DNA from: Sandaracinobacteroides saxicola | GTDB lineage: Bacteria; Pseudomonadota; Alphaproteobacteria; Sphingomonadales; Sphingomonadaceae | Reading direction: 5' to 3' | Assembly (NCBI RefSeq): GCF_014117445.1 | Contig: NZ_CP059851.1 | Span: 2,542,001 to 2,606,000 of the forward strand | DNA: 64,000 nt | Shown: positions 1 through 64,000 of the stretch, piece after piece | Layout: every line of letters starts with the position of its first letter | How positions within the stretch are numbered: the stretch's first letter is position 1 | Program-made: the position numbers and the translations under genes | Notes under the pieces: generated by a model | The model's database searches: none | What the model saw: the letters and a program-made list of their open reading frames with translations, nothing else | What the model was told of the DNA's origin: nothing

Positions 1-853
1 CGAACGCCACGGCTTTGGCGGCGATCACATGCATCAGCGGTCCGCCCTGCAATCCCGGAAACACCGCGCTGTTCAGCTTCTTGCCGATCTCCCCGTCATT
101 GCTCAGGATCATGCCGCCGCGCGGCCCCCGCAGCGTCTTGTGCGTCGTCGTCGTCACCACATGCGCATGCGGCAGTGGTGATGGATGCACGCCCGCCGCC
201 ACCAGCCCGGCGAAATGCGCCATGTCCACCAGCAGATACGCCCCGACCTTGTCGGCAATGGCGCGCATGCGGGCGAAATCGATATGCCGTGGATAGGCGC
301 TGCCACCGGCGATCAACAGCTTCGGCTGCACCGCGACCGCCTGGGCTTCCAGGGCGTCATAATCGATCAAATGCGTGTCGGCCTTCACGCCATATTGCAC
401 CGCGTTGAACCATTTGCCGCTCTGCGCCGCTTTCGCGCCGTGCGTCAGGTGGCCACCGGCGTCCAGGCTCATCCCCAGGATCGTCTCGCCCGGCTTCACC
501 AGCGCCAGCATCACCGCGCCATTGGCCTGCGCGCCCGAATGCGGCTGCACATTGGCCCAATCGCAATCGAACAGCGCCTTCGCCCGGTCGATGGCCAGCT
601 GCTCCACCTCATCGGACCAGTGACAACCCTGATAGTAGCGCTTGCCCGGATAGCCTTCTGCATATTTGTTGGTGAAGACCGACCCCTGCGCTTCCAGCAC
701 CGCCTTCGACACGATGTTTTCAGACGCGATCAGCTCGATCTGCTCCTGCTGCCGCAGCAGCTCACCGCGCACTGCCTTGAACACCGCCGGATCGGCCTCC
801 CCCAGCGTCTCGCTGAAAAATCCGTCCTCGATCATCTTCGGTCTGCTGCTCAT
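1..853 (-). CDS. glyA: Serine hydroxymethyltransferase, N-terminal part (cut by window edge)
   Basis: The reverse strand encodes about 284 residues starting [13 protein letters not shown] and running off the left edge, so the C-terminal third is missing. It has the SHMT signatures: the N-terminal [11 protein letters not shown] segment, the [13 protein letters not shown] block, and the PLP-binding region [15 protein letters not shown] with its Schiff-base lysine. The enzyme converts serine and tetrahydrofolate to glycine and methylene-tetrahydrofolate in the cytosol. rpiB ends 4 nt upstream on the same strand, so the two genes are probably co-transcribed. Confidence 0.96.
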
Positions 854-857
854 CTGC

Positions 858-1292
858 CTATCCCAACTTGCCCACGCGGGCGGCATGGCGCCCCCCGCCA
901 AAATCCGTTTCCAGGAAGGCGCGCAGGGCATCCCGCGCCACTTCCACACCCGTCACCCGCGCGCCAAAGGCGATGATGTTGGCATCATTGTGCTCGCGCG
1001 CCAGCCGCGCCCCCAGATGGTCGTGTACCAGCGCCGCCCGCGCGCCGCCCACCCGGTTCGCAGCAATCGAAATGCCGATGCCCGTCCCGCACACCAGCAC
1101 CCCGAAGCGCGCCGCGCCGCGGACCACCGTCTCGGCGACCGCCCGGCCGAAATCCGGGTAGTCCACCGATGTCACCGCATCCGCGGCCCCCAGGTCCCGC
1201 ACGTCATGTCCGGCCGAGCGCAAATCGTCCGCCAGCACCGCCTTCAGCGGATAGCCGGCATGGTCACTGGCGATGGCGATGGTGATCGGGAT
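858..1292 (-). CDS. rpiB: Ribose-5-phosphate isomerase B, no canonical start codon
   Basis: The frame encodes [17 protein letters not shown] at its N-terminus, then the RpiB signatures [16 protein letters not shown] and [14 protein letters not shown], and is full length for the family (about 144 residues). It interconverts ribose-5-phosphate and ribulose-5-phosphate. No ATG, GTG or TTG lies in frame between the upstream TGA and these essential N-terminal residues. The first standard start (GTG at 1238) would delete the substrate-binding SDHAG segment. I chose the ATC at 1292-1290 because an AGGGG Shine-Dalgarno sits 7 nt before it. A rare ATC start or a sequencing error are both possible. It is followed by glyA. 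Confidence 0.85.
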
Positions 1293-1387
1293 GGCGCTAC
1301 CCCTTGGGATTGACGCCCCGCCTATGCACCGGATGCGGGGTTTTCTTCAAGCTGTCATGCCGCCTTTTTCCTGCTACCACCCCGCCC

Positions 1388-1837
1388 ATGATGTCACGTT
1401 TCGCGCACGCCCTCGGCGTCCTCGGCCTCGCCCCCGCCTTCGCCGCGCTCGCCGGCTTCATCCTCGCCCCCGATCCCGAGGCGCGCGCCTGGGCCTGGCA
1501 GGCCGGCGCGCTTTACGCCGCGCTGATCTTCAGCTTTCTGGGCGGCAGCTGGTGGGGCTTTGCCGTCCGTGCCGAGCGCGCCATCGCGCCGATGCTCCTC
1601 ACCCTCGCCGTGCTCCCCACGCTGGCCGCGCTCGCGCTCGTCATGGTGATGTCGCCCTGGATGCTGATGCTGCTCGGCGGCCTCATCATCGCGATCCTCC
1701 CCATCGACCGCCTGTTCGAACGCACCCGCCTCGCGCCAGAAGGCTGGTTCGCCCTGCGCCTCCCCCTCAGCCTCGGCCTCGGCACCAGCACCATCGCCTT
1801 GGGTCTCGTCGCCAGTGGTGTTATAAGGGCAGTATGA
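1388..1837 (+). CDS. DUF3429-type inner-membrane protein
   Basis: About 149 residues with four to five hydrophobic helices (for example ALGVLGLAPAFAALAGF, LIFSFLGGSWWGFAV, MLMLLGGLIIAILPI). The GGSWWG motif and overall layout match the DUF3429 family of small membrane proteins of unknown function. Upstream in-frame starts exist, but 1388 (ATG ATG) places the first helix close to the N-terminus. The stop overlaps the start of the next gene (ATGA at 1834-1837), implying translational coupling. Confidence 0.75.
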   Translation: MMSRFAHALGVLGLAPAFAALAGFILAPDPEARAWAWQAGALYAALIFSFLGGSWWGFAVRAERAIAPMLLTLAVLPTLAALALVMVMSPWMLMLLGGLIIAILPIDRLFERTRLAPEGWFALRLPLSLGLGTSTIALGLVASGVIRAV

Positions 1838-2391
1838 ATGTCCACGTCCCCTTGTCCGTTCGCCCGCCCGCCGCGCGCTTCACTGCCACGGACTATCTGC
1901 GCATGCTCGATGCCGGCGCCTTCGAAGACATGAAGGTCGAACTGATCGACGGAGAATTGTGGAAAATGTCACCCGCCCATTCCTTGCATGGCCGCAGGCA
2001 CATGCAGGTTGCCGGAGAACTCTACCGGTGCCTCACGGGAACGACGATGGAGGCCATGCTCGACATCGCAACCATTCTCGCCGACCAAACCGTGTGCGGC
2101 CCCGATATTGGCGTCTTCACATCTGAGGCGGCTCGCACAGGCCCGCAAACGGCCGAACATCTGCTCCTCGCCGTTGAGATTTCCGATTCCACGCTCGATC
2201 AAGACCTTGATCTCAAAGCCCCGCTCTACGCTGCGGCCCAGGTACCCATCCTCTGGGTGGTCGATGTCCGCGCCGAAATCACCCATGTCATGACCGACCC
2301 GGACGGCCACGGCTATCGCACCCGCCGCACCATCCCTTTCGCGCAGGCGCTCCCCGTCCCCGGCACGGAGAAGAGCATCACCCTCGCCTAA
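1834..2391 (+). CDS. Uma2 family (DUF820) putative endonuclease
   Basis: A 185-residue protein with the PD-(D/E)XK-like Uma2 layout: [30 protein letters not shown] (acidic residue after the first beta strand), CGPDIGVF (the PD), [11 protein letters not shown] (the E-x-S) and [17 protein letters not shown]. The family is annotated as putative restriction-like endonucleases; the true function is unknown. It overlaps the preceding DUF3429 gene by 4 nt and converges with hemA, overlapping its last 4 nt. Confidence 0.85.
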
Positions 2392-3605
2392 GCGGCCGCG
2401 CGCAGCTCGTCCCGCCCCCAGATCTCGACCAGCGCCGCCACCAGTTCGCGCATCATCGTCTCGTCGTGCGCCGGGCCCGGCGTGAAGCGCAGCCGTTCGG
2501 TGCCCCGCGGCACGGTTGGATAGTTGATCGGCTGCACATAGACGCCATATTCCGCCAGCAGGATGTCGCTCACCCGCTTGGCGCGCATCGGGCACCCCAC
2601 CATCAGCGGCACGATATGGCTTTCGCTCGCCATCACCGGCAGGCCGGCGTCCGCCATCAGCGTCTTCAGCAGCGCCGCCGCCGCCTGCTGCGCGTCGCGT
2701 TCCTCGCTCGATGCCTTCAGATGCCGCACGCTCGCCAGCACGCCCGCCACCAGCACCGGGGACAGGCTGGTGGTGAAGATGAACCCCGGCGCATAGCTGC
2801 GGATGCAGTCCACGATGGCGCGGTCGGCCGCGATATAGCCGCCCATCACGCCGAACGCCTTGCCCAGCGTCCCCTCGATGATGGTCACCCGCCCGGCCAC
2901 CGCGTCGCGCTCGGAAATCCCGCCGCCGCGTGGCCCATACATGCCCACCGCATGGACCTCGTCCAGGTAGGTCAGCGCATGATATCTGTTGGCCAGGTCG
3001 CAGATCGCGGCGATCGGCGCGATGTCGCCGTCCATCGAATAGACGCTCTCGAACGCGATCAGTTTCGGCGCCGCCGGATCCTCCGCCGCCAGCAGTTCCT
3101 CCAGATGGGCGAGGTCATTGTGCCGCCACACCCGCTTTTCGCAGCCGGCGTTGCGGATGCCGGCGATCATGCTGGCATGGTTCAGCTCGTCGGAAAAGAT
3201 CACGCACCCCGGCAGCAGCTTGCCCAATGTGGAAAGCGTCGCCTCGTTGGAGACATAGCCGCTGGTGAACAGCAGCGCCGCTTCCTTGCCGTGCAGGTCG
3301 GCCAGCTCATGCTCCAGGTCGATATGATAATGGGTGTTGCCGCCGATGTTGCGCGTGCCGCCGCTGCCGGCGCCCACGTCGTGGAGCGCTTCCTCCATCG
3401 CCGCGATCACCTTGGGATGCTGCCCCATCGCCAGATAGTCGTTGCTGCACCACACCGTGATCGGCTTCGGCCCATTGTGGCCGGCAAAGCAGCGCGCGTT
3501 CGGATAGCTGCCGCGGTTGCGCAGGATATCGATGAAGACGCGGTAGCGCCCCTCCTCGTGCAGCCGCTCGATGGCGCCTGCGAACACCCGTCCGTAATCG
3601 ATCAC
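2388..3605 (-). CDS. hemA: 5-aminolevulinate synthase
   Basis: A 405-residue pyridoxal-phosphate enzyme of the alpha-oxoamine synthase family that condenses glycine and succinyl-CoA to 5-aminolevulinate, the first step of haem synthesis by the C4 route typical of alphaproteobacteria. Motifs include [43 protein letters not shown] and the PLP-lysine segment [13 protein letters not shown] near residue 245. The reading frame extends to 3680, but the GTG at 3605 has an AAGAGG ribosome-binding site 5 nt upstream and gives the family length and the expected DYGRVF start. It is divergent from queC. Confidence 0.96.
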
Positions 3606-3700
3606 GCGCGCCTCTTGCGAAAAATGCTGGCGGGCGCATAGCCATTTTTGGCGCGCTCGAAAAGATGGCTTCCCCACCACCGTGCCGCTATGTCGCGCCG

Positions 3701-4411
3701 ATGACCGGAACCGCCACGAAAACTGCTGTCGTCCTTCTCTCCGGCGGCCTCGATTCCGCCACCTGCCTCGCCCTCGCCGCGCAAGAGGGCTGGCGCATCC
3801 TGGCGCTGACCATCGATTACAACCAGCGCCACCGCATCGAGCTCGACGCCGCCCGCCGCCTCGCCGCGCACTATGCCGTCGCCCGTCACATCGTCCTGCC
3901 GCTTGACCTGCGCGGCTTCGGCGGCAGCGCGCTGACCGACGACATCGCCGTCCCCAAGACTGGCGTCGAACCCGGCATCCCCGTCACCTATGTCCCCGCG
4001 CGCAACACCATCTTCCTCTCGGTCGCGCTCGGCTGGGCGGAGGCCGCGGGCGCCCACGACCTGTTCATCGGCGTCAACGCGCTCGACTACAGCGGCTATC
4101 CCGATTGCCGCCCCGAATTCATCGCCGCCTTCGAAGCCATGGCCAACACCGCCACCAGGGCCGGGGTCGAAGGCACCCCCTTCAAGGTCCACACGCCCCT
4201 GCTTGCCATGACCAAGGCCGACATCGTCCGCGCCGCGCATGGCGCCGGCCTCGACCCGGCGCTGACCTGGAGCTGCTACGACCCGACCCCGGACGGCAAA
4301 CATTGCGGCCAGTGCGACAGCTGCCGCCTCCGCCAGAAAGGGTTCGTGGAAGCCCAACTTCCCGACCCGACACGGTACGCATGGTCAGCAACACCGTCAT
4401 CGCGCAGCTAA
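3701..4411 (+). CDS. queC: 7-cyano-7-deazaguanine synthase
   Basis: About 236 residues. The N-type ATP pyrophosphatase loop [17 protein letters not shown] near the N-terminus and four zinc-ligand cysteines in [20 protein letters not shown] near the C-terminus identify QueC. It makes preQ0 from 7-carboxy-7-deazaguanine in queuosine synthesis. The ATG at 3665 is also in frame; 3701 starts directly before the conserved core. The protein carries about ten residues past the usual DPTRYA end, reading towards the repeat at 4418. Confidence 0.94.
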
Positions 4412-4417
4412 CCCAGG

Positions 4418-4490
4418 CTCCTCCCCCGCCTGCGGAGGAGGTGTCACCAGCCAGGGGCTGGTGACGGAGGGGCCTGAACCGGCCCGCCCC
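4418..4490. repeat. Twin-hairpin intergenic repeat, copy 1 (REP-like)
   Basis: Two adjacent hairpins: CTCCTCC...GGAGGAG (4419-4440), then GTCACCAGCC...GGCTGGTGAC (about 4443-4464), followed by GGAGGGGCC. The same architecture with a different second stem recurs at 53304-53370. It lies between queC and the sugar dehydrogenase and probably affects the 3' end of the queC transcript. Confidence 0.75.
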
Positions 4491-4601
4491 CAACCGCTCC
4501 ACCGCCCATTCCCACCTCCCCGCCGCACAACCGCCGCCGGCGTCTTTCCCCGTTCACAAAATCCCCACACCCTGCCTCCGGGTCAAAAAAAGGAGCGCGA
4601 A

Positions 4602-5897
4602 ATGCGTATCTTGTCGGTCGCAATGCCACTTTCCGCCGCCATCCTCGCCGCCACGCCCGCCACAGCCGCCATCAGCGTTAGCAGCTTCAGCAGCGGTTTT
4701 TCGCAGCCCGTCTTCCTTACCGGCCGCGCCAACGACCTGTTCGTGGTGCAGCAGGGCGGCGTGATCGAGCGCGTCAACCGCAGCACCCGCGCCCGCACGC
4801 CCTTCTTCACGGTGCCCAACATCGAAAGCGGCGGCGAAAAGGGCCTGCTCGGTTTCGCCTTCGATCCGAAATATGGCGTCAATGGCCGCATCTACGTCAA
4901 TGTCACCACCCGCGTGAACGGCCAGCTCTTCACCGAAATCCGTCGCTACACGATCCCGTCGCTCCGCGTCGCGCCGGCGGACCCGCAGGTCATCCTGCGC
5001 ATCGCCCAGCCGTTCGACAACCATAATGGCGGCTGGATCGACTTCGCGCGTGACGGCAGATCGCTGCTGATCGCCACCGGCGACGGCGGCTCCGGCAACG
5101 ACCCGCAGAACAATGCCCAGAACAGGAATTCGCTGCTCGGCAAGGTCCTGCGCATCGACGTCAGCCGCGACGGTTTTCCCGCCGATCCCGACCGCAACTA
5201 TGCCATTCCCGCCGACAACCCGTTCGGCAACGAAGTCTATGCCTATGGCCTGCGCAACCCCTGGCGCGGCAGCATCGACCGCACCACCGGCGACATCTTC
5301 GTCGGCGACGTCGGCCAGGGCGCCTATGAGGAGATCAACCGCCTGGTCGCCGGCAGCAGCGGCCAGAATTTCGGCTGGCGCCCGCTCGAAGGGCCGATCC
5401 CCACCCCCGGCATCGGCGATCCCATCCCCGCCGGCACCACCGCGCCGATCTTCAGCTACGACCACAGCATCGGCCGCTCGGTCACCGGCGGCTATGTCTT
5501 CCGCGGCACCCGAAATGCCGACCTTTTCGGCCGCTACATCTTTGGCGACTTCATCACCGGCAAGCTCTGGTCGATAAGCCCCACCGGCAGCGACCTGCAG
5601 GACCTCACCAGCGCGCTCGCTCCCTTCGGCAGCGTCAACATCGCCTCGTTCGGGGAAGACGCCAACCGCAACCTCTACATCCTCGGCTATGACGGCCGCA
5701 TCCTGCGCTTCAACAACAGCCTTTCCTCGGCCCGGACCGCGCAAAGCAGCATCGCCGCCTTCAACAGTGCGGTCCCCGAACCCACCAGCTGGGCCTTGAT
5801 GCTCACCGGCTTCGGCCTCATCGGACTCGCCCTTCGCCGGCGACCCGCCGACACGCCTGCCCAAAAATCAGGCGAAAACCGCCAACCCCCCGATTGA
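4602..5897 (+). CDS. PQQ-dependent sugar dehydrogenase-like beta-propeller with PEP-CTERM anchor
   Basis: 431 residues. A Sec signal peptide (about residues 1-24, ending ATPATA) is followed by a soluble-glucose-dehydrogenase-type beta-propeller, with GEKGLLGFAFDPKY, IATGDGGSGNDPQN, SLLGKVLRIDV and YAYGLRNPWRGSID. The C-terminus has VPEPTSWALMLTGFG, a hydrophobic stretch and RRR, i.e. a PEP-CTERM sorting signal for exosortase processing. The start at 4602 follows an AGGAGCG ribosome-binding site. The substrate is unknown. No exosortase gene is in the window. Confidence 0.88.
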   Translation: MRILSVAMPLSAAILAATPATAAISVSSFSSGFSQPVFLTGRANDLFVVQQGGVIERVNRSTRARTPFFTVPNIESGGEKGLLGFAFDPKYGVNGRIYVNVTTRVNGQLFTEIRRYTIPSLRVAPADPQVILRIAQPFDNHNGGWIDFARDGRSLLIATGDGGSGNDPQNNAQNRNSLLGKVLRIDVSRDGFPADPDRNYAIPADNPFGNEVYAYGLRNPWRGSIDRTTGDIFVGDVGQGAYEEINRLVAGSSGQNFGWRPLEGPIPTPGIGDPIPAGTTAPIFSYDHSIGRSVTGGYVFRGTRNADLFGRYIFGDFITGKLWSISPTGSDLQDLTSALAPFGSVNIASFGEDANRNLYILGYDGRILRFNNSLSSARTAQSSIAAFNSAVPEPTSWALMLTGFGLIGLALRRRPADTPAQKSGENRQPPD

Positions 5898-5947
5898 GGC
5901 TGACACTTTCTTCGCGGGACCTTCCGGGACCATCCAGCCGCCTGCCG

Positions 5948-6781
5948 TCAATCGCGCAGCAGCTCATTGATCCCGGTCTTCGCCCGCGTCTGCGCGTCCA
6001 CCCGCTTCACGATCACCGCGCAGGCCAGGCTCGGCCCCGGCGAGCCGTCGGGCAGTGCCTTCCCCGGCAGGCTGCCCGGCACCACCACGGCATAGGCCGG
6101 CACCCGGCCCATGAACACCTCACCGGTCGCCCGGTCGATGATCTTGGTGCTCGCCCCCAGGAACACGCCCATCGAGATCACCGCGCCCTGCTCCACGATC
6201 ACCCCTTCGGCCACCTCGCTGCGCGCGCCGATGAAGGCATCATCCTCGATGATCACCGGCCCGGCCTGCAACGGCTCCAGCACGCCGCCGATGCCGGTGC
6301 CGCCGCTGATGTGCACATTGGCGCCGATCTGCGCGCAGCTGCCCACCGTCGCCCAGGTGTCGATCATGCTGTTTTCGCCCACCCGCGCACCGATGTTGAC
6401 GAAGCTGGGCATCAGCACCGCGCCCGGCGCGACATAGGCGCCGCGCCGCACGATGCTGCCCGGCACCGCGCGGAAACCCGCGGCGGCGAACACCGCCGGC
6501 CCCCAGCCATGGAATTTGCTGCCCACCTTGTCCCACCAGTGGCCGTCGTCCGGCCCGCCATGGATCGGCCGGTTCGGGTTCAGCCGAAAGCTCAGCAGCA
6601 CCGCCTTCTTCAGCCACTGGTTCACCTGCCACGAACCGTCGCGCTTTTCCGCGACGCGCAGGGTTCCGCCGTCCAGCCCGGCGATCGCCGCCTCCACCGC
6701 GTCGCGCACCTCGCCCTGCGTCCCGCTGCCGATGTCCCCGCGCGCCTCCCAGGCGGCGTCGATGATGCGCTCGATGCTCAT
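5948..6781 (-). CDS. dapD: 2,3,4,5-tetrahydropyridine-2,6-dicarboxylate N-succinyltransferase
   Basis: 277 residues with a left-handed parallel beta-helix of hexapeptide repeats ([36 protein letters not shown]) and the DapD signatures FRLNPNRPI and [14 protein letters not shown]. It performs the succinylation step of lysine/meso-diaminopimelate synthesis. The start at 6781 (MSIERIID) overlaps the stop of the upstream HAD phosphatase by 4 nt (ATGA), so the two genes are translationally coupled. Confidence 0.96.
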
Positions 6782-7440
6782 GCGGTGATCGCCTCCAGCC
6801 ATTCGGCAAAATCATGGGTTTCCTGGTCGATGAAGTCCGGGTGCGCGCCATGTCCGCCGCGTTCCGAGCCATTGTTGACCCACAGCGTCGCCATCCCCAG
6901 CGCCTTCGCCGGCTTCAGATTGTGCGCCATGTCCTCGGCAAAGAAGGCTTTCGCCGGATCGAAATCCAGCGCCGCCACCAGCTTTTCATAGGCAAGCGGA
7001 TCGGGTTTCGGCCGATATTCCATGGCATGAATGTCGAACACGCCGTCGAACGCCGCCCCGATGCCCAGCGCCCCCAGCACCCTCGCCGCATAGTCGGCAT
7101 CGCCGTTGGTGAAGACATATTTCCGCCCCGGCAACCGCGCCAGCCCCGCCACCACGCGCGGATCCGGCGACAGCACGGAAAAGTCCAGGTCGTGCACCTT
7201 CGCCAGGAAATCCGCCGGCGCCACGCCATGATCGTTCATCAGCCCGCGCAGCGTCGTGCCATGCTCGTGGAAATAGCGTTTCTGCACCACCCGCGCCGCC
7301 GCGCGGTCCAGCCCCAGCAGCTCGGCGACATAGGCCTCCATCCGCACGTCGATTTGCGCGAACAGGTTGGCACGCGGATGGTAAAGCGTATTATCCATGT
7401 CGAACAACCAGGTTTCGACATGCGCAAAGGGGGGTTTCAT
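6778..7440 (-). CDS. HAD-family pyrimidine 5'-nucleotidase-like phosphatase
   Basis: 220 residues. HAD motif I is [12 protein letters not shown] with the nucleophile and acid/base aspartates, motif II is VFTNGD, and the motif III/IV region is [10 protein letters not shown] plus FFAEDMAHN. The MDNTLY form and the family of Sdt1/PyrN-like proteins suggest a pyrimidine or nucleotide 5'-monophosphatase. It lies directly upstream of dapD with overlapping stop and start; this pairing is common in alphaproteobacteria. It is divergent from the subtilase gene, starting 2 nt apart. Confidence 0.88.
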
Positions 7441-7442
7441 CG

Positions 7443-9674
7443 ATGCGCGGCATAACGGACACCCGGCGGCTTGGCCAGCCCATGCTGCTGCTGGGCGCGC
7501 TGCTGCTGTCGGCCTGCGGTGGCGGCGGTGCCGGCCTGATCACCGGCGCCGCGCCGCCCGCGCCCACGCCGGTGCCCGTGCCGCCGCCGACACCGGGCAA
7601 TTATGACAGCGCCGAATATCGCCGCAGCAATGCCGCCATCAGCGCGCAGGTGCTCGGCGTGTGGAACAGCGGCTGGACCGGCGCCGGCGTCACCATCGCC
7701 GACATCGACAGCGGCGTGAACAACAACAGCCCGGAGTTCGCCGGCCGCCTCCACCCCGCCAGCCGCGACGTCACCGGCGCCGGCCGCGCCATCACCGACG
7801 AGAGCGGCCATGGCACCTCGGTCGCCGCGGTGATGGTGGCGGCGCGCAACGACAGCAACATCCAGGGCGTGGCCCCGGGCGCCACGCTGCTTGCCCTGCG
7901 CGCCGACCGCGCCGGCGGCTGCACGGCGGACGGCTGTTCCTATACCGACACCGCGATCTCGGCCGGGATCGACGCCGCCGTCGCCGCCGGCGCCCGGGTC
8001 ATCAACCTGTCGCTCGGCGGCTCCGGTGGCAACAGCCAGTTGCGCGGCGCCTTCCAGCGCGCCGCCGCCGCCGGCGTGGTGTTGGTGGTGGCCGCCGGCA
8101 ACGACGGCCTGGGGGTGATCGACGACCTGCCGGCGGCGGCGCTCGCCAGCGCGGGCGGCGCCAACGTCATCGTCGTCGGCGCCACGGACGGCGGCGGCGC
8201 CATCACCGATTTCTCCAATCGCGCCGGCCCCGCCGCCGCCAATTTCATCACCGCGCTCGGCAGCCGCGTGCGCAGCTTCGACGAACAGGGCGTCGGCTAT
8301 CTCTATTCCGGCACCAGCTACAGCGCGCCCGCGGTCAGCGCCGCGGCGGCCCTGCTGGCGGAGGCCTATCCCTCGCTGACCGGTGCGCAGATCGTCTCGC
8401 TCCTGCTGCGCACCGCGGACGACGCCGGCGTGCCCGGCACCGATGGCGTCTATGGCCGTGGCCGGTTGAACATCGCCGCCGCCTTTGCGCCCGCGGGCGG
8501 CACCAGCCTCGCCGGCAGCGCCATCCCCGTGGCGATGACGGCCAGCGGCAGCCTGGGCAGCGCGCTGGGCGACGGCCTGTCGCTCGGCGGCGGGCTGGCG
8601 GCGGTGCCGGTGGTCGATGGCTATGGCCGCGCCTATGCGCTGAACCTCGGCGCCTCGCTGCGCCCCGCGGGCGTCGGCCGGCTGGCGGGCGCGCTGCTGG
8701 CGCCGGAAAGCGACCTCGCCGGCACCGAGCTGCTGCGGTCGACCGCTTTCCGCGACCTCTCCGCCGGTGTCGCCATCATCACGCGCCACGCCGGCGGCGA
8801 CCCCGCGCTCGGGCTGGCGCAGGCCGGCTTCGATGCCCATGCCGCGCGCCGCCCCGATGCCAGCCTGCTGCACCTGTCGATGGGCGGCACGCGGCTGGTG
8901 GCGGCGCAGGGCTTTGCCGCGGGCGCCTTCCTGCCAGGTGGCAGCGCGCGGGCGATGCTGGCCAGCGACGATGGCCTGGCGGACGGCCGCGGCGCCGGCG
9001 CGCCGCTGTCGGCCTTCGTGCTCAGCCAGCAGCAGGGCGCCTGGACCTGGGCCGTGGCGGCGCACCGCTCGCGCGCGCAACTCACCCCGATGCTCGGCCT
9101 GCGTGCGCTGGCGGACACGCGCCTGCTGACGCTCGGCGCCGCGCGCGCGGTCGGATCGGCAAGTCTCGCGCTGCACCTGTCGCAGGGCAGCGAAGATGGT
9201 GCGCTGCTCGGCACCCGGCTGAACCCCGCCTTCGGCCTGGCCGGGGCGCGCAGCCTTGCTGCCGGTGCCGCGTTCACCCTGCCGGTCGGGCCGGTGCAGC
9301 TGCGGCTGGCGGGGCGGCAGGCGCGGGTGACGCCACAGCTGACGCCCGGGCTGCTGGCGGCCGGCGGGGCGATCCGGGCACGGTCCTGGTCAGCGGAGGT
9401 CAGCGGCGACACCCGCTGGGGCAGCCTGACGCTGCGCCTTGCGCAACCGCTGCGGGTCGAATCGGGCAGCCTCCGGTTGGATGTGCCCGGGGAGGGTGCG
9501 CGGATGTTGCTCCTCGCCCCGCACGGACGCGAGCGCGCGCTGGAACTGGGGTGGAGCGGAACGGCGGGCGCCTGGCGGGCCGACCTCAACCTTTTCAACC
9601 GCTTCCAGCCGGGGCATCAGACCGCCCAACCGGCTGACAGGGGGGGCGCGCTGCGCATCAGCCGGGGTTTCTGA
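7443..9674 (+). CDS. S8 (subtilisin) family serine peptidase, predicted lipoprotein
   Basis: 743 residues. The N-terminus has a lipobox, LLLSAC, with the acylated cysteine at about 25, followed by a Pro-rich linker. The subtilase domain spans about residues 65-350 with catalytic Asp89 (ADIDSGV), His123 (ESGHGTS), oxyanion Asn220 (AAGND) and Ser292 (SGTSYSAP). The remaining ~390 residues are Ala/Gly/Leu-rich with alternating patterns and end ALRISRGF. This resembles an outer-membrane beta-barrel or autotransporter-like domain, but I could not confirm it. Probably cell-surface attached; the substrate is unknown. Confidence 0.85.
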   Translation: MRGITDTRRLGQPMLLLGALLLSACGGGGAGLITGAAPPAPTPVPVPPPTPGNYDSAEYRRSNAAISAQVLGVWNSGWTGAGVTIADIDSGVNNNSPEFAGRLHPASRDVTGAGRAITDESGHGTSVAAVMVAARNDSNIQGVAPGATLLALRADRAGGCTADGCSYTDTAISAGIDAAVAAGARVINLSLGGSGGNSQLRGAFQRAAAAGVVLVVAAGNDGLGVIDDLPAAALASAGGANVIVVGATDGGGAITDFSNRAGPAAANFITALGSRVRSFDEQGVGYLYSGTSYSAPAVSAAAALLAEAYPSLTGAQIVSLLLRTADDAGVPGTDGVYGRGRLNIAAAFAPAGGTSLAGSAIPVAMTASGSLGSALGDGLSLGGGLAAVPVVDGYGRAYALNLGASLRPAGVGRLAGALLAPESDLAGTELLRSTAFRDLSAGVAIITRHAGGDPALGLAQAGFDAHAARRPDASLLHLSMGGTRLVAAQGFAAGAFLPGGSARAMLASDDGLADGRGAGAPLSAFVLSQQQGAWTWAVAAHRSRAQLTPMLGLRALADTRLLTLGAARAVGSASLALHLSQGSEDGALLGTRLNPAFGLAGARSLAAGAAFTLPVGPVQLRLAGRQARVTPQLTPGLLAAGGAIRARSWSAEVSGDTRWGSLTLRLAQPLRVESGSLRLDVPGEGARMLLLAPHGRERALELGWSGTAGAWRADLNLFNRFQPGHQTAQPADRGGALRISRGF

Positions 9675-9750
9675 CCCGTCCGTCGAACCATGCACGTTAT
9701 CCACAGTGCCACGCCCTTGCCGTCGCGCCGCGCATTGGCGAGAGGGGGGC

Positions 9751-11241
9751 ATGGCAGGGACGATCTATCAATTTCCGGGCGGCGCGGCGCCCGATCCGGA
9801 GGCGGCGAATGTGCCGCACAACATCGATGCCGAACGGGCACTGCTGGGCGCACTGCTGCTGGAGAACCGGCTGTTCGAGGACGTGAACCTGAAATTGCGC
9901 GCCGAGCATTTCTACGAGCCGATGCACGGTCGCATCTATGACCAGATCGGCAGGCTCGCCGATCGCAACATGATTGCCAATCCGGTCACGCTGCGCCCGT
10001 TGTTCGAAAGCGATCCGGCCATGGCCGAACTGGGCGGCCCGGCCTATCTGCTGCGCCTGACCGAGGATCATGGCGTGCTGCTGGCGGCGCGGGACTGCGC
10101 GACGCAGATCTATGACCTGGCGCTGCTGCGCGAATTGATTCATGTCGGCACCAATCTGGTGGCCGGTGCCACCGACACCAGCAGCGACGTCGCGCCGCTG
10201 GCGCAGATCGAGGCGGCGGAGGAGGCGCTCTATCGCGTCGCCGAGCAGGGCGAGGTGTCAGGCGCGGTGCAGGGCTTTGCCGCGGCCGCGCAGAAAGCGG
10301 TCGAGATGGCTGCCAAGGCAATGAAATCCGGCGGACATTTGTCCGGCCTGACCACCGGCCTCGACGGCATCAACAACAAGATCGGCGGCCTGCACAACAG
10401 CGACCTCGTCATCATTGCCGGCCGCCCCGCGATGGGCAAGACCGCGCTTGCCACCAACATGGCCTTCAGCTGCGCGCTGCGTTTCATGGGCGACACGGCA
10501 ACCGGCATGAGCGGCAGCGCCGGCGCGCCGGTCGCCTTCTTCAGCCTGGAAATGTCGGCGGAACAGCTCGCCAACCGCATCCTCGCCGAACAGGCCGGCA
10601 TCAGCAGCGAGGACCTGCGGATGGGCCGCATCAACCAAGGTGATTTCAACAATCTGGCGCGCGCCGCCGCCAACCTTCAGGATCTGCCGCTGCACATCGA
10701 TGATACGCCGGCGCTCAGCATCGCCCAGCTCCGCGCCCGTGCCCGGCGGCTGAAGCGGCAGAAGAAGATCGGCTTGATCGTCGTCGACTATCTGCAACTT
10801 TTGCAGGGCAGTGGCAGCCGTGCCAGCGACAACCGCGTCAACGAGATCAGCGAGATCACCCGCGGCCTGAAGACCCTGGCGAAGGAGCTGGACGTGCCGG
10901 TGATCGCGCTCTCCCAGCTTTCCCGCGCGGTCGAGAATCGCGAGGACAAGCGGCCGCAACTCGCCGACCTGCGCGAATCCGGCACCATCGAGCAGGACGC
11001 CGACATCGTCATGTTCGTCTATCGCGACGAATATTACCACGCCAACAAGAAGCCCGAAGACGGCAGCGAAAAATTCGACGCCTGGCTGCAGAAGGCCCAC
11101 CGGATCGAGGGGCGCGCCGAGGTGATCGTCGCCAAGCAGCGCCACGGTGCCACCGGCATCGTGCCGCTGATGTTCGCCAAAACGGTTACGCGATTCAGCG
11201 ATCCGGCCGATGGCGACTGGGGTTATGGGGACGACAACTGA
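9751..11241 (+). CDS. dnaB: Replicative DNA helicase
   Basis: 496 residues. The DnaB N-terminal domain (VPHNIDAERALLGALLLEN) is followed by the RecA-like helicase with Walker A GRPAMGKT (224-231), FFSLEMSAEQLANR, the Walker B region IVVDYLQLL, and SQLSRAVENREDKRPQLADLRESG. It unwinds DNA at the replication fork. The frame opens further upstream, but the ATG at 9751 has a strong GAGAGGGGGG ribosome-binding site. It converges with gltB with only 3 nt between stops. Confidence 0.97.
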   Translation: MAGTIYQFPGGAAPDPEAANVPHNIDAERALLGALLLENRLFEDVNLKLRAEHFYEPMHGRIYDQIGRLADRNMIANPVTLRPLFESDPAMAELGGPAYLLRLTEDHGVLLAARDCATQIYDLALLRELIHVGTNLVAGATDTSSDVAPLAQIEAAEEALYRVAEQGEVSGAVQGFAAAAQKAVEMAAKAMKSGGHLSGLTTGLDGINNKIGGLHNSDLVIIAGRPAMGKTALATNMAFSCALRFMGDTATGMSGSAGAPVAFFSLEMSAEQLANRILAEQAGISSEDLRMGRINQGDFNNLARAAANLQDLPLHIDDTPALSIAQLRARARRLKRQKKIGLIVVDYLQLLQGSGSRASDNRVNEISEITRGLKTLAKELDVPVIALSQLSRAVENREDKRPQLADLRESGTIEQDADIVMFVYRDEYYHANKKPEDGSEKFDAWLQKAHRIEGRAEVIVAKQRHGATGIVPLMFAKTVTRFSDPADGDWGYGDDN

Positions 11242-11244
11242 GCG

Positions 11245-15758
<4,514 letters not shown>

Positions 15759-15762
<4 letters not shown>

Positions 15763-16496
15763 TTGTCGGGCCTTTCAGGCTTCGAGAGGCTGGCCGGATC
15801 GACACCGATCAGGGCGGCAAGACGGGCGCGCTCGGCGGGCGAAAGCTCATCGACCCGTTTTGCCTTCGGCAATTTCGCGGTCGCCTCCTCCACCTGCTTC
15901 ATGATCCCGGGCATGGCCTGGATCAGCTGCGGCGTGAAATCCGACATCGCCTTGACCACCGAAGGATCGGCCATCAGCAAGGTGCTTTCCACCGCCAGCC
16001 GGGCGCCCAGGGGCGTCGAATAAAAGCGGTCGATCTCCCGCAGCTCCGTTTCGGTAAAGCGGCTGGCAAAAGCCTCCGCCATGCCATCCCGAAGCCTGGG
16101 TTCCATTTTGGTCATCAACGGAGTCATTCCCGCGATCATCGTCTTCAACATGATCGACATGCGCTGGTCATGGGCCGGGTCCAGAATGGCCATCATGTCG
16201 CGCAGGCTGCCCGGACCGACCTGCCGCAGCTGCTCGGGCTTCAGGTTCGCCATCCGCGCAATCTGGCGCAGGGGAATGTCCATCGCCTGGCCGCTGACCT
16301 GGCCCATCATGCCCTGCATCGCGGGGCTCATCATCTTTTCATAGGTGCCGTCGGGCAACTGCGCCGCCGCGATGCGCTTGCCCAGCGCCATGCGGGCGGG
16401 ATCAACCGGCGCCGCCGGCGCCCGTGCGCCTTGCGACCACAAGGGCGCCGGCAGCACCGCCAGCGCAAGACCGATCACTGCCGTGCGAATCATCAT
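15759..16496 (-). CDS. DUF2059 exported protein (glt operon copy 3, longest)
   Basis: 245 residues with a signal peptide (MIRTAVIGLALAVLPAPLWSQG). The helical DUF2059 core is represented by FTETELREIDRFYSTPLGARLAVES, preceded by a Met-rich stretch (MQGMMGQVSGQAMDIP). It ends in a basic/acidic tail. DUF2059 proteins are periplasmic and of unknown function. It overlaps gltB and the preceding DUF2059 gene by 4 nt each, so its expression is coupled to glutamate synthase. Confidence 0.85.
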
Positions 16497-17065
16497 TTCT
16501 TTGCTCCCGGCAGCGGAAACAGCGCCTGCAACTCCGCCTGGACCTTCGGACCCACGGTCTGTTGGGCGGTCCGCAGCCGCGGCGCGAAACGCTGCTGGAT
16601 CGCCTGATTCACCTGCTGCAGCAGCGGCCCCTGCGTCTTCAACAGCTTGGCGCCCGCCGGCGTGCGGTAAAAGGCACTGATCGCCGCCATCTCCGCCGGC
16701 GTGAAGGCCCGGGCATAGGCGTCGATGGTCGCCGTCCGCGCCGCCGGCAGCATGTCCTGCAACACCGGCCCCATGGCATCGGCCTGCATCGCCCCGGCGC
16801 GGGCCAGGGCATTGTTGAACTTCGGCTGGTTCTTCGCCGCCTCCATGCGGAACTGCGGATTGTTGGCAAAGGCGGCGCGCAGCGCGTCACCCCGGCGCAT
16901 CGCCGCCAGCTGCGCATCCAGGTTGGCCTTTGCCGTCTCGAACGGGGTCAACACGTCGACCAGCGCGGTCGCGGCGGCCACCGCTTCGGGCGAAGGGGCG
17001 GCGGGTGCCTGCGCCAGCGCGGGCGTCGCCAGCAGCAGCGCCACGATCGTTGCGGGAAACTTCAT
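16493..17065 (-). CDS. DUF2059 exported protein (glt operon copy 2)
   Basis: 190 residues: signal peptide MKFPATIVALLLATPALAQ, then a helical DUF2059 core with AFTPAEMAAISAFYRTPAGAKLL and LLQQVNQAIQQRFAPRL. It shares the Phe-Tyr-x-(T/S)-Pro-x-Gly pattern with its two neighbours, so the three are probably tandem paralogues. It overlaps its neighbours by 4 nt on each side. Function unknown. Confidence 0.86.
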   Translation of the reverse strand: MKFPATIVALLLATPALAQAPAAPSPEAVAAATALVDVLTPFETAKANLDAQLAAMRRGDALRAAFANNPQFRMEAAKNQPKFNNALARAGAMQADAMGPVLQDMLPAARTATIDAYARAFTPAEMAAISAFYRTPAGAKLLKTQGPLLQQVNQAIQQRFAPRLRTAQQTVGPKVQAELQALFPLPGAKK

Positions 17066-17649
17066 TGTCCGGCCTTTCCACTGTCAGGCGCGGGCAGCAA
17101 CGCCCGCATCTCGGCTTCGATCACGGGGCTCAGCGCCTGCAACGCGGCGCTGATGCGCGGTGTCAGGCGGGCGCGGACATTGGCGCGCACCGACTGGCGC
17201 ACGGCGGCCATGCGCTCCACCAGCGCCCGCCCGCCGGGCGATTTGTAGAAGGCCAGTATGTCGCGCATCTCCGCCTCGGAAAAGCTGGCGGCATAGACAT
17301 CGATGGTGGCGGCGCGAACCTCGCCATTGAAATCGGCCAGCAGCCCCTCGATCACCGCCGCCTGCATGCCGCCGATGCGCTTGATCGCCGCGTCCACCTT
17401 CGCCGGGTCGCGCAACACCTCGGTGCGATAGGCCTGGTTCGGCTCCAGCAGCTTGCGGATCGCGGTGCCGCTGCGCATTTCCGCCAGCATCGGCGCGAAA
17501 TCCTGCCGCGATGCCGCCGCCAGCGTCGGGCCATCGTTCAGCACATCCGCCAGCTGCGCCGCCAGCGAGGCAGGAGAGGGCTTTGCCGCCGGCACCTCGG
17601 CCAGCGCCGGGGGCGCCACCAGGGCCAGAAGGGCAACCGACGCCCGCAT
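17062..17649 (-). CDS. DUF2059 exported protein (glt operon copy 1)
   Basis: 195 residues starting MRASVALLALVAPPALAE (signal peptide), with the DUF2059 core SFSEAEMRDILAFYKSPGGRALV. An upstream in-frame start (17736) would lie inside gltD; the ATG at 17649 shares one base with the gltD stop and directly precedes the signal peptide, so I chose it. Probably periplasmic; function unknown. Confidence 0.85.
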   Translation of the reverse strand: MRASVALLALVAPPALAEVPAAKPSPASLAAQLADVLNDGPTLAAASRQDFAPMLAEMRSGTAIRKLLEPNQAYRTEVLRDPAKVDAAIKRIGGMQAAVIEGLLADFNGEVRAATIDVYAASFSEAEMRDILAFYKSPGGRALVERMAAVRQSVRANVRARLTPRISAALQALSPVIEAEMRALLPAPDSGKAGQ

Positions 17650-19097
17650 CACGCCGCCTGCAACAGCGCGGCCTGCTGGCTGGCCAGCCATTTGTGCATG
17701 GATTGCGCCACGTCGCGGCCCTCGCGCACCGCCCACACCACCAGGCTGGCGCCGCGCACGATGTCGCCGGCGGCGAACACGCCGGGCAGGTTGGTGGCCA
17801 GCGTGGCGCCGTCCGCGCGCACCGTGCCCCAGCGGGTCAGCGCCAGCCGCGCGCCGCCGAAATCGCCCGCCAGATCCTCGGCATCGAACCCCAGCGCCTT
17901 GATGATCAGGTTGCCGTTCAGCTGAAAATCGCTTTCCGGCTCCGGCTCCGGCATCCGCCGCCCGCTGGCGTCCGCCGCGCCCAGCCGCATCCGCCGGCCG
18001 CGCACCGCCACCGCGGCCCCGTCATGCGTCACGAAGGCCTCCGGTGCCGACAGCCAGATGAACCGCACCCCCTCTTCCTCGGCATTCATCACCTCGCGCT
18101 GGCTGCCCGGCATGTTGGCGCGGTCACGGCGATACAGGCAAGTCACGCTGCTCGCCCCCTGCCGCACCGCGGTGCGCACGCAATCCATTGCGGTATCGCC
18201 GCCACCGATCACCACCACATCGCGGTCGGCGGCGTCCAGCGTGCCGTTGCGGAACGCCGGCACATCATCGCCGAACCCCACGCGATTGGCGGCGATCAGA
18301 TAATCGAGCGCCGGCACCACCCCGTCCGCATCCGCGCCGGCCACCTCGACATCGCGCGCGCGATACACGCCGGTGGCGATCAGCACCGCATCGTGCCGCT
18401 CCCGCAGCTCCTCCAGCGTCGCGTCGCGCCCGACCTCATACCCCAAATGAAAATGGATGCCGCCCTCTTGCAAACGCTGCACCCGCCGCATCACGACATG
18501 TTTTTCCAGCTTGAACCCGGGAATGCCATAGGTCAGCAGCCCACCGGCGCGGTCATGCCGGTCATAGACATGCACGGTGTAACCCTTCACCCGCAGATAT
18601 TCCGCCGCGGTCAGTCCGGCCGGCCCGGCGCCGATGATGCCCACGCTCTGTCCGCCGCGGTCGGCGAGCGGTCGCAGGGGCTGCACCCAGCCTTCCTCCC
18701 AGGCAAGGTCGGTAATGAATTTCTCCACACTGCCGATCGTCACGGCGCCATGGCCGGACTGTTCGATCACGCAATTGCCCTCGCACAGCCGGTCCTGCGG
18801 GCAGATGCGGCCGCAGATCTCCGGCATGGTACTGGTGGCATTGGACAGCTCATAGGCCTCCTGCAACCGGCCTTCCGCGGTCAGCTTCAGCCAGTCCGGG
18901 ATATGGTTGTGCAGCGGGCAGTGCACCTGACAGAAAGGCACGCCGCATTGCGAACAACGGCTCGACTGCTCCTCGGCCTTGGCCAGGATAAAGGGTCGCG
19001 CGATCTCCAGGAAATCCTCCGCGCGCGCGCTGATCGTGCGCTTGGCGGGATAGGCTTGGTCGACCTGCGTGAACTTCAGCATCTGCGAATCGGCCAT
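17649..19097 (-). CDS. gltD: Glutamate synthase small subunit
   Basis: 482 residues. The N-terminal 4Fe-4S ligands are CSQCGVPFCQVHCPLHN and CGRICPQDRLCEGNC; FAD-binding is GIIGAGPAGLTAAEYLR and NADPH-binding is VVIGGGDTAMDCVRTA. It passes electrons from NADPH to GltB. An ATG at 19136 is also in frame, but 19097 has an AGGGA ribosome-binding site 7 nt upstream and starts at the conserved ADSQMLKFTQVDQ. It is the first gene of the operon that ends with gltB. Confidence 0.95.
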   Translation of the reverse strand: MADSQMLKFTQVDQAYPAKRTISARAEDFLEIARPFILAKAEEQSSRCSQCGVPFCQVHCPLHNHIPDWLKLTAEGRLQEAYELSNATSTMPEICGRICPQDRLCEGNCVIEQSGHGAVTIGSVEKFITDLAWEEGWVQPLRPLADRGGQSVGIIGAGPAGLTAAEYLRVKGYTVHVYDRHDRAGGLLTYGIPGFKLEKHVVMRRVQRLQEGGIHFHLGYEVGRDATLEELRERHDAVLIATGVYRARDVEVAGADADGVVPALDYLIAANRVGFGDDVPAFRNGTLDAADRDVVVIGGGDTAMDCVRTAVRQGASSVTCLYRRDRANMPGSQREVMNAEEEGVRFIWLSAPEAFVTHDGAAVAVRGRRMRLGAADASGRRMPEPEPESDFQLNGNLIIKALGFDAEDLAGDFGGARLALTRWGTVRADGATLATNLPGVFAAGDIVRGASLVVWAVREGRDVAQSMHKWLASQQAALLQAA

Positions 19098-19256
19098 CGT
19101 CATTCCCTGCGCAAATCCGGGTGCGCGGGCGTCCATAGCAGCGGCAAAAGAGGCTGTCGAGTCAGATAGTCAGCTATATTGACCTATTTTCCTCGAAAAT
19201 ATCTCCAACTTCAAAGGCGCATGTCATAATGCCGGATATAAAGTCCCATAACGGTA
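19098..19256 (-). promoter_or_regulatory. AT-rich leader of the glt operon
   Basis: This gap between gltD and the end of uppP is clearly richer in A and T than its surroundings (for example 19170-19250), with an imperfect palindrome ATAGTCAGCTAT near 19167. It must hold the promoter of the five-gene glt operon, but I cannot assign convincing -35/-10 boxes or a nitrogen-regulator site by eye. Confidence 0.4.
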
Positions 19257-20057
19257 TCATCTCGCCATCAACCAGATCATGGCGATGCTGCCAACGACGA
19301 TGCGATACCAGGCGAAGGGCGCGAAACCATAACGGCTCACGATCGCCACCAGAGACCGCACCACCAGCAGCGCCACCACGAACGCCACGGCAAAGCCGAT
19401 CGCGATCAACTGCCATTCGCCGGCGGCAAGCGCGTCACGCTCCTTGTAGAGCGCATAGGCGGTCGCCGCGATCATCGTCGGCACCGCGACGAAAAAGCTG
19501 AACTCGGCCGCGGTCTTGCGGTCCAGCCGCGCCAGCAGGCCGCACATGATGGTTGCGCCGGACCGAGACACGCCCGGCACCATCGCGATGCACTGCCCCA
19601 CGCCGATCAACAGCGCCGTGCGCGTGGGAATCGCTTCCACACTGGCAAAACGCGGCGTCGCGATCAGCCGCTCGATCAACAGGATGGCGATCCCGCCCAC
19701 CACCAGCGCGACCGCCACCGTCATCGGGCTGTCGATCAGCGCGCGGATCGCGTCATAGGCGAATACTCCCACCACCAGCGCCGGCACCACGCCCAGCAGG
19801 ATATTGCGCGTGAACGCCAGCGGTCCCGCCTCCATCCGCGTGAGGCCCACCGCCACCCCCCAGAAACGCTGCCAATAGGCGACGATCACCGCCAGGATCG
19901 CCCCCAGCTGGATCGAGATCTTGAACGCCACGTCCGCCGGCCCTTCAAACCCCAGCAGCTCCCCGGCAAGAATCAGGTGACCGGTGGAGGAAACGGGCAG
20001 GAACTCGGTCAGCCCCTCCACAATGCCCATGATGATCGCGTTCAGAATATCGCTCAA
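19257..20057 (-). CDS. uppP: Undecaprenyl-diphosphatase
   Basis: 266 residues, about eight membrane segments. The BacA/UppP signatures are both present: EGLTEFLPVSSTGHLIL near residues 14-31 and PGVSRSGATIM near 160. It dephosphorylates undecaprenyl diphosphate to recycle the lipid carrier for peptidoglycan and other surface polymers, and can confer bacitracin tolerance. The NDUFA9-like gene lies 2 nt upstream, suggesting one transcript. Confidence 0.96.
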   Translation of the reverse strand: MSDILNAIIMGIVEGLTEFLPVSSTGHLILAGELLGFEGPADVAFKISIQLGAILAVIVAYWQRFWGVAVGLTRMEAGPLAFTRNILLGVVPALVVGVFAYDAIRALIDSPMTVAVALVVGGIAILLIERLIATPRFASVEAIPTRTALLIGVGQCIAMVPGVSRSGATIMCGLLARLDRKTAAEFSFFVAVPTMIAATAYALYKERDALAAGEWQLIAIGFAVAFVVALLVVRSLVAIVSRYGFAPFAWYRIVVGSIAMIWLMAR

Positions 20058-20059
20058 GG

Positions 20060-20986
20060 TTAGGCCTTCGCGAAGCGGCCGCCGGGGCGATAGCGCGCCA
20101 GCCAGCCACCGATCACCGCGCCCATCGGCGTCGGCGTCACGCCCAGCGCCGCCAGCCCCGGCACGCCAGCCTCGGCCACGTTGTCGCGTTGCAGCATGGC
20201 ATATTGATCGGCCGTCAGCGGCGCGCCCGGCAGGAAACCAAGGCCCGCCAGCAGCCGTGCGCCGATGTCAGGCACATCAATGAAATGGCGTTTCAATCCT
20301 GAAGCATCGGCGATCATCTCGTTCAGCTGCCGCATCGTCCGCACCTCCGGACCCGCCAGGTCGAACCGGCCCGACAGGACGCGTTCCAGGATCGCGGCGA
20401 TCGCCGCCGCGACATCACCGACATAGACCGGCTGGAACCGCGTTGCAGGCGCGATCACCGGCACCACGGGGGCCAGCGCCATCAGGCCGGCGAAACGGTT
20501 GGTAAACCCGTCCTCCGCGCCGAAGATCAGGCTGGGGCGCACGATGGCGGCGTTCGGGAAGGCCGCCAGCACCGCTGCCTCGCCGGCCGCCTTGCTGCGG
20601 CCATAGGCGGACGCGCTGTTGGCATCGGCGCCGATGGCGCTGACCTGCACGAACTGCGCCACGCCGCCGTCCGCCGCGGCGCGCGCCACCGTCGCGGCAC
20701 CCCGCGCATGGATGGCATCGAAGCTCGCCCCACCTGCAGGTTTCAGGATGCCGACGAAATTCACCACTGCATCGGCGCCGGCCACCGCGCGCGCCATCGA
20801 TGCCGCGGAGCGCACATCGCCCGCCACGCTGTCGATCTGCCCCAGTTCGCCCAGCGGTTTCAGCCGAAGCCCGTGCGCGGCATTGCGGCTGACGATGCGA
20901 ATCCGCCACCCGGCGTGCGCCAGCACCTCGGTCAGCGCCCGCCCGACAAAGCCCGCGCCGCCGATCAACGTCACCAATCTGCTCAT
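20060..20986 (-). CDS. Complex I NDUFA9-like NAD(P)-binding protein
   Basis: 308 residues. The Rossmann nucleotide-binding motif LVTLIGGAGFVGRALTEVL is at the N-terminus, followed by the atypical-SDR segments FVQVSAIGADANSASAYGRSKA and AIVRPSLIFGAEDGFTNRFA. This matches the alphaproteobacterial relatives of the complex I accessory subunit NDUFA9. The role is probably quinone- or sugar-related oxidoreduction or a structural role; it is not established here. I chose ATG 20986 because the longer frame would start inside tRNA-Leu. Confidence 0.85.
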   Translation of the reverse strand: MSRLVTLIGGAGFVGRALTEVLAHAGWRIRIVSRNAAHGLRLKPLGELGQIDSVAGDVRSAASMARAVAGADAVVNFVGILKPAGGASFDAIHARGAATVARAAADGGVAQFVQVSAIGADANSASAYGRSKAAGEAAVLAAFPNAAIVRPSLIFGAEDGFTNRFAGLMALAPVVPVIAPATRFQPVYVGDVAAAIAAILERVLSGRFDLAGPEVRTMRQLNEMIADASGLKRHFIDVPDIGARLLAGLGFLPGAPLTADQYAMLQRDNVAEAGVPGLAALGVTPTPMGAVIGGWLARYRPGGRFAKA

Positions 20987-21014
20987 GTCGCGCTGATAGG
21001 CGGCGGCCTTGCAG

Positions 21015-21043
21015 TTGACAACCGCGCCGTGCGGCCATAACAG
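21015..21043 (+). promoter_or_regulatory. Probable sigma-70 promoter of tRNA-Leu
   Basis: A perfect TTGACA -35 at 21015-21020 is separated by 17 bp from TAACAG at 21038-21043. The predicted start point lies a few bases before the mature tRNA 5' end at 21060. Confidence 0.65.
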
Positions 21044-21059
21044 CCGCCGCCTACCCCGT

Positions 21060-21146
21060 GCCCAGATGGCGGAATTGGTAGACGCACCAGCTTCAGGTGC
21101 TGGCGGTCGCAAGGCCGTGGAGGTTCGAGTCCTCTTCTGGGCACCA
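21060..21146 (+). tRNA. tRNA-Leu (anticodon CAG)
   Basis: A complete class II cloverleaf. The acceptor stem is GCCCAGA/TCTGGGC, the anticodon stem CCAGC/GCTGG encloses the loop TTCAGGT with anticodon CAG, and there is a long variable arm. The T arm is GAGG-TTCGAGT-CCTC, followed by discriminator A and an encoded CCA end. Its 3' half is overlapped on the opposite strand by the tail of the recombinase ORF, and it marks the left boundary of the accessory island. Confidence 0.97.
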
Positions 21147-22796
21147 TTTCGGTCCAAAGCTGCGAGTGCCTAGCACCGCCGCCTCTACGCCAGAGGCGGC
21201 GGCTAGCACTCGGATCAGTTCGCTGCGGTTGCCGCGAATGCGCACTTCGGTCTTGCTGACGACCTCGACCCGCTGGGCCACGGCCCGGACGTGGTTGCGG
21301 GCGTAAGTGCCGTCGTCGTTGCGCAGCCTTTGCCGAGCGGCGGCGGCGAACTCTCTGATCTTCTCGACGGTTATCTCCGGCGCGGTCTGGGTGAAGCGTG
21401 CCATCGCACGCTCAGCGTCACCCCGCGCTTGTTCGCGTATCCCATTCAGCTCGGTGATCCTCGCCTTGAGGGACGGATCGCCCATATCGACCACGCCATT
21501 CTCGATCGCCTCATACAACCTAGACAGCTTAGCTTCCGCCTCGGTCGCGCGGCGTCCCATCTCGGCAACGTGCTGGCGGCGCTCAGTCATCGATTCCTCG
21601 CGCCGGTCGAGCAGCTGTTCCAGCAGGATACGCAGCCGGGCGGGGTCCAGAAGCCGCGATTCGAGATGCGCGATGACGGCGTCGTTCAGCCGGTCCATCG
21701 GGATCGAGATGCCAGGACATGCGGTTTCGCCCTTCGTCGCCTTGGTCGCACAGGCATAATATTTGTACATCTGGCCACTCCGGCTGGTGCCGGTCCGCAG
21801 CGTCATCGCGCCGCCGCAGCAGGCGCAGAAGCAGATGCCCGTCAGCAGGGTCGAGCCGCCGACCGCGCCCGGCGCCATCATCTTGGGGCTCCGTGCCTTC
21901 AATGACCGCTGCACCGCTTCGAACTCGGCCTCGCTGATGATCGGCGGGACGGCCATGATGGCATGCTCTTCGGCGGGCTTTCGGCAACCCTTCTTGACAT
22001 TGTAGGTGTTGAACCGATGCTGGCCGATATAGGTCGTGCGGGTCAGCACTTCGTGGACCATGCCCTTGCCCCAGCGGCCACCATAGCGCGTGCGGATGTT
22101 GTTTTCGTTGAGCCAGCAAGCGATCGCCATGACGCCCATCGGTCCGCTTCCATCAGCGCCTTCGAGCGCCAGACGGAACATCTTGCGGACCGTGTCGGCG
22201 TAGAGCGGGTCGATCTCCAGCTTCTTTTTGATTTTCGCGCCGCGCTGTTCGGCTTCGACGGTGCGGTAACCGATCGGAGGACGAGCGCCGTTCCAAAAGC
22301 CCTGGCGGGCGTTTTCGTTCATCGCGCGCAGCGTGTGCTTGGCCGTTTCCCTGGACTGGTATTCGTCGAACAGCGTCATGATCTTGCGGACCATCTCGCT
22401 GGCGGGATCGTCGCCGAGCACCTGTGTGATCGACACAAGCTGGACACCGTTCTTCGCGAGCTTTCGCAGGTAGAACTCGAACTGGAACTGATCGCGGAAG
22501 AAGCGCGAGAAGCTGTGGACAACGATCGTGTCGAACGCCGGTGGCTTTTCGAGGGCAGCGTCGATCATGTCCTGGAACGCCGGTCGGCGGTCATCGGTGC
22601 CCGATACGCCCGGCTCGACAAACTCGGCAGCGACGTCCCACGCCCGCGATCGGCAATACTCTTCGAGCTGGCGGCGCTGGTCGGGGATCGACAGATCGTG
22701 ATCGGCCTGACGCGGCGTCGATACGCGAAGGTAGAGCGCGACATGACCAGTCGCTTCGACCGGAACCTCGGTTTCTTTGACAGCGGCGATGCTCAT
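21093..22796 (-). CDS. Large serine recombinase (integrase of the island)
   Basis: 567 residues. The resolvase domain carries catalytic Ser26 in LYLRVSTPRQ and the following arginine-rich sites (VHSFSRFFRDQFQFE). It is followed by a recombinase domain (GFWNGARPPIGYRT, WLNENNIRTRYGGRWGKG) and a zinc-ribbon (CFCACCGG...YYACATKATKGETACPG), then a coiled coil and C-terminal tail. Such proteins integrate and excise mobile DNA without a tyrosine intermediate. The last 17 or so residues (about WCPEEDSNLHGLATAST) are encoded by the antisense strand of tRNA-Leu, and the TGA stop falls in the anticodon loop. Confidence 0.93.
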   Translation of the reverse strand: MSIAAVKETEVPVEATGHVALYLRVSTPRQADHDLSIPDQRRQLEEYCRSRAWDVAAEFVEPGVSGTDDRRPAFQDMIDAALEKPPAFDTIVVHSFSRFFRDQFQFEFYLRKLAKNGVQLVSITQVLGDDPASEMVRKIMTLFDEYQSRETAKHTLRAMNENARQGFWNGARPPIGYRTVEAEQRGAKIKKKLEIDPLYADTVRKMFRLALEGADGSGPMGVMAIACWLNENNIRTRYGGRWGKGMVHEVLTRTTYIGQHRFNTYNVKKGCRKPAEEHAIMAVPPIISEAEFEAVQRSLKARSPKMMAPGAVGGSTLLTGICFCACCGGAMTLRTGTSRSGQMYKYYACATKATKGETACPGISIPMDRLNDAVIAHLESRLLDPARLRILLEQLLDRREESMTERRQHVAEMGRRATEAEAKLSRLYEAIENGVVDMGDPSLKARITELNGIREQARGDAERAMARFTQTAPEITVEKIREFAAAARQRLRNDDGTYARNHVRAVAQRVEVVSKTEVRIRGNRSELIRVLAAASGVEAAVLGTRSFGPKWCPEEDSNLHGLATAST

Positions 22797-22814
22797 CAGC
22801 GGATACTCCTCAAC

Positions 22815-23048
22815 TCAATCGATCGGGCCGAACAGCGCATCCAGCTCGTCGCGCAGATGCCCTTCCATGACGCGCAGTTCGGTATCGCCGATCGGCACGA
22901 TCTCCGGCCAGTCGTCGGTAACCCTAATCGGCTCGGTCGGTCGGTGCGCCACACAGCGACGGTCCGGCGCACACAAGGTATAGTCGTGCAGATCGAGTTT
23001 CTCGAACACATTGCGCGGAACGCGGTAGCGACGTCGGGGTATTGGCAT
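22815..23048 (-). CDS. Small hypothetical protein upstream of the recombinase
   Basis: 77 residues, MPIPRRRYRVPRNVF..., with an acidic C-terminal half (GDTELRVMEGHLRDELDALFG). The composition looks like a real protein, but I do not recognise a family. It lies between yhaV and the recombinase on the same strand. The codon before its ATG is TAG and there is no obvious ribosome-binding site. A different frame starting with GTG at 23119 encodes STYLHYAGNDHLRVAIPG before running into this gene, so the true gene may be frameshifted. A recombination directionality factor is possible by position only. Confidence 0.45.
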   Translation of the reverse strand: MPIPRRRYRVPRNVFEKLDLHDYTLCAPDRRCVAHRPTEPIRVTDDWPEIVPIGDTELRVMEGHLRDELDALFGPID

Positions 23049-23115
23049 CTAGCCACGCTGTCGCCTGGTATCGCCACGCGCAAATGGTCATTTCCGGCGT
23101 AGTGCAGATACGTGC

Positions 23116-23607
23116 TCACGGCGTGTCCGGCATGGTTACCGTTAGCCGTTCGCGCGCCTCTGGGGCTTTCGCCGCCGCGATCAGCGCCGTCCAGTCGTCG
23201 GGCGGATTGCCGCTGTCCAGCATCTTGCGGAACACCGCATAGGCATCGGACTTGGCACCATAGGTGCGCAGCGTCGTTTCGTCGTTGACCCAGGCAAACA
23301 CGATCACCTTGGCGCTGCTGCTGTAGCGGAAGAACAGCCGAAACCGCCCGCCGCCGAACTTCGCCCGGAACCAGTGCTTGCGGGCATCGCCCAACGTCCC
23401 GCCCTGACGATATTCGGGACGGGTGGGATCCTGCGGGAGGGTCTCGAACACGAGTTGGCGCAGGGCCGCGAGCAGCTTCGCGTTGGCCGACTTACGCCAG
23501 CCGCGCGGGTCTTTCGCTCGCGCCTTCTCGACCGCCGCTGCCAACTTCTCGATCTGATCGAGGAACAGCGGATGGGCGAACAACTGCCACCCGTTTACCT
23601 CCAGCAT
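23116..23607 (-). CDS. yhaV: YhaV family toxin (type II toxin-antitoxin)
   Basis: 163 residues with the RelE-superfamily YhaV layout: NGWQLFAHPLFLDQIEKL at the N-terminus, then WFRAKFGGGRFRLFFRYSSS and VIVFAWVNDETTLRTYG. YhaV is a ribosome-associated mRNA interferase neutralised by PrlF. The start codon abuts the stop of the upstream antitoxin gene. In this setting it probably stabilises the integrated element. Confidence 0.9.
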   Translation of the reverse strand: MLEVNGWQLFAHPLFLDQIEKLAAAVEKARAKDPRGWRKSANAKLLAALRQLVFETLPQDPTRPEYRQGGTLGDARKHWFRAKFGGGRFRLFFRYSSSAKVIVFAWVNDETTLRTYGAKSDAYAVFRKMLDSGNPPDDWTALIAAAKAPEARERLTVTMPDTP

Positions 23608-23934
23608 TTAGAGAGCGACATCGCCGTCGATCGGCGCATCGAGGTCGACCTTCACGCCGTCGGTCAGCGCCGCAAGACGCTCAGCCAGTGTCGGTGTCAG
23701 CGCAGTGACCGCCTCGGGTCGCCGGGCAATGTCGTCGGCAAGGAACGCTAGGAACCGGTCAATGGCGGGGTCTTCGTTATCGACCTCCGCGCGGTGGACA
23801 GACACGCCGCGCTCGTCGACCCGGAACGCGATCTTGCCGCCATAATCGACGCCAAGCGCGGTTCGGACCGACTTCGGAACCGTGGTCTGGCCCTTGGCGG
23901 TGATAGTGCTGATCTCTTCGAGCATTGCGGACAT
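23608..23934 (-). CDS. prlF: PrlF-type antitoxin (AbrB/SpoVT fold)
   Basis: 108 residues. The N-terminal swapped-hairpin DNA-binding domain reads ISTITAKGQTTVPKSVRTALGVDYGGKIAFRV. The acidic C-terminal half (DNEDPAIDRFLAFLADDIARRP) presumably binds YhaV. Such antitoxins repress their own operon; an inverted repeat lies in the promoter region (23959-23980). Confidence 0.9.
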   Translation of the reverse strand: MSAMLEEISTITAKGQTTVPKSVRTALGVDYGGKIAFRVDERGVSVHRAEVDNEDPAIDRFLAFLADDIARRPEAVTALTPTLAERLAALTDGVKVDLDAPIDGDVAL

Positions 23935-23958
23935 GACGGTCTCCTATACGCCTACTTC

Positions 23959-23980
23959 TTGTAAGGAGATCGCATTACAA
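23959..23980 (-). promoter_or_regulatory. Candidate prlF-yhaV operator
   Basis: A perfect inverted repeat TTGTAA (23959-23964) / TTACAA (23975-23980) with 10 bp between arms lies 25 bp before the prlF start. On the minus strand it overlaps a plausible promoter (TTGACT, about 17 bp, TACAAG), the expected place for autoregulation by PrlF. Confidence 0.45.
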
Positions 23981-23989
23981 AGTCAAGGA

Positions 23990-24073
23990 GAGAGGAAGAG
24001 GGCGGCGGCTGTCGCCGTGACGGTTCGAGTGTCGAGAGAGAGGCTCTCGGCTGGGCCGTCGCGGAGACATGTC
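23990..24073 (+). ncRNA. Repeated structured 5' leader, copy 1 (upstream of DUF932 gene)
   Basis: This leader matches 25310-25399 and 26298-26386. The hairpin CGAGAG-[AGAGG]-CTCTCG is at 24033-24049. An enclosing stem can form between GGGCGGC (24000-24006) and GCCGTC (24055-24060). The ribosome-binding site GGAGA (24063-24067) lies just after the 3' arm and 6 nt before the ATG. A local hairpin CGGCG-GCTGT-CGCCG is extra in this copy. It could be a cis-acting RNA or a protein-binding operator. Confidence 0.7.
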
Positions 24074-25273
24074 ATGACACAAGTTCAAGTTATCGACGCG
24101 AGCCCCGACCGGAGTGGTGGCTACAAGGTCGATGTGGGTCGCGGCCAGCGGATCGGCCGGGTATCGTCGGAATGGTTCAGCCGTCCCGCCGATGAGCGTT
24201 ATCTGTCGCTAGATGCGCTGATGGTATCAGTGAAGGGCCGAGCCGAGCGCAGCCGCACGCGCACGGTAGAGAGCGCCGCCGTCCGGGTCGAAGCCAGCCG
24301 CGACAATGCCGAACGGCTCGACCTGATCTTGCCCGGTGCCGAACAGCCGATTGCGACGACCCATTGGAGCTTCGGCCAGCTGGCGGCCTTGGTCGGCGCG
24401 CCAGCGGCGTATCTGCGCCAGCTTCCGGCACCGCTGGCAGGCATCAACCTGCAATATGGCCTCACCAACCACCGCGCCGAGCAGGTCAAGACGCTGGAGA
24501 CCGACGATGGCCGCATGGAACTGCGCGCCGTCACCGGCCCGGATTACGGACGCATTTACGACCATGAGCTGGTTGCTGCCGTGCAGCGCATTGCGGGTAA
24601 CGGCACTGGCGATACCCGCTGGAAGGTGCCGGGCGTGCTCGATTGGTCGACGGGCATCTACAATCCAATGGTCGATATCAGCGCCGACACCACCACGCTC
24701 TATGCGTCCGACCGTGACGTGTTCCTGTTCCTGGTCGATGACCTCAACCCGATCGAGGCAGGCAAGCTGCCCGACGGATCGCCGGACCTCTACTTCAGGG
24801 GCTTCTACTGCTGGAACTCCGAGGTGGGGGCCAAAACGCTCGGCATCGCCAGCTTCTACCTTCGCGCCGTTTGCCAAAACCGCAACCTGTGGGGAGTCGA
24901 AGACTTCGAGGAGATCAGCATCCGGCACAGCAAATACGCCGCCAACCGCTTCGCGCATGAAGCTGCACCAGCGCTGACCCGGTTCGCCGATTCCTCGCCG
25001 CTGCCGTTCGTCAACGGCATCAGGCAGGCCCGCGAGCGCATCGTTGCGCGCTCCGACGAAGATCGCACCGATTTCCTACGCAAGCGCGGGTTCGGGAAGG
25101 CCGAGACCGCCAGGATCATCGACACGGTGCTCGCCGAGGAGGGCCGTCCGCCCGAGTCGGTGTTCGACTTCGTCCAGGGCATCACCGCCTTCGCGCGCGG
25201 CAAGGCCCAGCAGGACGCGCGGCTCGAGCTAGAGGGTCGCGCCAAGAAGCTGTTCGATCGGGTCGCGGCATAA
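24074..25273 (+). CDS. DUF932 domain protein (plasmid/phage-type)
   Basis: 399 residues. The family core is visible as THWSFGQLAALVGAPAAYLRQLP, LQYGLTNHRAEQVK, RAVTGPDYGRIYDHELV and SDRDVFLFLVDDLNPIE, ending with a Lys/Arg-rich tail. DUF932 (LGT_TIGR03299-like) proteins are common on plasmids, phages and integrative elements; their role is unknown. The frame opens at 23882, but the ATG at 24074 follows the conserved leader and its GGAGA site. Confidence 0.88.
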   Translation: MTQVQVIDASPDRSGGYKVDVGRGQRIGRVSSEWFSRPADERYLSLDALMVSVKGRAERSRTRTVESAAVRVEASRDNAERLDLILPGAEQPIATTHWSFGQLAALVGAPAAYLRQLPAPLAGINLQYGLTNHRAEQVKTLETDDGRMELRAVTGPDYGRIYDHELVAAVQRIAGNGTGDTRWKVPGVLDWSTGIYNPMVDISADTTTLYASDRDVFLFLVDDLNPIEAGKLPDGSPDLYFRGFYCWNSEVGAKTLGIASFYLRAVCQNRNLWGVEDFEEISIRHSKYAANRFAHEAAPALTRFADSSPLPFVNGIRQARERIVARSDEDRTDFLRKRGFGKAETARIIDTVLAEEGRPPESVFDFVQGITAFARGKAQQDARLELEGRAKKLFDRVAA

Positions 25274-25309
25274 CTTTCCTCGTCATCATCGTTCCGACAT
25301 GCGGCGTCG

Positions 25310-25399
25310 TCCTCTTCGAGTGAGAGGGCGGCGCTGCGCTTCGTGACGGTCTGAGATGTCGGAAGAGAGGCTTCCGGCCGGGCCGTCCGGAGACTTGCC
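25310..25399 (+). ncRNA. Repeated structured 5' leader, copy 2 (upstream of DUF6878-like gene)
   Basis: It shares GAGGGCGGCGCTGCGCTTCG and TGACGGT with copy 3. The perfect hairpin CGGAAG-[AGAGG]-CTTCCG is at 25360-25376. The outer stem is GGGCGGC (25326-25332) with GCCGTCC (25382-25388). GGAGA at 25389-25393 is the ribosome-binding site for the ATG at 25400. Compared with copy 1, two stem pairs change in a compensatory way. Confidence 0.72.
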
Positions 25400-25894
25400 A
25401 TGACCGACCCCTCTTCCGAACCTGTCGCCACGATCGATGCCCAAGCCATCTGGCAAAGCTATCTCGAACGAGAAACCGCGCGCGAAGCGCTGTTCGAGAC
25501 ACTGCGCCCGGCGAACCAGATCACGATTTTCGATGCGCTCATAACCGCCGGTATCGTCAGCCTGGTCGTCAACTTCGATGGCTATGGCGACAGCGGCCAG
25601 ATCGAGTCGATCACCGCCATGGGGCCTGACGGCGAAATGGCTCTGCCGGAGATCAGCATCGCTTATGCCTCACCCGCGAGGGCCGACGCTGACGATCCCG
25701 TCGATCGCCAGCCGATGCCGCTGGCCAAGGCGGTCGAGACGCTGTGCTACGACCTGCTGCGTCAGACGCATGCAGGTTGGGAGAACAACGACGGTGCGTT
25801 TGGCGACTTCACTTTCGACGTCGCCGCACGGACGATCGGCCTCGACCACAACGATCGCTACACCGCGATCGAATCCTACGCGCATCAGTGGTGA
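25400..25894 (+). CDS. Hypothetical protein resembling DUF6878
   Basis: 164 residues, acidic and soluble. Notable are NFDGYGDSGQIESITAMGPDG, a Cys in AVETLCYDLLRQTHAGWENNDG and FDVAARTIGLDHNDRY. The GYGDSGQIE and WENNDGAFGDF patterns resemble the DUF6878 family found in plasmid/ICE accessory regions; the assignment is from memory and tentative. The start is fixed by the conserved leader and GGAGA site. The next gene begins 10 nt after its stop. Confidence 0.75.
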   Translation: MTDPSSEPVATIDAQAIWQSYLERETAREALFETLRPANQITIFDALITAGIVSLVVNFDGYGDSGQIESITAMGPDGEMALPEISIAYASPARADADDPVDRQPMPLAKAVETLCYDLLRQTHAGWENNDGAFGDFTFDVAARTIGLDHNDRYTAIESYAHQW

Positions 25895-25904
25895 GGAGGC
25901 GATC

Positions 25905-26267
25905 ATGGGACATTGCTATCACCACGCGCTGTCGTCGGTTCGCAAGTGGGGTGGAACACCCGAAGAATACTTGCCGCTGCACCAGTGGTTCGACGAATCC
26001 AAGGCGATCACAGCCGACTTCCGCCACCGGGCGCTGCGCCATCATGCCGAGGGCATCTTCATGCTGGAGCGCTTCTTCGGTCCCACTCTTACCCTTGGCA
26101 CCGGACGCGTCGTGCCCGTGCGCCTGATCGGCGAACAGCACGTCGTTGAGGATCTGGGGTTCGTGCCGAGCTTCGCGGACTGGGTTCGGGCGATCCGGCC
26201 CGAGCCGTGGATGGGGCGTGCTCAACCGATCCACAAGCTGGTTGATCCGTTCGCGGCTGCGGCCTGA
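25905..26267 (+). CDS. Hypothetical protein resembling DUF6915
   Basis: 120 residues beginning MGHCYHHALSSVRKWGGTPEEYLPLHQWFDESKA in two overlapping stretches, then RHRALRHHAEGIFMLERFFG and the aromatic C-terminal WVRAIRPEPWMG. It is histidine-rich at the N-terminus. I believe it belongs to DUF6915, a small family seen with DUF6878 and ParB on mobile elements; function unknown. GAGGAGG lies 7 nt before the ATG. It has no leader of its own and is probably co-transcribed with the preceding gene. Confidence 0.75.
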   Translation: MGHCYHHALSSVRKWGGTPEEYLPLHQWFDESKAITADFRHRALRHHAEGIFMLERFFGPTLTLGTGRVVPVRLIGEQHVVEDLGFVPSFADWVRAIRPEPWMGRAQPIHKLVDPFAAAA

Positions 26268-26297
26268 TCCTTCCCCGCGACATGTCGGTGCGTCGCT

Positions 26298-26386
26298 CTC
26301 TTCAGAGGAAGAGGGCGGCGCTGCGCTTCGTGACGGTTCGAGGTGTCAGGAGAGAGGCTCCCGGCCGGGCCGTCCGGAGAAGTGTC
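26298..26386 (+). ncRNA. Repeated structured 5' leader, copy 3 (upstream of parB-like gene)
   Basis: The hairpin CAGGAG-[AGAGG]-CTCCCG at 26347-26363 has one A/C mismatch; the outer stem GGGCGGC (26313-26319) pairs with GCCGTCC (26369-26375). GGAGA at 26376-26380 precedes the ATG at 26387. The middle segment TGACGG could pair with the same CCGTC, giving two mutually exclusive folds. Confidence 0.72.
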
Positions 26387-27232
26387 ATGGCCAAGTCCAA
26401 TCCCAAGCTCGCGCTCAGCGTCTCGCGCGACATCCCGTTCGACAAGCTGGTGCTGTCGCAGTCCAACGTCCGCCGGATCAAGGCGGGCGTCGGCATTGAG
26501 GAACTCGCCGAGGATATCGCCCGGCGCACGCTGTTGCAGTCACTCACCGTCCGCGCCGTCGTCGATGCCGATGGCAACGAGACCAGCATGTTCGAGGTGC
26601 CGTCTGGCGGTCGTCGCTACCGCGCGCTCGAACTGTTGGTAAAGCGCAAACAGCTTCCCCGCAATGCGCCGGTGCCGTGCATCATCCGCACCGAGGGCGA
26701 TGCCGAGGAAGACAGCCTGGCCGAAAACATTCAGCGGGCACCGCTGCACCCGCTCGACCAGTTCCGTGCCTTCCTGGCGCTCCGCGAGAAGGGCCAGTCC
26801 GAGGAGGAGATCGCCGCGCACCAATTCGTGTCGGTGGCAGTGGTCAAGCAGCGCCTGAAGCTCGCCGCTGTCAGCCCGAAGATTCTCGAAGCCTATGCCG
26901 AGGACGAGATCACGCTCGACCAGCTGATGGCGTTCACGGTCAACGGCGACCATGAGCGTCAGAAGCAGGTCTTCGAACGGCTCGCTGGCTCCTACGACCG
27001 CCAGCCATACGCGATCCGCCGGATGCTGACCGAAGGCGCGGTGCGAGCATGCGACAAGCGCGCCCGGTTCATCGACATCGATGCCTATATCGAGGCCGGT
27101 GGCGGCGTCATGCGTGACCTGTTCCAGGGCGACGATGGCGGCTGGCTGCAGGATGTGGGCCTTGTCGATCTGATGGTTTCCGAGCGGCTGCGCGAAGAGG
27201 CGATGAAGGTACAGGCCGAAGGCTGGCGATAG
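26387..27232 (+). CDS. ParB/Srx-domain protein, truncated by internal deletion
   Basis: 281 residues. The ParB N-terminal domain is clear: FDKLVLSQSNVRRI, GGRRYRALELLV, ED.LAENIQRAPLHPLDQFRAF, then the HTH region EEEIAAHQFVSVAVVKQRLKLAAVSPKIL. Relatives on mobile elements are usually far longer (about 600-700 residues). Here the frame stops at 27232 just after EEAMKVQAEGWR. The following bases encode an acidic tail in another frame (27232-27324) that looks like the original C-terminus, so the middle has been deleted. The N-terminal domain may still bind DNA or CTP. Confidence 0.85.
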   Translation: MAKSNPKLALSVSRDIPFDKLVLSQSNVRRIKAGVGIEELAEDIARRTLLQSLTVRAVVDADGNETSMFEVPSGGRRYRALELLVKRKQLPRNAPVPCIIRTEGDAEEDSLAENIQRAPLHPLDQFRAFLALREKGQSEEEIAAHQFVSVAVVKQRLKLAAVSPKILEAYAEDEITLDQLMAFTVNGDHERQKQVFERLAGSYDRQPYAIRRMLTEGAVRACDKRARFIDIDAYIEAGGGVMRDLFQGDDGGWLQDVGLVDLMVSERLREEAMKVQAEGWR

Positions 27233-27324
27233 ACGATGGCGAACGGTCCGTGGCGGATGAAGCGCCGATCGACGACAATGCCGGGGCCGAGGGCGATACC
27301 CCCTTCGCCGTCGCCGCCGAGTAG
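27232..27324 (+). pseudogene. Out-of-frame remnant of the parB-like C-terminus
   Basis: In the frame starting at 27232 the sequence reads DDGERSVADEAP, continues acidic, and ends DTPFAVAAE before TAG (27322-27324). The acidic, protein-like composition immediately after the truncated ParB suggests it is the native tail left behind by a frame-changing deletion. Confidence 0.5.
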
Positions 27325-27352
27325 GTCGCGCTCCCCAGACCCACTCGCAACT

Positions 27353-27423
27353 GAGGGTCCGCCGTGCATCGGGGTCCCCGCGAAGCCTGCTTCGTGGGGA
27401 TTACTCGGACGCGGCGGACCCTC
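27353..27423 (+). ncRNA. Strong two-part leader hairpin upstream of the toprim gene
   Basis: The outer stem is a perfect 12 bp: GAGGGTCCGCCG (27353-27364) with CGGCGGACCCTC (27412-27423). Nested inside is an 11-bp hairpin TCCCCGCGAAG (27375-27385) / CTTCGTGGGGA (27390-27400) with one G-T pair and loop CCTG. It ends 11 nt before the AGGAGGA ribosome-binding site of the gene at 27445. It is unrelated in sequence to the other three leaders and could be a regulatory RNA or an intergenic terminator. Confidence 0.6.
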
Positions 27424-27444
27424 TTCTTGTCTCAGGAGGATCAG

Positions 27445-28377
27445 ATGCCCGATGCATCCGACCTTGCACGGCAGCTTGCCCGCAATGCCGAGAGTGTCTG
27501 CCGTCACTATCTTCCGCAAGGTCGCCGACAGGGCCGTTACTGGCTCGTCGGCGATGTGGAAGGGACGCCGGGGCGGAGTCTGTTCGTGTGGCTCACCGGC
27601 TCAACGTCCGGCAAAGGTGCCGCAGGTAAGTGGACCGACGCGGCCACCGGCGAACATGGCGACCTGCTCGACCTCATCGCCGCCAGTCAGAGATTGATAT
27701 CCCTGGCCGACGCGCTTGAGGAAGCGCGGCGTTTCCTGTCGTTGCCACAACCGGAGCCACGGTCGTTCGAACCATTGCCGCCCGTGCCAACCGGCTCAGC
27801 CGAAGCTGGCTGGCGGCTTTGGGCGATATCGCAGCCTGTCCACGGCACGCTGGCCGAGACCTACCTCCGCCAGCGCGGCATCCCCGACCTGCGGGCGATT
27901 GGCTGTCTGCGGTTCCATCCGAACTGCTGCTATCGCGCCGATGCAGACGATCCACCCGGCACACCGGCAGCCTTTCCAGCTCTGATCGCAGCGGTTCGCG
28001 ATAGTGACGGGACACTTTGCGGGCTTCATCGGACCTGGCTCGATCCCAGTGGCATCACCAAAGCTGCGATCACCACGCCGAGGCCGGCCATGGGCGATCT
28101 GCTCGGGCATGGCCTGCGATTTGCTCGCGTGGAGGATGTCATGGTTGCCGGTGAGAGCATCGAGACGATGCTGTCACTTCGCCAGATTTTGCCAGACATG
28201 CCGATGATCGCTGCGCTTTCAGCTGCCCACCTCGCAGCCTTTAAACTGCCGCCCAATTTGCGCCGACTCTATATCGCTCGTGACACTGATGCCGCCTGGC
28301 ATCAGGCCGCCACGACCTTGGCAGACCGAGCGCAAGACAGCGGCATTGAGCCGCTGATGCTGGACGCTAGAGCGTGA
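27445..28377 (+). CDS. Toprim-domain (primase-like) protein, 3' end disrupted by IS630
   Basis: 310 residues. The N-terminal DUF7146-like part (ARQLARNAESVCRHYLPQGRRQGRYW, GKWTDAATGEHGDLLDLI) is followed by the Toprim_3-type domain with VMVAGESIETMLSLRQ and LRRLYIARDTDAAW. The E and D-x-D residues suggest metal-dependent nucleotidyl transfer. An AGGAGGA site fixes the start. The last two codons and the TGA belong to the left end of an IS630 remnant, so the native C-terminus is lost. Confidence 0.82.
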   Translation: MPDASDLARQLARNAESVCRHYLPQGRRQGRYWLVGDVEGTPGRSLFVWLTGSTSGKGAAGKWTDAATGEHGDLLDLIAASQRLISLADALEEARRFLSLPQPEPRSFEPLPPVPTGSAEAGWRLWAISQPVHGTLAETYLRQRGIPDLRAIGCLRFHPNCCYRADADDPPGTPAAFPALIAAVRDSDGTLCGLHRTWLDPSGITKAAITTPRPAMGDLLGHGLRFARVEDVMVAGESIETMLSLRQILPDMPMIAALSAAHLAAFKLPPNLRRLYIARDTDAAWHQAATTLADRAQDSGIEPLMLDARA

Positions 28378-28603
28378 TCGTGTTTGATTGAAGCGACGGG
28401 GGATTCCCAGAGTTGTGCTGATCTGATTCAGTCTTTGTGCTGGATTGGAGGTCAGCATGGATGACACGAGCCTATTCGATTGATCTTCGTGAGCGGGTTG
28501 TTGCGTCGATGGCGGCTTGTTTCATCGACGAGACTTGGGCCAAGACCAACATGACGCGTACGCACGGCCGCGCTCAGAGGGGCAAGCGGCTGATCGCCAA
28601 GGT
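28370..28603 (+). mobile_element. IS630-family remnant with large internal deletion
   Basis: The left end begins GAGCGTGATCGTGTTTGATT just after a TA target (28368-28369), as expected for IS630. It contains a transposase start fused to an internal piece of the transposase. No right end is recognisable; homology is lost after about 28603. Confidence 0.75.
28461..28603 (+). pseudogene. IS630 transposase fragment
   Basis: The reading frame joins the N-terminus MTRAYSIDLRERVVAS directly to FIDETWAKTNMTRTHGRA and RLIAKV from the DDE catalytic domain. Roughly 150 residues including the HTH region are missing between the two parts. The frame then runs into unrelated sequence until 28688. It cannot be active. 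Confidence 0.82.
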
Positions 28604-28838
28604 CCGCTTGACCCCCATAGGGGCTTATCGCAGATCAATGCAGCTAGGCTGGCGACGTCCGTCGATAAGCCGCCAAGGTGTTCGATAAGAGCTGACGGCT
28701 AGTTAGGCATATAGTTCCATGACTTGCCCTCAAAGGCGGGCGGTAAAGTGACCCGAAGCCGGCGGATACGCATGTCCAGGGTCGCGACGGTGCGTCCAAA
28801 AGGGTAGCAATCCGGGCATCACGAACGCTGTCTCCGTC

Positions 28839-29877
28839 ATGCAAGAGGTCGTCCGGTTGCAGGCCGAACTGGCCAGCGCACGGGCCGAGCTATGCGGTGC
28901 ACGCGCCGAACTCACCGGTGCCAAGTTGCTGATCGAACAGTTGAAGGGTCAACTCGCGGTGCTGCAGCGGATGGAGTTCGGACGGTCGTCAGAGAAGCTG
29001 ACCGGCGAAATCCTGCAACTCGAGTTGCTGCTCGAAGACGTGGAAGAGCGAGATGTCGAGCGGACCGCGCCGGCTGCGACCGTGACAGGTAGCGCGAACC
29101 ACCGCCGGCATCCGTCCCGTCGTCTCCTCCCTAACCATCTGCTGCGCAAGGACGCGGTCCACCGCCCAGGCGACGCCTGCCCCTGCTGTGGTGGCGCCCG
29201 GCTGTCAGAGTTCGGCGAAGATGTGACCGAGGTGCTCGAGCACATTCCGGCCAAGCTGAAGGGGATACGTCATATCCGACCGAGGCTGTCGTGCCGGTCG
29301 TGCGAGACGGTCATCTAGGAGCCGGCACCCGACTTGCCCATCGAGAGGGGCCGCCCACGTCCCGCGCTGATCCCCGCAGAAGGGTTGGCCGCATCGGTGC
29401 ACTCCATGACATCGAGCGCGAGATCGGCGGCCTGTCGCCCAGCGCCGCCTGAAGAACCGCCCGGAACGCAGCGTGCCGCTGCTCGCCTATCTGTGCACCT
29501 GGATAGAGACCGAGCGCCGACAGATGTCGAGCAAAAGCGACCTCACCAAGGCGCTGCAATATGCACTGGGCCGGTGGAAGGCACTGATCCGGTTCGGCAC
29601 GGGTGGTCGCCTCGCCATCGACAACAACGCCGCCGAACGGGTACTGCGTGGGATTGCTGTGACGCGGAAGAACTTCCTGTTCATCGGCTGCGATCGCGGT
29701 GGCGAACGCGCAGCCATCATCTACACCGCGCTTAAGTCCGCCCATCTGAACGGTATCGATCCTGATATGTGGCTCGCCGATGTCATCGACTGTCTTGCCC
29801 GCGGCCATGGACAGCACGACATTGATGCATTGTTGCCATGGAACTGGCGACAAGAGGCTGCCAGAATGGCGGCATGA
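28839..29877 (+). pseudogene. IS66 family transposase (tnpC), internally deleted
   Basis: The first part (28839-29318) has the coiled-coil N-terminus and zinc-binding CPCCGGARLSEFGEDVTEVLE region, ending at TAG after SCRSCETVI. Most of the catalytic DDE core is missing. The C-terminal part (from about 29440, in frame from 29473) has RPERSVPLLAYLCTWIE, GRLAIDNNAAERVLRGIAVTRKN and FIGCDRGGERAAI. At least one stop, one frameshift near 29445 and a large deletion make it inactive. Confidence 0.88.
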
Positions 29878-30491
29878 CCGCCGAGACCATCGCCCGCCTG
29901 CGCATCAGCCTTGATGACATTCGCCCGAAGATCTGGCGGGTGGTCGAGATCCAAACCTCCGCCAGCCTGAAGGCGGTACGTGACGTCATCCAGGCTGCGA
30001 TGGGCTGGCAGGATTATCACCTGTGGGACTTTGATGCCGGCGGTCGCCGCTATGGTCTGCCCGACCCCCAATGGGCGATCGATGACCTCGCGGCTGCAAA
30101 GAACACCAAGCTTGCCAGTTAGATCGAGCATAGGATCAAAACGATGACATACACCGACGACATGGGCGATGACTGACGCCACAATGTCACCATCCAGGCC
30201 GTCGAAACAGGTGATCCCAAGGCCAACTATCCGCGGTTCGTCGCCGGCCAGCGCCGCTGCCCACCCGAAGACGTCGGCGGCTTGCCCGGGTTCGAAAACT
30301 TCCTCGACGTCATCGCTAACCCCGTCCGTGCAGAACACAGCGAGGTGATGCGCTGGTATGGCAGATCCTATGACCCCAAAGACATGGCCGAACTCGCCGC
30401 AAAGCGCCGCATTGGCGTCATCGCTCGCCGCCGCCTCGCCGCGAAGAACGACTCCGCCAAGCGGAAATCTACCAGCGTTGGAACTGGCTGA
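29874..30491 (+). pseudogene. Plasmid pRiA4b ORF-3 family protein with two in-frame stops
   Basis: The single frame starts MTAETIARLRISLDDIRPKIW with the family motif VIQAAMGWQDYHLWDF. It is interrupted by TAG at 30120-30122 and by TGA in the motif YTDDMGDD-stop-RH, where relatives have Trp, then continues through PEDVGGLPGFENFLDVI to the end. With both stops repaired it would be about 205 residues, close to family length. It overlaps the IS66 transposase end by 4 nt and its stop lies inside the terminal repeat, so it is a passenger of that IS. Confidence 0.82.
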
Positions 30492-30580
30492 CGCTTACGG
30501 TGCTCAGCATTGAGGAAGAGGCGATCATCGTTGCGTTATGCCTTCGCTCAGCCGACACATGACTCATTCAGCCTGTGCGG

Positions 30581-31486
30581 TTAGCGCAAGAAATCTGCCA
30601 ACGACATGTCGCGGAACCGGCCGAATACAGCATAGGAAGCCTCCAGCGCCGATTGGGTTGCTAGCAACTGGGTAGACGCCTTGGCGGCATCGACATCCTC
30701 ACCGGCTGACACGATACGATCCATCAGCAATGCTCGGCCACGCGATTGCTCAGCCAAGCGGTCGACCTCCGCAAGCCGCCGGCCATTGTCCGCGCGCACG
30801 CCGGCAATCGCTTCCAGCGCAACGTCCAGCTCACCGATCGCTGCTTCAATTTCCGGTTTGTCCGCGGGATCGATTATCGTGCCTGAAAGATCGATCCGCG
30901 CCAGCCGATGCATCGCATATACCAAGTCGCCACCGACCTCACGAGCGGTGAGCCCGACGGGCATCAGCTGGTCGTCGCCAAGGCGCATGGTCATGCGAAC
31001 GGCACCCGGCGTAAAAATATCTGGATTGGGCAGCGCTGCGAGCTCGGCTAGACTTCGAGGCGAGAAGGGGAAAGGACTTCCCTCCATGGTCGAGAAGACA
31101 GTACCGTTTACGCCCCGCGCGTTAAGCGATGCGCGGGCTTGCGAAAACAACGATTCCAGACCTGCGCGCGCGCCAGCAGAATCGCCCGTACCCAACGCGC
31201 TCAGCAGAGCTGTGCGCAGCGAACGGGCACTCTCGTATAAACTGCCAACATGCATATCGTTAATGTCCATTGCTGCGGTGGCGCGATCGGCAGCACGTTG
31301 ATAGGCAGCTTCCCTCAGGGAAATTGCTCGTGATGTCACGACCGTGGCCGCGTCGAGCTTCAGCCCGGCATAGCTGCGCGATTCCTTTCCCGTCGCCAAT
31401 TGCTCCTGTATCCGGTTGGCCTCAGCGAGGTTGCGGCTAACGGCTGCGGCCATCGCCTGCTGTGCGGTCATGGAAGATATGCGCAT
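30581..31486 (-). CDS. flgL: Flagellar hook-filament junction protein FlgL
   Basis: 301 residues with flagellin-like ends: N-terminal NLAEANRIQEQLATGKESRSYA and C-terminal ASTQLLATQSALEASYAVFGRFRDMSLADFLR. The middle is short. FlgL (HAP3) joins hook and filament outside the cell. It follows flgK on the same strand by 17 nt, in the order flgE-flgK-flgL. Confidence 0.88.
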   Translation of the reverse strand: MRISSMTAQQAMAAAVSRNLAEANRIQEQLATGKESRSYAGLKLDAATVVTSRAISLREAAYQRAADRATAAMDINDMHVGSLYESARSLRTALLSALGTGDSAGARAGLESLFSQARASLNARGVNGTVFSTMEGSPFPFSPRSLAELAALPNPDIFTPGAVRMTMRLGDDQLMPVGLTAREVGGDLVYAMHRLARIDLSGTIIDPADKPEIEAAIGELDVALEAIAGVRADNGRRLAEVDRLAEQSRGRALLMDRIVSAGEDVDAAKASTQLLATQSALEASYAVFGRFRDMSLADFLR

Positions 31487-31503
31487 GTCTTTGATCCCTT
31501 GAT

Positions 31504-33582
31504 CTAGCCGACCATCCGGAGCAGGTCGTCAAGCATGTCGCGAGACGCACTGACGACCCGGGCAGACGCCGAATAACTGTTTTGCAATAACACCATCGCT
31601 GCCATTTCCTCGTCGACGTTGACGGCGGAGAAATTTTCCCGACGAGCGGAAACCTCTGCGGCACGAGCACTGGCATCCGATGCAGTCGTGGCGGCCACCG
31701 CTGCCAGCCGCGCGCCCTCGGCGATCATACGTCCGGTAAGCAGGTCCAACGAGCCCCGATCGAACCGATCGCTGGCAAGCACCGTCGTTAGACTGGCGGT
31801 ATACGCTCCCGTCGCTAGTTGATTTGCCGGCGCCACCGCACGCATGCCGGGCGCCGCTTTATGATCGATGCTGCCGATGGCCAGCCTCGTGGGATCGGCT
31901 ACGACGGCGGGATCAAGCTTAAGCGCGCCGGCTACGGCACCCGCGCGTCCCGTGCCTATCAGCAGCGCGTCGCTGAGCCCAACGCCCGTTGCTCCCCGCT
32001 GTGTCGAGTCGGCTACTAAGTCGATCTGAAGCGCGATGTCCGTGCCAGCCTGCCGAAAACGGATGGCGCCGTCGGCATCAAGTGCGAAGCTACCCAGTCC
32101 GGCCAACTCACCGCGATTGAGCGCCGCGATCACATCGCCAATCATTGGCCCATCGGCGGCAGGTTCGGACTGCGCGGTGCCGAGTAGTCGACCAGCCGTG
32201 TCGCGGACCGCCAAGAAAAGGGTCTCGCCAGGCCCCGCCCCATGTGCGGCGCCAGCGATAAGCGGGACTGCACTGCCAAATACCGGGCCATCGAGCAGCC
32301 GGTTGATACCCATGGCAAGTGCAGCAGTCCTGCCATCGGCGGTAAACCCACCCGCCATGACGATGCCACCATCCGCCAGGCCATTCTCCAGCGTCAACCG
32401 ACCATTGACGAATTGTACGGTGCCATGGCCGCCAAGACCGTCGTTTAGCGTGGCAACCAGGCTCGCCATGTCGGGTTGGGCCGCGCTGTCAGCCTCAGAT
32501 CGTGCCACAACGATGCCGTCCGCATCGAACACCGTTATGCTGACCCGACCGGTCAACCCGTGTGGATCGCTTGCCAGCATGCCGGTCTGGGCCCCTTCAA
32601 GTCGTCGCATAGGTGGCATTGTGATCGCCTCCGCCGCGGCGGCATTGACCGCCTGTTTCAAACCGTCACCAAGCAGCCCGACCCCGTCTGCCAGTCGCGG
32701 CAACTCGATATCACGCAGCCGCAATAGCCCACCGAGCCGCCCGCCGGCTCCAGCCGTGTTGAGGGACTCGCTGGCATTGGTGGCCCGACCGTTAGGACCG
32801 ACCACCCGCACTACCAGCTCCGGATGAACGGTGCTGCCGGTTCCGAACCGGTCAGAAGCGGGATCGATACGTCTGGCATGCCGATCGATCAGCAACTGAC
32901 CACCCAAGGTCTCGACTTGGATCCGGCCTTGCGAATCCTCACGCGTCCGGATGCCAACCAACCCGCCGAGTTCCATCAGCGCCTGCTGACGCCGATCTGC
33001 GAGCCCCGATACCGACTGCCCGAACGCCAGCGCCTTAGCGACCCCATCGTTCAACTCCCCGACACGGCCGAGCAGATCGTTAATACGCTGGACAGTGCGT
33101 CCGGTCTCGTCATCCACCTGCATCCGCAATTGTGCCAGCCCTTGCGCGGTAGAGCGGACGGTTCGCGCGCTCTCTTCGAGCCGCCCGACAAACACCTCCC
33201 GCCCCTGCGACAAGGCCGTCCCTGCCAGATCAACCGCCGCCGCCTGCACTGCGCTTATCGCATCCTCTAAGCCGCCACCCTGGCCCGGGCTGCCATAGAA
33301 GGCGACGGCGCGACCAAGCCAGTCGTTGAGCGTCGCCGTCCGCGCGGCTTCACCGCGAGCCGTAATATCGGCACCATCGAGGAACCGGTCGGCCACCCGC
33401 TGCGCTTCGCTCGCGCGGACGCCAAGGCCGCGTCCGCCAGCCACCAACGCCTCATTGCGTACCTCTGCCCGGGCATAACCGGGCGACTGTGCATTGGCGA
33501 TGTTGCCCGCGATTCCGCGCAGGCCCGCCTGCGCCGCCGACAGGCCAGACAGCGCCGCGCCAAGAACCTGATTAAGCGGCAT
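31504..33582 (-). CDS. flgK: Flagellar hook-associated protein FlgK
   Basis: 692 residues. The rod-hook N-terminal domain LSGLSAAQAGLRGIAGNIANAQSPGYARAEV and the C-terminal D0 segment ENFSAVNVDEEMAAMVLLQNSYSASARVVS frame a long variable centre. FlgK (HAP1) is secreted through the flagellar export gate. It is 43 nt downstream of flgE. Confidence 0.92.
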   Translation of the reverse strand: MPLNQVLGAALSGLSAAQAGLRGIAGNIANAQSPGYARAEVRNEALVAGGRGLGVRASEAQRVADRFLDGADITARGEAARTATLNDWLGRAVAFYGSPGQGGGLEDAISAVQAAAVDLAGTALSQGREVFVGRLEESARTVRSTAQGLAQLRMQVDDETGRTVQRINDLLGRVGELNDGVAKALAFGQSVSGLADRRQQALMELGGLVGIRTREDSQGRIQVETLGGQLLIDRHARRIDPASDRFGTGSTVHPELVVRVVGPNGRATNASESLNTAGAGGRLGGLLRLRDIELPRLADGVGLLGDGLKQAVNAAAAEAITMPPMRRLEGAQTGMLASDPHGLTGRVSITVFDADGIVVARSEADSAAQPDMASLVATLNDGLGGHGTVQFVNGRLTLENGLADGGIVMAGGFTADGRTAALAMGINRLLDGPVFGSAVPLIAGAAHGAGPGETLFLAVRDTAGRLLGTAQSEPAADGPMIGDVIAALNRGELAGLGSFALDADGAIRFRQAGTDIALQIDLVADSTQRGATGVGLSDALLIGTGRAGAVAGALKLDPAVVADPTRLAIGSIDHKAAPGMRAVAPANQLATGAYTASLTTVLASDRFDRGSLDLLTGRMIAEGARLAAVAATTASDASARAAEVSARRENFSAVNVDEEMAAMVLLQNSYSASARVVSASRDMLDDLLRMVG

Positions 33583-33625
33583 GGCTTTACCCCCTTCCCA
33601 GCTACCCCGTAGCCGCCGAACATGG

Positions 33626-34915
33626 CTACCTCTTCAGATTGGCAACCTCGGAAAGCATTTCGTCGGAGGTAGTAACGACCCGGCTGTTCGCAGAATAAGC
33701 GCGTTGGGTGCGAATCATGTCGGCCATTTCGCTTGCCAAGTCTACTGTCGACCCTTCCAGCGTGCCGGCGGCGATCCTGCCGGCCCCTCCTTCGCCGGCA
33801 GCGTTCAATTGCACCGCGCCGGACTGGTCTGATAGCGCGTAGGCATTCCCTGCCCTCCGCGCGAGTCCATCGGCATTGGCAAAGGTCGCTAGAGCTAGCT
33901 GATACACGTCACGGACGGTCCCGTCGTCGAATACAGCAGAGACGCGGCCGTCGGACGACACACTCATCCCCGTAGCGATCCCTAACAACCCGCCGTTGGT
34001 GAACGTGCCCACCACAGCGGACGGTCCCCCGAACTGAGTAAGGCCCCCATTGCCGTCGCCGAAAGTCACGGTCAGCGGCGCGCCTCCGGCGCCATTGGTC
34101 CAGGATGGGGTAATCGCTGCAAACAGTGATGGCGATGATCCTGCGACATCAAGCGTACCATCCGGCCTGAAAGCAAGCGTGCCAGTCGCCAACAACCCGT
34201 CGGGTGAGGCGACATCGGCAGCCGGCACCACGTGGAATTCGGCTGCCCAGCGGTTCGGCGCAAGCTTTACGAACGACATCGCCATCTGGTGCGCGCCACC
34301 CTGCTGATCGAAAAGCTCGACCATGCGAGTGAAATGCGGTGTCATCCGCCCAACGGCCATGTCGCCTGCGGTATAGGTGGGAACCGGAGCCTGCGCGGCC
34401 CCCAGGTTGGCGCGCAGTGACACCGCCGTCGTTGGCTCAGCCAGGCCGGAGATTGCGCCCAAGCCAACCGATTCAAGAGCCGCCGTGCTCCCGGTATTCT
34501 GGTAGGCGCCGTTGGCATCAAGTCGCCAGCCCTGCAGATAGTGACCCGCGACATTGACCAGAAATCCGTTCTGATCGGGCCGGAAAGCGCCGGCACGCGT
34601 GAACATCACGCTTTCGGAGGCATCGGCACCACTGCGCACCACGAACAGTCCGCTGCCGTCGACCGCCAAATCGGTGGACGACTGCGTCGCCTGCAGCAGG
34701 CCCTGTTCGGAGACGCGCTGTGCGAGGGTCGTCGAGACGCCGCCCGCGGAATAACTGCCGGGCGTGCTGAGGCCCAGCAGCGTGCGGAACTGTACATCAG
34801 ACCGTTTGTACCCCACAGTTTGTGAATTCGCGATGTTATCGGCAATGGTTGCCATGCGCGTGGATTGCGCACCAAGGCCGGAAACCGCGGCCGAAAGTGA
34901 CGAACTGAGCGACAT
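33626..34915 (-). CDS. flgE: Flagellar hook protein FlgE
   Basis: 429 residues: N-terminal SLSSSLSAAVSGLGAQSTRMATIADNIANS region with the NIANSQTVGYK motif, a central FlgE-like domain, and the C-terminal ASEMADMIRTQRAYSANSRVVTTSDEML. Length and position before flgK favour FlgE over FlgF/FlgG. The frame opens far upstream, but ATG 34915 is placed exactly at the conserved N-terminus. The region 34916-35021 is shared with the divergent flbT. Confidence 0.9.
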   Translation of the reverse strand: MSLSSSLSAAVSGLGAQSTRMATIADNIANSQTVGYKRSDVQFRTLLGLSTPGSYSAGGVSTTLAQRVSEQGLLQATQSSTDLAVDGSGLFVVRSGADASESVMFTRAGAFRPDQNGFLVNVAGHYLQGWRLDANGAYQNTGSTAALESVGLGAISGLAEPTTAVSLRANLGAAQAPVPTYTAGDMAVGRMTPHFTRMVELFDQQGGAHQMAMSFVKLAPNRWAAEFHVVPAADVASPDGLLATGTLAFRPDGTLDVAGSSPSLFAAITPSWTNGAGGAPLTVTFGDGNGGLTQFGGPSAVVGTFTNGGLLGIATGMSVSSDGRVSAVFDDGTVRDVYQLALATFANADGLARRAGNAYALSDQSGAVQLNAAGEGGAGRIAAGTLEGSTVDLASEMADMIRTQRAYSANSRVVTTSDEMLSEVANLKR

Positions 34916-35021
34916 CTCTCTCTCCAACAGGCGCCGGAAAGACCGGCCGTTCCCCGTATTAGCGATTTTTGCCCGCCGCCCCCGATTTTCCTGCCTATTA
35001 CAGGGAGTGAGGGAGCGTATC
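34916..35021. promoter_or_regulatory. Divergent flgE/flbT intergenic region
   Basis: This 106-bp gap must contain promoters for both flagellar transcripts. I found no clear sigma-54 (TGGCAC-N5-TTGC) or sigma-28 motif by eye. CAGGGAGTGAGGGAG before flbT and GGAGAGAG before flgE are the ribosome-binding sites. Confidence 0.35.
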
Positions 35022-35429
35022 ATGGCATTGCGTATCAGTCTGAAACCCGGAGAGCGGCTGCTTGTGGACGGCACCTGGCTAAGCAATGCCGGCGGACGGG
35101 CTGCAACATTGGCATTCGCGTCGGACGCCAAGGTGCTGCACGGGCGGTCCACCCTGCAGGAGGCCGACGCAACGACGCCAGCCAGCCGGCTCGCCTTCGT
35201 TGCGCAACTCGCCTATGTCGACCCCGGCAACATCGCTGCATATCGTGACCTGTTCCTCCAACATATCGAAGGACTTGCACAAGCCATTCAGACGTCGGAT
35301 GGCCGTGATCTGCTGCTGCGCTGTTCCGAAGCAGCTGCTCGCGGCGACTGGTGGGTTGCGTTTGCGCGTGCGCGGGACCTCCGGGCGTATGAGGCACGGG
35401 TGCTTCACGAAAATGCGCGGGCCAAATGA
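35022..35429 (+). CDS. flbT: FlbT family flagellar regulator
   Basis: 135 residues with the FlbT pattern: LRISLKPGERLLVDGTWLSN, ATLAFASDAKVLHGRSTLQ and ATTPASRLAFVAQLAYVDP. FlbT is an alphaproteobacterial post-transcriptional regulator that binds flagellin mRNA. It overlaps fliI by 4 nt (ATGA). No flagellin gene lies in this window for it to act on. Confidence 0.85.
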   Translation: MALRISLKPGERLLVDGTWLSNAGGRAATLAFASDAKVLHGRSTLQEADATTPASRLAFVAQLAYVDPGNIAAYRDLFLQHIEGLAQAIQTSDGRDLLLRCSEAAARGDWWVAFARARDLRAYEARVLHENARAK

Positions 35430-36751
35430 CGCCGCTCGATATCATTGCCGACGCCTGTCGCCGGTCGCCGAGAAGCGTGCGCGAGGGCCGTCTGGTGGGT
35501 GTCACTGCCCAAGGTGCCACGGCGAGTGGACTCGGTCGCCTGCCAATCGGCAGCCGGGTGCGAATTGTGGCGCCTTTGCAAGACGGTCTGCTTGCAGACA
35601 TCGTCGGCAGTGACTCTGCTGGCACGCGTCTTGCCTGCCTGGGGTCGACCGACGGATTGGCTCCGGGGGGGCGCATAACGGCCGAGCCGGCCGCATCCCT
35701 CCACCCGCACCCCAACTGGCGCGGCCGCATTCTCGACGCCTTCGGCCAAGCGCTAGATGGGCTCGGCCCGCTGGCGCACGGATCACGGGCGTGTCCACTG
35801 CGGCGGCCGGCACCCGATGCGGCCGTCCGCCGTGGCTTCGGACCGCGTCTGTCAACCGGGATCCACGCGATCGACTTGTTCGCCCCGCTATGCGAAGGGC
35901 AGCGCATAGGTATCTTTGCGGGTTCCGGCGTCGGCAAATCGGTACTGATGAACATGATCGCAGATCGCACGCCGGCCGACGCCATTGTTGTTGGCTTGAT
36001 TGGCGAACGTGGTCGCGAGCTACGCGCCTTCATCGACGCGATGACCCCGCAGACTCGCTCCCGAACGACCATCGTGATCGCAACCTCGGATAGCGCCGCT
36101 GCTGTGCGTCGGGAGGCAGCCTATGCCGCAACCGCGGTTGCCGAAGGATTTGCGGCCCAGGGCATGGTGACACTGCTGTTGATGGACAGTATCACGCGCT
36201 TCGCCATGGCCGGCCGGGAGATTGGGCTGGCCGCGGGCGAGCCACCCGCGGTCCGCGGCTTCCCACCCAGCGTTTTTGCGGAACTTCCGCGCTTGCTGGA
36301 ACGCACCGGGCCGGCCACTGAATCTGCCGCCCCGATCACCGCCATCTATACCGTCCTGGTGGATGGTGGCGATCATGATGAGCCGGTAGCCGACGCCGTC
36401 CGCGGCATCCTCGATGGGCATCTTGTCTTGTCGCGCGCGATCGCTGAGCGGGGCCGCCTGCCGGCCATTGACGTGCTTCGATCGGTATCGCGAAGCTTGC
36501 CCGAAGCGCATGGCGATGACGAACTTACGCTGATGCGGGAGGCGCGGGGTCTGCTGTCCGACATGGCCGACGTCGAGGCAGTCGTCCGCTTGGGCGCCTA
36601 CGAACGTGGCAGCAACGCCCGCACGGACCGCGCCATAGCGCTTGCACCCCGCATCGAATCCTTTCTCACCCAGTCGCCACGGCAGCCCTTCGAGCGGTTG
36701 CCATTTGCGGCACTTACCGACCTGCTGAAGGAGCAACCCAAAGATGATTAG
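35426..36751 (+). CDS. fliI: Flagellar export ATPase FliI
   Basis: 441 residues, F1-beta/YscN family: Walker A GSGVGKS at 166-172, GLIGERGRELRAF, the Walker B region VTLLLMDSITRFAMAGREIGLAAGEPPAVRGFPPSVF in consecutive parts, and ITAIYTVLVDGGDHDEPVAD. It energises export of flagellar proteins from the cytosolic side. It overlaps flbT by 4 nt and the next gene by 8 nt. Confidence 0.93.
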   Translation: MTPLDIIADACRRSPRSVREGRLVGVTAQGATASGLGRLPIGSRVRIVAPLQDGLLADIVGSDSAGTRLACLGSTDGLAPGGRITAEPAASLHPHPNWRGRILDAFGQALDGLGPLAHGSRACPLRRPAPDAAVRRGFGPRLSTGIHAIDLFAPLCEGQRIGIFAGSGVGKSVLMNMIADRTPADAIVVGLIGERGRELRAFIDAMTPQTRSRTTIVIATSDSAAAVRREAAYAATAVAEGFAAQGMVTLLLMDSITRFAMAGREIGLAAGEPPAVRGFPPSVFAELPRLLERTGPATESAAPITAIYTVLVDGGDHDEPVADAVRGILDGHLVLSRAIAERGRLPAIDVLRSVSRSLPEAHGDDELTLMREARGLLSDMADVEAVVRLGAYERGSNARTDRAIALAPRIESFLTQSPRQPFERLPFAALTDLLKEQPKDD

Positions 36752-37142
36752 CACCGAACATGGCCGTGATGCACTGCTGCTGATTGCATCACTCCGCGCC
36801 GAAAAGGCAGCTGCAGCTGCGGCGTGCGCGGCCACTGCATATCATGCTGCGCGCCGGGCTTCGACCGAGGCCATGAAGACGCGCGCCGAAGGTCTGGCAG
36901 AAGACGTTCAAGCCGCCGCTCGAGATAACTGGTTGAGCCGTGCCACCGATACCGTTCGCCATAGCGCGGCAGCAACGGAAGCAGCTTGCACGACCGCCAG
37001 CGCTACTGCCGAGGCCCTCTTGCGGGCCGCGGCACAGGAATCGGCTTTCCAGCAAGTTGTTGCCGAGCTGCGCAAACAGGCATCGCAATTGAAAACGCGG
37101 CGCCTGCACGCAGAGATGCTTGATTCGTGGCTAGCGTGCTGA
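36744..37142 (+). CDS. FliJ-like coiled-coil protein (putative)
   Basis: 132 residues, Ala-rich and helical throughout with heptad character (LRAEKAAAAAACAATAYHAARRAS, LRKQASQLKTRRLHAEMLDSWL). Position immediately after fliI, size and helix content suggest FliJ, the ATPase stalk/chaperone escort; there is no strong sequence motif, so this is inferred from context. Confidence 0.6.
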   Translation: MISTEHGRDALLLIASLRAEKAAAAAACAATAYHAARRASTEAMKTRAEGLAEDVQAAARDNWLSRATDTVRHSAAATEAACTTASATAEALLRAAAQESAFQQVVAELRKQASQLKTRRLHAEMLDSWLAC

Positions 37143-38011
37143 CTGGCGTCGCGGCGCGCGATGCTGTCCGCGGGACCAACCGACCACCGCCATCGCCAAC
37201 GGCGCAGGCGATCCATGCCGATGCCACCAGAGGTCTGTTGACGCGTCTGATAGAGGCAACGACAAGATCAACCGAAGGCGATGGCGCAAGGTTGTTGACC
37301 GACCTGCAGCCGATCGCAGCAATGATCGAAGATGCGCGGGACGGTGTCGCCACAATAGCGCAAACTATCCGTGCGACAGTATGGCCGGGGCCTGCACGGA
37401 GAGATGCCGATAGCCCGGGGGGTGCCGCACCTGTGCACTATCAGCGGAGTGTCGCTGCGGCCGCCAGTCGTACCGGCATCCCCGCCTCAGTCATCTCCGG
37501 CATTATAAATGCCGAAGTTGGGCGGCAACGCTGGGATCCCGCCGCAGCCAACCCTCGCTCCAGCGCGCTCGGTCTCGGTCAGTTTCTGGCTAGCACCTGG
37601 CTTTCGGAGGCAGCCCGACCCGGCACCGCTGTTCACGAGCGTGCGCGCGCGCTCGGCATGCTGGACGAATTCGGTAAACCGTTGCTCCGGGCTCGCGCGG
37701 CGCTACTGGACCTCCGCCGCGACGGTGCGCTCTCCATTGAGGCGGTGGCGGATTTTGCCCGCGCCAATCTACGCTCGCTGGGTGTTGAGACTGGGGCCGC
37801 AACCGGTCGGATCGTCTATCTTGCACACCACCTTGGAATTGGCGACACGCGCCGTTTCCTCGCCAGCGCCCTTCCAGAAGGGCAGGCGCTGCGCTTGCTG
37901 ACGGCGCAAATCGGCGATGCGCAGGCGCAGGCAGCGCTTCGCCGCCATGGCAGTGCCTCGGCCGCCCATCGCACATGGCTCGAAAGTTTCATCAGCCGCA
38001 AGTTCGGCTAA
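37127..38011 (+). CDS. Lytic transglycosylase-like protein of the flagellar operon
   Basis: 294 residues. From about residue 105 it has an SLT-like domain: SVAAAASRTGIPASVISGIINAEVG with the probable catalytic Glu, followed by NPRSSALGLGQFLASTWL. The N-terminal ~100 residues are helical and unassigned. It overlaps the FliJ-like gene by 16 nt. A peptidoglycan-cleaving role in letting the flagellar rod through the wall fits, like FlgJ or SltF elsewhere. Confidence 0.7.
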   Translation: MASVLTGVAARDAVRGTNRPPPSPTAQAIHADATRGLLTRLIEATTRSTEGDGARLLTDLQPIAAMIEDARDGVATIAQTIRATVWPGPARRDADSPGGAAPVHYQRSVAAAASRTGIPASVISGIINAEVGRQRWDPAAANPRSSALGLGQFLASTWLSEAARPGTAVHERARALGMLDEFGKPLLRARAALLDLRRDGALSIEAVADFARANLRSLGVETGAATGRIVYLAHHLGIGDTRRFLASALPEGQALRLLTAQIGDAQAQAALRRHGSASAAHRTWLESFISRKFG

Positions 38012-38216
38012 GACATTTAGTAACCGCACGTAAATTCAGTGTATCTAATTGCACCCCGTAGCATAAAAGACGCACAGCATTGGCTGCTATCGCCTGCCTA
38101 ACCACCGAATGAGTTAATAGTCGCGCCGGCCACCCACTAGCTTTTCTGTACTGCGATCAGCAATTACGGTACTGGCTGGCATCTGTATGCTGTCTACCCA
38201 GATGCGCCGATGATGC

Positions 38217-40385
38217 TCAAGTCGTTTCCAACGTCGGGACGGTCGCGGAGCGCGTGTCGTTGCTTGATAGCGGGCCGTTATGCCGACCCATCATCATTCC
38301 TTCGTACCACCATGCGCCAAGCGAAGGCTGCAGGATGTAAGTCGCCACGGGCAGCCGCCGCTGATCCGTCTCCGCCTCTGGTTCCAAGCTGGGATGGATA
38401 GAATAAGTCGTCAAATTGGCGTGCCGGATGCGGGTCAGGATCGCCAGTGTCGTCACCCACAGGCCCGCCGCCTCCGTGGCGGGTAGCGGTCGTGTGGCGT
38501 AAAGCGCAACGATCAGCCGGTTTCGCATCGCATCGTCCATGGGGTTGAACCGTACTCCGACCCTGTGCGACGACGAATAGACAACGCGGCCGGTAATCCC
38601 GCCGACCTGATCCAACTGCAAACAAACCAAGGCTCCATTGGAGAGTCCGTGCGGTTCGGCAAACTGCGCGCCCAGTCCAGACAGTGATACATCTGCCTTT
38701 GCCGGTAGCGGAAGGGCCACGCTGTCCATGCCTTGCAGCACGAACCCATCGGAGAGTGGCAAGCGCTCTTCCAGTCGGCGCACTGGCACTTGCAGGCACA
38801 GCATGCACATAAGCAAAAGGATCGCAATGTTCAGGCTGCACCAGATTGCCACCATGGGAACCAGCGCGGCCTGTTCAACGATGCGATGGTCTGGGCGAGA
38901 ATTCACCAGCAGGCCGCCGATAGTCAACAGCACCAGTGCCAGGCCGGCAACGCATATCGCCAGATCGGCACCAGAGGTCGCGGCCCGGCCCTTGGGCGTT
39001 ACCCTGAAGTCGTGGCCGCGCGGTTTTACCAGCGTGAGCAAAGCAACCGGCAGGATGCGGAAGGCCTGGAACAGGTTTAGAACCTGGGACGCCAGCGGAA
39101 TATATCGGCCGGGTGCCAGACACGCGAGACCGCCAAGTGCCGCGACCACCATTGGGACCAGATAAGCAATGACAGCTTCGACCGTAACCCCTACCAACGG
39201 AGCGATACCGGTCCACAGGAAGATAATGGGAGACAACACCGCGAACAGTGCGGCCAGGCTTTGCGTGAGATAGTGCGTCGGCAGAAATGCCAAGCGAGCA
39301 ATCAGGCTCAAACCGTGTCCAAGTGGCCCTTCACGCAGATGCAGGATTTGAATTCCGCCCTGCGCCCAGCGCTGCCGTTGCACGAAAAATGCACTGACCG
39401 ATTCCGGCGCAAGTCCGAAGGCCAGCGGTTCGTTCAAATAGCGCGTGACGAAGCCTTTGCGCAAGGCCGCGATCGTTAGCAGCATGTCTTCGGTAATCGA
39501 TCCTTCGGGCAGTTGCCCTCCGATGGATTCAAACAGACTTCGCCGTGTGATAGAATTTGAACCGCAACAGAATGCCGTATTCCAACCATCCCGACCCGGC
39601 ATGATCGTTTCGAAGAAAAATCGCTGATCATCCGGTAACGCCGCTCTCAGGCCAAGATTGTGCTGCAGTGGATCGCTATTGTAAAAACTGTGGGGCACCT
39701 GCACGATACCGACTGTTGGATCCTCAAAGAATCCGACCGTCCGCCACAGGAAATTGCGTTGCGGGATGAAATCGGCATCCAGCACCATCACCAGATTGGC
39801 GTGCGTATGTACAAGCGCATGATTGATGTTTCCGGCCTTGGCGCCGCGATTGTCAGGCCGGGTGATATAGCCGGCCCCATTGTCAGCACATAAATCCCGC
39901 AGCCATGCGCGGCGGCCATCGTCCAGCACCCATATTCGCGCATCGGGCCAGTCCATCGCCAGCGCTCCGACAATTGTCTTCTCGATTACCTCTCTCTGCT
40001 CATCATAGGTAGTTATGAACACGTCCACGCTTGGTAGGTTGGCCTGCGGCTGCCGCCGCAATTTTTCCTCTTGCGCCGTGGCAGCAACACTATTGCAGCG
40101 TGGCCGCGACAGCAGGATGTGGAGAATGATGGCATCGGCGAAGGCCAGCAACTCGATTCCCAGGATCAGCCACACCCAAGCCTGCTGCATGCCGATGCCG
40201 TCCGGAAGTGTCGTACCGATGCGCCAATAGAGGTAGATAGCCATGGTCAGCCAAACAGTGCCAATGATCCCTGTACGAGACCGCACGACATGGGTGAAGA
40301 CAAACAGGCTTGCCACCACCAATGCCAGCGGCGTCCATAACATTAAATCGTCCAGTCCGCCGGCTGCTGACATGGTATACGTCAA
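38217..40385 (-). CDS. BcsA-like processive glycosyltransferase with C-terminal PilZ domain
   Basis: 722 residues. Membrane helices flank a GT2 domain with DDG (155-157), DAD (203-205), TED (298-300) and QRQRW (336-340), the full cellulose/beta-glycan synthase set. The C-terminal PilZ-like domain has RRLEER (RxxxR type) and DVSLSG (D/N-x-S-x-x-G type), so c-di-GMP binding is likely. It polymerises and exports a polysaccharide of unknown type. It overlaps the upstream HlyD-type gene by 4 nt. There is no bcsB, bcsZ or bcsC here. Confidence 0.87.
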   Translation of the reverse strand: MTYTMSAAGGLDDLMLWTPLALVVASLFVFTHVVRSRTGIIGTVWLTMAIYLYWRIGTTLPDGIGMQQAWVWLILGIELLAFADAIILHILLSRPRCNSVAATAQEEKLRRQPQANLPSVDVFITTYDEQREVIEKTIVGALAMDWPDARIWVLDDGRRAWLRDLCADNGAGYITRPDNRGAKAGNINHALVHTHANLVMVLDADFIPQRNFLWRTVGFFEDPTVGIVQVPHSFYNSDPLQHNLGLRAALPDDQRFFFETIMPGRDGWNTAFCCGSNSITRRSLFESIGGQLPEGSITEDMLLTIAALRKGFVTRYLNEPLAFGLAPESVSAFFVQRQRWAQGGIQILHLREGPLGHGLSLIARLAFLPTHYLTQSLAALFAVLSPIIFLWTGIAPLVGVTVEAVIAYLVPMVVAALGGLACLAPGRYIPLASQVLNLFQAFRILPVALLTLVKPRGHDFRVTPKGRAATSGADLAICVAGLALVLLTIGGLLVNSRPDHRIVEQAALVPMVAIWCSLNIAILLLMCMLCLQVPVRRLEERLPLSDGFVLQGMDSVALPLPAKADVSLSGLGAQFAEPHGLSNGALVCLQLDQVGGITGRVVYSSSHRVGVRFNPMDDAMRNRLIVALYATRPLPATEAAGLWVTTLAILTRIRHANLTTYSIHPSLEPEAETDQRRLPVATYILQPSLGAWWYEGMMMGRHNGPLSSNDTRSATVPTLETT

Positions 40386-41572
40386 TCGAAACGGCTTAGG
40401 CGAACTTCCGCGAGCCGTCCGATATCACAGCCAGACGATCCATTGCTCGTCTCTGCCGTGGAGGAAATAGCAACCTTGACGATTACTTCGCGATCGCCCG
40501 GCTCTGATAGCGGTGCCGCCGCCAGCAGTGTGGTGTCCGTTCGTGCCGCAGCGCCGGACAGTCGGGTGATCCGACCTTCGATCCAATCGCGGGTCCCCAC
40601 TAATCTGATCAGTGCGCGGCCGCCCGGATCGATTGCTGCGGCACGCCGCTCCGGAAGCGATACGTCTACAAAGCGGCGACGACAGTCGGCGATGTCCAGG
40701 ACCGGAGCGCCGGCAACCACGGCCGTCCCAGGACGCGCATGGATGGCCCAGGTGACGGTGTTGGCGGGCAGCAGGACGGTCGCTCGATCCTGCGCGATCA
40801 AAAGCCGGCGTGTCAGCGCATCGCGCCGAGAGACGGCCTCGACCAATCTCGCCTCTGCCTGCCGCATCTCGGCTCGCAAACGATCACGCTGCTGCGTGGA
40901 ATAAGGCTGGTCATTAGCGCTTCTGTCGATGAGGACGCGCTCGCGCACGGCTCGCAAGGCGGCCGCCGCCTTGGTGTTGTCACTTGCGGTCATACCGCAC
41001 TCGGCGCCGGCGCGCGCAACCTCCGCATCTGCGCGTTCCTGCTGTGCATCGGTTGCAAATCCCGCCGTTTGCAATTGCCTTATCCGGGCGGCGAGCGCGA
41101 GGGCCTGCCGCAATTGAGTCTGACACGCGGCGGACGCGCTGGCCATCCGTGCGACCTCGGCTTCCGCTGAAACGGCGGCGGCGCGAAAAACAGCTGCCTC
41201 GCGCTGAGCCAGCTGCCGATCCTCATGGGCCATCGCCGCAAGTTGACGTCGTAACAATGTTATTGTCGCGCCAGCCTCTTCGATTTGAACTGCTGTAGCG
41301 CCCAGCTGCCCGGAATGCGTTGAAAAATTCATCAGTTTCAGGCTGACAGGTTTGGTGTTTACACTTCCGGCTGATGGCAGCAACGCGACGGTTCCATCAA
41401 ATGGCGCGATATGGCGTGTGAGCGGTGCGTTGACGGCGGCCTTCGTCCCCACATCACTGGTGAGATAAGGATGAAACGCGAAGCCAGCCGTCAATATGAT
41501 AAAACTGACCGCGACCAGCCGTGCGCCGCGATGGCGGAGGGCATTTTCGATCATCAGGGCGACACTCATCAC
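40382..41572 (-). CDS. HlyD-type membrane fusion protein, partner of the glycosyltransferase
   Basis: 396 residues: one N-terminal membrane helix (LVAVSFIILTAGFAFHPYL), a barrel-sandwich half (VNAPLTRHIAPFDGTVALLP), a long periplasmic coiled coil rich in Ala/Arg/Gln (about 95-270), then the second half (WAIHARPGTAVVAGAPVLDIADC) and a beta-barrel. Overlap with the PilZ-glycosyltransferase gene suggests a dedicated periplasmic conduit, comparable in role to Alg44. Confidence 0.82.
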   Translation of the reverse strand: MMSVALMIENALRHRGARLVAVSFIILTAGFAFHPYLTSDVGTKAAVNAPLTRHIAPFDGTVALLPSAGSVNTKPVSLKLMNFSTHSGQLGATAVQIEEAGATITLLRRQLAAMAHEDRQLAQREAAVFRAAAVSAEAEVARMASASAACQTQLRQALALAARIRQLQTAGFATDAQQERADAEVARAGAECGMTASDNTKAAAALRAVRERVLIDRSANDQPYSTQQRDRLRAEMRQAEARLVEAVSRRDALTRRLLIAQDRATVLLPANTVTWAIHARPGTAVVAGAPVLDIADCRRRFVDVSLPERRAAAIDPGGRALIRLVGTRDWIEGRITRLSGAAARTDTTLLAAAPLSEPGDREVIVKVAISSTAETSNGSSGCDIGRLAEVRLSRFD

Positions 41573-41618
41573 CCGTTATAGACGGGGATAGCGCCGTGTT
41601 TTCTAGTTTCCGTCATTC

Positions 41619-42386
41619 ATGCACTGGGCGACCTGGCAGCCAAGGAAACTGCTAAAGCGAGACATTGTGCAGCCGTTGATCCGTTTGAACCACGCGGAGG
41701 AAATGGGTGTGTCGGCTATAGCGCAACAACCGGTTGGGTTTGCAGCCTCCTTCGGCACGGTGGGCCGCAGGTCGCTGGCATTATCAGCCAACGATGACAC
41801 CGATGGCGAGATGATATTCGACGGAGATCATGATTCCGGCCTTCGCCGCGCCGATGCTGAAGTCATGCGATGGGCGGGACTGTTGCTTATTTGCGGACTG
41901 GCGACTGTCCTATTCGGCGTCGTTGAAACGCTAACGCCTGCAAGGGTGAACGGTGGGTCGGTCGCTGCTGCATTCTCCTCGATGACAATAACATTTAGCA
42001 GCGCTGCTTTCACAGCTCTCGCCGTGGGTACGATCGTGAGCCTGTGTGCGGGGCTGTCAATTGCACGCGCTATCCGATCGAGCATGCACCAAAATTGCAG
42101 CGGTCGAACCCAATTGGTCATCCACCTTATACAGGCTCTTCAGGTTAGCATTCGCCGCATCCGATCCGATAACCAAGTGGAAATTGCGTATCGGGAATCG
42201 CACAACTTGATTTTGACTGCGATGTTGTCACTTCGTCCTATGACGTTTTATGGTAGTTTTGGCGCATTCCTTGGCTGGTACAATCTGACTCGCTCCAAAC
42301 ATACAAATCATGAATGGCTTATAGACCTCGATAGACAATTAGAGGAGGTTATATCAAAATTAAACCGCTTGATAAGTGAATACTAA
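41619..42386 (+). CDS. Hypothetical membrane protein, AT-rich 3' half
   Basis: 255 residues. Two hydrophobic segments (AGLLLICGLATVLFGVVETL and AAFTALAVGTIVSLCAGLSI) separate an N-terminal cytosolic part from a C-terminal part with several charged residues (HEWLIDLDRQLEEVISKLNRLI). I do not recognise a family. The base composition drops sharply towards the 3' end compared with the core genes, a sign of foreign origin. Starts at 41619 or internal ATGs are equally possible. Confidence 0.55.
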   Translation: MHWATWQPRKLLKRDIVQPLIRLNHAEEMGVSAIAQQPVGFAASFGTVGRRSLALSANDDTDGEMIFDGDHDSGLRRADAEVMRWAGLLLICGLATVLFGVVETLTPARVNGGSVAAAFSSMTITFSSAAFTALAVGTIVSLCAGLSIARAIRSSMHQNCSGRTQLVIHLIQALQVSIRRIRSDNQVEIAYRESHNLILTAMLSLRPMTFYGSFGAFLGWYNLTRSKHTNHEWLIDLDRQLEEVISKLNRLISEY

Positions 42387-42435
42387 ACATCTTATGAGCA
42401 AAGTGATAAATTTTATCTACAGTTAGACTCTATTT

Positions 42436-42608
42436 ATGTTTATCCTATTAGAGGCGTTTAGTTCTGTGGTATATGAAATTGTGGATCATATCTCGAAGAA
42501 AATACACCCCATCTGGAGGCCACCATCTGATCTTTCGTCTGTCACGATTGTCGGCCCCAATCTGGCCACATATTCCGTCCAAGTTCGCGCCATCAACGAG
42601 GCCGCTAG
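42436..42608 (+). pseudogene. 5' part of an ORF split by the IS427-type element
   Basis: It encodes MFILLEAFSSVVYEIVDHIS... up to INEAA. If the IS and one CTAG copy are removed, the frame continues without a stop into 43457 onwards (SQRKCPCSSKGG...). AT-rich, no recognised family and no clear ribosome-binding site, so whether it was ever a gene is uncertain. Confidence 0.4.
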
Positions 42609-43452
42609 GCTCAGGACCTATTAAATCGCTTGCGCAGGTGGCCTTCGGTTGATTCAATGGCGGCGCTGAGGAGGCGCTGCGATTGTCTGATCTGTGGTTG
42701 TTGAGCGAGGCGCAGATGCGTCGGATCGAGCCGTATTTTCCATTGTCGCATGGCATCCCGCGGGTCGATGATCGCCGGATCGTCAGCGGCATCATCTTCG
42801 TGATCAGGAACGGGCTGCGCTGGCGAGATGCGCCTGCCGGTTACGGCCCGCACAAGACCATCTACAACCGGTTCATTCGCTGGAGCCGCCTGGGCGTGTT
42901 CAACTGCATCTTCGCCGCGCTTGCCGCCAAGGGCGGGAAGCCCGATCGGCTGATGATCGATGCCACACATCTCAAGGCACATCGCACGGCAGCGAGCCTG
43001 CTAAAAAAGGGGCTCTACCCCGACGTATCGGACGCACCAAAGGCGGGTTGAACTCCAAGCTCCACGCGGTCTGTGACGGCAATGGCCGCCCGTTGATCAT
43101 GCTGCTCAGCGAAGGGCAGATGAGCGATTACAAAGGGGCGGCCTTGATGATCGATGCCTTCCCCAGAGCCAAGACGTTGCTGGCCGACCGGGGATACGAT
43201 GCCGACTGGTTCCCTCACGCTTTGGCTGAGCGTGGCATCGCCGCCTGCATCCCGTCGAAGACCAACCGAAAAGTGCCTATCCCGCATGACACCGCCCTCT
43301 ACCGCCAGCGTCACAAGGTCGAGAACATGTTCGGAAAACTCAAGGACTGGCGCCGCATCCACACCCGTTACGACCGCTGCGCCCACACCTTCATGTCCGC
43401 CATCTGCATCGCCGCAACCGTCATCTTCTGGCTGCCTCAATGAGTCCTGAGC
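42609..43452 (+). mobile_element. Intact IS5-family (IS427-group) insertion sequence, 844 bp
   Basis: The terminal inverted repeats start GCTCAGGAC on both ends, and the element is flanked by a 4-bp direct repeat CTAG (42605-42608 and 43453-43456), the typical target duplication for this group. It carries one transposase in two overlapping frames with a slippery A-AAA-AAG. Clean ends and duplication indicate a recent insertion. Confidence 0.92.
42683..43443 (+). CDS. IS5-family transposase made by programmed -1 frameshift
   Basis: Frame A (42683-43051, TTG start, preceded by GAGGAGG) begins SDLWLLSEAQMRRIEPYFP with the IS5 N-terminal domain and DATHLKAHRTAASL. At A-AAA-AAG (43003-43009) a -1 shift joins LPRRIGRTKGGLNSKLHAVC in the second frame, ending at 43443. 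The second part has LLADRGYDADWF, IPSKTNRKVPIPHD and YRQRHKVENMFGKLKDWRRI, i.e. the remaining DDE residues. The fusion product would be about 250 residues. Confidence 0.9.
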
Positions 43453-43650
43453 CTAGCCAGCGTAAATGCCCGTGCTCGTCGAAAGGAGGGAGTTCAACTA
43501 CAGAGCCGATTTATTGGACAGACAACGGCTTGGTCGCAAAGCCTGTCCCGTATCTTAAGTTATTTCCAAATCGATTTGCCCATAACTACCATATTGGAAT
43601 TGTCGGCTCTATCGCTACCGCGAGCAACCTGCTCATAACCTCTGAAATCC

Positions 43651-43709
43651 CCAACCCTTTGATTCAGGATGTCACTTTTTTCAACGAACCTTCCAAAATC
43701 CTACAAACC
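43651..43709 (+). repeat. Compound dispersed repeat, copy A, left module
   Basis: This 59-nt stretch beginning CCAACCC and containing TGTCACTTTTTTC and GAACCTTCCA matches 60526-60584 with only a few substitutions. The right module is displaced by 161 nt in this copy. Confidence 0.85.
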
Positions 43710-43870
43710 ACATCCGCCGTCACCTCCGGTTTTACCCGGAACCTATTCCGCACATGCTTCATTGAATGACCCTCTGCGCGTCCAAGCCCCTGCCCAGGTA
43801 GCGGGAGAGGCGATCTGCGTCAGCGAGTTGGACAGGCTCTTATCATCTACGCCATGCCCGGACGATCGTA

Positions 43871-43964
43871 CTGCGCGGCGAAGCGGCGCGAACCCGAGCG
43901 GCGATGCGCGTTACAAAATGAAAAGAAGAAAAAGAATAAAAAGTGGCAAAGCTAGCTTGTCGGA
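43871..43964 (+). repeat. Compound dispersed repeat, copy A, right module
   Basis: It begins CTGCGCGG, passes through a polypurine tract (GAAAAGAAGAAAAAG) and ends GGCAAAGC...GTCGGA. It aligns with 60585-60686. The GC-rich palindrome of copy B (GCGCGGCAAAGCCGCGC) is degenerate here. Confidence 0.8.
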
Positions 43965-44013
43965 TATGATGATTGGCAAAGCCCCCGCACGCCGGCCAGA
44001 CACTGCGGCGAAT

Positions 44014-44042
44014 CTGAAAATAGCGCTATGAGCTATTTTCAG
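44014..44042 (-). terminator. Hairpin terminator overlapping the LysR gene stop
   Basis: A perfect 11-bp stem CTGAAAATAGC (44014-44024) / GCTATTTTCAG (44032-44042) with a 7-nt loop. The TGA stop of the LysR gene lies in the distal arm. The T-rich arm makes termination plausible, though no long U tract follows. Confidence 0.5.
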
Positions 44043-44848
44043 CCGCCTTCGGCCAGCAACCATCCCACCAGCGCCCTGACCTTCGGCTGCCGCCACTGCG
44101 GCGCCGGCGCGCACAGCCAGAAATCGTCGCTGGTCGGCATCGCCGCACCACGCTCCGCCAGCAGCCCGTCCGCCAGGGCCGAAGCGGCCAGCGTGCGCGG
44201 CACCCGCGCCATTCCCAGACCCGCCAGCGCCGCATCCAGCGCGGCGCCCGCATGGTCCACGATCAGCCGCGGCGACCCTTCTTCCTGCGTCCACGCCGCC
44301 TCCGGCGAGCCGATCGGCAGCGGCGCCGCCAGCCCCGGCGCCGCCACCGTCACCAGTTCCTCCTCGGCGATCTTGCGCCCATGCACCCCTTCCGCATCGG
44401 GCGGCGGGCCATAGATCAGCGCCAGGTCCAGGTTCGCCTGGGTGAAATCCACCATCCCGTCCACTAGGCTCAGCCGCACGCTCAGCCCCTCCTGGCCGTC
44501 CAGCCAGCGCGCCAGCCGCGGCAACAGCCAGAAGCGCGCCGAGCGCGTGCACGCCATCGTCAGCACCAGCGAACCCTGCCCCGCCTGCAACGTCCGCACC
44601 GTCTCCTCGAACAGGTTGAACCCCTCCCGCAGGCTCGGCAGCGCGCTTTCCGCCTCCGGCGTCAGCTCCAGCCCCCGCGTCGTCCGCCGGAACAGGATCA
44701 CCCCCAGCAATTCCTCCAGCGCCCGGATCTGCTGCCCCACCGCCGCCGGCGTCACCGCCAGGTCATCCGCCGCCTTGGTGAAAGACAGATGCCGCGCCGC
44801 CGCATCGAACACGCGCAGGGCATTCAGCGGGAGCAGGGTTCGCTTCAC
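44039..44848 (-). CDS. LysR-family transcriptional regulator (GcvA-like)
   Basis: 269 residues. The HTH PLNALRVFDAAARHLSFTKAADDLAVTPAAVGQQIRALEELLG (in consecutive parts) has the GcvA/AmpR-like PLNALRxF start. The effector domain contains LRLSLVDGMVDF-type and DLALIYGPPP segments. The frame extends to 44896, but GTG 44848 puts the start at KRTLLPLNALRVF. apaG ends 7 nt upstream. Target genes are not evident. Confidence 0.88.
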   Translation of the reverse strand: MKRTLLPLNALRVFDAAARHLSFTKAADDLAVTPAAVGQQIRALEELLGVILFRRTTRGLELTPEAESALPSLREGFNLFEETVRTLQAGQGSLVLTMACTRSARFWLLPRLARWLDGQEGLSVRLSLVDGMVDFTQANLDLALIYGPPPDAEGVHGRKIAEEELVTVAAPGLAAPLPIGSPEAAWTQEEGSPRLIVDHAGAALDAALAGLGMARVPRTLAASALADGLLAERGAAMPTSDDFWLCAPAPQWRQPKVRALVGWLLAEGG

Positions 44849-44855
44849 GGCCGGC

Positions 44856-45269
44856 TCAGTTCGCCAGCCGCCGCGCCGCCGGAGACACCAGCGCAAACGC
44901 CGGGATCACCACCTCGAATGCCCCGCCATCCGCGTCCACCATGCCATAGCTGCCCGCCATGTGCCCCTGCGGCGTCTCCAGCGGGCAGCCGCTGACATAG
45001 TCATGCGCTCCGCCCGGCGGAATCACCGGCTGCTCCCCGACCACGCCGTCGCCCCGCACCTCCTGCCGACGACCCCTGCCATCGGTGATCACCCAGTGCC
45101 GCGTCAGCAGCTGCACCGGCGCCGCGCCATGATTTTCGATCCGGATATGGTAACTCCAGGCCCAATGCCCCCGCTCGGGCGCCGACTGGTCCGCCAGATA
45201 GTGCGGCTTCACCCGCACCGTCACGCCCCGCGTCGTCGCCTCCGCGTCGAAGAAGGCCGCCAGGCTCAC
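44856..45269 (-). CDS. apaG: ApaG domain protein
   Basis: 137 residues, single immunoglobulin-like ApaG domain: VTVRVKPHYLADQSAPERGHWAWSYHIRIEN in consecutive parts, LLTRHWVITDGRGRRQEVRGDGVVGEQP and the family signature YVSGCPLETPQGHMAGSYGMV. ApaG has been linked to metal homeostasis and nucleotide binding. It overlaps metZ by 4 nt, a conserved pair in alphaproteobacteria. Confidence 0.95.
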   Translation of the reverse strand: MSLAAFFDAEATTRGVTVRVKPHYLADQSAPERGHWAWSYHIRIENHGAAPVQLLTRHWVITDGRGRRQEVRGDGVVGEQPVIPPGGAHDYVSGCPLETPQGHMAGSYGMVDADGGAFEVVIPAFALVSPAARRLAN

Positions 45270-46471
45270 AGCCCCACGCTCCGCAGCGCCTGGTCCAGGT
45301 CCTCGATCACATCCGCCGGATCCTCCAGCCCCACCGACAGCCGCAACATCCCCTCGGTAATCCCCATCTCCGTCCGCACCTCCTCCGCGACGCTGTAATG
45401 CGTCGTGCTCGCCGGGTGCGTCATCAGCGTGCGCGAATCCCCCACATTGTTGCTGATGTCCACCAGCCGCAGCGCATCCAGCACCCCATGCGCCTCGCGG
45501 CGGCCTCCCTCCAGGAACAGCGCCAATATGGTTCCGCCACCGCTCATCTGCGCCATCGCCAGCGCATGCTGCGGATGGCTCGCCAGCCCCGGATACAGCG
45601 TCCGCACCCGCCCCTCCAGAAAGCGCGCCACCTCAAGCGCATTTTGATCCGCCCGCCGCACCCGCAGCTCCAGCGTCTCCAGCGATTTCAGCACCACCCA
45701 GGCATTGAACGGCGACAGGTTCGGCCCGGTGTGGCGCGCAAATGGCAGATACACGTCATCCATCCACTGCTGGCTGCCGACCACCGCACCCGCCAGCACC
45801 CGCCCCTGCCCATCAAGCAGCTTGGTCGCCGAGTATGCCACCACGTCGGCGCCATGCTCCATCGGCCGCTGCAACACGGGGGAGGCAAAGGCATTGTCCA
45901 CGATGCTCAGCAGGCCATGGTCGCGTGCCATCCCGCACACCGCCTTCAGGTCGCAGAGGTCTAGCGTCGGATTGGCCGGCGTCTCCACGAAAAACGCCTT
46001 CGTGTTCGGCCTGATCGCCGCCTTGAAGGCGTCCGGGTCGCGCGCATCCACGGTCGTCGTCTCCACGCCGAAGCGCGGCAGGATCGTATCCACCAGCACC
46101 CGGCACGATCCGAACAGCGCCCGCCCCGCCACCAGATGGTCGCCGGCGGACAGGCTGCTCATCAGCGCCGCGGTCATCGCCGCCATGCCGGTCGCCGTCG
46201 CCCGCGCCGCCTCGCCGCCCTCCAGCAGCGCCAGCCGCTCCTCCAGCATGGCGACCGTCGGGTTCTGCAAGCGGCTGTAGGTCATGCCCGGCCGGTCGCC
46301 CCGGAACCGCGCCGCCACCTCCTCGGCATTGTCGTAACTGTACCCGCTGGTCAGGAACAGCGCCTCGCTCGTCTCCCCCACATCGCTGCGCATCGTGCCA
46401 CCGCGCACCGCCTGCGTCGCGGGGCGCCAGTGGCGGGTGATGCTGCGGTCCTGGCCGGTGCGGTTCTTCAT
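45266..46471 (-). CDS. metZ: O-succinylhomoserine sulfhydrylase
   Basis: 401 residues of the Cys/Met metabolism PLP family: SGYSYDNAEEVAARFRGD, YSRLQNPTVAMLEERLALLEGG, VDNAFASPVLQRP and the PLP-lysine segment SATKLLDGQGR. It makes homocysteine from O-succinylhomoserine and sulfide. ATG 46471 (MKNRTGQDRSITRHW) matches the family start. I looked for SAM-responsive riboswitches in the 200 bp upstream and saw none. Confidence 0.92.
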   Translation of the reverse strand: MKNRTGQDRSITRHWRPATQAVRGGTMRSDVGETSEALFLTSGYSYDNAEEVAARFRGDRPGMTYSRLQNPTVAMLEERLALLEGGEAARATATGMAAMTAALMSSLSAGDHLVAGRALFGSCRVLVDTILPRFGVETTTVDARDPDAFKAAIRPNTKAFFVETPANPTLDLCDLKAVCGMARDHGLLSIVDNAFASPVLQRPMEHGADVVAYSATKLLDGQGRVLAGAVVGSQQWMDDVYLPFARHTGPNLSPFNAWVVLKSLETLELRVRRADQNALEVARFLEGRVRTLYPGLASHPQHALAMAQMSGGGTILALFLEGGRREAHGVLDALRLVDISNNVGDSRTLMTHPASTTHYSVAEEVRTEMGITEGMLRLSVGLEDPADVIEDLDQALRSVGL

Positions 46472-46668
46472 GCCGCCGCTTTGCCGCACCCTGTCAAAGC
46501 CATCAAGTGCGCCCCTCTCGACGCGCGCCTCCTGAACCCCTATTTCAGCAGGAGAGCATGTTCCGATCTGGTGGAATCACCAGCATCGGAAAGCCATGCG
46601 GCAAAACAAAAAGACAGAGCGGCCGATCTGACGACGTGAGATCGAGACTGTCTCCAGAGGAGATCGAC

Positions 46669-47256
46669 ATGCGCAAGACGGCCCTGACCTTCGGAGCAGC
46701 CACCGCCATCACCATCGGCGTCGCCACCGCGCTCGGCGCCTTCAGCGGCACGGCAACCGCGCAGGCCACCGCGCCCAGATCCGCCTTCGATTTCACCATG
46801 ACCCGTATCGACGGCAAACCGCTGCCGCTCGCGCAATATCGCGGCAAGGTCATGCTGGTCGTCAACACCGCCAGCTTCTGCGGCTTCACCCCGCAATATG
46901 AAGGCCTGCAAAAAATCCAGACGAAATATGCCGCGAAGGGCTTCACCGTGCTCGGCGTGCCCAGCGGCGATTTCATGGGCCAGGAATATGACGACAACGG
47001 CAAGATCAAGGAGTTCTGCGAGACCAAGTTCGGCATCAATTTCCCGATGGCGGAAAAGGCCGTCGTCACCGGCGCGAAGGCCGCACCCTTCTACCAATGG
47101 GCCCGGACCCAGATCAGTGAAAACAATGTCCCCAAATGGAACTTCCACAAATTCCTCGTCGGGAAGGACGGCCGGATCATCGCCGGTTTCGGCAGCCGCA
47201 CCACGCCTGAATCGCCCGAGATGACGAAGGCGATCGAAGCGGCGCTGAAGGCCTGA
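46669..47256 (+). CDS. Glutathione peroxidase family protein, exported
   Basis: 195 residues. An N-terminal signal sequence (about 1-32, ATALGAFSGTATAQA) precedes a GPx domain with the peroxidatic cysteine in VNTASFCGFTPQYEGL, then VLGVPSGDFMGQE and the active-site Trp-Asn in KWNFHKFLVGKDG. The Gln position is Ser-Gly-Asp-type (PSGDF rather than PCNQF), which is atypical. AGAGGAG precedes the start. The lipoprotein gene follows 1 nt after its stop. Confidence 0.88.
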   Translation: MRKTALTFGAATAITIGVATALGAFSGTATAQATAPRSAFDFTMTRIDGKPLPLAQYRGKVMLVVNTASFCGFTPQYEGLQKIQTKYAAKGFTVLGVPSGDFMGQEYDDNGKIKEFCETKFGINFPMAEKAVVTGAKAAPFYQWARTQISENNVPKWNFHKFLVGKDGRIIAGFGSRTTPESPEMTKAIEAALKA

Positions 47257-47257
47257 C

Positions 47258-47671
47258 ATGCGCGCGCTGCTCCCCGTCGCCGCGCTGCTCACGCTGGCCG
47301 CCTGCGGGGACAAGCCCGCGCCGCCGCCCGAGCCGTTGAAGGGCGGCAAGGCGGCGCCGGGCGAGGGCATCCGCCACATGTTCTACGCCTGCGCCGATGG
47401 CACCAAGGCGCAGGCGTCGTACGGCCGCAACGCCGCCGGGCAGGCGAACGTCACCCTCACCTTCCGCGGCAAGACCGGCCAGCTCACCGAATTCCCCGCC
47501 GCCTCCGGCGCTAAATATAGCGCCGAGAACCTGCTCGAGCCTGACAAACTGCTGATCTGGTGGGAAAAGAACGGCGAGGCGACGGTCATGGAATCGCTCC
47601 TGGACGACAGCGCCAAGCCCGAGGACGCCAGGACCCTCACCACCTGCAAACTCACGGCACCGCCGGCATAA
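47258..47671 (+). CDS. MliC-like lipoprotein (putative lysozyme inhibitor)
   Basis: 137 residues. The lipobox LLTLAAC gives an acylated cysteine at about 16. The C-terminal part has the MliC-like pattern FYACADGTKAQASYG, a central beta region with EFPAASGAKYSAENLL, and WWEKNGEATVME. MliC domains inhibit c-type lysozyme in the envelope. It follows the GPx gene by one base and converges with the sigma-factor gene, overlapping its last 20 nt. Confidence 0.65.
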   Translation: MRALLPVAALLTLAACGDKPAPPPEPLKGGKAAPGEGIRHMFYACADGTKAQASYGRNAAGQANVTLTFRGKTGQLTEFPAASGAKYSAENLLEPDKLLIWWEKNGEATVMESLLDDSAKPEDARTLTTCKLTAPPA

Positions 47672-48512
47672 CCCTCAATCGCGTCAGCTTTTCAGGATTG
47701 CGCAGGCCATAGATGGCGGTGATCCGCCGGCCATCGCTGTCCACCGACCAGAGCGAGTCCAGCACGCCCTCCCGCACGATGGCAATCGCCGGCGCATCGT
47801 TCCACAGCATCGGGCGCCACTCGTCCGCGTCCGCGTTCTTCGCCGACAGTCCCAGCAGCAATCGCGTCACCGCGGTCGCGCCATGAATGACATTGCGCGC
47901 CGCCAGCGCCTTGCCCCCGCCATCGCTCACCAGCCGCACATCCTCCGCCAGGGTCGCCACCAGCCCGACGGGGTCGGCACGGGTGACCGCTGCGGCGAAG
48001 CGCTGCATCAGCGCCACCTCCTCGCCCGGCGCGACCGCGAAACGCGGCCGCTCATCGGCGATCGCGCGGCGCGCCCGTGCCAGATGCTGCCGTGCCGCCG
48101 CCGGCGAGCTGCCGAGGATCGCGGCCACCTCATCGTGCGGCAGGTCGAACACGTCATGCAGCAGCAGCGCCACCCGCTGCGCCGGTGTCAGCCGCTCCAG
48201 CATCAGCATGAAGGCCAGCCGCAGGCTCGCCGCCAGTTCGGGCGTGTCCCCGCCAGTTTCGCCCGGCGCCGGCTCGGGCAACCAGGGGCCTGGATAGGGC
48301 CGGCGCCGCCGGGCGCGCAGCCGGTCGATCGCCGCATTGGTCGCCGTCCGCACCAGCCACGCCTCCGCATTGGCCACCACCGCCGGATCGACCTGAAGCC
48401 AGGCCAGCGCCGCATCCTGCACACTGTCCTCGGCATCGGCCACCGATCCGGTGATGCGATAGGCCAGCGCGAACAGCCGCGGATGCAGGCGAAGCAGCGG
48501 GTCGGTCAGCAC
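47652..48512 (-). CDS. ECF41-type RNA polymerase sigma factor with SnoaL-like C-terminal domain
   Basis: 286 residues. Sigma region 2 (HPRLFALAYRITGSVADAEDSVQDAAL) and region 4 (LTPAQRVALLLHDVFDLPHDEVAAILGSSPAAARQHLARAR in parts) are followed by a ~110-residue SnoaL-like extension, the layout of ECF41/SigJ. In that group the extension replaces an anti-sigma factor. GTG 48512 overlaps the upstream gene by 7 nt. A matching ECF41 promoter lies at 49421-49447 before the operon, implying autoregulation. Confidence 0.9.
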   Translation of the reverse strand: MLTDPLLRLHPRLFALAYRITGSVADAEDSVQDAALAWLQVDPAVVANAEAWLVRTATNAAIDRLRARRRRPYPGPWLPEPAPGETGGDTPELAASLRLAFMLMLERLTPAQRVALLLHDVFDLPHDEVAAILGSSPAAARQHLARARRAIADERPRFAVAPGEEVALMQRFAAAVTRADPVGLVATLAEDVRLVSDGGGKALAARNVIHGATAVTRLLLGLSAKNADADEWRPMLWNDAPAIAIVREGVLDSLWSVDSDGRRITAIYGLRNPEKLTRLRVMPAVP

Positions 48513-49009
48513 AGGTCGTCGAACCGCGCCAGGCTGCACGGCCCGCCCAGGCCCAGGCCCCGCTTGATCGCCGGATAGACGCGCACCGTCGCCGCCGCCA
48601 GCGCAAGCTCCGTGCGGACATCGCGTCCCAACTGTCGCTCGATCCTGTCGCCCAGCATCGCGGCCTCGGGGTCGGACGCCGACACCGCCCGGCCGAACGC
48701 ATGGACAAGCTCCTCGTCACCCACCAGTTTGCCGTCGAGCGCAGCGCGCAGTCGCTCGGGCGGGACACCCTCTGCCAAGGCCATTTTCAACGCAATCCGC
48801 GTGCAGGGGCCGCAATCCTCCACCATCACCGCCCCCAGCCGAACCAGCGCGAACAGCAGCGGCGGCGTGCGGCGGCGATAGCTGGCCAGCGGAAAAAACG
48901 CCGCCAGCCGCGCAAAGGCCCCGCGGCCCAGCGCCGCGACCTCGCGCATCCATCGCATGTCCTCGCGCATCCGGCGTTCAGCCGCCGCCACAACCGCATC
49001 CCGGATCAT
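48506..49009 (-). CDS. Carboxymuconolactone decarboxylase/AhpD-like protein of the ECF41 operon
   Basis: 167 residues, helical, with a CxxC-type site in VEDCGPCTRIALKMALAEG, characteristic of AhpD-like CMD proteins. ECF41 sigma factors are usually encoded beside a carboxymuconolactone decarboxylase, oxidoreductase or epimerase, so the neighbour fits exactly. It overlaps the sigma gene by 7 nt and the upstream membrane protein by 4 nt. Substrate unknown. Confidence 0.82.
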   Translation of the reverse strand: MIRDAVVAAAERRMREDMRWMREVAALGRGAFARLAAFFPLASYRRRTPPLLFALVRLGAVMVEDCGPCTRIALKMALAEGVPPERLRAALDGKLVGDEELVHAFGRAVSASDPEAAMLGDRIERQLGRDVRTELALAAATVRVYPAIKRGLGLGGPCSLARFDDLC

Positions 49010-49398
49010 GCCGGCCGCCGCAGACTGTGCAGCGTCACCGCCGCGGCCAGCAGCGCCGGCAGCGTCACGCCGGGGAAATCACGCGGGATCGCTTCCACGC
49101 CGCAGATGCCCACGGCCACCTCGGCCCCGTGAAACAACGCATGCCCCGCCAGCCAGGCGGTCGCGGTGCCGAAGGCCAGCGGACGCTGCGCCGCGCTGAA
49201 CAGCCCCACCAGAAACAGCCCGCCGGAAATCACATAGATGATGCCGATGTCGCGGATGAAATGCGCGTTGAAGCCGCCCGTCCCGACAACCCCCGGCGTG
49301 TTGAACCAGAAATGCAGCGGCGCCGCCAACTGATAGCCGCCCACCCCCAGGCAGAAAAGCGCCAGCAACGCGGCGACGGTTCGTGCGATCAGCGTCAT
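49006..49398 (-). CDS. Small four-helix membrane protein of the ECF41 operon
   Basis: 130 residues with four predicted membrane helices (TVAALLALFCLGVGGYQL, IGIIYVISGGLFLVGLF, LAFGTATAWLAGHALFHG, LPALLAAAVTLHSL). I do not recognise a specific function. ATG 49398 is preceded by GGAGGGGG. It is the first gene after the ECF41-type promoter, so it should respond to the same signal. Confidence 0.65.
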   Translation of the reverse strand: MTLIARTVAALLALFCLGVGGYQLAAPLHFWFNTPGVVGTGGFNAHFIRDIGIIYVISGGLFLVGLFSAAQRPLAFGTATAWLAGHALFHGAEVAVGICGVEAIPRDFPGVTLPALLAAAVTLHSLRRPA

Positions 49399-49420
49399 CA
49401 CCCCCTCCTTCACCGCCATA

Positions 49421-49447
49421 GACGCGGCAGGCACCCGGTCTGTGACA
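49421..49447 (-). promoter_or_regulatory. ECF41-type promoter (TGTCACA-N16-CGTC)
   Basis: On the minus strand TGTCACA (49447-49441) is followed by exactly 16 nt and CGTC (49424-49421), the published ECF41 consensus without mismatch. It lies about 23 bp before the first ATG of the three-gene operon ending in the ECF41 sigma gene. Confidence 0.8.
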
Positions 49448-49461
49448 GCAGGTCGTGCGCG

Positions 49462-50919
49462 TCAGCCGCCGGCCCAGGCGGCCACTTTCGCCTTCGCGGC
49501 CGCGTCCAGGTGCAGCCCCATCTTGCTGCGCCGCCACAGCATGTCGTCCGCCGTGCGCGCCCATTCGCGCTCCCGCATGTGCGCCAGCTCCGCCTCGAAC
49601 ATGCCCCCCATCGGCTCGCCCAGCCCACCCGCCAGCAGCCCCTCGGTCTCCGTCCCATAGAGCCGCGCCAGCCGGCGGATGATCGCCGGGTCATAGTCCG
49701 GATGCGCCGCCACCACATCCGCCAGCCAGCGCGCGAACGCCGCCTGCGCCGTCTCCCCCGACGCCACCGGCACGTCGCCCCCCGGCAGCGGCGCCGTCGC
49801 CGTCCAGGGCTTGGTCTTCGGATAGAGCGTCTTCAGAACCGCCTCGGCGAGAAGTCGATAGGTGGTGATCTTCCCCCCCACCACCGTCATCGCCGAACCT
49901 TCATGCGGCACCAGATGCCAGTCCCGCGTCGTCTCCCGCGCGCCTTTCCCCGCCTCCAGCACCAGCGGCCGCACGCCGGCGAAGCGGTGCACGATGTCGC
50001 CATGCCCCAGCGGTTTCGCCAGCGACCTGTTCACCGCATCCAGCAGATACTGCTCCTCCGCCGGCTGGATCGCCCGCGCCGCCGGGTCGCCGACGGGCGT
50101 CTCCGTTGTGCCGATCAGGCTGAAATCCCCCTCATAGGGAATGACGAACACGATCCGCCCATCCGGCTGTTGCAGCATCCAGGCATTGTCGCTGCGGTTC
50201 ACCCGCCGCGTCACGATGTGCGCGCCCTGCACCAGGCTCAGCGCCGGCGCATCATTCAGCCCCATCACCCGCGCGCCCACCTCATGCGCCCAGGGGCCCG
50301 CCGCATTCACCAATGCCCGCGCCGCCAGTTGTCGGCCGCTCGCCAGGGTCAGTTCCCACCGCTCCTCATGCCGCCGCGCGCTCACCACCGCATCGCGCAC
50401 ATGCACCGCGCACCCCCGCGCCGCGGCATCGCGCACATTCGCCACCACCAGCCGGGCATCATCGACCCAACCGTCCCAGTATCGGAATGCGTGGCTCAGC
50501 TCGCGCCGGAACGCCGGCCCGGCGGCGTCCTTGCGCAGGTCGAAGGCCTCGCTGCCCGGCACCTGTCGCCGCCGCGCCAGATTGTCGTACAGCAGCAATC
50601 CGGCCCGCAGCAGCCAGCGCGGCCGCAGATGCGGTTCATGCGGCAGGATGAAGGCCAGCGGCCAGGACAAATGTGGCGCGATGCTCAGGATCACTTCCCG
50701 CTCCGCCAGCGCCTTCGCCACCAGCCGGAAGGCATAGAATTCCAGATAGCGCAGCCCGCCATGGATCAGCTTGGTGCTGGCGCTGCTCGTCGCGACCCCC
50801 AGATCGCCCGCCTCCACCAGGGCGCAGCGCAGGCCCCGCCCCGCCGCATCCCGCACGATGCCCGCGCCATTGATGCCGCCGCCGATCACCACCAGATCAA
50901 GGATATCGTCTGCCGCCAC
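49462..50919 (-). CDS. glpD: Aerobic glycerol-3-phosphate dehydrogenase
   Basis: 485 residues. The FAD-binding motif DLVVIGGGINGAGIVRDAAGRG is followed by TSSASTKLIHGGLRYLEFYAFRLV and NAAGPWAHEV, then VVGGKITTYRLLAE and a C-terminal helical domain. It oxidises glycerol-3-phosphate to dihydroxyacetone phosphate, passing electrons to quinone. The GTG at 50919 places the start just before the dinucleotide-binding strand; a TTG at 50973 is less likely. It is divergent from the 2-oxoacid dehydrogenase operon. Confidence 0.93.
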   Translation of the reverse strand: MAADDILDLVVIGGGINGAGIVRDAAGRGLRCALVEAGDLGVATSSASTKLIHGGLRYLEFYAFRLVAKALAEREVILSIAPHLSWPLAFILPHEPHLRPRWLLRAGLLLYDNLARRRQVPGSEAFDLRKDAAGPAFRRELSHAFRYWDGWVDDARLVVANVRDAAARGCAVHVRDAVVSARRHEERWELTLASGRQLAARALVNAAGPWAHEVGARVMGLNDAPALSLVQGAHIVTRRVNRSDNAWMLQQPDGRIVFVIPYEGDFSLIGTTETPVGDPAARAIQPAEEQYLLDAVNRSLAKPLGHGDIVHRFAGVRPLVLEAGKGARETTRDWHLVPHEGSAMTVVGGKITTYRLLAEAVLKTLYPKTKPWTATAPLPGGDVPVASGETAQAAFARWLADVVAAHPDYDPAIIRRLARLYGTETEGLLAGGLGEPMGGMFEAELAHMREREWARTADDMLWRRSKMGLHLDAAAKAKVAAWAGG

Positions 50920-51039
50920 GGCGATGTCGCTTAGCCGCTCGACGCTGCCTGTCAAACCCGTCCGCTCCCACAAGCGACAGGCGGTCGCAGCGCGGTCGCT
51001 CCGCTAAGGCCGAACACAGCAGCCTGGGGAGACGCACCG

Positions 51040-52014
51040 ATGAGCCTGACGCCCGACATGCGGCGCGGTTTCTACCGCACCATGGTGAAAAGCCGGCATT
51101 TCGATGATTCGATGATCGCGCTCTACTGGGTCGGCAAAACCCCCATCTTCGCTTTCGGCAAGGGGCCGCTGCCCGGTGAACTCCATTGCTCGAACGGCGC
51201 CGAACCCGTCGGCGCCGGCGTCTGCGCCGCGCTGTCGGCGGACGATATGATCACCGCCGACCACCGCCCGCATCATGTCGCCGTCGCCCGCGGCGTCGAT
51301 TTCCCCCGCATGTGCGCCGAGCTGCTGGGCAAGGAACCCGGCCTCAGCCACGGCAAGGGCGGCCACATGCACATCTACGATCCGAAGGTGAACTTCGCCT
51401 CCAGCGGCATCATCGCCGAGGGGATGGCGCCGGCCGCCGGCATGGCGCTCGCCCGCCGCCTGCAGAAAAAGCCCGGCATCGCGGTCGCGTTCATCGGTGA
51501 AGGCGCCGCCAACCAGGGCGCCTTCCACGAGACGCTCAACATCGTCGGCGTCATGAAACTGCCCTTCATCGTCGTCGTCCAGGATAACGAGTGGGGCGTC
51601 TCCACCAGCAAGGCGGAATCGACCGCGATCGCGCGCAACAGCGACCGCGCTAGCGCCTATGGCATGGCCGGCGAATATGTCGAAAGCAACGACGCCGACG
51701 ACATCTACCATGCCGCCGCCCGCGCCGTCGCCCGCGCCCGCGCCGGCGAAGGGGGCACCATCCTCGAGCTGAAGACCGCCCGCCTGGTCGGCCACTTCAT
51801 GGGCGACCAGCAGGGCTATATCCCGCCGGAAAAGGCGCAGGTGGATCCGCTCCCCCTCTACCGGGCCAAGCTGATCGCCGAAGGCGTGCTGACCGAGGAC
51901 AGCGCCGCCGCCATCGAGGCCGAGGCGAAAGCCGAAGTCGACGCCGCGATGCAGTTTGCGAAAGACGCCCCCTACCCCGCGCCGCAAGACGCCTACAACC
52001 ATGTGTTCGCGTAA
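51040..52014 (+). CDS. 2-oxoacid dehydrogenase E1 alpha subunit (acetoin/pyruvate-type)
   Basis: 324 residues. The thiamine-diphosphate motif GEGAANQGAFHETLNIVGVM and the substrate-channel region KGPLPGELHCSNGAEPVGAG and SHGKGGHMHIYDP mark the alpha subunit of a two-chain E1. With the next gene it decarboxylates a 2-oxoacid or acetoin. The first gene of an operon E1 alpha, E1 beta, lipoyl domain, E2, SDR; no E3 is present. The exact substrate cannot be read from sequence. Confidence 0.9.
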   Translation: MSLTPDMRRGFYRTMVKSRHFDDSMIALYWVGKTPIFAFGKGPLPGELHCSNGAEPVGAGVCAALSADDMITADHRPHHVAVARGVDFPRMCAELLGKEPGLSHGKGGHMHIYDPKVNFASSGIIAEGMAPAAGMALARRLQKKPGIAVAFIGEGAANQGAFHETLNIVGVMKLPFIVVVQDNEWGVSTSKAESTAIARNSDRASAYGMAGEYVESNDADDIYHAAARAVARARAGEGGTILELKTARLVGHFMGDQQGYIPPEKAQVDPLPLYRAKLIAEGVLTEDSAAAIEAEAKAEVDAAMQFAKDAPYPAPQDAYNHVFA

Positions 52015-52026
52015 GGAGCCCAGAGC

Positions 52027-53034
52027 ATGAGCAACCGCATCCTTACGATGTCCCGCGCCGGCCGCGAAGCGCTCGACTGGGAGATGGAGCGCCGCGACGA
52101 GATCTTCTGCCTGGGCGAGGACGTCTATAATTTCGGCGGCATCTTCGGCACCATGGACGGCTTCGGTGCCAAATATGGCCCCGAACGCGTCATCAACACG
52201 CCGATCAGCGAAACCGGCTTCATCGGCATGGCCGCCGGCGCCGCGATGGCCGGCATGCACCCGGTCATCGACCTCGCCTATATCGACTTCATCGGCGTCT
52301 GCTACAACGTCCTCCTCAACACCGCGTCGAAAACCCACTATATGTCCGGCGGCAATGTGAAGGTGCCGATGACGCTGCTGATCGGCACCGGCGGCGGCTA
52401 CAACAACGCCGCGCAGCATTCGCAATGCCTGCACGCCACCGTCGCCCATATCCCCGGCGCCAAAGTGGTCTATCCCTCCAACGCCTATGACGCGAAGGGC
52501 ATGCTGCACAGCGCGCTGCGCGACGAGAATTTCGTCATCTTCCTCACCCACAAGGGCACCGCCGGCGTCGGCTGGATGGGCACCCCCATCAAGACCACGA
52601 TGAACGAAGTGCCGGTCGATGATTATACGGTCCCCTTCGGCAAGGTCGCCATCCCCCGCGACGGCAGCGACGTCAGCCTCGTCAGCCTCGGCATGGGCGT
52701 CCACGAAAGCCTGAAAGCCGCCGAGGAGCTGGCGAAGGACGGCATCAGCGCCCAGGTGGTGGATCTGCGCAGCCTCGTTCCGCTGGACCGGGAAGGCCTG
52801 CTCTCGGCCGTCAGCAAAACCGGCCGGCTGGTCGTCGTGGACGAGGACTATCTCTCCTACGGCGTCAGCGGCGAGGTCATCGCCTCGATCGTCGAAATGG
52901 ATGCGACCGTGCTCAAGAAATCGCCGCGCCGCGTCTGCATGCCCGACATCCCCATCCCCTATTCGCGCGTCATGGAGGAAGCGATCCTGCCGACCGCCGG
53001 CCGCATCGCCGACGCCGCCCGCAGCCTGATGTAA
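52027..53034 (+). CDS. 2-oxoacid dehydrogenase E1 beta subunit
   Basis: 335 residues, transketolase-like: MERRDEIFCLGEDV, TPISETGFIGMAAGAAMAG, GGGYNNAAQHSQCLHATV and VDLRSLVPLDREGLLSAVSKTGRLVVVDE in parts. It forms the tetrameric E1 with the alpha subunit. Translation starts 12 nt after the alpha stop, with an AAGGAG site. Confidence 0.92.
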   Translation: MSNRILTMSRAGREALDWEMERRDEIFCLGEDVYNFGGIFGTMDGFGAKYGPERVINTPISETGFIGMAAGAAMAGMHPVIDLAYIDFIGVCYNVLLNTASKTHYMSGGNVKVPMTLLIGTGGGYNNAAQHSQCLHATVAHIPGAKVVYPSNAYDAKGMLHSALRDENFVIFLTHKGTAGVGWMGTPIKTTMNEVPVDDYTVPFGKVAIPRDGSDVSLVSLGMGVHESLKAAEELAKDGISAQVVDLRSLVPLDREGLLSAVSKTGRLVVVDEDYLSYGVSGEVIASIVEMDATVLKKSPRRVCMPDIPIPYSRVMEEAILPTAGRIADAARSLM

Positions 53035-53044
53035 GGAAACCCCG

Positions 53045-53278
53045 ATGACCGACGTGCGTGTCCCGCTCGACCTGTGGGACGAGGATGACAAGACCGGCTC
53101 GATCGTGATGTGGCTCTACCCGGACGGTGCCCAGGTCAAGGAAGGCGAACTCATCGCCGAAATCCTCGTCGAAAAAGTCACCCTCGAACTCGAATCCCCG
53201 GCGACCGGCACACTCCGCATCCGTGTCGAACCGGAAATCGTCGTGAACAAGGGCGACGTCGTTGCCACCATCGAATAG
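53045..53278 (+). CDS. Stand-alone lipoyl-domain protein of the E2 component
   Basis: 77 residues, a single biotinyl/lipoyl beta-sandwich. The lipoylated lysine is in ILVEKVTLELESPATG (about residue 45). Usually this domain is the N-terminus of E2. Here it ends with TAG at 53276-53278. The frame then stays open, in register, all the way into the E2 catalytic gene. It could work as a detached swinging-arm protein or be part of a disrupted E2. Confidence 0.9.
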   Translation: MTDVRVPLDLWDEDDKTGSIVMWLYPDGAQVKEGELIAEILVEKVTLELESPATGTLRIRVEPEIVVNKGDVVATIE

Positions 53279-53303
53279 CCATCTGGGCCAAATGCGCCGC
53301 AAG

Positions 53304-53370
53304 CCCCTCCCCCGCTCGCGGGGGAGGTGTCATCGCAAAGCGATGACGGAGGGGGCCCACCCGCCCCGCG
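53304..53370. repeat. Twin-hairpin intergenic repeat, copy 2 (REP-like)
   Basis: Stem 1 is CCTCCCCCGC/GCGGGGGAGG and stem 2 GTCATCGC-AAA-GCGATGAC, followed by GGAGGGGGC. It has the same frame as 4418-4490 with a different second stem whose complementarity is kept. It lies exactly between the lipoyl and E2 ORFs. Confidence 0.78.
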
Positions 53371-53374
53371 CCAG

Positions 53375-54046
53375 ATGACCCAGCCCCTCAAACTCACCGG
53401 CATCCGCGGCATGATCGCCAAAAAGATGCACGAATCGGTGCAATCGACCGCGCAGCTCAGCTTCTTCACCGACGTCGACGCCAGCGCCCTCACCGCGGCC
53501 CGCGCCGCCTGGAAGGCCGCGGACATCCGCATCGGCTATGAAGACCTCGTCATCGCCACGCTGGGCCGGATCCTCCCCGCCTTCCCGCTGTTCAACGCGC
53601 TCGAGGCCGACGGCGTCATCACCCCGCAGGCCGAGATCAACGTCGGTGTCGCCATCGCGCTCCCCGGCGCGCTCGTCGCCCCCGCCGTCTTCGACTGCGC
53701 CAACAAGGACCTGCCCACCATCGCCGCCGAACGCGCCAGCCTGGTGGAACGCGCAGCCATCAACAAGCTGACCGTCCGCGAAATGTCCGGCGGCACCATC
53801 AACATCAGCAACCTCGGCCTCACCCGCGTCCGCCATTTCACGCCCATCCTGAACCGCCCGATGACCTGCATCGTCGGCCTCGGCCGGATCGCGCCCGAAC
53901 CCGCCGTGGTCGATGGCGCGCTCGCCATCCGCCCGGTGATGGGCCTCAGCCTCACCGTCGATCACCGCGCCATCGACGGTGCCCCCGCCGGCGACTTCCT
54001 CACCGCGCTGGCCGACGCCCTCGAAGCCTCCCACCCCATCCCTTAA
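53375..54046 (+). CDS. 2-oxoacid dehydrogenase E2, catalytic acyltransferase domain only
   Basis: 223 residues of the 2-oxoacid_dh domain: IRGMIAKKMHESVQSTAQLS, GGTINISNLGLTRVRHFTPILNRP in parts, and the active-site DHRAIDGAPAGDF near the C-terminus. It lacks both the lipoyl domain and the peripheral subunit-binding domain. ATG 53375 has only a weak, distant GGAGGGGG site. The open frame starts at GTG 53327, inside the repeat. Confidence 0.88.
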   Translation: MTQPLKLTGIRGMIAKKMHESVQSTAQLSFFTDVDASALTAARAAWKAADIRIGYEDLVIATLGRILPAFPLFNALEADGVITPQAEINVGVAIALPGALVAPAVFDCANKDLPTIAAERASLVERAAINKLTVREMSGGTINISNLGLTRVRHFTPILNRPMTCIVGLGRIAPEPAVVDGALAIRPVMGLSLTVDHRAIDGAPAGDFLTALADALEASHPIP

Positions 54047-54058
54047 CGGAGACGACCC

Positions 54059-54823
54059 ATGGACCTGAAACTCAAAGGCCTGAAAACCCTCGTCATCGGC
54101 GGCACGAAGGGCATCGGCCGCGCCACCGTCCGCCGCTTCGCCGCCGAAGGCGCCCATGTCGCCTTCTGCGCCCGCGGGCAGGACGGCGTCGACAAGCTGG
54201 CCGGCGAGCTGGCGAACAGCGGTGTCACCGTCCACGGCTTCGTCGCCGACGCCGCCGGCGATGCCGCCAGCTTCAAGGCCGCGGTCGAAGCCGCCGCCGC
54301 CGCGCTGGGCGGTCTCGACATTCTCGTCACCTGCGTCAGCGCCAGCGGCATGATGTTCGACGAAGCCGGCTTCCGGAAGAATTTCGAGGTCGACGTCATC
54401 GGCACCTACCGCGCGGTGGAGGCCGCCCACCCCTTCCTGAAGGCCAGCGCCCACCCGTCGGTCGTCAACATCGCCAGCATCGCCGCGATCGAGGAATTCG
54501 GCGGCCACCAGAGCTTCAACAGCATGAAGGCCGCCACCATCTGCTATTTCAACCAGCTCAGCCATGCCTGGCAGGCCGACAGGATCCGCTTCAACACCGT
54601 CTCCCCCGGCCCGATCTATGAAAAGGAAGGCGTCTGGGGCTGGGTCGAGGCCAACATGCCCGAGGTGTTCGCCGCCACGCCCAAGGCGATCCCCGCCGGC
54701 CGCTATGGCACGCCCGAAGATGTCGCCGACGCGGTCGCCTACCTCGCCAGCCCCGCCGCCAGCTTCGTCAACGCGACAAATCTGGTCATTGACGGCGGCT
54801 ATACCAAAGGGGTTCAATACTGA
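54059..54823 (+). CDS. SDR-family protein with altered active site
   Basis: 254 residues. The cofactor motif TLVIGGTKGIGRATVRRFAAEG is intact, and Ser140 is in VNIASIAAI, but the catalytic Tyr of Y-x-x-x-K is Phe153 (QSFNSMKAAT, Lys157 kept), and the usual NNAG motif reads CVSASG. It is in the dehydrogenase operon, starting 12 nt after E2. It may have lost classical dehydrogenase chemistry or use another mechanism. Confidence 0.85.
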   Translation: MDLKLKGLKTLVIGGTKGIGRATVRRFAAEGAHVAFCARGQDGVDKLAGELANSGVTVHGFVADAAGDAASFKAAVEAAAAALGGLDILVTCVSASGMMFDEAGFRKNFEVDVIGTYRAVEAAHPFLKASAHPSVVNIASIAAIEEFGGHQSFNSMKAATICYFNQLSHAWQADRIRFNTVSPGPIYEKEGVWGWVEANMPEVFAATPKAIPAGRYGTPEDVADAVAYLASPAASFVNATNLVIDGGYTKGVQY

Positions 54824-54844
54824 TCATCAATCTGCGGAGCCGAC

Positions 54845-55240
54845 ATGCGAACCCTCATCCTGGCGACCCTCATCGTCGCCACACCCGCCACCGCGCAAAA
54901 GCCGGCAAACTGGTTCGGCACCTGGGCCAACCCGTCGAAATCGGTGCAGATGCAATCGAAGCCCTGCGGCAAGGACATCTGCGGCGTGGTGGTCTATGCC
55001 AATGAAAAGGCAAAGGCCGATGCCGCCAAGGGTGGCACCCCGAACCTCATCGGCATGAACCTGCTCTCCGGCTTCCAGCGCACCGGCCCCACCAGCTGGA
55101 GCGGCAAGGTCTTCGTTCCCGACATCAACCGCACCGTCAGCGGCACGGTGGAACTCACCAGCCCGCGCACCATCGAAGTCAAGGGCTGCATTCTCGGCAA
55201 TATCGCCTGCAAGGCACAGATTTGGACTCGCGTGAAATAG
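54845..55240 (+). CDS. DUF2147 exported protein
   Basis: 131 residues: signal peptide (MRTLILATLIVATPATAQ), then the DUF2147 pattern WFGTWANPSKSVQM, CGKDICGVVVYA, NLIGMNLLSGFQRTGPTSWSG and a C-terminal cysteine pair in KGCILGNIACKAQIWTRV. Periplasmic, function unknown. It begins 21 nt after the SDR and may be on the same transcript. Confidence 0.87.
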   Translation: MRTLILATLIVATPATAQKPANWFGTWANPSKSVQMQSKPCGKDICGVVVYANEKAKADAAKGGTPNLIGMNLLSGFQRTGPTSWSGKVFVPDINRTVSGTVELTSPRTIEVKGCILGNIACKAQIWTRVK

Positions 55241-55282
55241 GCTTTTGCCCTATGGGCGGCGCGGCATCAGATGGAGGCTTGC

Positions 55283-55567
55283 GTGATCAAGGCATTGATG
55301 GGTTCGGCGTTTCTGCTCATGGCGGCTGCGGTGTCGGCGCAGTCCGCGACAACAGCCACCGCAGCGCAGTCGGCCACCACCACCCAGGCGGCGCCTGCCG
55401 CCAAGGACCCGACCATCTGCAAGCGCACCGAAACCACCGGCACCCGCCTGGGCACCAAGCGCATCTGCAAGCTGAAGTCGGAATGGGACGCCGAAGCCCG
55501 GCTGGCGCAGCAGCAGTTCGGCCGCGCCGTCGATGCCGGTAACATCGGCCAGCCCCGCGGCAACTGA
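55283..55567 (+). CDS. Small exported hypothetical protein (Sphingomonad type)
   Basis: 94 residues. The GTG at 55283 is 6 nt after a GGAGG site, so I prefer it over the ATG at 55271. A signal peptide (MGSAFLLMAAAVSAQ) is followed by an Ala/Thr/Gln-rich linker and the conserved-looking ICKRTETTGTRLGTKRICKL with two cysteines, then KSEWDAEARLAQQQF. Proteins with this CxxxxxxGSRL-like pattern are frequent in Sphingomonadales; function unknown. Confidence 0.7.
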   Translation: MIKALMGSAFLLMAAAVSAQSATTATAAQSATTTQAAPAAKDPTICKRTETTGTRLGTKRICKLKSEWDAEARLAQQQFGRAVDAGNIGQPRGN

Positions 55568-55586
55568 TCGAAACCGTTCCAACGGT

Positions 55587-55618
55587 CAGGCCGACGGGGT
55601 TGCAGCCCCATCGGCCTG
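55587..55618. terminator. Bidirectional terminator hairpin between convergent genes
   Basis: CAGGCCGACGGGG and CCCCATCGGCCTG form a 13-position stem with one mismatch around a 6-nt loop. It lies between the stops of two convergent genes (55567 and 55635). Confidence 0.7.
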
Positions 55619-55634
55619 ATTGTCCCGTCTCCGC

Positions 55635-56351
55635 TCAGCCGAAGACCTCGTCGGCGAAGAACGCCTTCATCGCCGCCCAGCTGCGCGCATCCGTCGGCGC
55701 ATGATAGATGATGCCCGGCATCAGGCTGCCGTCCGCTTCCCTGTTGGTGAAGCTGTGCATCGCCCCGGTATAGGCGATGGTCTGGCAATCCGCTTTCGCC
55801 TCCCGCATTTCCGCCAGAAAGCCGCTCAGCTCGTCCGCCGGCACCAGCGGATCGTCGGCGCCATGGCATACCAGGATCTTCGCCGTCACACCCCCCGACG
55901 TCGACGGCCCCGGTGACCCCAGCGCGCCGTGGAAGCTCACCACACCCAGCACATCCGCGCGGCCCGACCGCGCCAGTTCCAGCACGGTCGATCCGCCAAA
56001 GCAGAAACCGATGGCGCCGATCCGCCCATCGCACGCCGGATGCGCTTTCAGCGCGTCCACCGCCGCCCCCGCCCGCGCCCGCAGCCGATCGGGGTTGGCC
56101 CGAAAATCCCCGATGATGGCAAAGGCTTCCGGCGGATTGGCGGGGATTTTCCTGTCGCCGAAGATATCCGCCGCCAGCGCGACATAGCCCAGCGCCGCCA
56201 GCTTCTCCGCCCGCTCCATCGCATGCGCGCCCAACCCCCAGGCCTCATGCACCACCACCACGCCCGGAAACGGGCCGTCGCCATCGGGCACCGCCAGATG
56301 TCCGATGCAGGTCTGGTCGCCATCATGATAGACAAGGTCTTCAATCTTCAT
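55635..56351 (-). CDS. Dienelactone hydrolase family protein
   Basis: 238 residues, alpha/beta hydrolase. The nucleophile elbow GFCFGGS carries cysteine (DLH type). The Asp is in CHGADDPLVPADE and the His in YTGAMHSFTN. Substrate unknown. Its start lies inside the MgtC gene end (11-nt overlap). Confidence 0.9.
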   Translation of the reverse strand: MKIEDLVYHDGDQTCIGHLAVPDGDGPFPGVVVVHEAWGLGAHAMERAEKLAALGYVALAADIFGDRKIPANPPEAFAIIGDFRANPDRLRARAGAAVDALKAHPACDGRIGAIGFCFGGSTVLELARSGRADVLGVVSFHGALGSPGPSTSGGVTAKILVCHGADDPLVPADELSGFLAEMREAKADCQTIAYTGAMHSFTNREADGSLMPGIIYHAPTDARSWAAMKAFFADEVFG

Positions 56352-56790
56352 CGCCAGTCTCCCGTTTCAACGCGGCGCGCAGCCGCTTTTCCAGTCGCCC
56401 ACCAAACAGCAGGACGGCAAAGGTCAGAACCACGGCGCTTGCCACCGTCCACCACAGGCCATAGCCCACCGCCATTCCCAACGCCGCCGTCAGCCAGATC
56501 GCCGCCGCCGTCGTCAACCCATGAACATGCTGGCCGGCGGGATCGCGCAGGATCACGCCAGCCCCCAGAAAGCCGATGCCGGTGACAACGCCCTGCACCA
56601 CGCGGCTGATCGCATCATGCCCGCCGCCGGCATCGATCACCATCAGCGTCAGCAGCGCCGACGCCAACCCCACCAGGCCCAGGGTGCGCACCCCGGTCGG
56701 CTTGCCGTGCAGGTCCCGGTTCAGCCCGACCGCCGCGCCCACCAGCGTCGCGACCAGCAGCCGCAACGCCGATTCCAGTTCCCACATCAT
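56341..56790 (-). CDS. MgtC/SapB family membrane protein
   Basis: 149 residues with four membrane helices and the family signatures LVGAAVGLNRDLHGKPTGVRTLGLV in parts and GFLGAGVIL. MgtC proteins are inner-membrane modulators linked to low-magnesium or acid adaptation. ATGA overlap with the upstream peroxiredoxin. Confidence 0.9.
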   Translation of the reverse strand: MMWELESALRLLVATLVGAAVGLNRDLHGKPTGVRTLGLVGLASALLTLMVIDAGGGHDAISRVVQGVVTGIGFLGAGVILRDPAGQHVHGLTTAAAIWLTAALGMAVGYGLWWTVASAVVLTFAVLLFGGRLEKRLRAALKRETGDED

Positions 56791-57278
56791 GCCGCGGTCA
56801 ATTGTCCCAGCAGATGTTCGGCGCTGGACACGCGGAACGCGCCCGGCTCCTCGACATTCACCTCGGCCGCCACGCCATCCTTCACCAGGATGCTGAAGCG
56901 CTGTGCGCGCTTGCCCATGCCGAACCGGCTGCCATCCATGGTCAGCCCCAGCGCTTCGGCGAAATCGCCATTGCCGTCGGCCAGCATCGTCACCTTGTCG
57001 TCCGTCCCCGCGCTCTTGCCCCAGGCGCCCATCACGAACACGTCGTTCACGCTGATGCAGGCGATCTCGTCGACGCCCTTGGCCCGCAGCTCGTCGGCCT
57101 TTTCGATGAACCCCGGCAGATGCTTCGCCGAACAGGTCGGCGTGAAGGCGCCCGGCACCGCGAACAGCGCCACGGTGCGCCTGGCGAACAGTTCTTTGGT
57201 GCTCACCGGCGCCGGGCCATCGGCCGTCATCTTCATCAGCACCGCCTCGGGAAGCGTATCACCCACCTTGATCGTCAT
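56787..57278 (-). CDS. Peroxiredoxin of the Prx5 (redoxin) group
   Basis: 163 residues. The peroxidatic cysteine is in FAVPGAFTPTCSAKHLPGF (about residue 48). IACISVNDVFVMGAWGK and the C-terminal NVEEPGAFRVSSAEHLL fit Prx5. It reduces peroxides in the cytosol. It is the first gene of the group Prx-MgtC-dienelactone hydrolase. Confidence 0.93.
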   Translation of the reverse strand: MTIKVGDTLPEAVLMKMTADGPAPVSTKELFARRTVALFAVPGAFTPTCSAKHLPGFIEKADELRAKGVDEIACISVNDVFVMGAWGKSAGTDDKVTMLADGNGDFAEALGLTMDGSRFGMGKRAQRFSILVKDGVAAEVNVEEPGAFRVSSAEHLLGQLTAA

Positions 57279-57349
57279 CGCTCACTCTCCTTTGCGCGCC
57301 TGTTACCGCGCGCCTTCCGCAGCGTCTATCCTAACGCTATGACAGGGCG

Positions 57350-57913
57350 ATGGATGCGGCACCCCCCTATCTTTCCGGCCAGTTCCTCCTCGCCATGCCC
57401 GGGATGGGCGATCCCCGCTTCGCCGGCAGCGTCATCGCCATGTGCGTGCACGATCCCGCCGGCGCGCTCGGCCTCTGCCTGCACCAGGCAAACCGCGAAT
57501 TGACCGTGCCCGAACTGATGCGCCAGCTGGAGATCGACCCCGGCGGCACCCCCGAAGTCCGCGTCCTCGTCGGCGGGCCGGTCGAACCCGGCCGCGGCTT
57601 CGTGCTCCATTCCACCGACTATGCCGGGCAGGACACCCGCTTCGTCGGCAACCGCTGGGCCCTGACCGGCACGCTCGATGTGCTGAAGGCCATTGCCGGC
57701 GGCGAAGGTCCGGCGAAATGGCTGGTCGCCCTCGGCTATGCCGGCTGGGGCCCGGGCCAGCTGGAGGACGAACTCGGCCAGCACGGCTGGCATGTCCACC
57801 CGGGAGAGGACACGCTGCTGTGGAACTGCCGCGCCGAACGCCGCTGGACCGAAGCCTGGGGCCTCACCGGCATCGACCTCCGCCACCTCTCCGCCAGCGC
57901 CGGGAGAGCCTGA
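57350..57913 (+). CDS. YqgE/AlgH family protein
   Basis: 187 residues: SGQFLLAMPGMGDPRFAGSVIAMCVHD at the N-terminus in parts, VLVGGPVEPGRGFVLHS, and ALGYAGWGPGQLEDELGQHGWH, the family hallmarks. Function is not established. Divergent from the peroxiredoxin gene; it converges on rpoN. Confidence 0.93.
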   Translation: MDAAPPYLSGQFLLAMPGMGDPRFAGSVIAMCVHDPAGALGLCLHQANRELTVPELMRQLEIDPGGTPEVRVLVGGPVEPGRGFVLHSTDYAGQDTRFVGNRWALTGTLDVLKAIAGGEGPAKWLVALGYAGWGPGQLEDELGQHGWHVHPGEDTLLWNCRAERRWTEAWGLTGIDLRHLSASAGRA

Positions 57914-58014
57914 TTTCTTGACCGGCTGGCGCCGGAGAAAGGCGGCGCACTCGCGCCGGCGCCCGGTCGGGCTTGCCGCCTGCGGCGGGTCTGATTTCGC
58001 TGCTATGGTTGCGC

Positions 58015-59454
58015 CTAAGCAGCTTTCACCAGCGCCCGCCGCCGCCGGTCGAAACTGGTCGCGATTCCCAGCGCCTCGCGATATTTCGTCACCGTCCGCC
58101 GCGCCAGGTCGAACCCCTCGCCGCGCAGCAACTCCACCAGCTTGTCGTCGGACAGCGGCCGCATCGGATCCTCGCCCGCGATGATGTCGCGCACCCGCGC
58201 CCGCACCGCTTCCGCGCTCGCCTCGCCGCCCTCGCTCGGCACCGCGTTGGTGAAGAAATATTTCATCTCGAACAGCCCGCGCGCGCAGCTCAGATATTTG
58301 TTGCTGGTCACCCGGCTCACCGTCGATTCGTGCATCTCGATCGCATCGGCGATCATCCGCAGCGTCAGCGGCTTCATGTGCGCCACCCCGCGCTCGAAAA
58401 ACCCCTCCTGCTGCCGCACCAGTTCGGTCGCCACTTTCAGGATGGTCTGCGCCCGCTGGTCCAGCGCCCGCATCAGCCACCCGGCCTGCGCCGAACATTC
58501 CTCCACGAACGCCCGCTCCGCCTTCCCCCCCCGGCTCACCAGCTCGGCGGCATAGCTGCGGTTGACGATCAGCCGCGGCAGCGTGCCGTTGTTCAGCTCC
58601 ACCTGCCAGCCCTTCGCCGTCCGCGCGATGAACACGTCCGGCACCACCGAGGCGATGCGCCCGCCGCCATAGAGCATCCCCGGCCGCGGGTTATAGCCCC
58701 GCAGCTCGCGCAGCATGTCCGCCAGATCCTCCGCATCCACCCGGCACAGCCGCCGCAGCGAGGCCAGGTCGCCCCGCGCCACCAGCTCCAGATTGTCGAT
58801 CAGCGCCGCCATGCACGGGTCATAGCGATCCGCCTCCCGCGCCTGGATCGCCAGGCACTCCGCCAGGTTGCGCGCGCCCACCCCCGTCGGCTCGAACCCC
58901 TGGATCACCTTCAGCACCGCTGCCACCTCGGCGACCGCCACCCCCAGCCGCTCGGCAACCTCCTCCAGCGTGCCGGTCAGATAGCCGCTGTCGTCGATCA
59001 GGTCGATCAGATGCGTGGCGATCATCAGCGGCGCCCCGCTCAGCACCGCGCCCGCCTGCTGCTGCAACACCTCCGCCAGCGTCGCCGGCTCGGCGGCGAA
59101 ACTGTCGAAATCCACCTCCTCGCCCGCCTCCCCGCCACCGCTGTCCCCGGCGCAGTCATGGTGGAACCGCTCCTCCACCAGGTCCACGTCCAGGCTGCCC
59201 GCCGCCTGCGCCTCGCTCTGCGCCACCAGCTGGTCGGTCAGCTCGATCTCCGACGCATCGGGCGTCACCGACACCTCGACCGGTTCCGACGGCTCCTCCG
59301 CCAGCTCCAGCAGCGGATTCTTCTCCAGCTCCTCCTCGATATGCGCCGACAGCTCCATGTTGGACAGCGTCAGCAGGCGGATGGCGGCCTGCAACTGCGG
59401 GGTGATGACCAGCTGCTGCGTCTGCCGCAGGTCAAGGCGAGGTCCCAGCGCCAT
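58015..59454 (-). CDS. rpoN: RNA polymerase sigma-54 factor
   Basis: 479 residues. Region I (LDLRQTQQLVITPQLQAAIRLL and SNMELSAHIEEELEKNPLLEL), an acidic region II, the core-binding region (IQGFEPTGVGARNLAECLAIQ), the HTH (STVSRVTSNKYLSC) and the RpoN box ARRTVTKYREALGI are all present. It directs nitrogen and often flagellar transcription together with enhancer-binding proteins. A matching promoter lies before glnB in this window. It starts 3 nt after lptB. Confidence 0.97.
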   Translation of the reverse strand: MALGPRLDLRQTQQLVITPQLQAAIRLLTLSNMELSAHIEEELEKNPLLELAEEPSEPVEVSVTPDASEIELTDQLVAQSEAQAAGSLDVDLVEERFHHDCAGDSGGGEAGEEVDFDSFAAEPATLAEVLQQQAGAVLSGAPLMIATHLIDLIDDSGYLTGTLEEVAERLGVAVAEVAAVLKVIQGFEPTGVGARNLAECLAIQAREADRYDPCMAALIDNLELVARGDLASLRRLCRVDAEDLADMLRELRGYNPRPGMLYGGGRIASVVPDVFIARTAKGWQVELNNGTLPRLIVNRSYAAELVSRGGKAERAFVEECSAQAGWLMRALDQRAQTILKVATELVRQQEGFFERGVAHMKPLTLRMIADAIEMHESTVSRVTSNKYLSCARGLFEMKYFFTNAVPSEGGEASAEAVRARVRDIIAGEDPMRPLSDDKLVELLRGEGFDLARRTVTKYREALGIATSFDRRRRALVKAA

Positions 59455-59457
59455 AAG

Positions 59458-60207
59458 CTACAGCGTGAAGCCTTCGCCCAGATAGACGCGGCGCACCGTC
59501 TCGTCCTGCACCAGCGCCTCGGGCGTCCCCTCGAACAGCACCCGCCCGTCATAGATGATGCAGGCGCGATCGACGATCTCCAGCGTCTCGCGCACATTAT
59601 GGTCGGTGATCAGCACGCCGATGTCGCGGTCGCGCAGCTGCCGCACCAGCGTGCGGATGTCGCTGATGCTGATCGGATCGATGCCCGCGAACGGTTCGTC
59701 CAGCAGCATGATCGAGGGGCTGGCCGCCAGCGCCCGCGCGATTTCCACCCGCCGCCGCTCCCCGCCGGACAGCGCCATCGCCGGCGCGTCCCGCAGCCGC
59801 GCGATGTTGAACTCGCCCAGCAGCTCCTCCAGCCGCGCGGACCGCGCCGCCGCGTCCGGCTCCGCCACCTCCAGCACCGCGCTGATATTGTCCGCCACGT
59901 TCAGCCCGCGGAAAATCGAGGTTTCCTGCGGCAGATAGCCCAGCCCCAGCGCCGCCCGCCGGTACATCGGCAGCGTCGTGATATCCACCCCGTCCAGCAG
60001 GATGCGCCCCTGGTCCGGCGCCGCCAGCCCCATGATCGAATAGAAACAGGTGGTCTTCCCCGCCCCGTTCGGCCCCAGCAGCCCCACCACCTCGCCGCGG
60101 TTCACCGACAGCGAGACATCGCGCAACACCACCCGGCTGTCATATTTTTTGCCAATCGAAACAACGGCCAAGCCGCGAGTCACCGCCGGCGCTTCGTCCC
60201 GCTCCAT
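59458..60207 (-). CDS. lptB: LPS export ABC transporter ATPase
   Basis: 249 residues: Walker A GPNGAGKT (45-52), Q-loop LGYLPQETSIFRGL, signature LSGGERRRVEIARAL, Walker B SIMLLDEPFAGID, then DHNVRETLEIVDRACII. The LPQE/TSIF and GLNVADNI features are LptB-specific. It powers LPS transport with LptFG. A GTG at 60225 is an alternative start. In many relatives lptC and lptA precede it; here there is a repeat-rich gap instead. Confidence 0.95.
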   Translation of the reverse strand: MERDEAPAVTRGLAVVSIGKKYDSRVVLRDVSLSVNRGEVVGLLGPNGAGKTTCFYSIMGLAAPDQGRILLDGVDITTLPMYRRAALGLGYLPQETSIFRGLNVADNISAVLEVAEPDAAARSARLEELLGEFNIARLRDAPAMALSGGERRRVEIARALAASPSIMLLDEPFAGIDPISISDIRTLVRQLRDRDIGVLITDHNVRETLEIVDRACIIYDGRVLFEGTPEALVQDETVRRVYLGEGFTL

Positions 60208-60456
60208 GATCTCGACCCCGCTCACCGTCCGCCCGCCCTCACTTGGCTTGATTCTTGCTGGCGAACGTAGCCGGGGGGCGCGACGCGAGCAAGGGGCGGA
60301 TGAAGTTAACAGTGTCGGTTGCGCGCGCACCGCCACGCGCCTGCCCCAGAATAAAGGGGTGGGCACGAGACCCAGCCAGATATGCGCGGTGGGCAGGAGC
60401 CTCCGGCGAGCAACAATGCCCGCGCCAACACCCCATCGTCCCACACACTCGCCGTC

Positions 60457-60477
60457 ATGCTGAACTTGGTTCAGCAT
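60457..60477. repeat. Short palindromic element
   Basis: ATGCTGAAC (60457-60465) and GTTCAGCAT (60469-60477) form a perfect 9-bp hairpin with a 3-nt loop, within CCGTCATGCTGAACTTGG-type sequence that resembles short dispersed palindromes of alphaproteobacteria. Confidence 0.5.
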
Positions 60478-60525
60478 CCATCGTCCCGCCACCACCCCAC
60501 GTGGCGCAAAAACCAGCCATTTCCG

Positions 60526-60686
60526 CCAACCCCTTGATTCAGAATGTCACTTTTTTCGACGAACCTTCCATAATCCTACAGACCCTGCGCGGCCAAGCCG
60601 CGCGAAACGGGCAGCGGCGCGGGCGGGGAGAAAGCGAAAAGAAGGAAAGGAAAAAAGAAAAAGCGCGGCAAAGCCGCGCTGTCGGA
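60526..60686 (+). repeat. Compound dispersed repeat, copy B (both modules contiguous)
   Basis: The left module 60526-60584 matches 43651-43709; the right module 60585-60686 matches 43871-43964. The right module contains a polypurine run and a perfect palindrome AGCGCGGC-AAA-GCCGCGCT (60662-60680). In this copy the modules are adjacent, so it looks like the undisrupted form. Confidence 0.85.
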
Positions 60687-60691
60687 CGAGT

Positions 60692-60720
60692 CGATTTTCA
60701 GGGGCCAACCCTGAAAATCG
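60692..60720. terminator. Strong hairpin CGATTTTCAGGG/CCCTGAAAATCG
   Basis: A perfect 12-bp stem (60692-60703 with 60709-60720) around the loop GCCAA. It may act as a second terminator for the glnBA transcript or belong to the repeat. Confidence 0.5.
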
Positions 60721-60756
60721 CTCGCCGGCCAAGTGCTTCGCGAGTCTGCGCCCTTC

Positions 60757-60779
60757 AGAAAATCGCTTCGCAATTTTCT
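60757..60779 (-). terminator. Probable glnA terminator
   Basis: AGAAAAT (60757-60763) and ATTTTCT (60773-60779) form a stem with a GC-containing loop, located 16 nt downstream of the glnA stop on the minus strand. Confidence 0.5.
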
Positions 60780-60794
60780 TCCAGGCCACAGCCG

Positions 60795-62207
60795 CTACGC
60801 ACTGTAATACATATCAAACTCCACCGGGCTCGGCGTCATCTCCCACCGCGCCACCTCTTCCATCTTCAGTTCGATATAGCTGTCGATCTGGTCATCGGTG
60901 AACACACCGCCCTTGGTGAACACGGCACGTCCCTTGTCCAGCGCCGCCAGCGCCTCGCGCAGCGATCCGCACACCGTCGGCACCTTCTTCAGCTCCCGCG
61001 GCGGCAGGTCGTACAGGTTCTTGTCCATCGCCGCGCCCGGATGGATCTTGTTCTCGATCCCGTCCAGCCCCGCCATCAGCAATGCGCTGTACGCCAGATA
61101 GGGGTTCGCCGTCGCATCCGGGAAGCGTACCTCCACCCGCCGGCTCTTCGAACCCGTGCCATAGGGGATGCGGCAGCTCGCCGAGCGGTTGCGGCTGGAA
61201 TAGGCCAGCAACACCGGCGCCTCATAGCCGGGCACCAGCCGCTTGTAGCTGTTGGTGCTCGGGTTGGTGAAGGCGTTCAGCGCCTTGGCATGCTTGATGA
61301 TGCCGCCGATGAAGAACAGCGCCATCTCCGAAAGCCCGGCATAGCCCTCGCCGGCGAACAGCGGCTTCTTCCCGTCCCAGATGGACAGGTGCGTGTGCAT
61401 GCCGCTGCCATTGTCCTCCTTGATCGGCTTCGGCATGAAGGTCGCGGTCTTGCCATAGGCCTGCGCCACCATGTGCACGACATATTTGTAGATCTGCATG
61501 CGGTCGGCGGTCTGCACCAGCGTGCCGAACTCCAGCCCCAGCTCATGCTGCGCCGCCGCCACCTCATGGTGATGCTTGTCGCACGGCAGGCCCATCTCCA
61601 GCATGGTCGAAACCATCTCCGCCCGCAGGTCCTGCGCGCTGTCCACCGGCGCCACCGGGAAATAGCCGCCCTTGGCGCGCGGCCGGTGCCCCAGATTGCC
61701 TTCCTCATATTTGGTGCCGGTATTGGTCGGCAGCTCGATGTCGTCCAGGCTGTAATGGCCGCCGGCATAGCTCTGGCCGAACCGCACATCGTCGAACACG
61801 AAGAACTCCGCCTCCGGCCCCACATAGGCGGTGTCGCCGATCCCGCTCGCCTTCAGATAGGCCTCCGCCCGCTTCGCCGTGGAACGCGGATCGCGCGAAT
61901 AAAGCTCCCCGGTCGATGGTTCGACGATGTCGCAGAACAGGATCAGCATCGGCGTCGCGCTGAACGGGTCAACATAATGCGCATTGAGGTCGGGCTTCAG
62001 GATCATGTCGCTCTCGTTGATCGCCTTCCAGCCGGCGATCGAGGAGCCGTCGAACATGAAACCCTCGGTCAGATTGTCCTCGTCGACAACCCGCGTCGCC
62101 ATGGTCAGATGCTGCCACTTGCCGCGCGGATCGGTGAAGCGAAGGTCAACCCATTCGATCTCCTTCTCTTTCATCAGCTTCAGCACGTCGCTCGGTTTCG
62201 TTGCCAT
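60795..62207 (-). CDS. glnA: Glutamine synthetase type I
   Basis: 470 residues. Signatures: [19 protein letters not shown], the ATP site [18 protein letters not shown] in parts, [25 protein letters not shown] in parts, and the adenylylation tyrosine in [12 protein letters not shown]. It makes glutamine from glutamate and ammonia and is controlled by adenylylation through PII. It lies 35 nt after glnB, probably on one transcript from the sigma-54 promoter. Confidence 0.97.
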
Positions 62208-62242
62208 GGGTCTCGGTTCCTCTCGTTGTTTTATGAATGAAA

Positions 62243-62656
<414 letters not shown>

Positions 62657-62793
62657 TCAAGGCAAATCACCGCGGATCGCCCCGTCACCTGCCTGTTTCA
62701 CAAGCAAATGCCCAAATATCGCTCATTCGCGCGCACCAGAGGAACCGCAAGGCCCCCCGCGCCTTCCATAGGCTCCAGCAACGGAGCAACCCC

Positions 62794-63810
62794 ATGTCCA
62801 GCATTCCCCAGCCGAAACCCCTTCGCGATCAGGCGATCGTCATCACCGGCGCCTCCAGCGGCATCGGCATGGCCACTGCACTGGCCGCCGCCCAACAGGG
62901 GGCCAGGGTTGCCCTGTTCGCCCGCACCACCACCGCGCTCGATGAAGTCGCCCAACAGATCCGCGCCGCCGGCGGCATTGTCCTTGTCCGCAGCGGCGAC
63001 GTCGCCGACCGCGCCGCCCTCGAAGCGCTTGCCGAAGACACTTTTGCCGCCTTCGGTCGCATCGACACCTGGGTGAACAATGCCGGCGTTTCGATCTATG
63101 GCGCGATGGACCGGATCAGCGAAGCCGACCTGCGCCGCCTGTTCGACACCAACCTGTTCGGCGTCATCAACGGCAGCCTCGCCGCCCTGCCCCACCTCAA
63201 GGCCTCGGGCGGCACCCTCATCAACCTCGGCTCGCAACTCGCCGACATGGCCGTGCCCGTGCAGGGCTATTATGTCGCCTCGAAATTCGCGGTGAAGGGC
63301 TTCACCGACGCGCTGCGCCAGGAGCTGGAGCATGACCAGGCGCCGGTCGGCGTCACCCTCATCAAGCCCGCAGCCATCGGCACGCCCTTCCCCGACCACG
63401 CCAAAAACATCACCGGCCGCCGCGCCACCCTGCCCGCGCCCATCTATTCCCCGCACGATGTCGCCCGCACCATCCTCCACGCCGCGCAGACCCGCGTGCG
63501 CGACGCCTATGTCGGCGGTGCCGCCCCGGCATCGGTCGCCATGGGCCGGCTGTCGCCGAGGCTTGCCGACCTGTTCAGCGCGAAGGTCATGGCCGACACG
63601 ATGACCGGCGAAGCGGCCCCGCCGCCGCCGGACAACCTCCACCACGGCCAGTCCGACGCGCGCCTCTTTGGCAAGCACGAGGAAAAGCGCATCCGCCGCA
63701 GCAGCTATACGGCGATGCGCACCCGCCCGATGACCACCTTCGCCGTCGGCGCCATGGCGCTCGGCGCGCTGCTCATCGGTCTGCGCAAGCGTCAGACCGT
63801 GGTGGCATAA
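62794..63810 (+). CDS. SDR oxidoreductase with C-terminal membrane segment
   Basis: 338 residues. Classical SDR features are intact: TGASSGIGMATALAAAQQ, VNNAGVSIYG, Ser in LINLGSQLAD and YYVASK. A C-terminal extension ends with a hydrophobic helix (TTFAVGAMALGALLIGL) and a basic tail, suggesting membrane association. Substrate unknown. It is divergent from glnB and converges with the next SDR. Confidence 0.9.
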   Translation: MSSIPQPKPLRDQAIVITGASSGIGMATALAAAQQGARVALFARTTTALDEVAQQIRAAGGIVLVRSGDVADRAALEALAEDTFAAFGRIDTWVNNAGVSIYGAMDRISEADLRRLFDTNLFGVINGSLAALPHLKASGGTLINLGSQLADMAVPVQGYYVASKFAVKGFTDALRQELEHDQAPVGVTLIKPAAIGTPFPDHAKNITGRRATLPAPIYSPHDVARTILHAAQTRVRDAYVGGAAPASVAMGRLSPRLADLFSAKVMADTMTGEAAPPPPDNLHHGQSDARLFGKHEEKRIRRSSYTAMRTRPMTTFAVGAMALGALLIGLRKRQTVVA

Positions 63811-64000
63811 CCCCCGTCGACGGTGATGACACTGCCGCACAGATAGGCGCTCGCCCGGCTGCCCAGGAACAGCGCCACGCCAGCCATATCATCGGCATTG
63901 CCCCACCGCGCCATCGGCGTCACACCCAGCATGTCGCGGTCGATCGCGTCGGCGATCCCCGCGGTCATCTTCGACGGGAAATAACCCGGCGCGATCGCGT
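63792..64000 (-). CDS. SDR-family oxidoreductase, C-terminal part (cut by window edge)
   Basis: The minus strand encodes the last ~68 residues of an SDR: IAPGYFPSKMTAGI, then MARWGNADDMAGVALFLGS and SAYLCGSVITVDGGYATTV, the standard SDR C-terminal end (PG..., R.G.p.e.a..v.FL.S..a.y..G....DGG). It overlaps the convergent SDR gene by 19 nt. The catalytic part lies beyond the window. Confidence 0.9.
   Translation of the reverse strand, partial: AIAPGYFPSKMTAGIADAIDRDMLGVTPMARWGNADDMAGVALFLGSRASAYLCGSVITVDGGYATTV

Follow-up and report, generated by a model that had tools for sequence, protein, structure and literature searches.

Three leaders and their genes

The stretch of Sandaracinobacteroides saxicola DNA analysed here (64,000 nt, hereafter the window) contains three mutually related segments of about 85 nt that end directly at the ATG codons at 24074, 25400 and 26387, as a preliminary description of the sequence had reported. 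These leaders and the genes around them are given below with their R1 and R2 bit scores; P1 and P2 denote the outer and the apical stem of the leader.

23991..24073, + strand: leader copy 1, upstream of the DUF932-like gene; R1 87.6 bits, R2 79.6 bits (both 23991-24067); a 5' AGAGGAAGAG tail, P1 (5' arm from about 24011), P2 with an AGAGG loop, and a GGAGA Shine-Dalgarno sequence within the P1 3' arm
24074..25273, + strand: DUF932-like gene, 399 aa
25317..25399, + strand: leader copy 2, upstream of the DUF6878 gene; P1 5' arm from 25339; R1 76.0 bits, R2 67.7 bits (both 25317-25393)
25400..25894, + strand: DUF6878 gene, 164 aa (PF21798, E 1.2e-47)
25905..26267, + strand: DUF6915 gene, 120 aa (PF21866, E 1.2e-47)
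26291..26320, + strand: inverted repeat CGTCGCTCTCTTC-AGAG-GAAGAGGGCGGCG at the 5' edge of leader 3, an extra 5' hairpin as in some ParB leaders
26304..26386, + strand: leader copy 3, upstream of the ParB-like gene; P1 5' arm from 26326; R1 79.1 bits, R2 68.8 bits (both 26304-26380)
26387..27232, + strand: ParB-like gene, 281 aa (ParB_N E 2.2e-5, just below the Pfam cut-off; TIGR00180 1.9e-13, below cut-off)

The genes had been assigned in the preliminary description as DUF932, DUF6878-like and parB-like; by our searches they are DUF932-like, DUF6878 and ParB_N-like. The DUF932-like window protein has no Pfam or NCBIfam match. Over 395 aa it shares 82% identity with a plasmid-encoded protein that carries the annotation DUF932 and itself scores just below the Pfam DUF932 cut-off. 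The ParB-like gene of the window is probably truncated, since many family members elsewhere have about 700 aa. The DUF6915 gene lacks a leader of its own, R2 giving no match directly upstream of it. Leader 2 has an inverted repeat at its edge similar to that of leader 3. A search of 23850-26500 for intrinsic terminators (a GC-rich hairpin followed by a T run) found none.

The leader family in mobile elements

The element, about 76 nt long, is found in 296 matches, 266 of them distinct in sequence; a few places are counted more than once (the same contig in two loci). In 281 of the 296 leaders an ATG that opens an ORF lies 5-8 nt past the end of the model, of which it is not a part, compared with an ATG at equivalent spacing in 5.7% of random places. 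The genes that follow are ParB-like (137), ArdC, an anti-restriction gene (74), DUF932-like (60) or other (23), with none in two cases. These labels were merged by hand from a motif script with hand corrections (ParB 138, ArdC 74, DUF932 57, other 23, none 4) and a BLAST check (ParB 141, ArdC 73, DUF932 58, other or none 24); four small genes that had been labelled ParB via a ParB neighbour were returned to the others.

Leaders precede single genes, including between adjacent same-strand genes, and 96 of 122 ParB leaders lie close behind a same-strand ORF, at a median of about 40 nt. In 119 of 166 loci two or more copies share a strand, and no locus has copies on both. The leader is present for each of the 27 listed ParB relatives that show 49% identity or more and have an intact N-terminus; the list was built from few candidates per genome and is not exhaustive. 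A possible mini-ORF (GTG ACG GGT TGA) was rejected, as it is not conserved by eye.

The window's own genome included, leaders occur in 28 of 385 genomes drawn from the class and in 36 of 246 drawn from the window's order, and a single leader query matches 204 plasmid records. Among the matches listed, which lie on plasmids and integrated mobile elements, the named hosts belong to what we take to be the Alphaproteobacteria, with names for 80 of 119 stretches (a few bearing just the title Proteobacteria bacterium), all of 35 plasmid records, 40/90 and 30/204. A phage-borne family was rejected, one leader query having no match in a phage collection. Two viral contigs match a leader pattern.

The preliminary description did not recognise the element as a named RNA and had asked for a comparison with Rfam, where a known family might have claimed it. 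Rfam 15 gives only a tRNA at gathering score over the whole window and no family at gathering score in six leader-bearing loci; at 23940-26420, with E up to 5, it gives two weak matches that both lie outside the leaders. A literature search, with a 2017 list of 224 candidate RNAs outside the comparison, found no earlier description of the leader, and the family is apparently unnamed so far.

Fold and covariation

The leader folds into one long hairpin, consisting of P1 (about 12 pairs), an asymmetric UUGAG-like bulge, P2 and an AGAGN loop. The AGAGNNAGAG tail 5' of P1 and the loop are mostly unpaired and among the most conserved parts, and conservation has a sharp 5' edge at AGAG. In two family copies extra hairpins lie inside P1, which still closes. 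The core of P1 is GACGG/CCGTC, extended outwards by CUUCG/CGGAG in copies 2 and 3 and into a longer stem through GGAGAC in copy 1. It takes the place of the outer stem GGGCGGC/GCCGTC of the preliminary description, which was rejected because it appears neither in the folds nor in the alignment of 111 sequences. The Shine-Dalgarno sequence, which had been described as beginning at the end of the 3' arm of that stem, lies instead within the 3' arm of P1. An alternative pairing of GGGCGGC with an upstream segment is possible in copies 2 and 3.

For the inner hairpin, the AGAGG loop is invariant across the three window copies as proposed. Its stem had been described as varying by paired changes (CGAGAG/CTCTCG, CGGAAG/CTTCCG and CAGGAG/CTCCCG); the swaps between A-T and G-C at pairs 3 and 4 are indeed present, but pair 2 of copy 3 is an A-C mismatch.

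Predicted fold energies of the sense strand are −42.5, −36.7 and −34.6 kcal/mol for copies 1, 2 and 3, against −26.8, −21.5 and −19.8 kcal/mol for the antisense at equal length. Single-sequence folding is weak, with z-scores relative to shuffles of −3.5, −1.1 and −0.9, and the antisense of copy 1 also beats its shuffles (z −2.2).

The preliminary description had made its reading depend on covariation in a larger alignment, which we find by site and by branch. When 111 non-redundant copies are aligned by sequence alone (MAFFT), both sides change in 17 of 20 pairs; such cells number 150, compared with 44.1 in shuffles (0/500 as high) and 31-57 in slid controls. At branch level, 261 copies yield 43 pair-preserving double substitutions, whereas permuting the 3' partners leads to an expectation of 4.4 (sd 3.6, maximum 24 in 2000). 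Under an R-scape-like null, only 1 of 20 pairs reaches E<0.05, although structure pairs take all of the top five places among 2,628 column pairs. The lowest pairs of P1 are imperfect, 26-83 failing in 37 and 25-84 in 27 of the 111 copies. Five matches (L082:6001, L136:5103, L157:5639, L161:6640 and L103:219) were left out of both alignments; L136 and L157 carry insertions and were viewed separately, and L082 is probably a false match.

Wobble pairs identify the folding strand. Read on the sense strand, there are 324 G-U against 48 A-C, and 140 against 42 without the pairs to columns 79-84; because G-U outnumbers A-C, it is the sense strand that folds. Judged from these sequence patterns, the leader is very probably a structured RNA of the sense strand. 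The proposal of a cis-acting RNA common to mobile-element genes is thus supported by covariation, the wobble bias, the fixed distance to the ATG and the lack of an Rfam match, and the leaders may coordinate translation of these genes.

With respect to a riboswitch, the bulge, tail and loop are conserved, but across the family the alternative linker helix fails to reach significance. A bistable switch between the linker and a P1 arm was rejected (hairpins −3.66 versus −3.39 with swapped linkers, sd 0.15; not significant).

Probable translational control and alternative readings

Since the Shine-Dalgarno sequence is part of the P1 3' arm, the fold hides the ribosome-binding site, and the mean unpaired probability of GGAG is 0.17. 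Where column 83, the third Shine-Dalgarno base, is G, 8 of 9 copies have C as its partner, compared with 2 of 102 where it is A (Fisher 9e-10). In two distant variants, L080:7937 and L074:4050, the GGAG lies beyond the stem and is not hidden; without them the count is 6 of 7. Apart from these exceptions, the family shows what is expected of a leader that hides its Shine-Dalgarno sequence, namely a conserved sense-strand structure directly 5' of start codons and a paired Shine-Dalgarno sequence with compensatory change. We think it probable, on comparative grounds, that the leader limits translation in this way.

The leader would then act, as an RNA element of the 5' untranslated region, on the gene directly downstream, with translation off or low by default. 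A candidate factor, whether an RNA-binding protein encoded by the element, a protein of the host or a small RNA, would read the invariant AGAG motifs and stabilise or open the fold. On entry into a new cell, a short burst of leader-controlled proteins might be followed by repression, a purpose suggested by the many ArdC, ParB-like and DUF932-like genes, which are of establishment type. Taken as a whole, a 5' untranslated cis element that hides the Shine-Dalgarno sequence, is read through AGAG and serves establishment-type genes seems to us a likely explanation. Of its parts, a trans-acting factor that makes the leaders a shared regulon is only tentatively proposed, and it is doubtful whether their timing is tied to conjugative entry.

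Alternatively, the hairpin might work without a regulator as a passive insulator, only holding expression down or preventing read-through mRNA from being translated, with AGAG as a structural or ribosome-docking aid. Stable folds are predicted for 3/3 window copies, no AGAG-binding partner was found, and P1 starts 66 and 59 nt past the preceding stop codon in the window, a distance at which a terminating ribosome could presumably not open it; in the available part of the source, EGeRS1 of the Bacillus plasmid pLS20 is reported to stop read-through from promoters upstream (PMC8708921). Yet the high conservation of the mostly unpaired tail and loop exceeds the needs of a passive stem, and we consider this reading unlikely. 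An mRNA processing or stability element, such as an RNase III or RNase E site separating the messages of a gene cluster, would fit one long hairpin per gene, often between adjacent same-strand genes, but leaves the compensatory changes of the Shine-Dalgarno pair and the near-fixed ATG spacing unexplained, which makes it very improbable.

Two further readings place the function in DNA. A double-stranded operator or promoter element to which a transcription regulator binds could account for the sharp conservation edge at AGAG and the repetition before several genes; it is hardly credible for an element whose stem sequence varies while its pairing, with many G-U pairs, is kept, which has no promoter-like conserved columns upstream and many copies of which lie close behind same-strand ORFs. 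A single-stranded promoter or priming site used during single-stranded entry, as in the Frpo/ssi promoters of F and ColIb-P9, is suggested by the leading-region-type genes (ArdC and ParB-like, joined in several plasmid neighbourhoods by genes for SSB, antirestriction and toprim). As far as the available portions of the sources go, Frpo-like promoters lie 5' of anti-defence genes elsewhere (PMC11541004) and, like the leaders, stand before anti-defence or establishment genes and are repeated on one element (PMC11541004, PMC8708921). They act at the DNA level with −35 and −10 hexamers, however, and should do so on the template strand (PMC8708921), whereas the leader folds on the sense strand, contains a Shine-Dalgarno sequence at a near-fixed distance from the ATG and has no sigma-70-like hexamers nearby in the window (23850-26500). 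This reading, too, has very little probability in our view.

Among known systems, Shine-Dalgarno-sequestering leaders, such as the autoregulatory leaders of ribosomal proteins and RNA thermometers, hide the ribosome-binding site in a hairpin, and several genes can be under the control of a single type. The present leader differs in having no Rfam match and in its link to mobile-element genes, and with the predicted energies above (−34.6 to −42.5 kcal/mol) it looks too stable for a thermometer. By analogy, its nearest functional parallel is EGeRS1 (establishment gene regulatory sequences) of pLS20, one element repeated before different operons, of which about 325 nt adjoining the ribosome-binding site are predicted to fold with four ramifications. 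The accessible text reports no constitutive promoter in EGeRS1-B, and the authors leave a role of single-stranded DNA or RNA without evidence (PMC8708921). The likeness is one of description: EGeRS1 is Gram-positive and 420-750 bp long, whereas the leader is a single hairpin of about 76 nt that includes the ribosome-binding site, and in that part of the source we noticed no counterpart of its covariation and Shine-Dalgarno pairing (PMC8708921). The STAXI motif, likewise a candidate for a structured motif, lies close to ssb, topoisomerase, antirestriction and integrase genes, but it is described, in the available part of the source, as tandem pseudoknots (PMC2864571), and the leaders reach no Rfam gathering score.

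The leader provides an entry point to the way in which conjugative elements, in a large class of bacteria, may control the timing of genes for anti-restriction and maintenance. It is common, has clear boundaries, lends itself to simple tests with point mutants and can flag further candidate establishment genes, among them the genes of unknown function that it precedes (DUF6878, DUF932-like and families of 185 and 128 aa).

An upstream hairpin is significant for the ParB leaders only, with 0 of 2000 permutations as good, compared with 624 for ArdC and 1353 for DUF932; as a family-wide feature it was rejected. Many ArdC and DUF932-like leaders have a second block of three hairpins on their 5' side, which looks as if it acts at the DNA level. 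In a two-layer establishment regulon of alphaproteobacterial mobile elements, which we regard as rather unlikely, this block would fold on the template strand and, as a candidate single-stranded promoter or priming site, would start the first gene (ArdC or DUF932-like) on entry; the AGAG leader RNA, present ahead of every key gene, would then limit translation once a putative element-encoded AGAG-binding repressor accumulates. Such a regulon, if true, would amount to zygotic induction at the level of translation.

Leader copies, their genes and their spread

The leaders of the window (folded mRNA start regions of ∼76 nt with an AGAG tail, an outer stem P1 and an apical stem P2 with an AGAGN loop) had been noted in the preliminary description as three related segments ending at start codons, and all three were recovered as such. 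They appear to be part of a small integrated element (21060-29318).

Features of the apparent integrated element
21060-21146, tRNA-Leu
21093-22796, minus strand, serine recombinase
23116-23934, minus strand, PrlF/YhaV toxin-antitoxin
after the toxin-antitoxin and before toprim, DUF932-like, DUF6878, DUF6915 and short ParB
23991-24073, 25317-25399 and 26304-26386, mutually related leader copies 1, 2 and 3, each with an ATG at its 3' end
27445-28377, toprim
28839-29318, IS66-type transposase fragment

Flagellar genes lie farther right in the window. Directly 5' of the toprim gene, the stretch 27326-27444 forms a very strong hairpin (−65 kcal/mol), unlike the leaders.

The genome holding the window is a single contig of 3.36 Mb, in which a covariance model finds seven leader copies: the three of the window, two near 1.887-1.890 Mb and two near 0.341-0.343 Mb. 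The locus near 1.887-1.890 Mb has ORFs for DUF932-like, ParB-like and toprim-like proteins and for a divergent serine recombinase, 72% identical to that of the window; that near 0.341-0.343 Mb has ORFs for ArdC, a ParB-like, a 1444-aa and a toprim-like protein.

In the wider covariance model search that the preliminary description had proposed, model R1, built from 16 copies with the start codon left out, matched at E≤0.001 in 28 of 385 alphaproteobacterial genomes, this one counted. The broader model R2, from 111 copies, matched in 36 of 246 genomes drawn from the order and in 35 of 398 drawn from the phylum, all 35 belonging to one class, that of the window. A DNA pattern identified at least 119 stretches in a species-genome collection, and the leader matches in the collected loci amount to 296 (80 + 149 + 67), of which 266 are distinct. 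Three blastn queries matched 35, 90 and 204 plasmid records; one query against phage records gave no match. In a viral-contig collection, two contigs (L205, L206) have leaders in front of DUF932-like/ParB and ArdC/ParB genes, and either may be a plasmid or an integrated element. The preliminary description recognised no named RNA in the leader, and it has no match to any Rfam 15 family.

An ORF-opening ATG lies 5-8 nt past the model end in 281 of the 296 copies, whereas any ATG at all is met at that spot for 5.7% of random places in the same loci. The genes that follow, labelled by a motif script, corrections and BLAST relabelling combined by hand, are ParB-like (137), ArdC (74; confirmed by Pfam on one member, ArdcN + MPTase-PolyVal), DUF932-like (60) and others (23), with two copies left unassigned. 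Two or more copies occur in 119 of 166 loci, and none of the 166 has copies on both strands. Of the 258 distinct copies whose upstream DNA was long enough, 148 have a same-strand ORF of at least 100 aa ending within 150 nt upstream; for ParB leaders this holds in 96 of 122, at a median distance of ∼40 nt. Conservation begins sharply at the first A of AGAG, with 1.3-1.9 bits in the first four columns and at most 0.35 bit in each of the 40 columns upstream; the copies therefore show no trace of a common promoter just upstream.

A ParB-like protein encoded on a Haematobacter plasmid has relatives in 38 of the same 385 genomes. When the coordinates of leader and ParB matches were compared, setting aside two matches of >49% identity that lack the N-terminus, 27 of 27 relatives that share 49% identity or more and have a complete N-terminus, among the matches listed, start just after a leader. 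Upstream of 16 weaker or partial matches there was no convincing leader; the best candidate scored 14.7 bits, matched the model in part, lay antisense to the gene and came from a stretch shortened by the contig end. One weak relative (38%) is preceded by a leader, and the border of the leader-linked clade is therefore imperfect. Two loci upstream of relatives with 47% and 45% identity (L258, L259) have no leader; L258 has another inverted repeat, GGGGTGCAGCGC...GCGCTGCACCCC, just before the Shine-Dalgarno sequence, and L259 also has an inverted repeat there, possibly an independent way of meeting the same need.

Covariation and the Shine-Dalgarno sequence

When 111 non-redundant copies were aligned with MAFFT, 91.6% of the cells in P1 (12 pairs) and P2 (8 pairs) were paired, and 17 of the 20 pairs showed changes on both sides. 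Double-changed cells number 150, as opposed to 44.1 in shuffles (0 of 500 as high) and 31-57 with slid partners. To keep shared ancestry from inflating the count, substitutions were mapped onto a tree of 261 copies, where 43 branch events changed both sides yet kept the pair, against 4.4 with permuted partners (sd 3.6, maximum 24 in 2000); covariation of the kind that the preliminary description expected is seen here. A stricter, R-scape-like test was less favourable: pair 51-63 alone reached E<0.05, with pair 47-66 at E=0.5 and the rest at 5 or more, although the top five of 2,628 column pairs were all structure pairs. Since G-U exceeds A-C on the sense strand (324 to 48, or 140 to 42 without pairs to columns 79-84), the folding molecule appears to have the sense sequence, which points to the mRNA. 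Two copies carry additional hairpins after P2 and before the 3' arm of P1, and in both P1 is still closed.

The Shine-Dalgarno GGAG (columns 81-84) lies in the 3' arm of P1 and has a mean unpaired probability of 0.17 (median 0.09). Column 83 is mostly A, with U as its partner at column 26; in the nine copies where it is G, column 26 is C in eight, as against 2 of 102 where it is A. Two of these eight are variants with a GGAG beyond the stem, and excluding them leaves six of seven. Pair 26-83 is unpaired in 37 of the 111 copies, mostly as G-A, so that closure of the P1 bottom is graded rather than absolute. In the window, P1 begins 66 and 59 nt past the preceding stop codon, for which reason a terminating ribosome would not be expected to open it.

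Proposed function and comparison with known sequences

Sequence comparison thus shows a structure that is conserved on the sense strand, contains the Shine-Dalgarno sequence and stands, one per gene, before establishment-type genes. Translation would be repressed by default and, with less confidence, a common factor may read AGAGNNAGAG and the AGAGN loop. When R388 transfers to Pseudomonas putida, ArdC is required in the recipient cell but not in the donor (PMC7213743). Rapid, transient expression is what establishment genes are expected to require (PMC8708921). A repressor missing from the naive recipient would give such expression.

The nearest functional parallel is EGeRS1, the establishment gene regulatory sequences of the Bacillus plasmid pLS20, described in PMC8708921 as conserved, structure-rich sequences just upstream of the ribosome-binding sites of establishment operons, that of ardC among them; EGeRS1-B is reported there to prevent read-through and to be without a constitutive promoter. 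Because length and host differ and the two are likened by description alone, we regard this as analogy and not as membership. An identity of the leader with Frpo, a single-stranded DNA promoter type, is disfavoured, as the leader folds on the sense strand and the window has no promoter-like hexamers at 23850-26500.

Three-hairpin block and leader variants

Many ArdC and DUF932-like leaders are directly preceded by a block of three hairpins in tandem (GGGGAA..TTCCCC, then a variable stem and TGCGGGG..CCCCGCA), for instance at L062:6076-6154 (minus strand) and L008:4455-4532 (plus strand), with 48 distinct copies. Among leaders with 160 nt of upstream DNA, a search string found the block at 32 of 70 ArdC, 17 of 56 DUF932-like, 0 of 141 ParB-labelled and 1 of 24 other or unlabelled copies. 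A model of it matched in 20 of the 385 genomes, including that of the window, and gave no match in the window itself at E≤0.1. Some of the matching genomes have no leader match: in three such places the longest nearby ORF encodes a DUF2958 protein and starts 212-566 nt downstream, and in another a ParB-like ORF starts 317 nt downstream. Double-changed cells number 27 against 9.7 in shuffles (0 of 500), but further pair types are no more numerous than in shuffles (284 of 500) and one slid control equals the covariation score. Over the 21 pairs of the block, the aligned columns hold one G-U and 17 A-C, part of the latter arising because the middle stem is out of register. As there are almost no G-U pairs, the block is probably a DNA-level element, a lead drawn from these alignments; it possibly folds on the template strand and is a candidate single-strand promoter or priming site.

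Some ParB leaders, including window copies 2 and 3, have an additional hairpin at the 5' edge that brings the AGAG tail near its loop; its own pairing is stronger than with the flanks of other copies (z −6.0, 0 of 2000), and 13 of 52 are strong. An alternative helix between the linker and the P1 arm, as in window copy 1, had no significance across the family. Distant variants precede a family of 120-128 aa (L073:6472, L074:5533, L080:6446) and a 173-aa protein that by eye resembles an exported thermonuclease (L074:4050, L080:7937); the latter two have a flipped lower stem, with a GGAG outside it.
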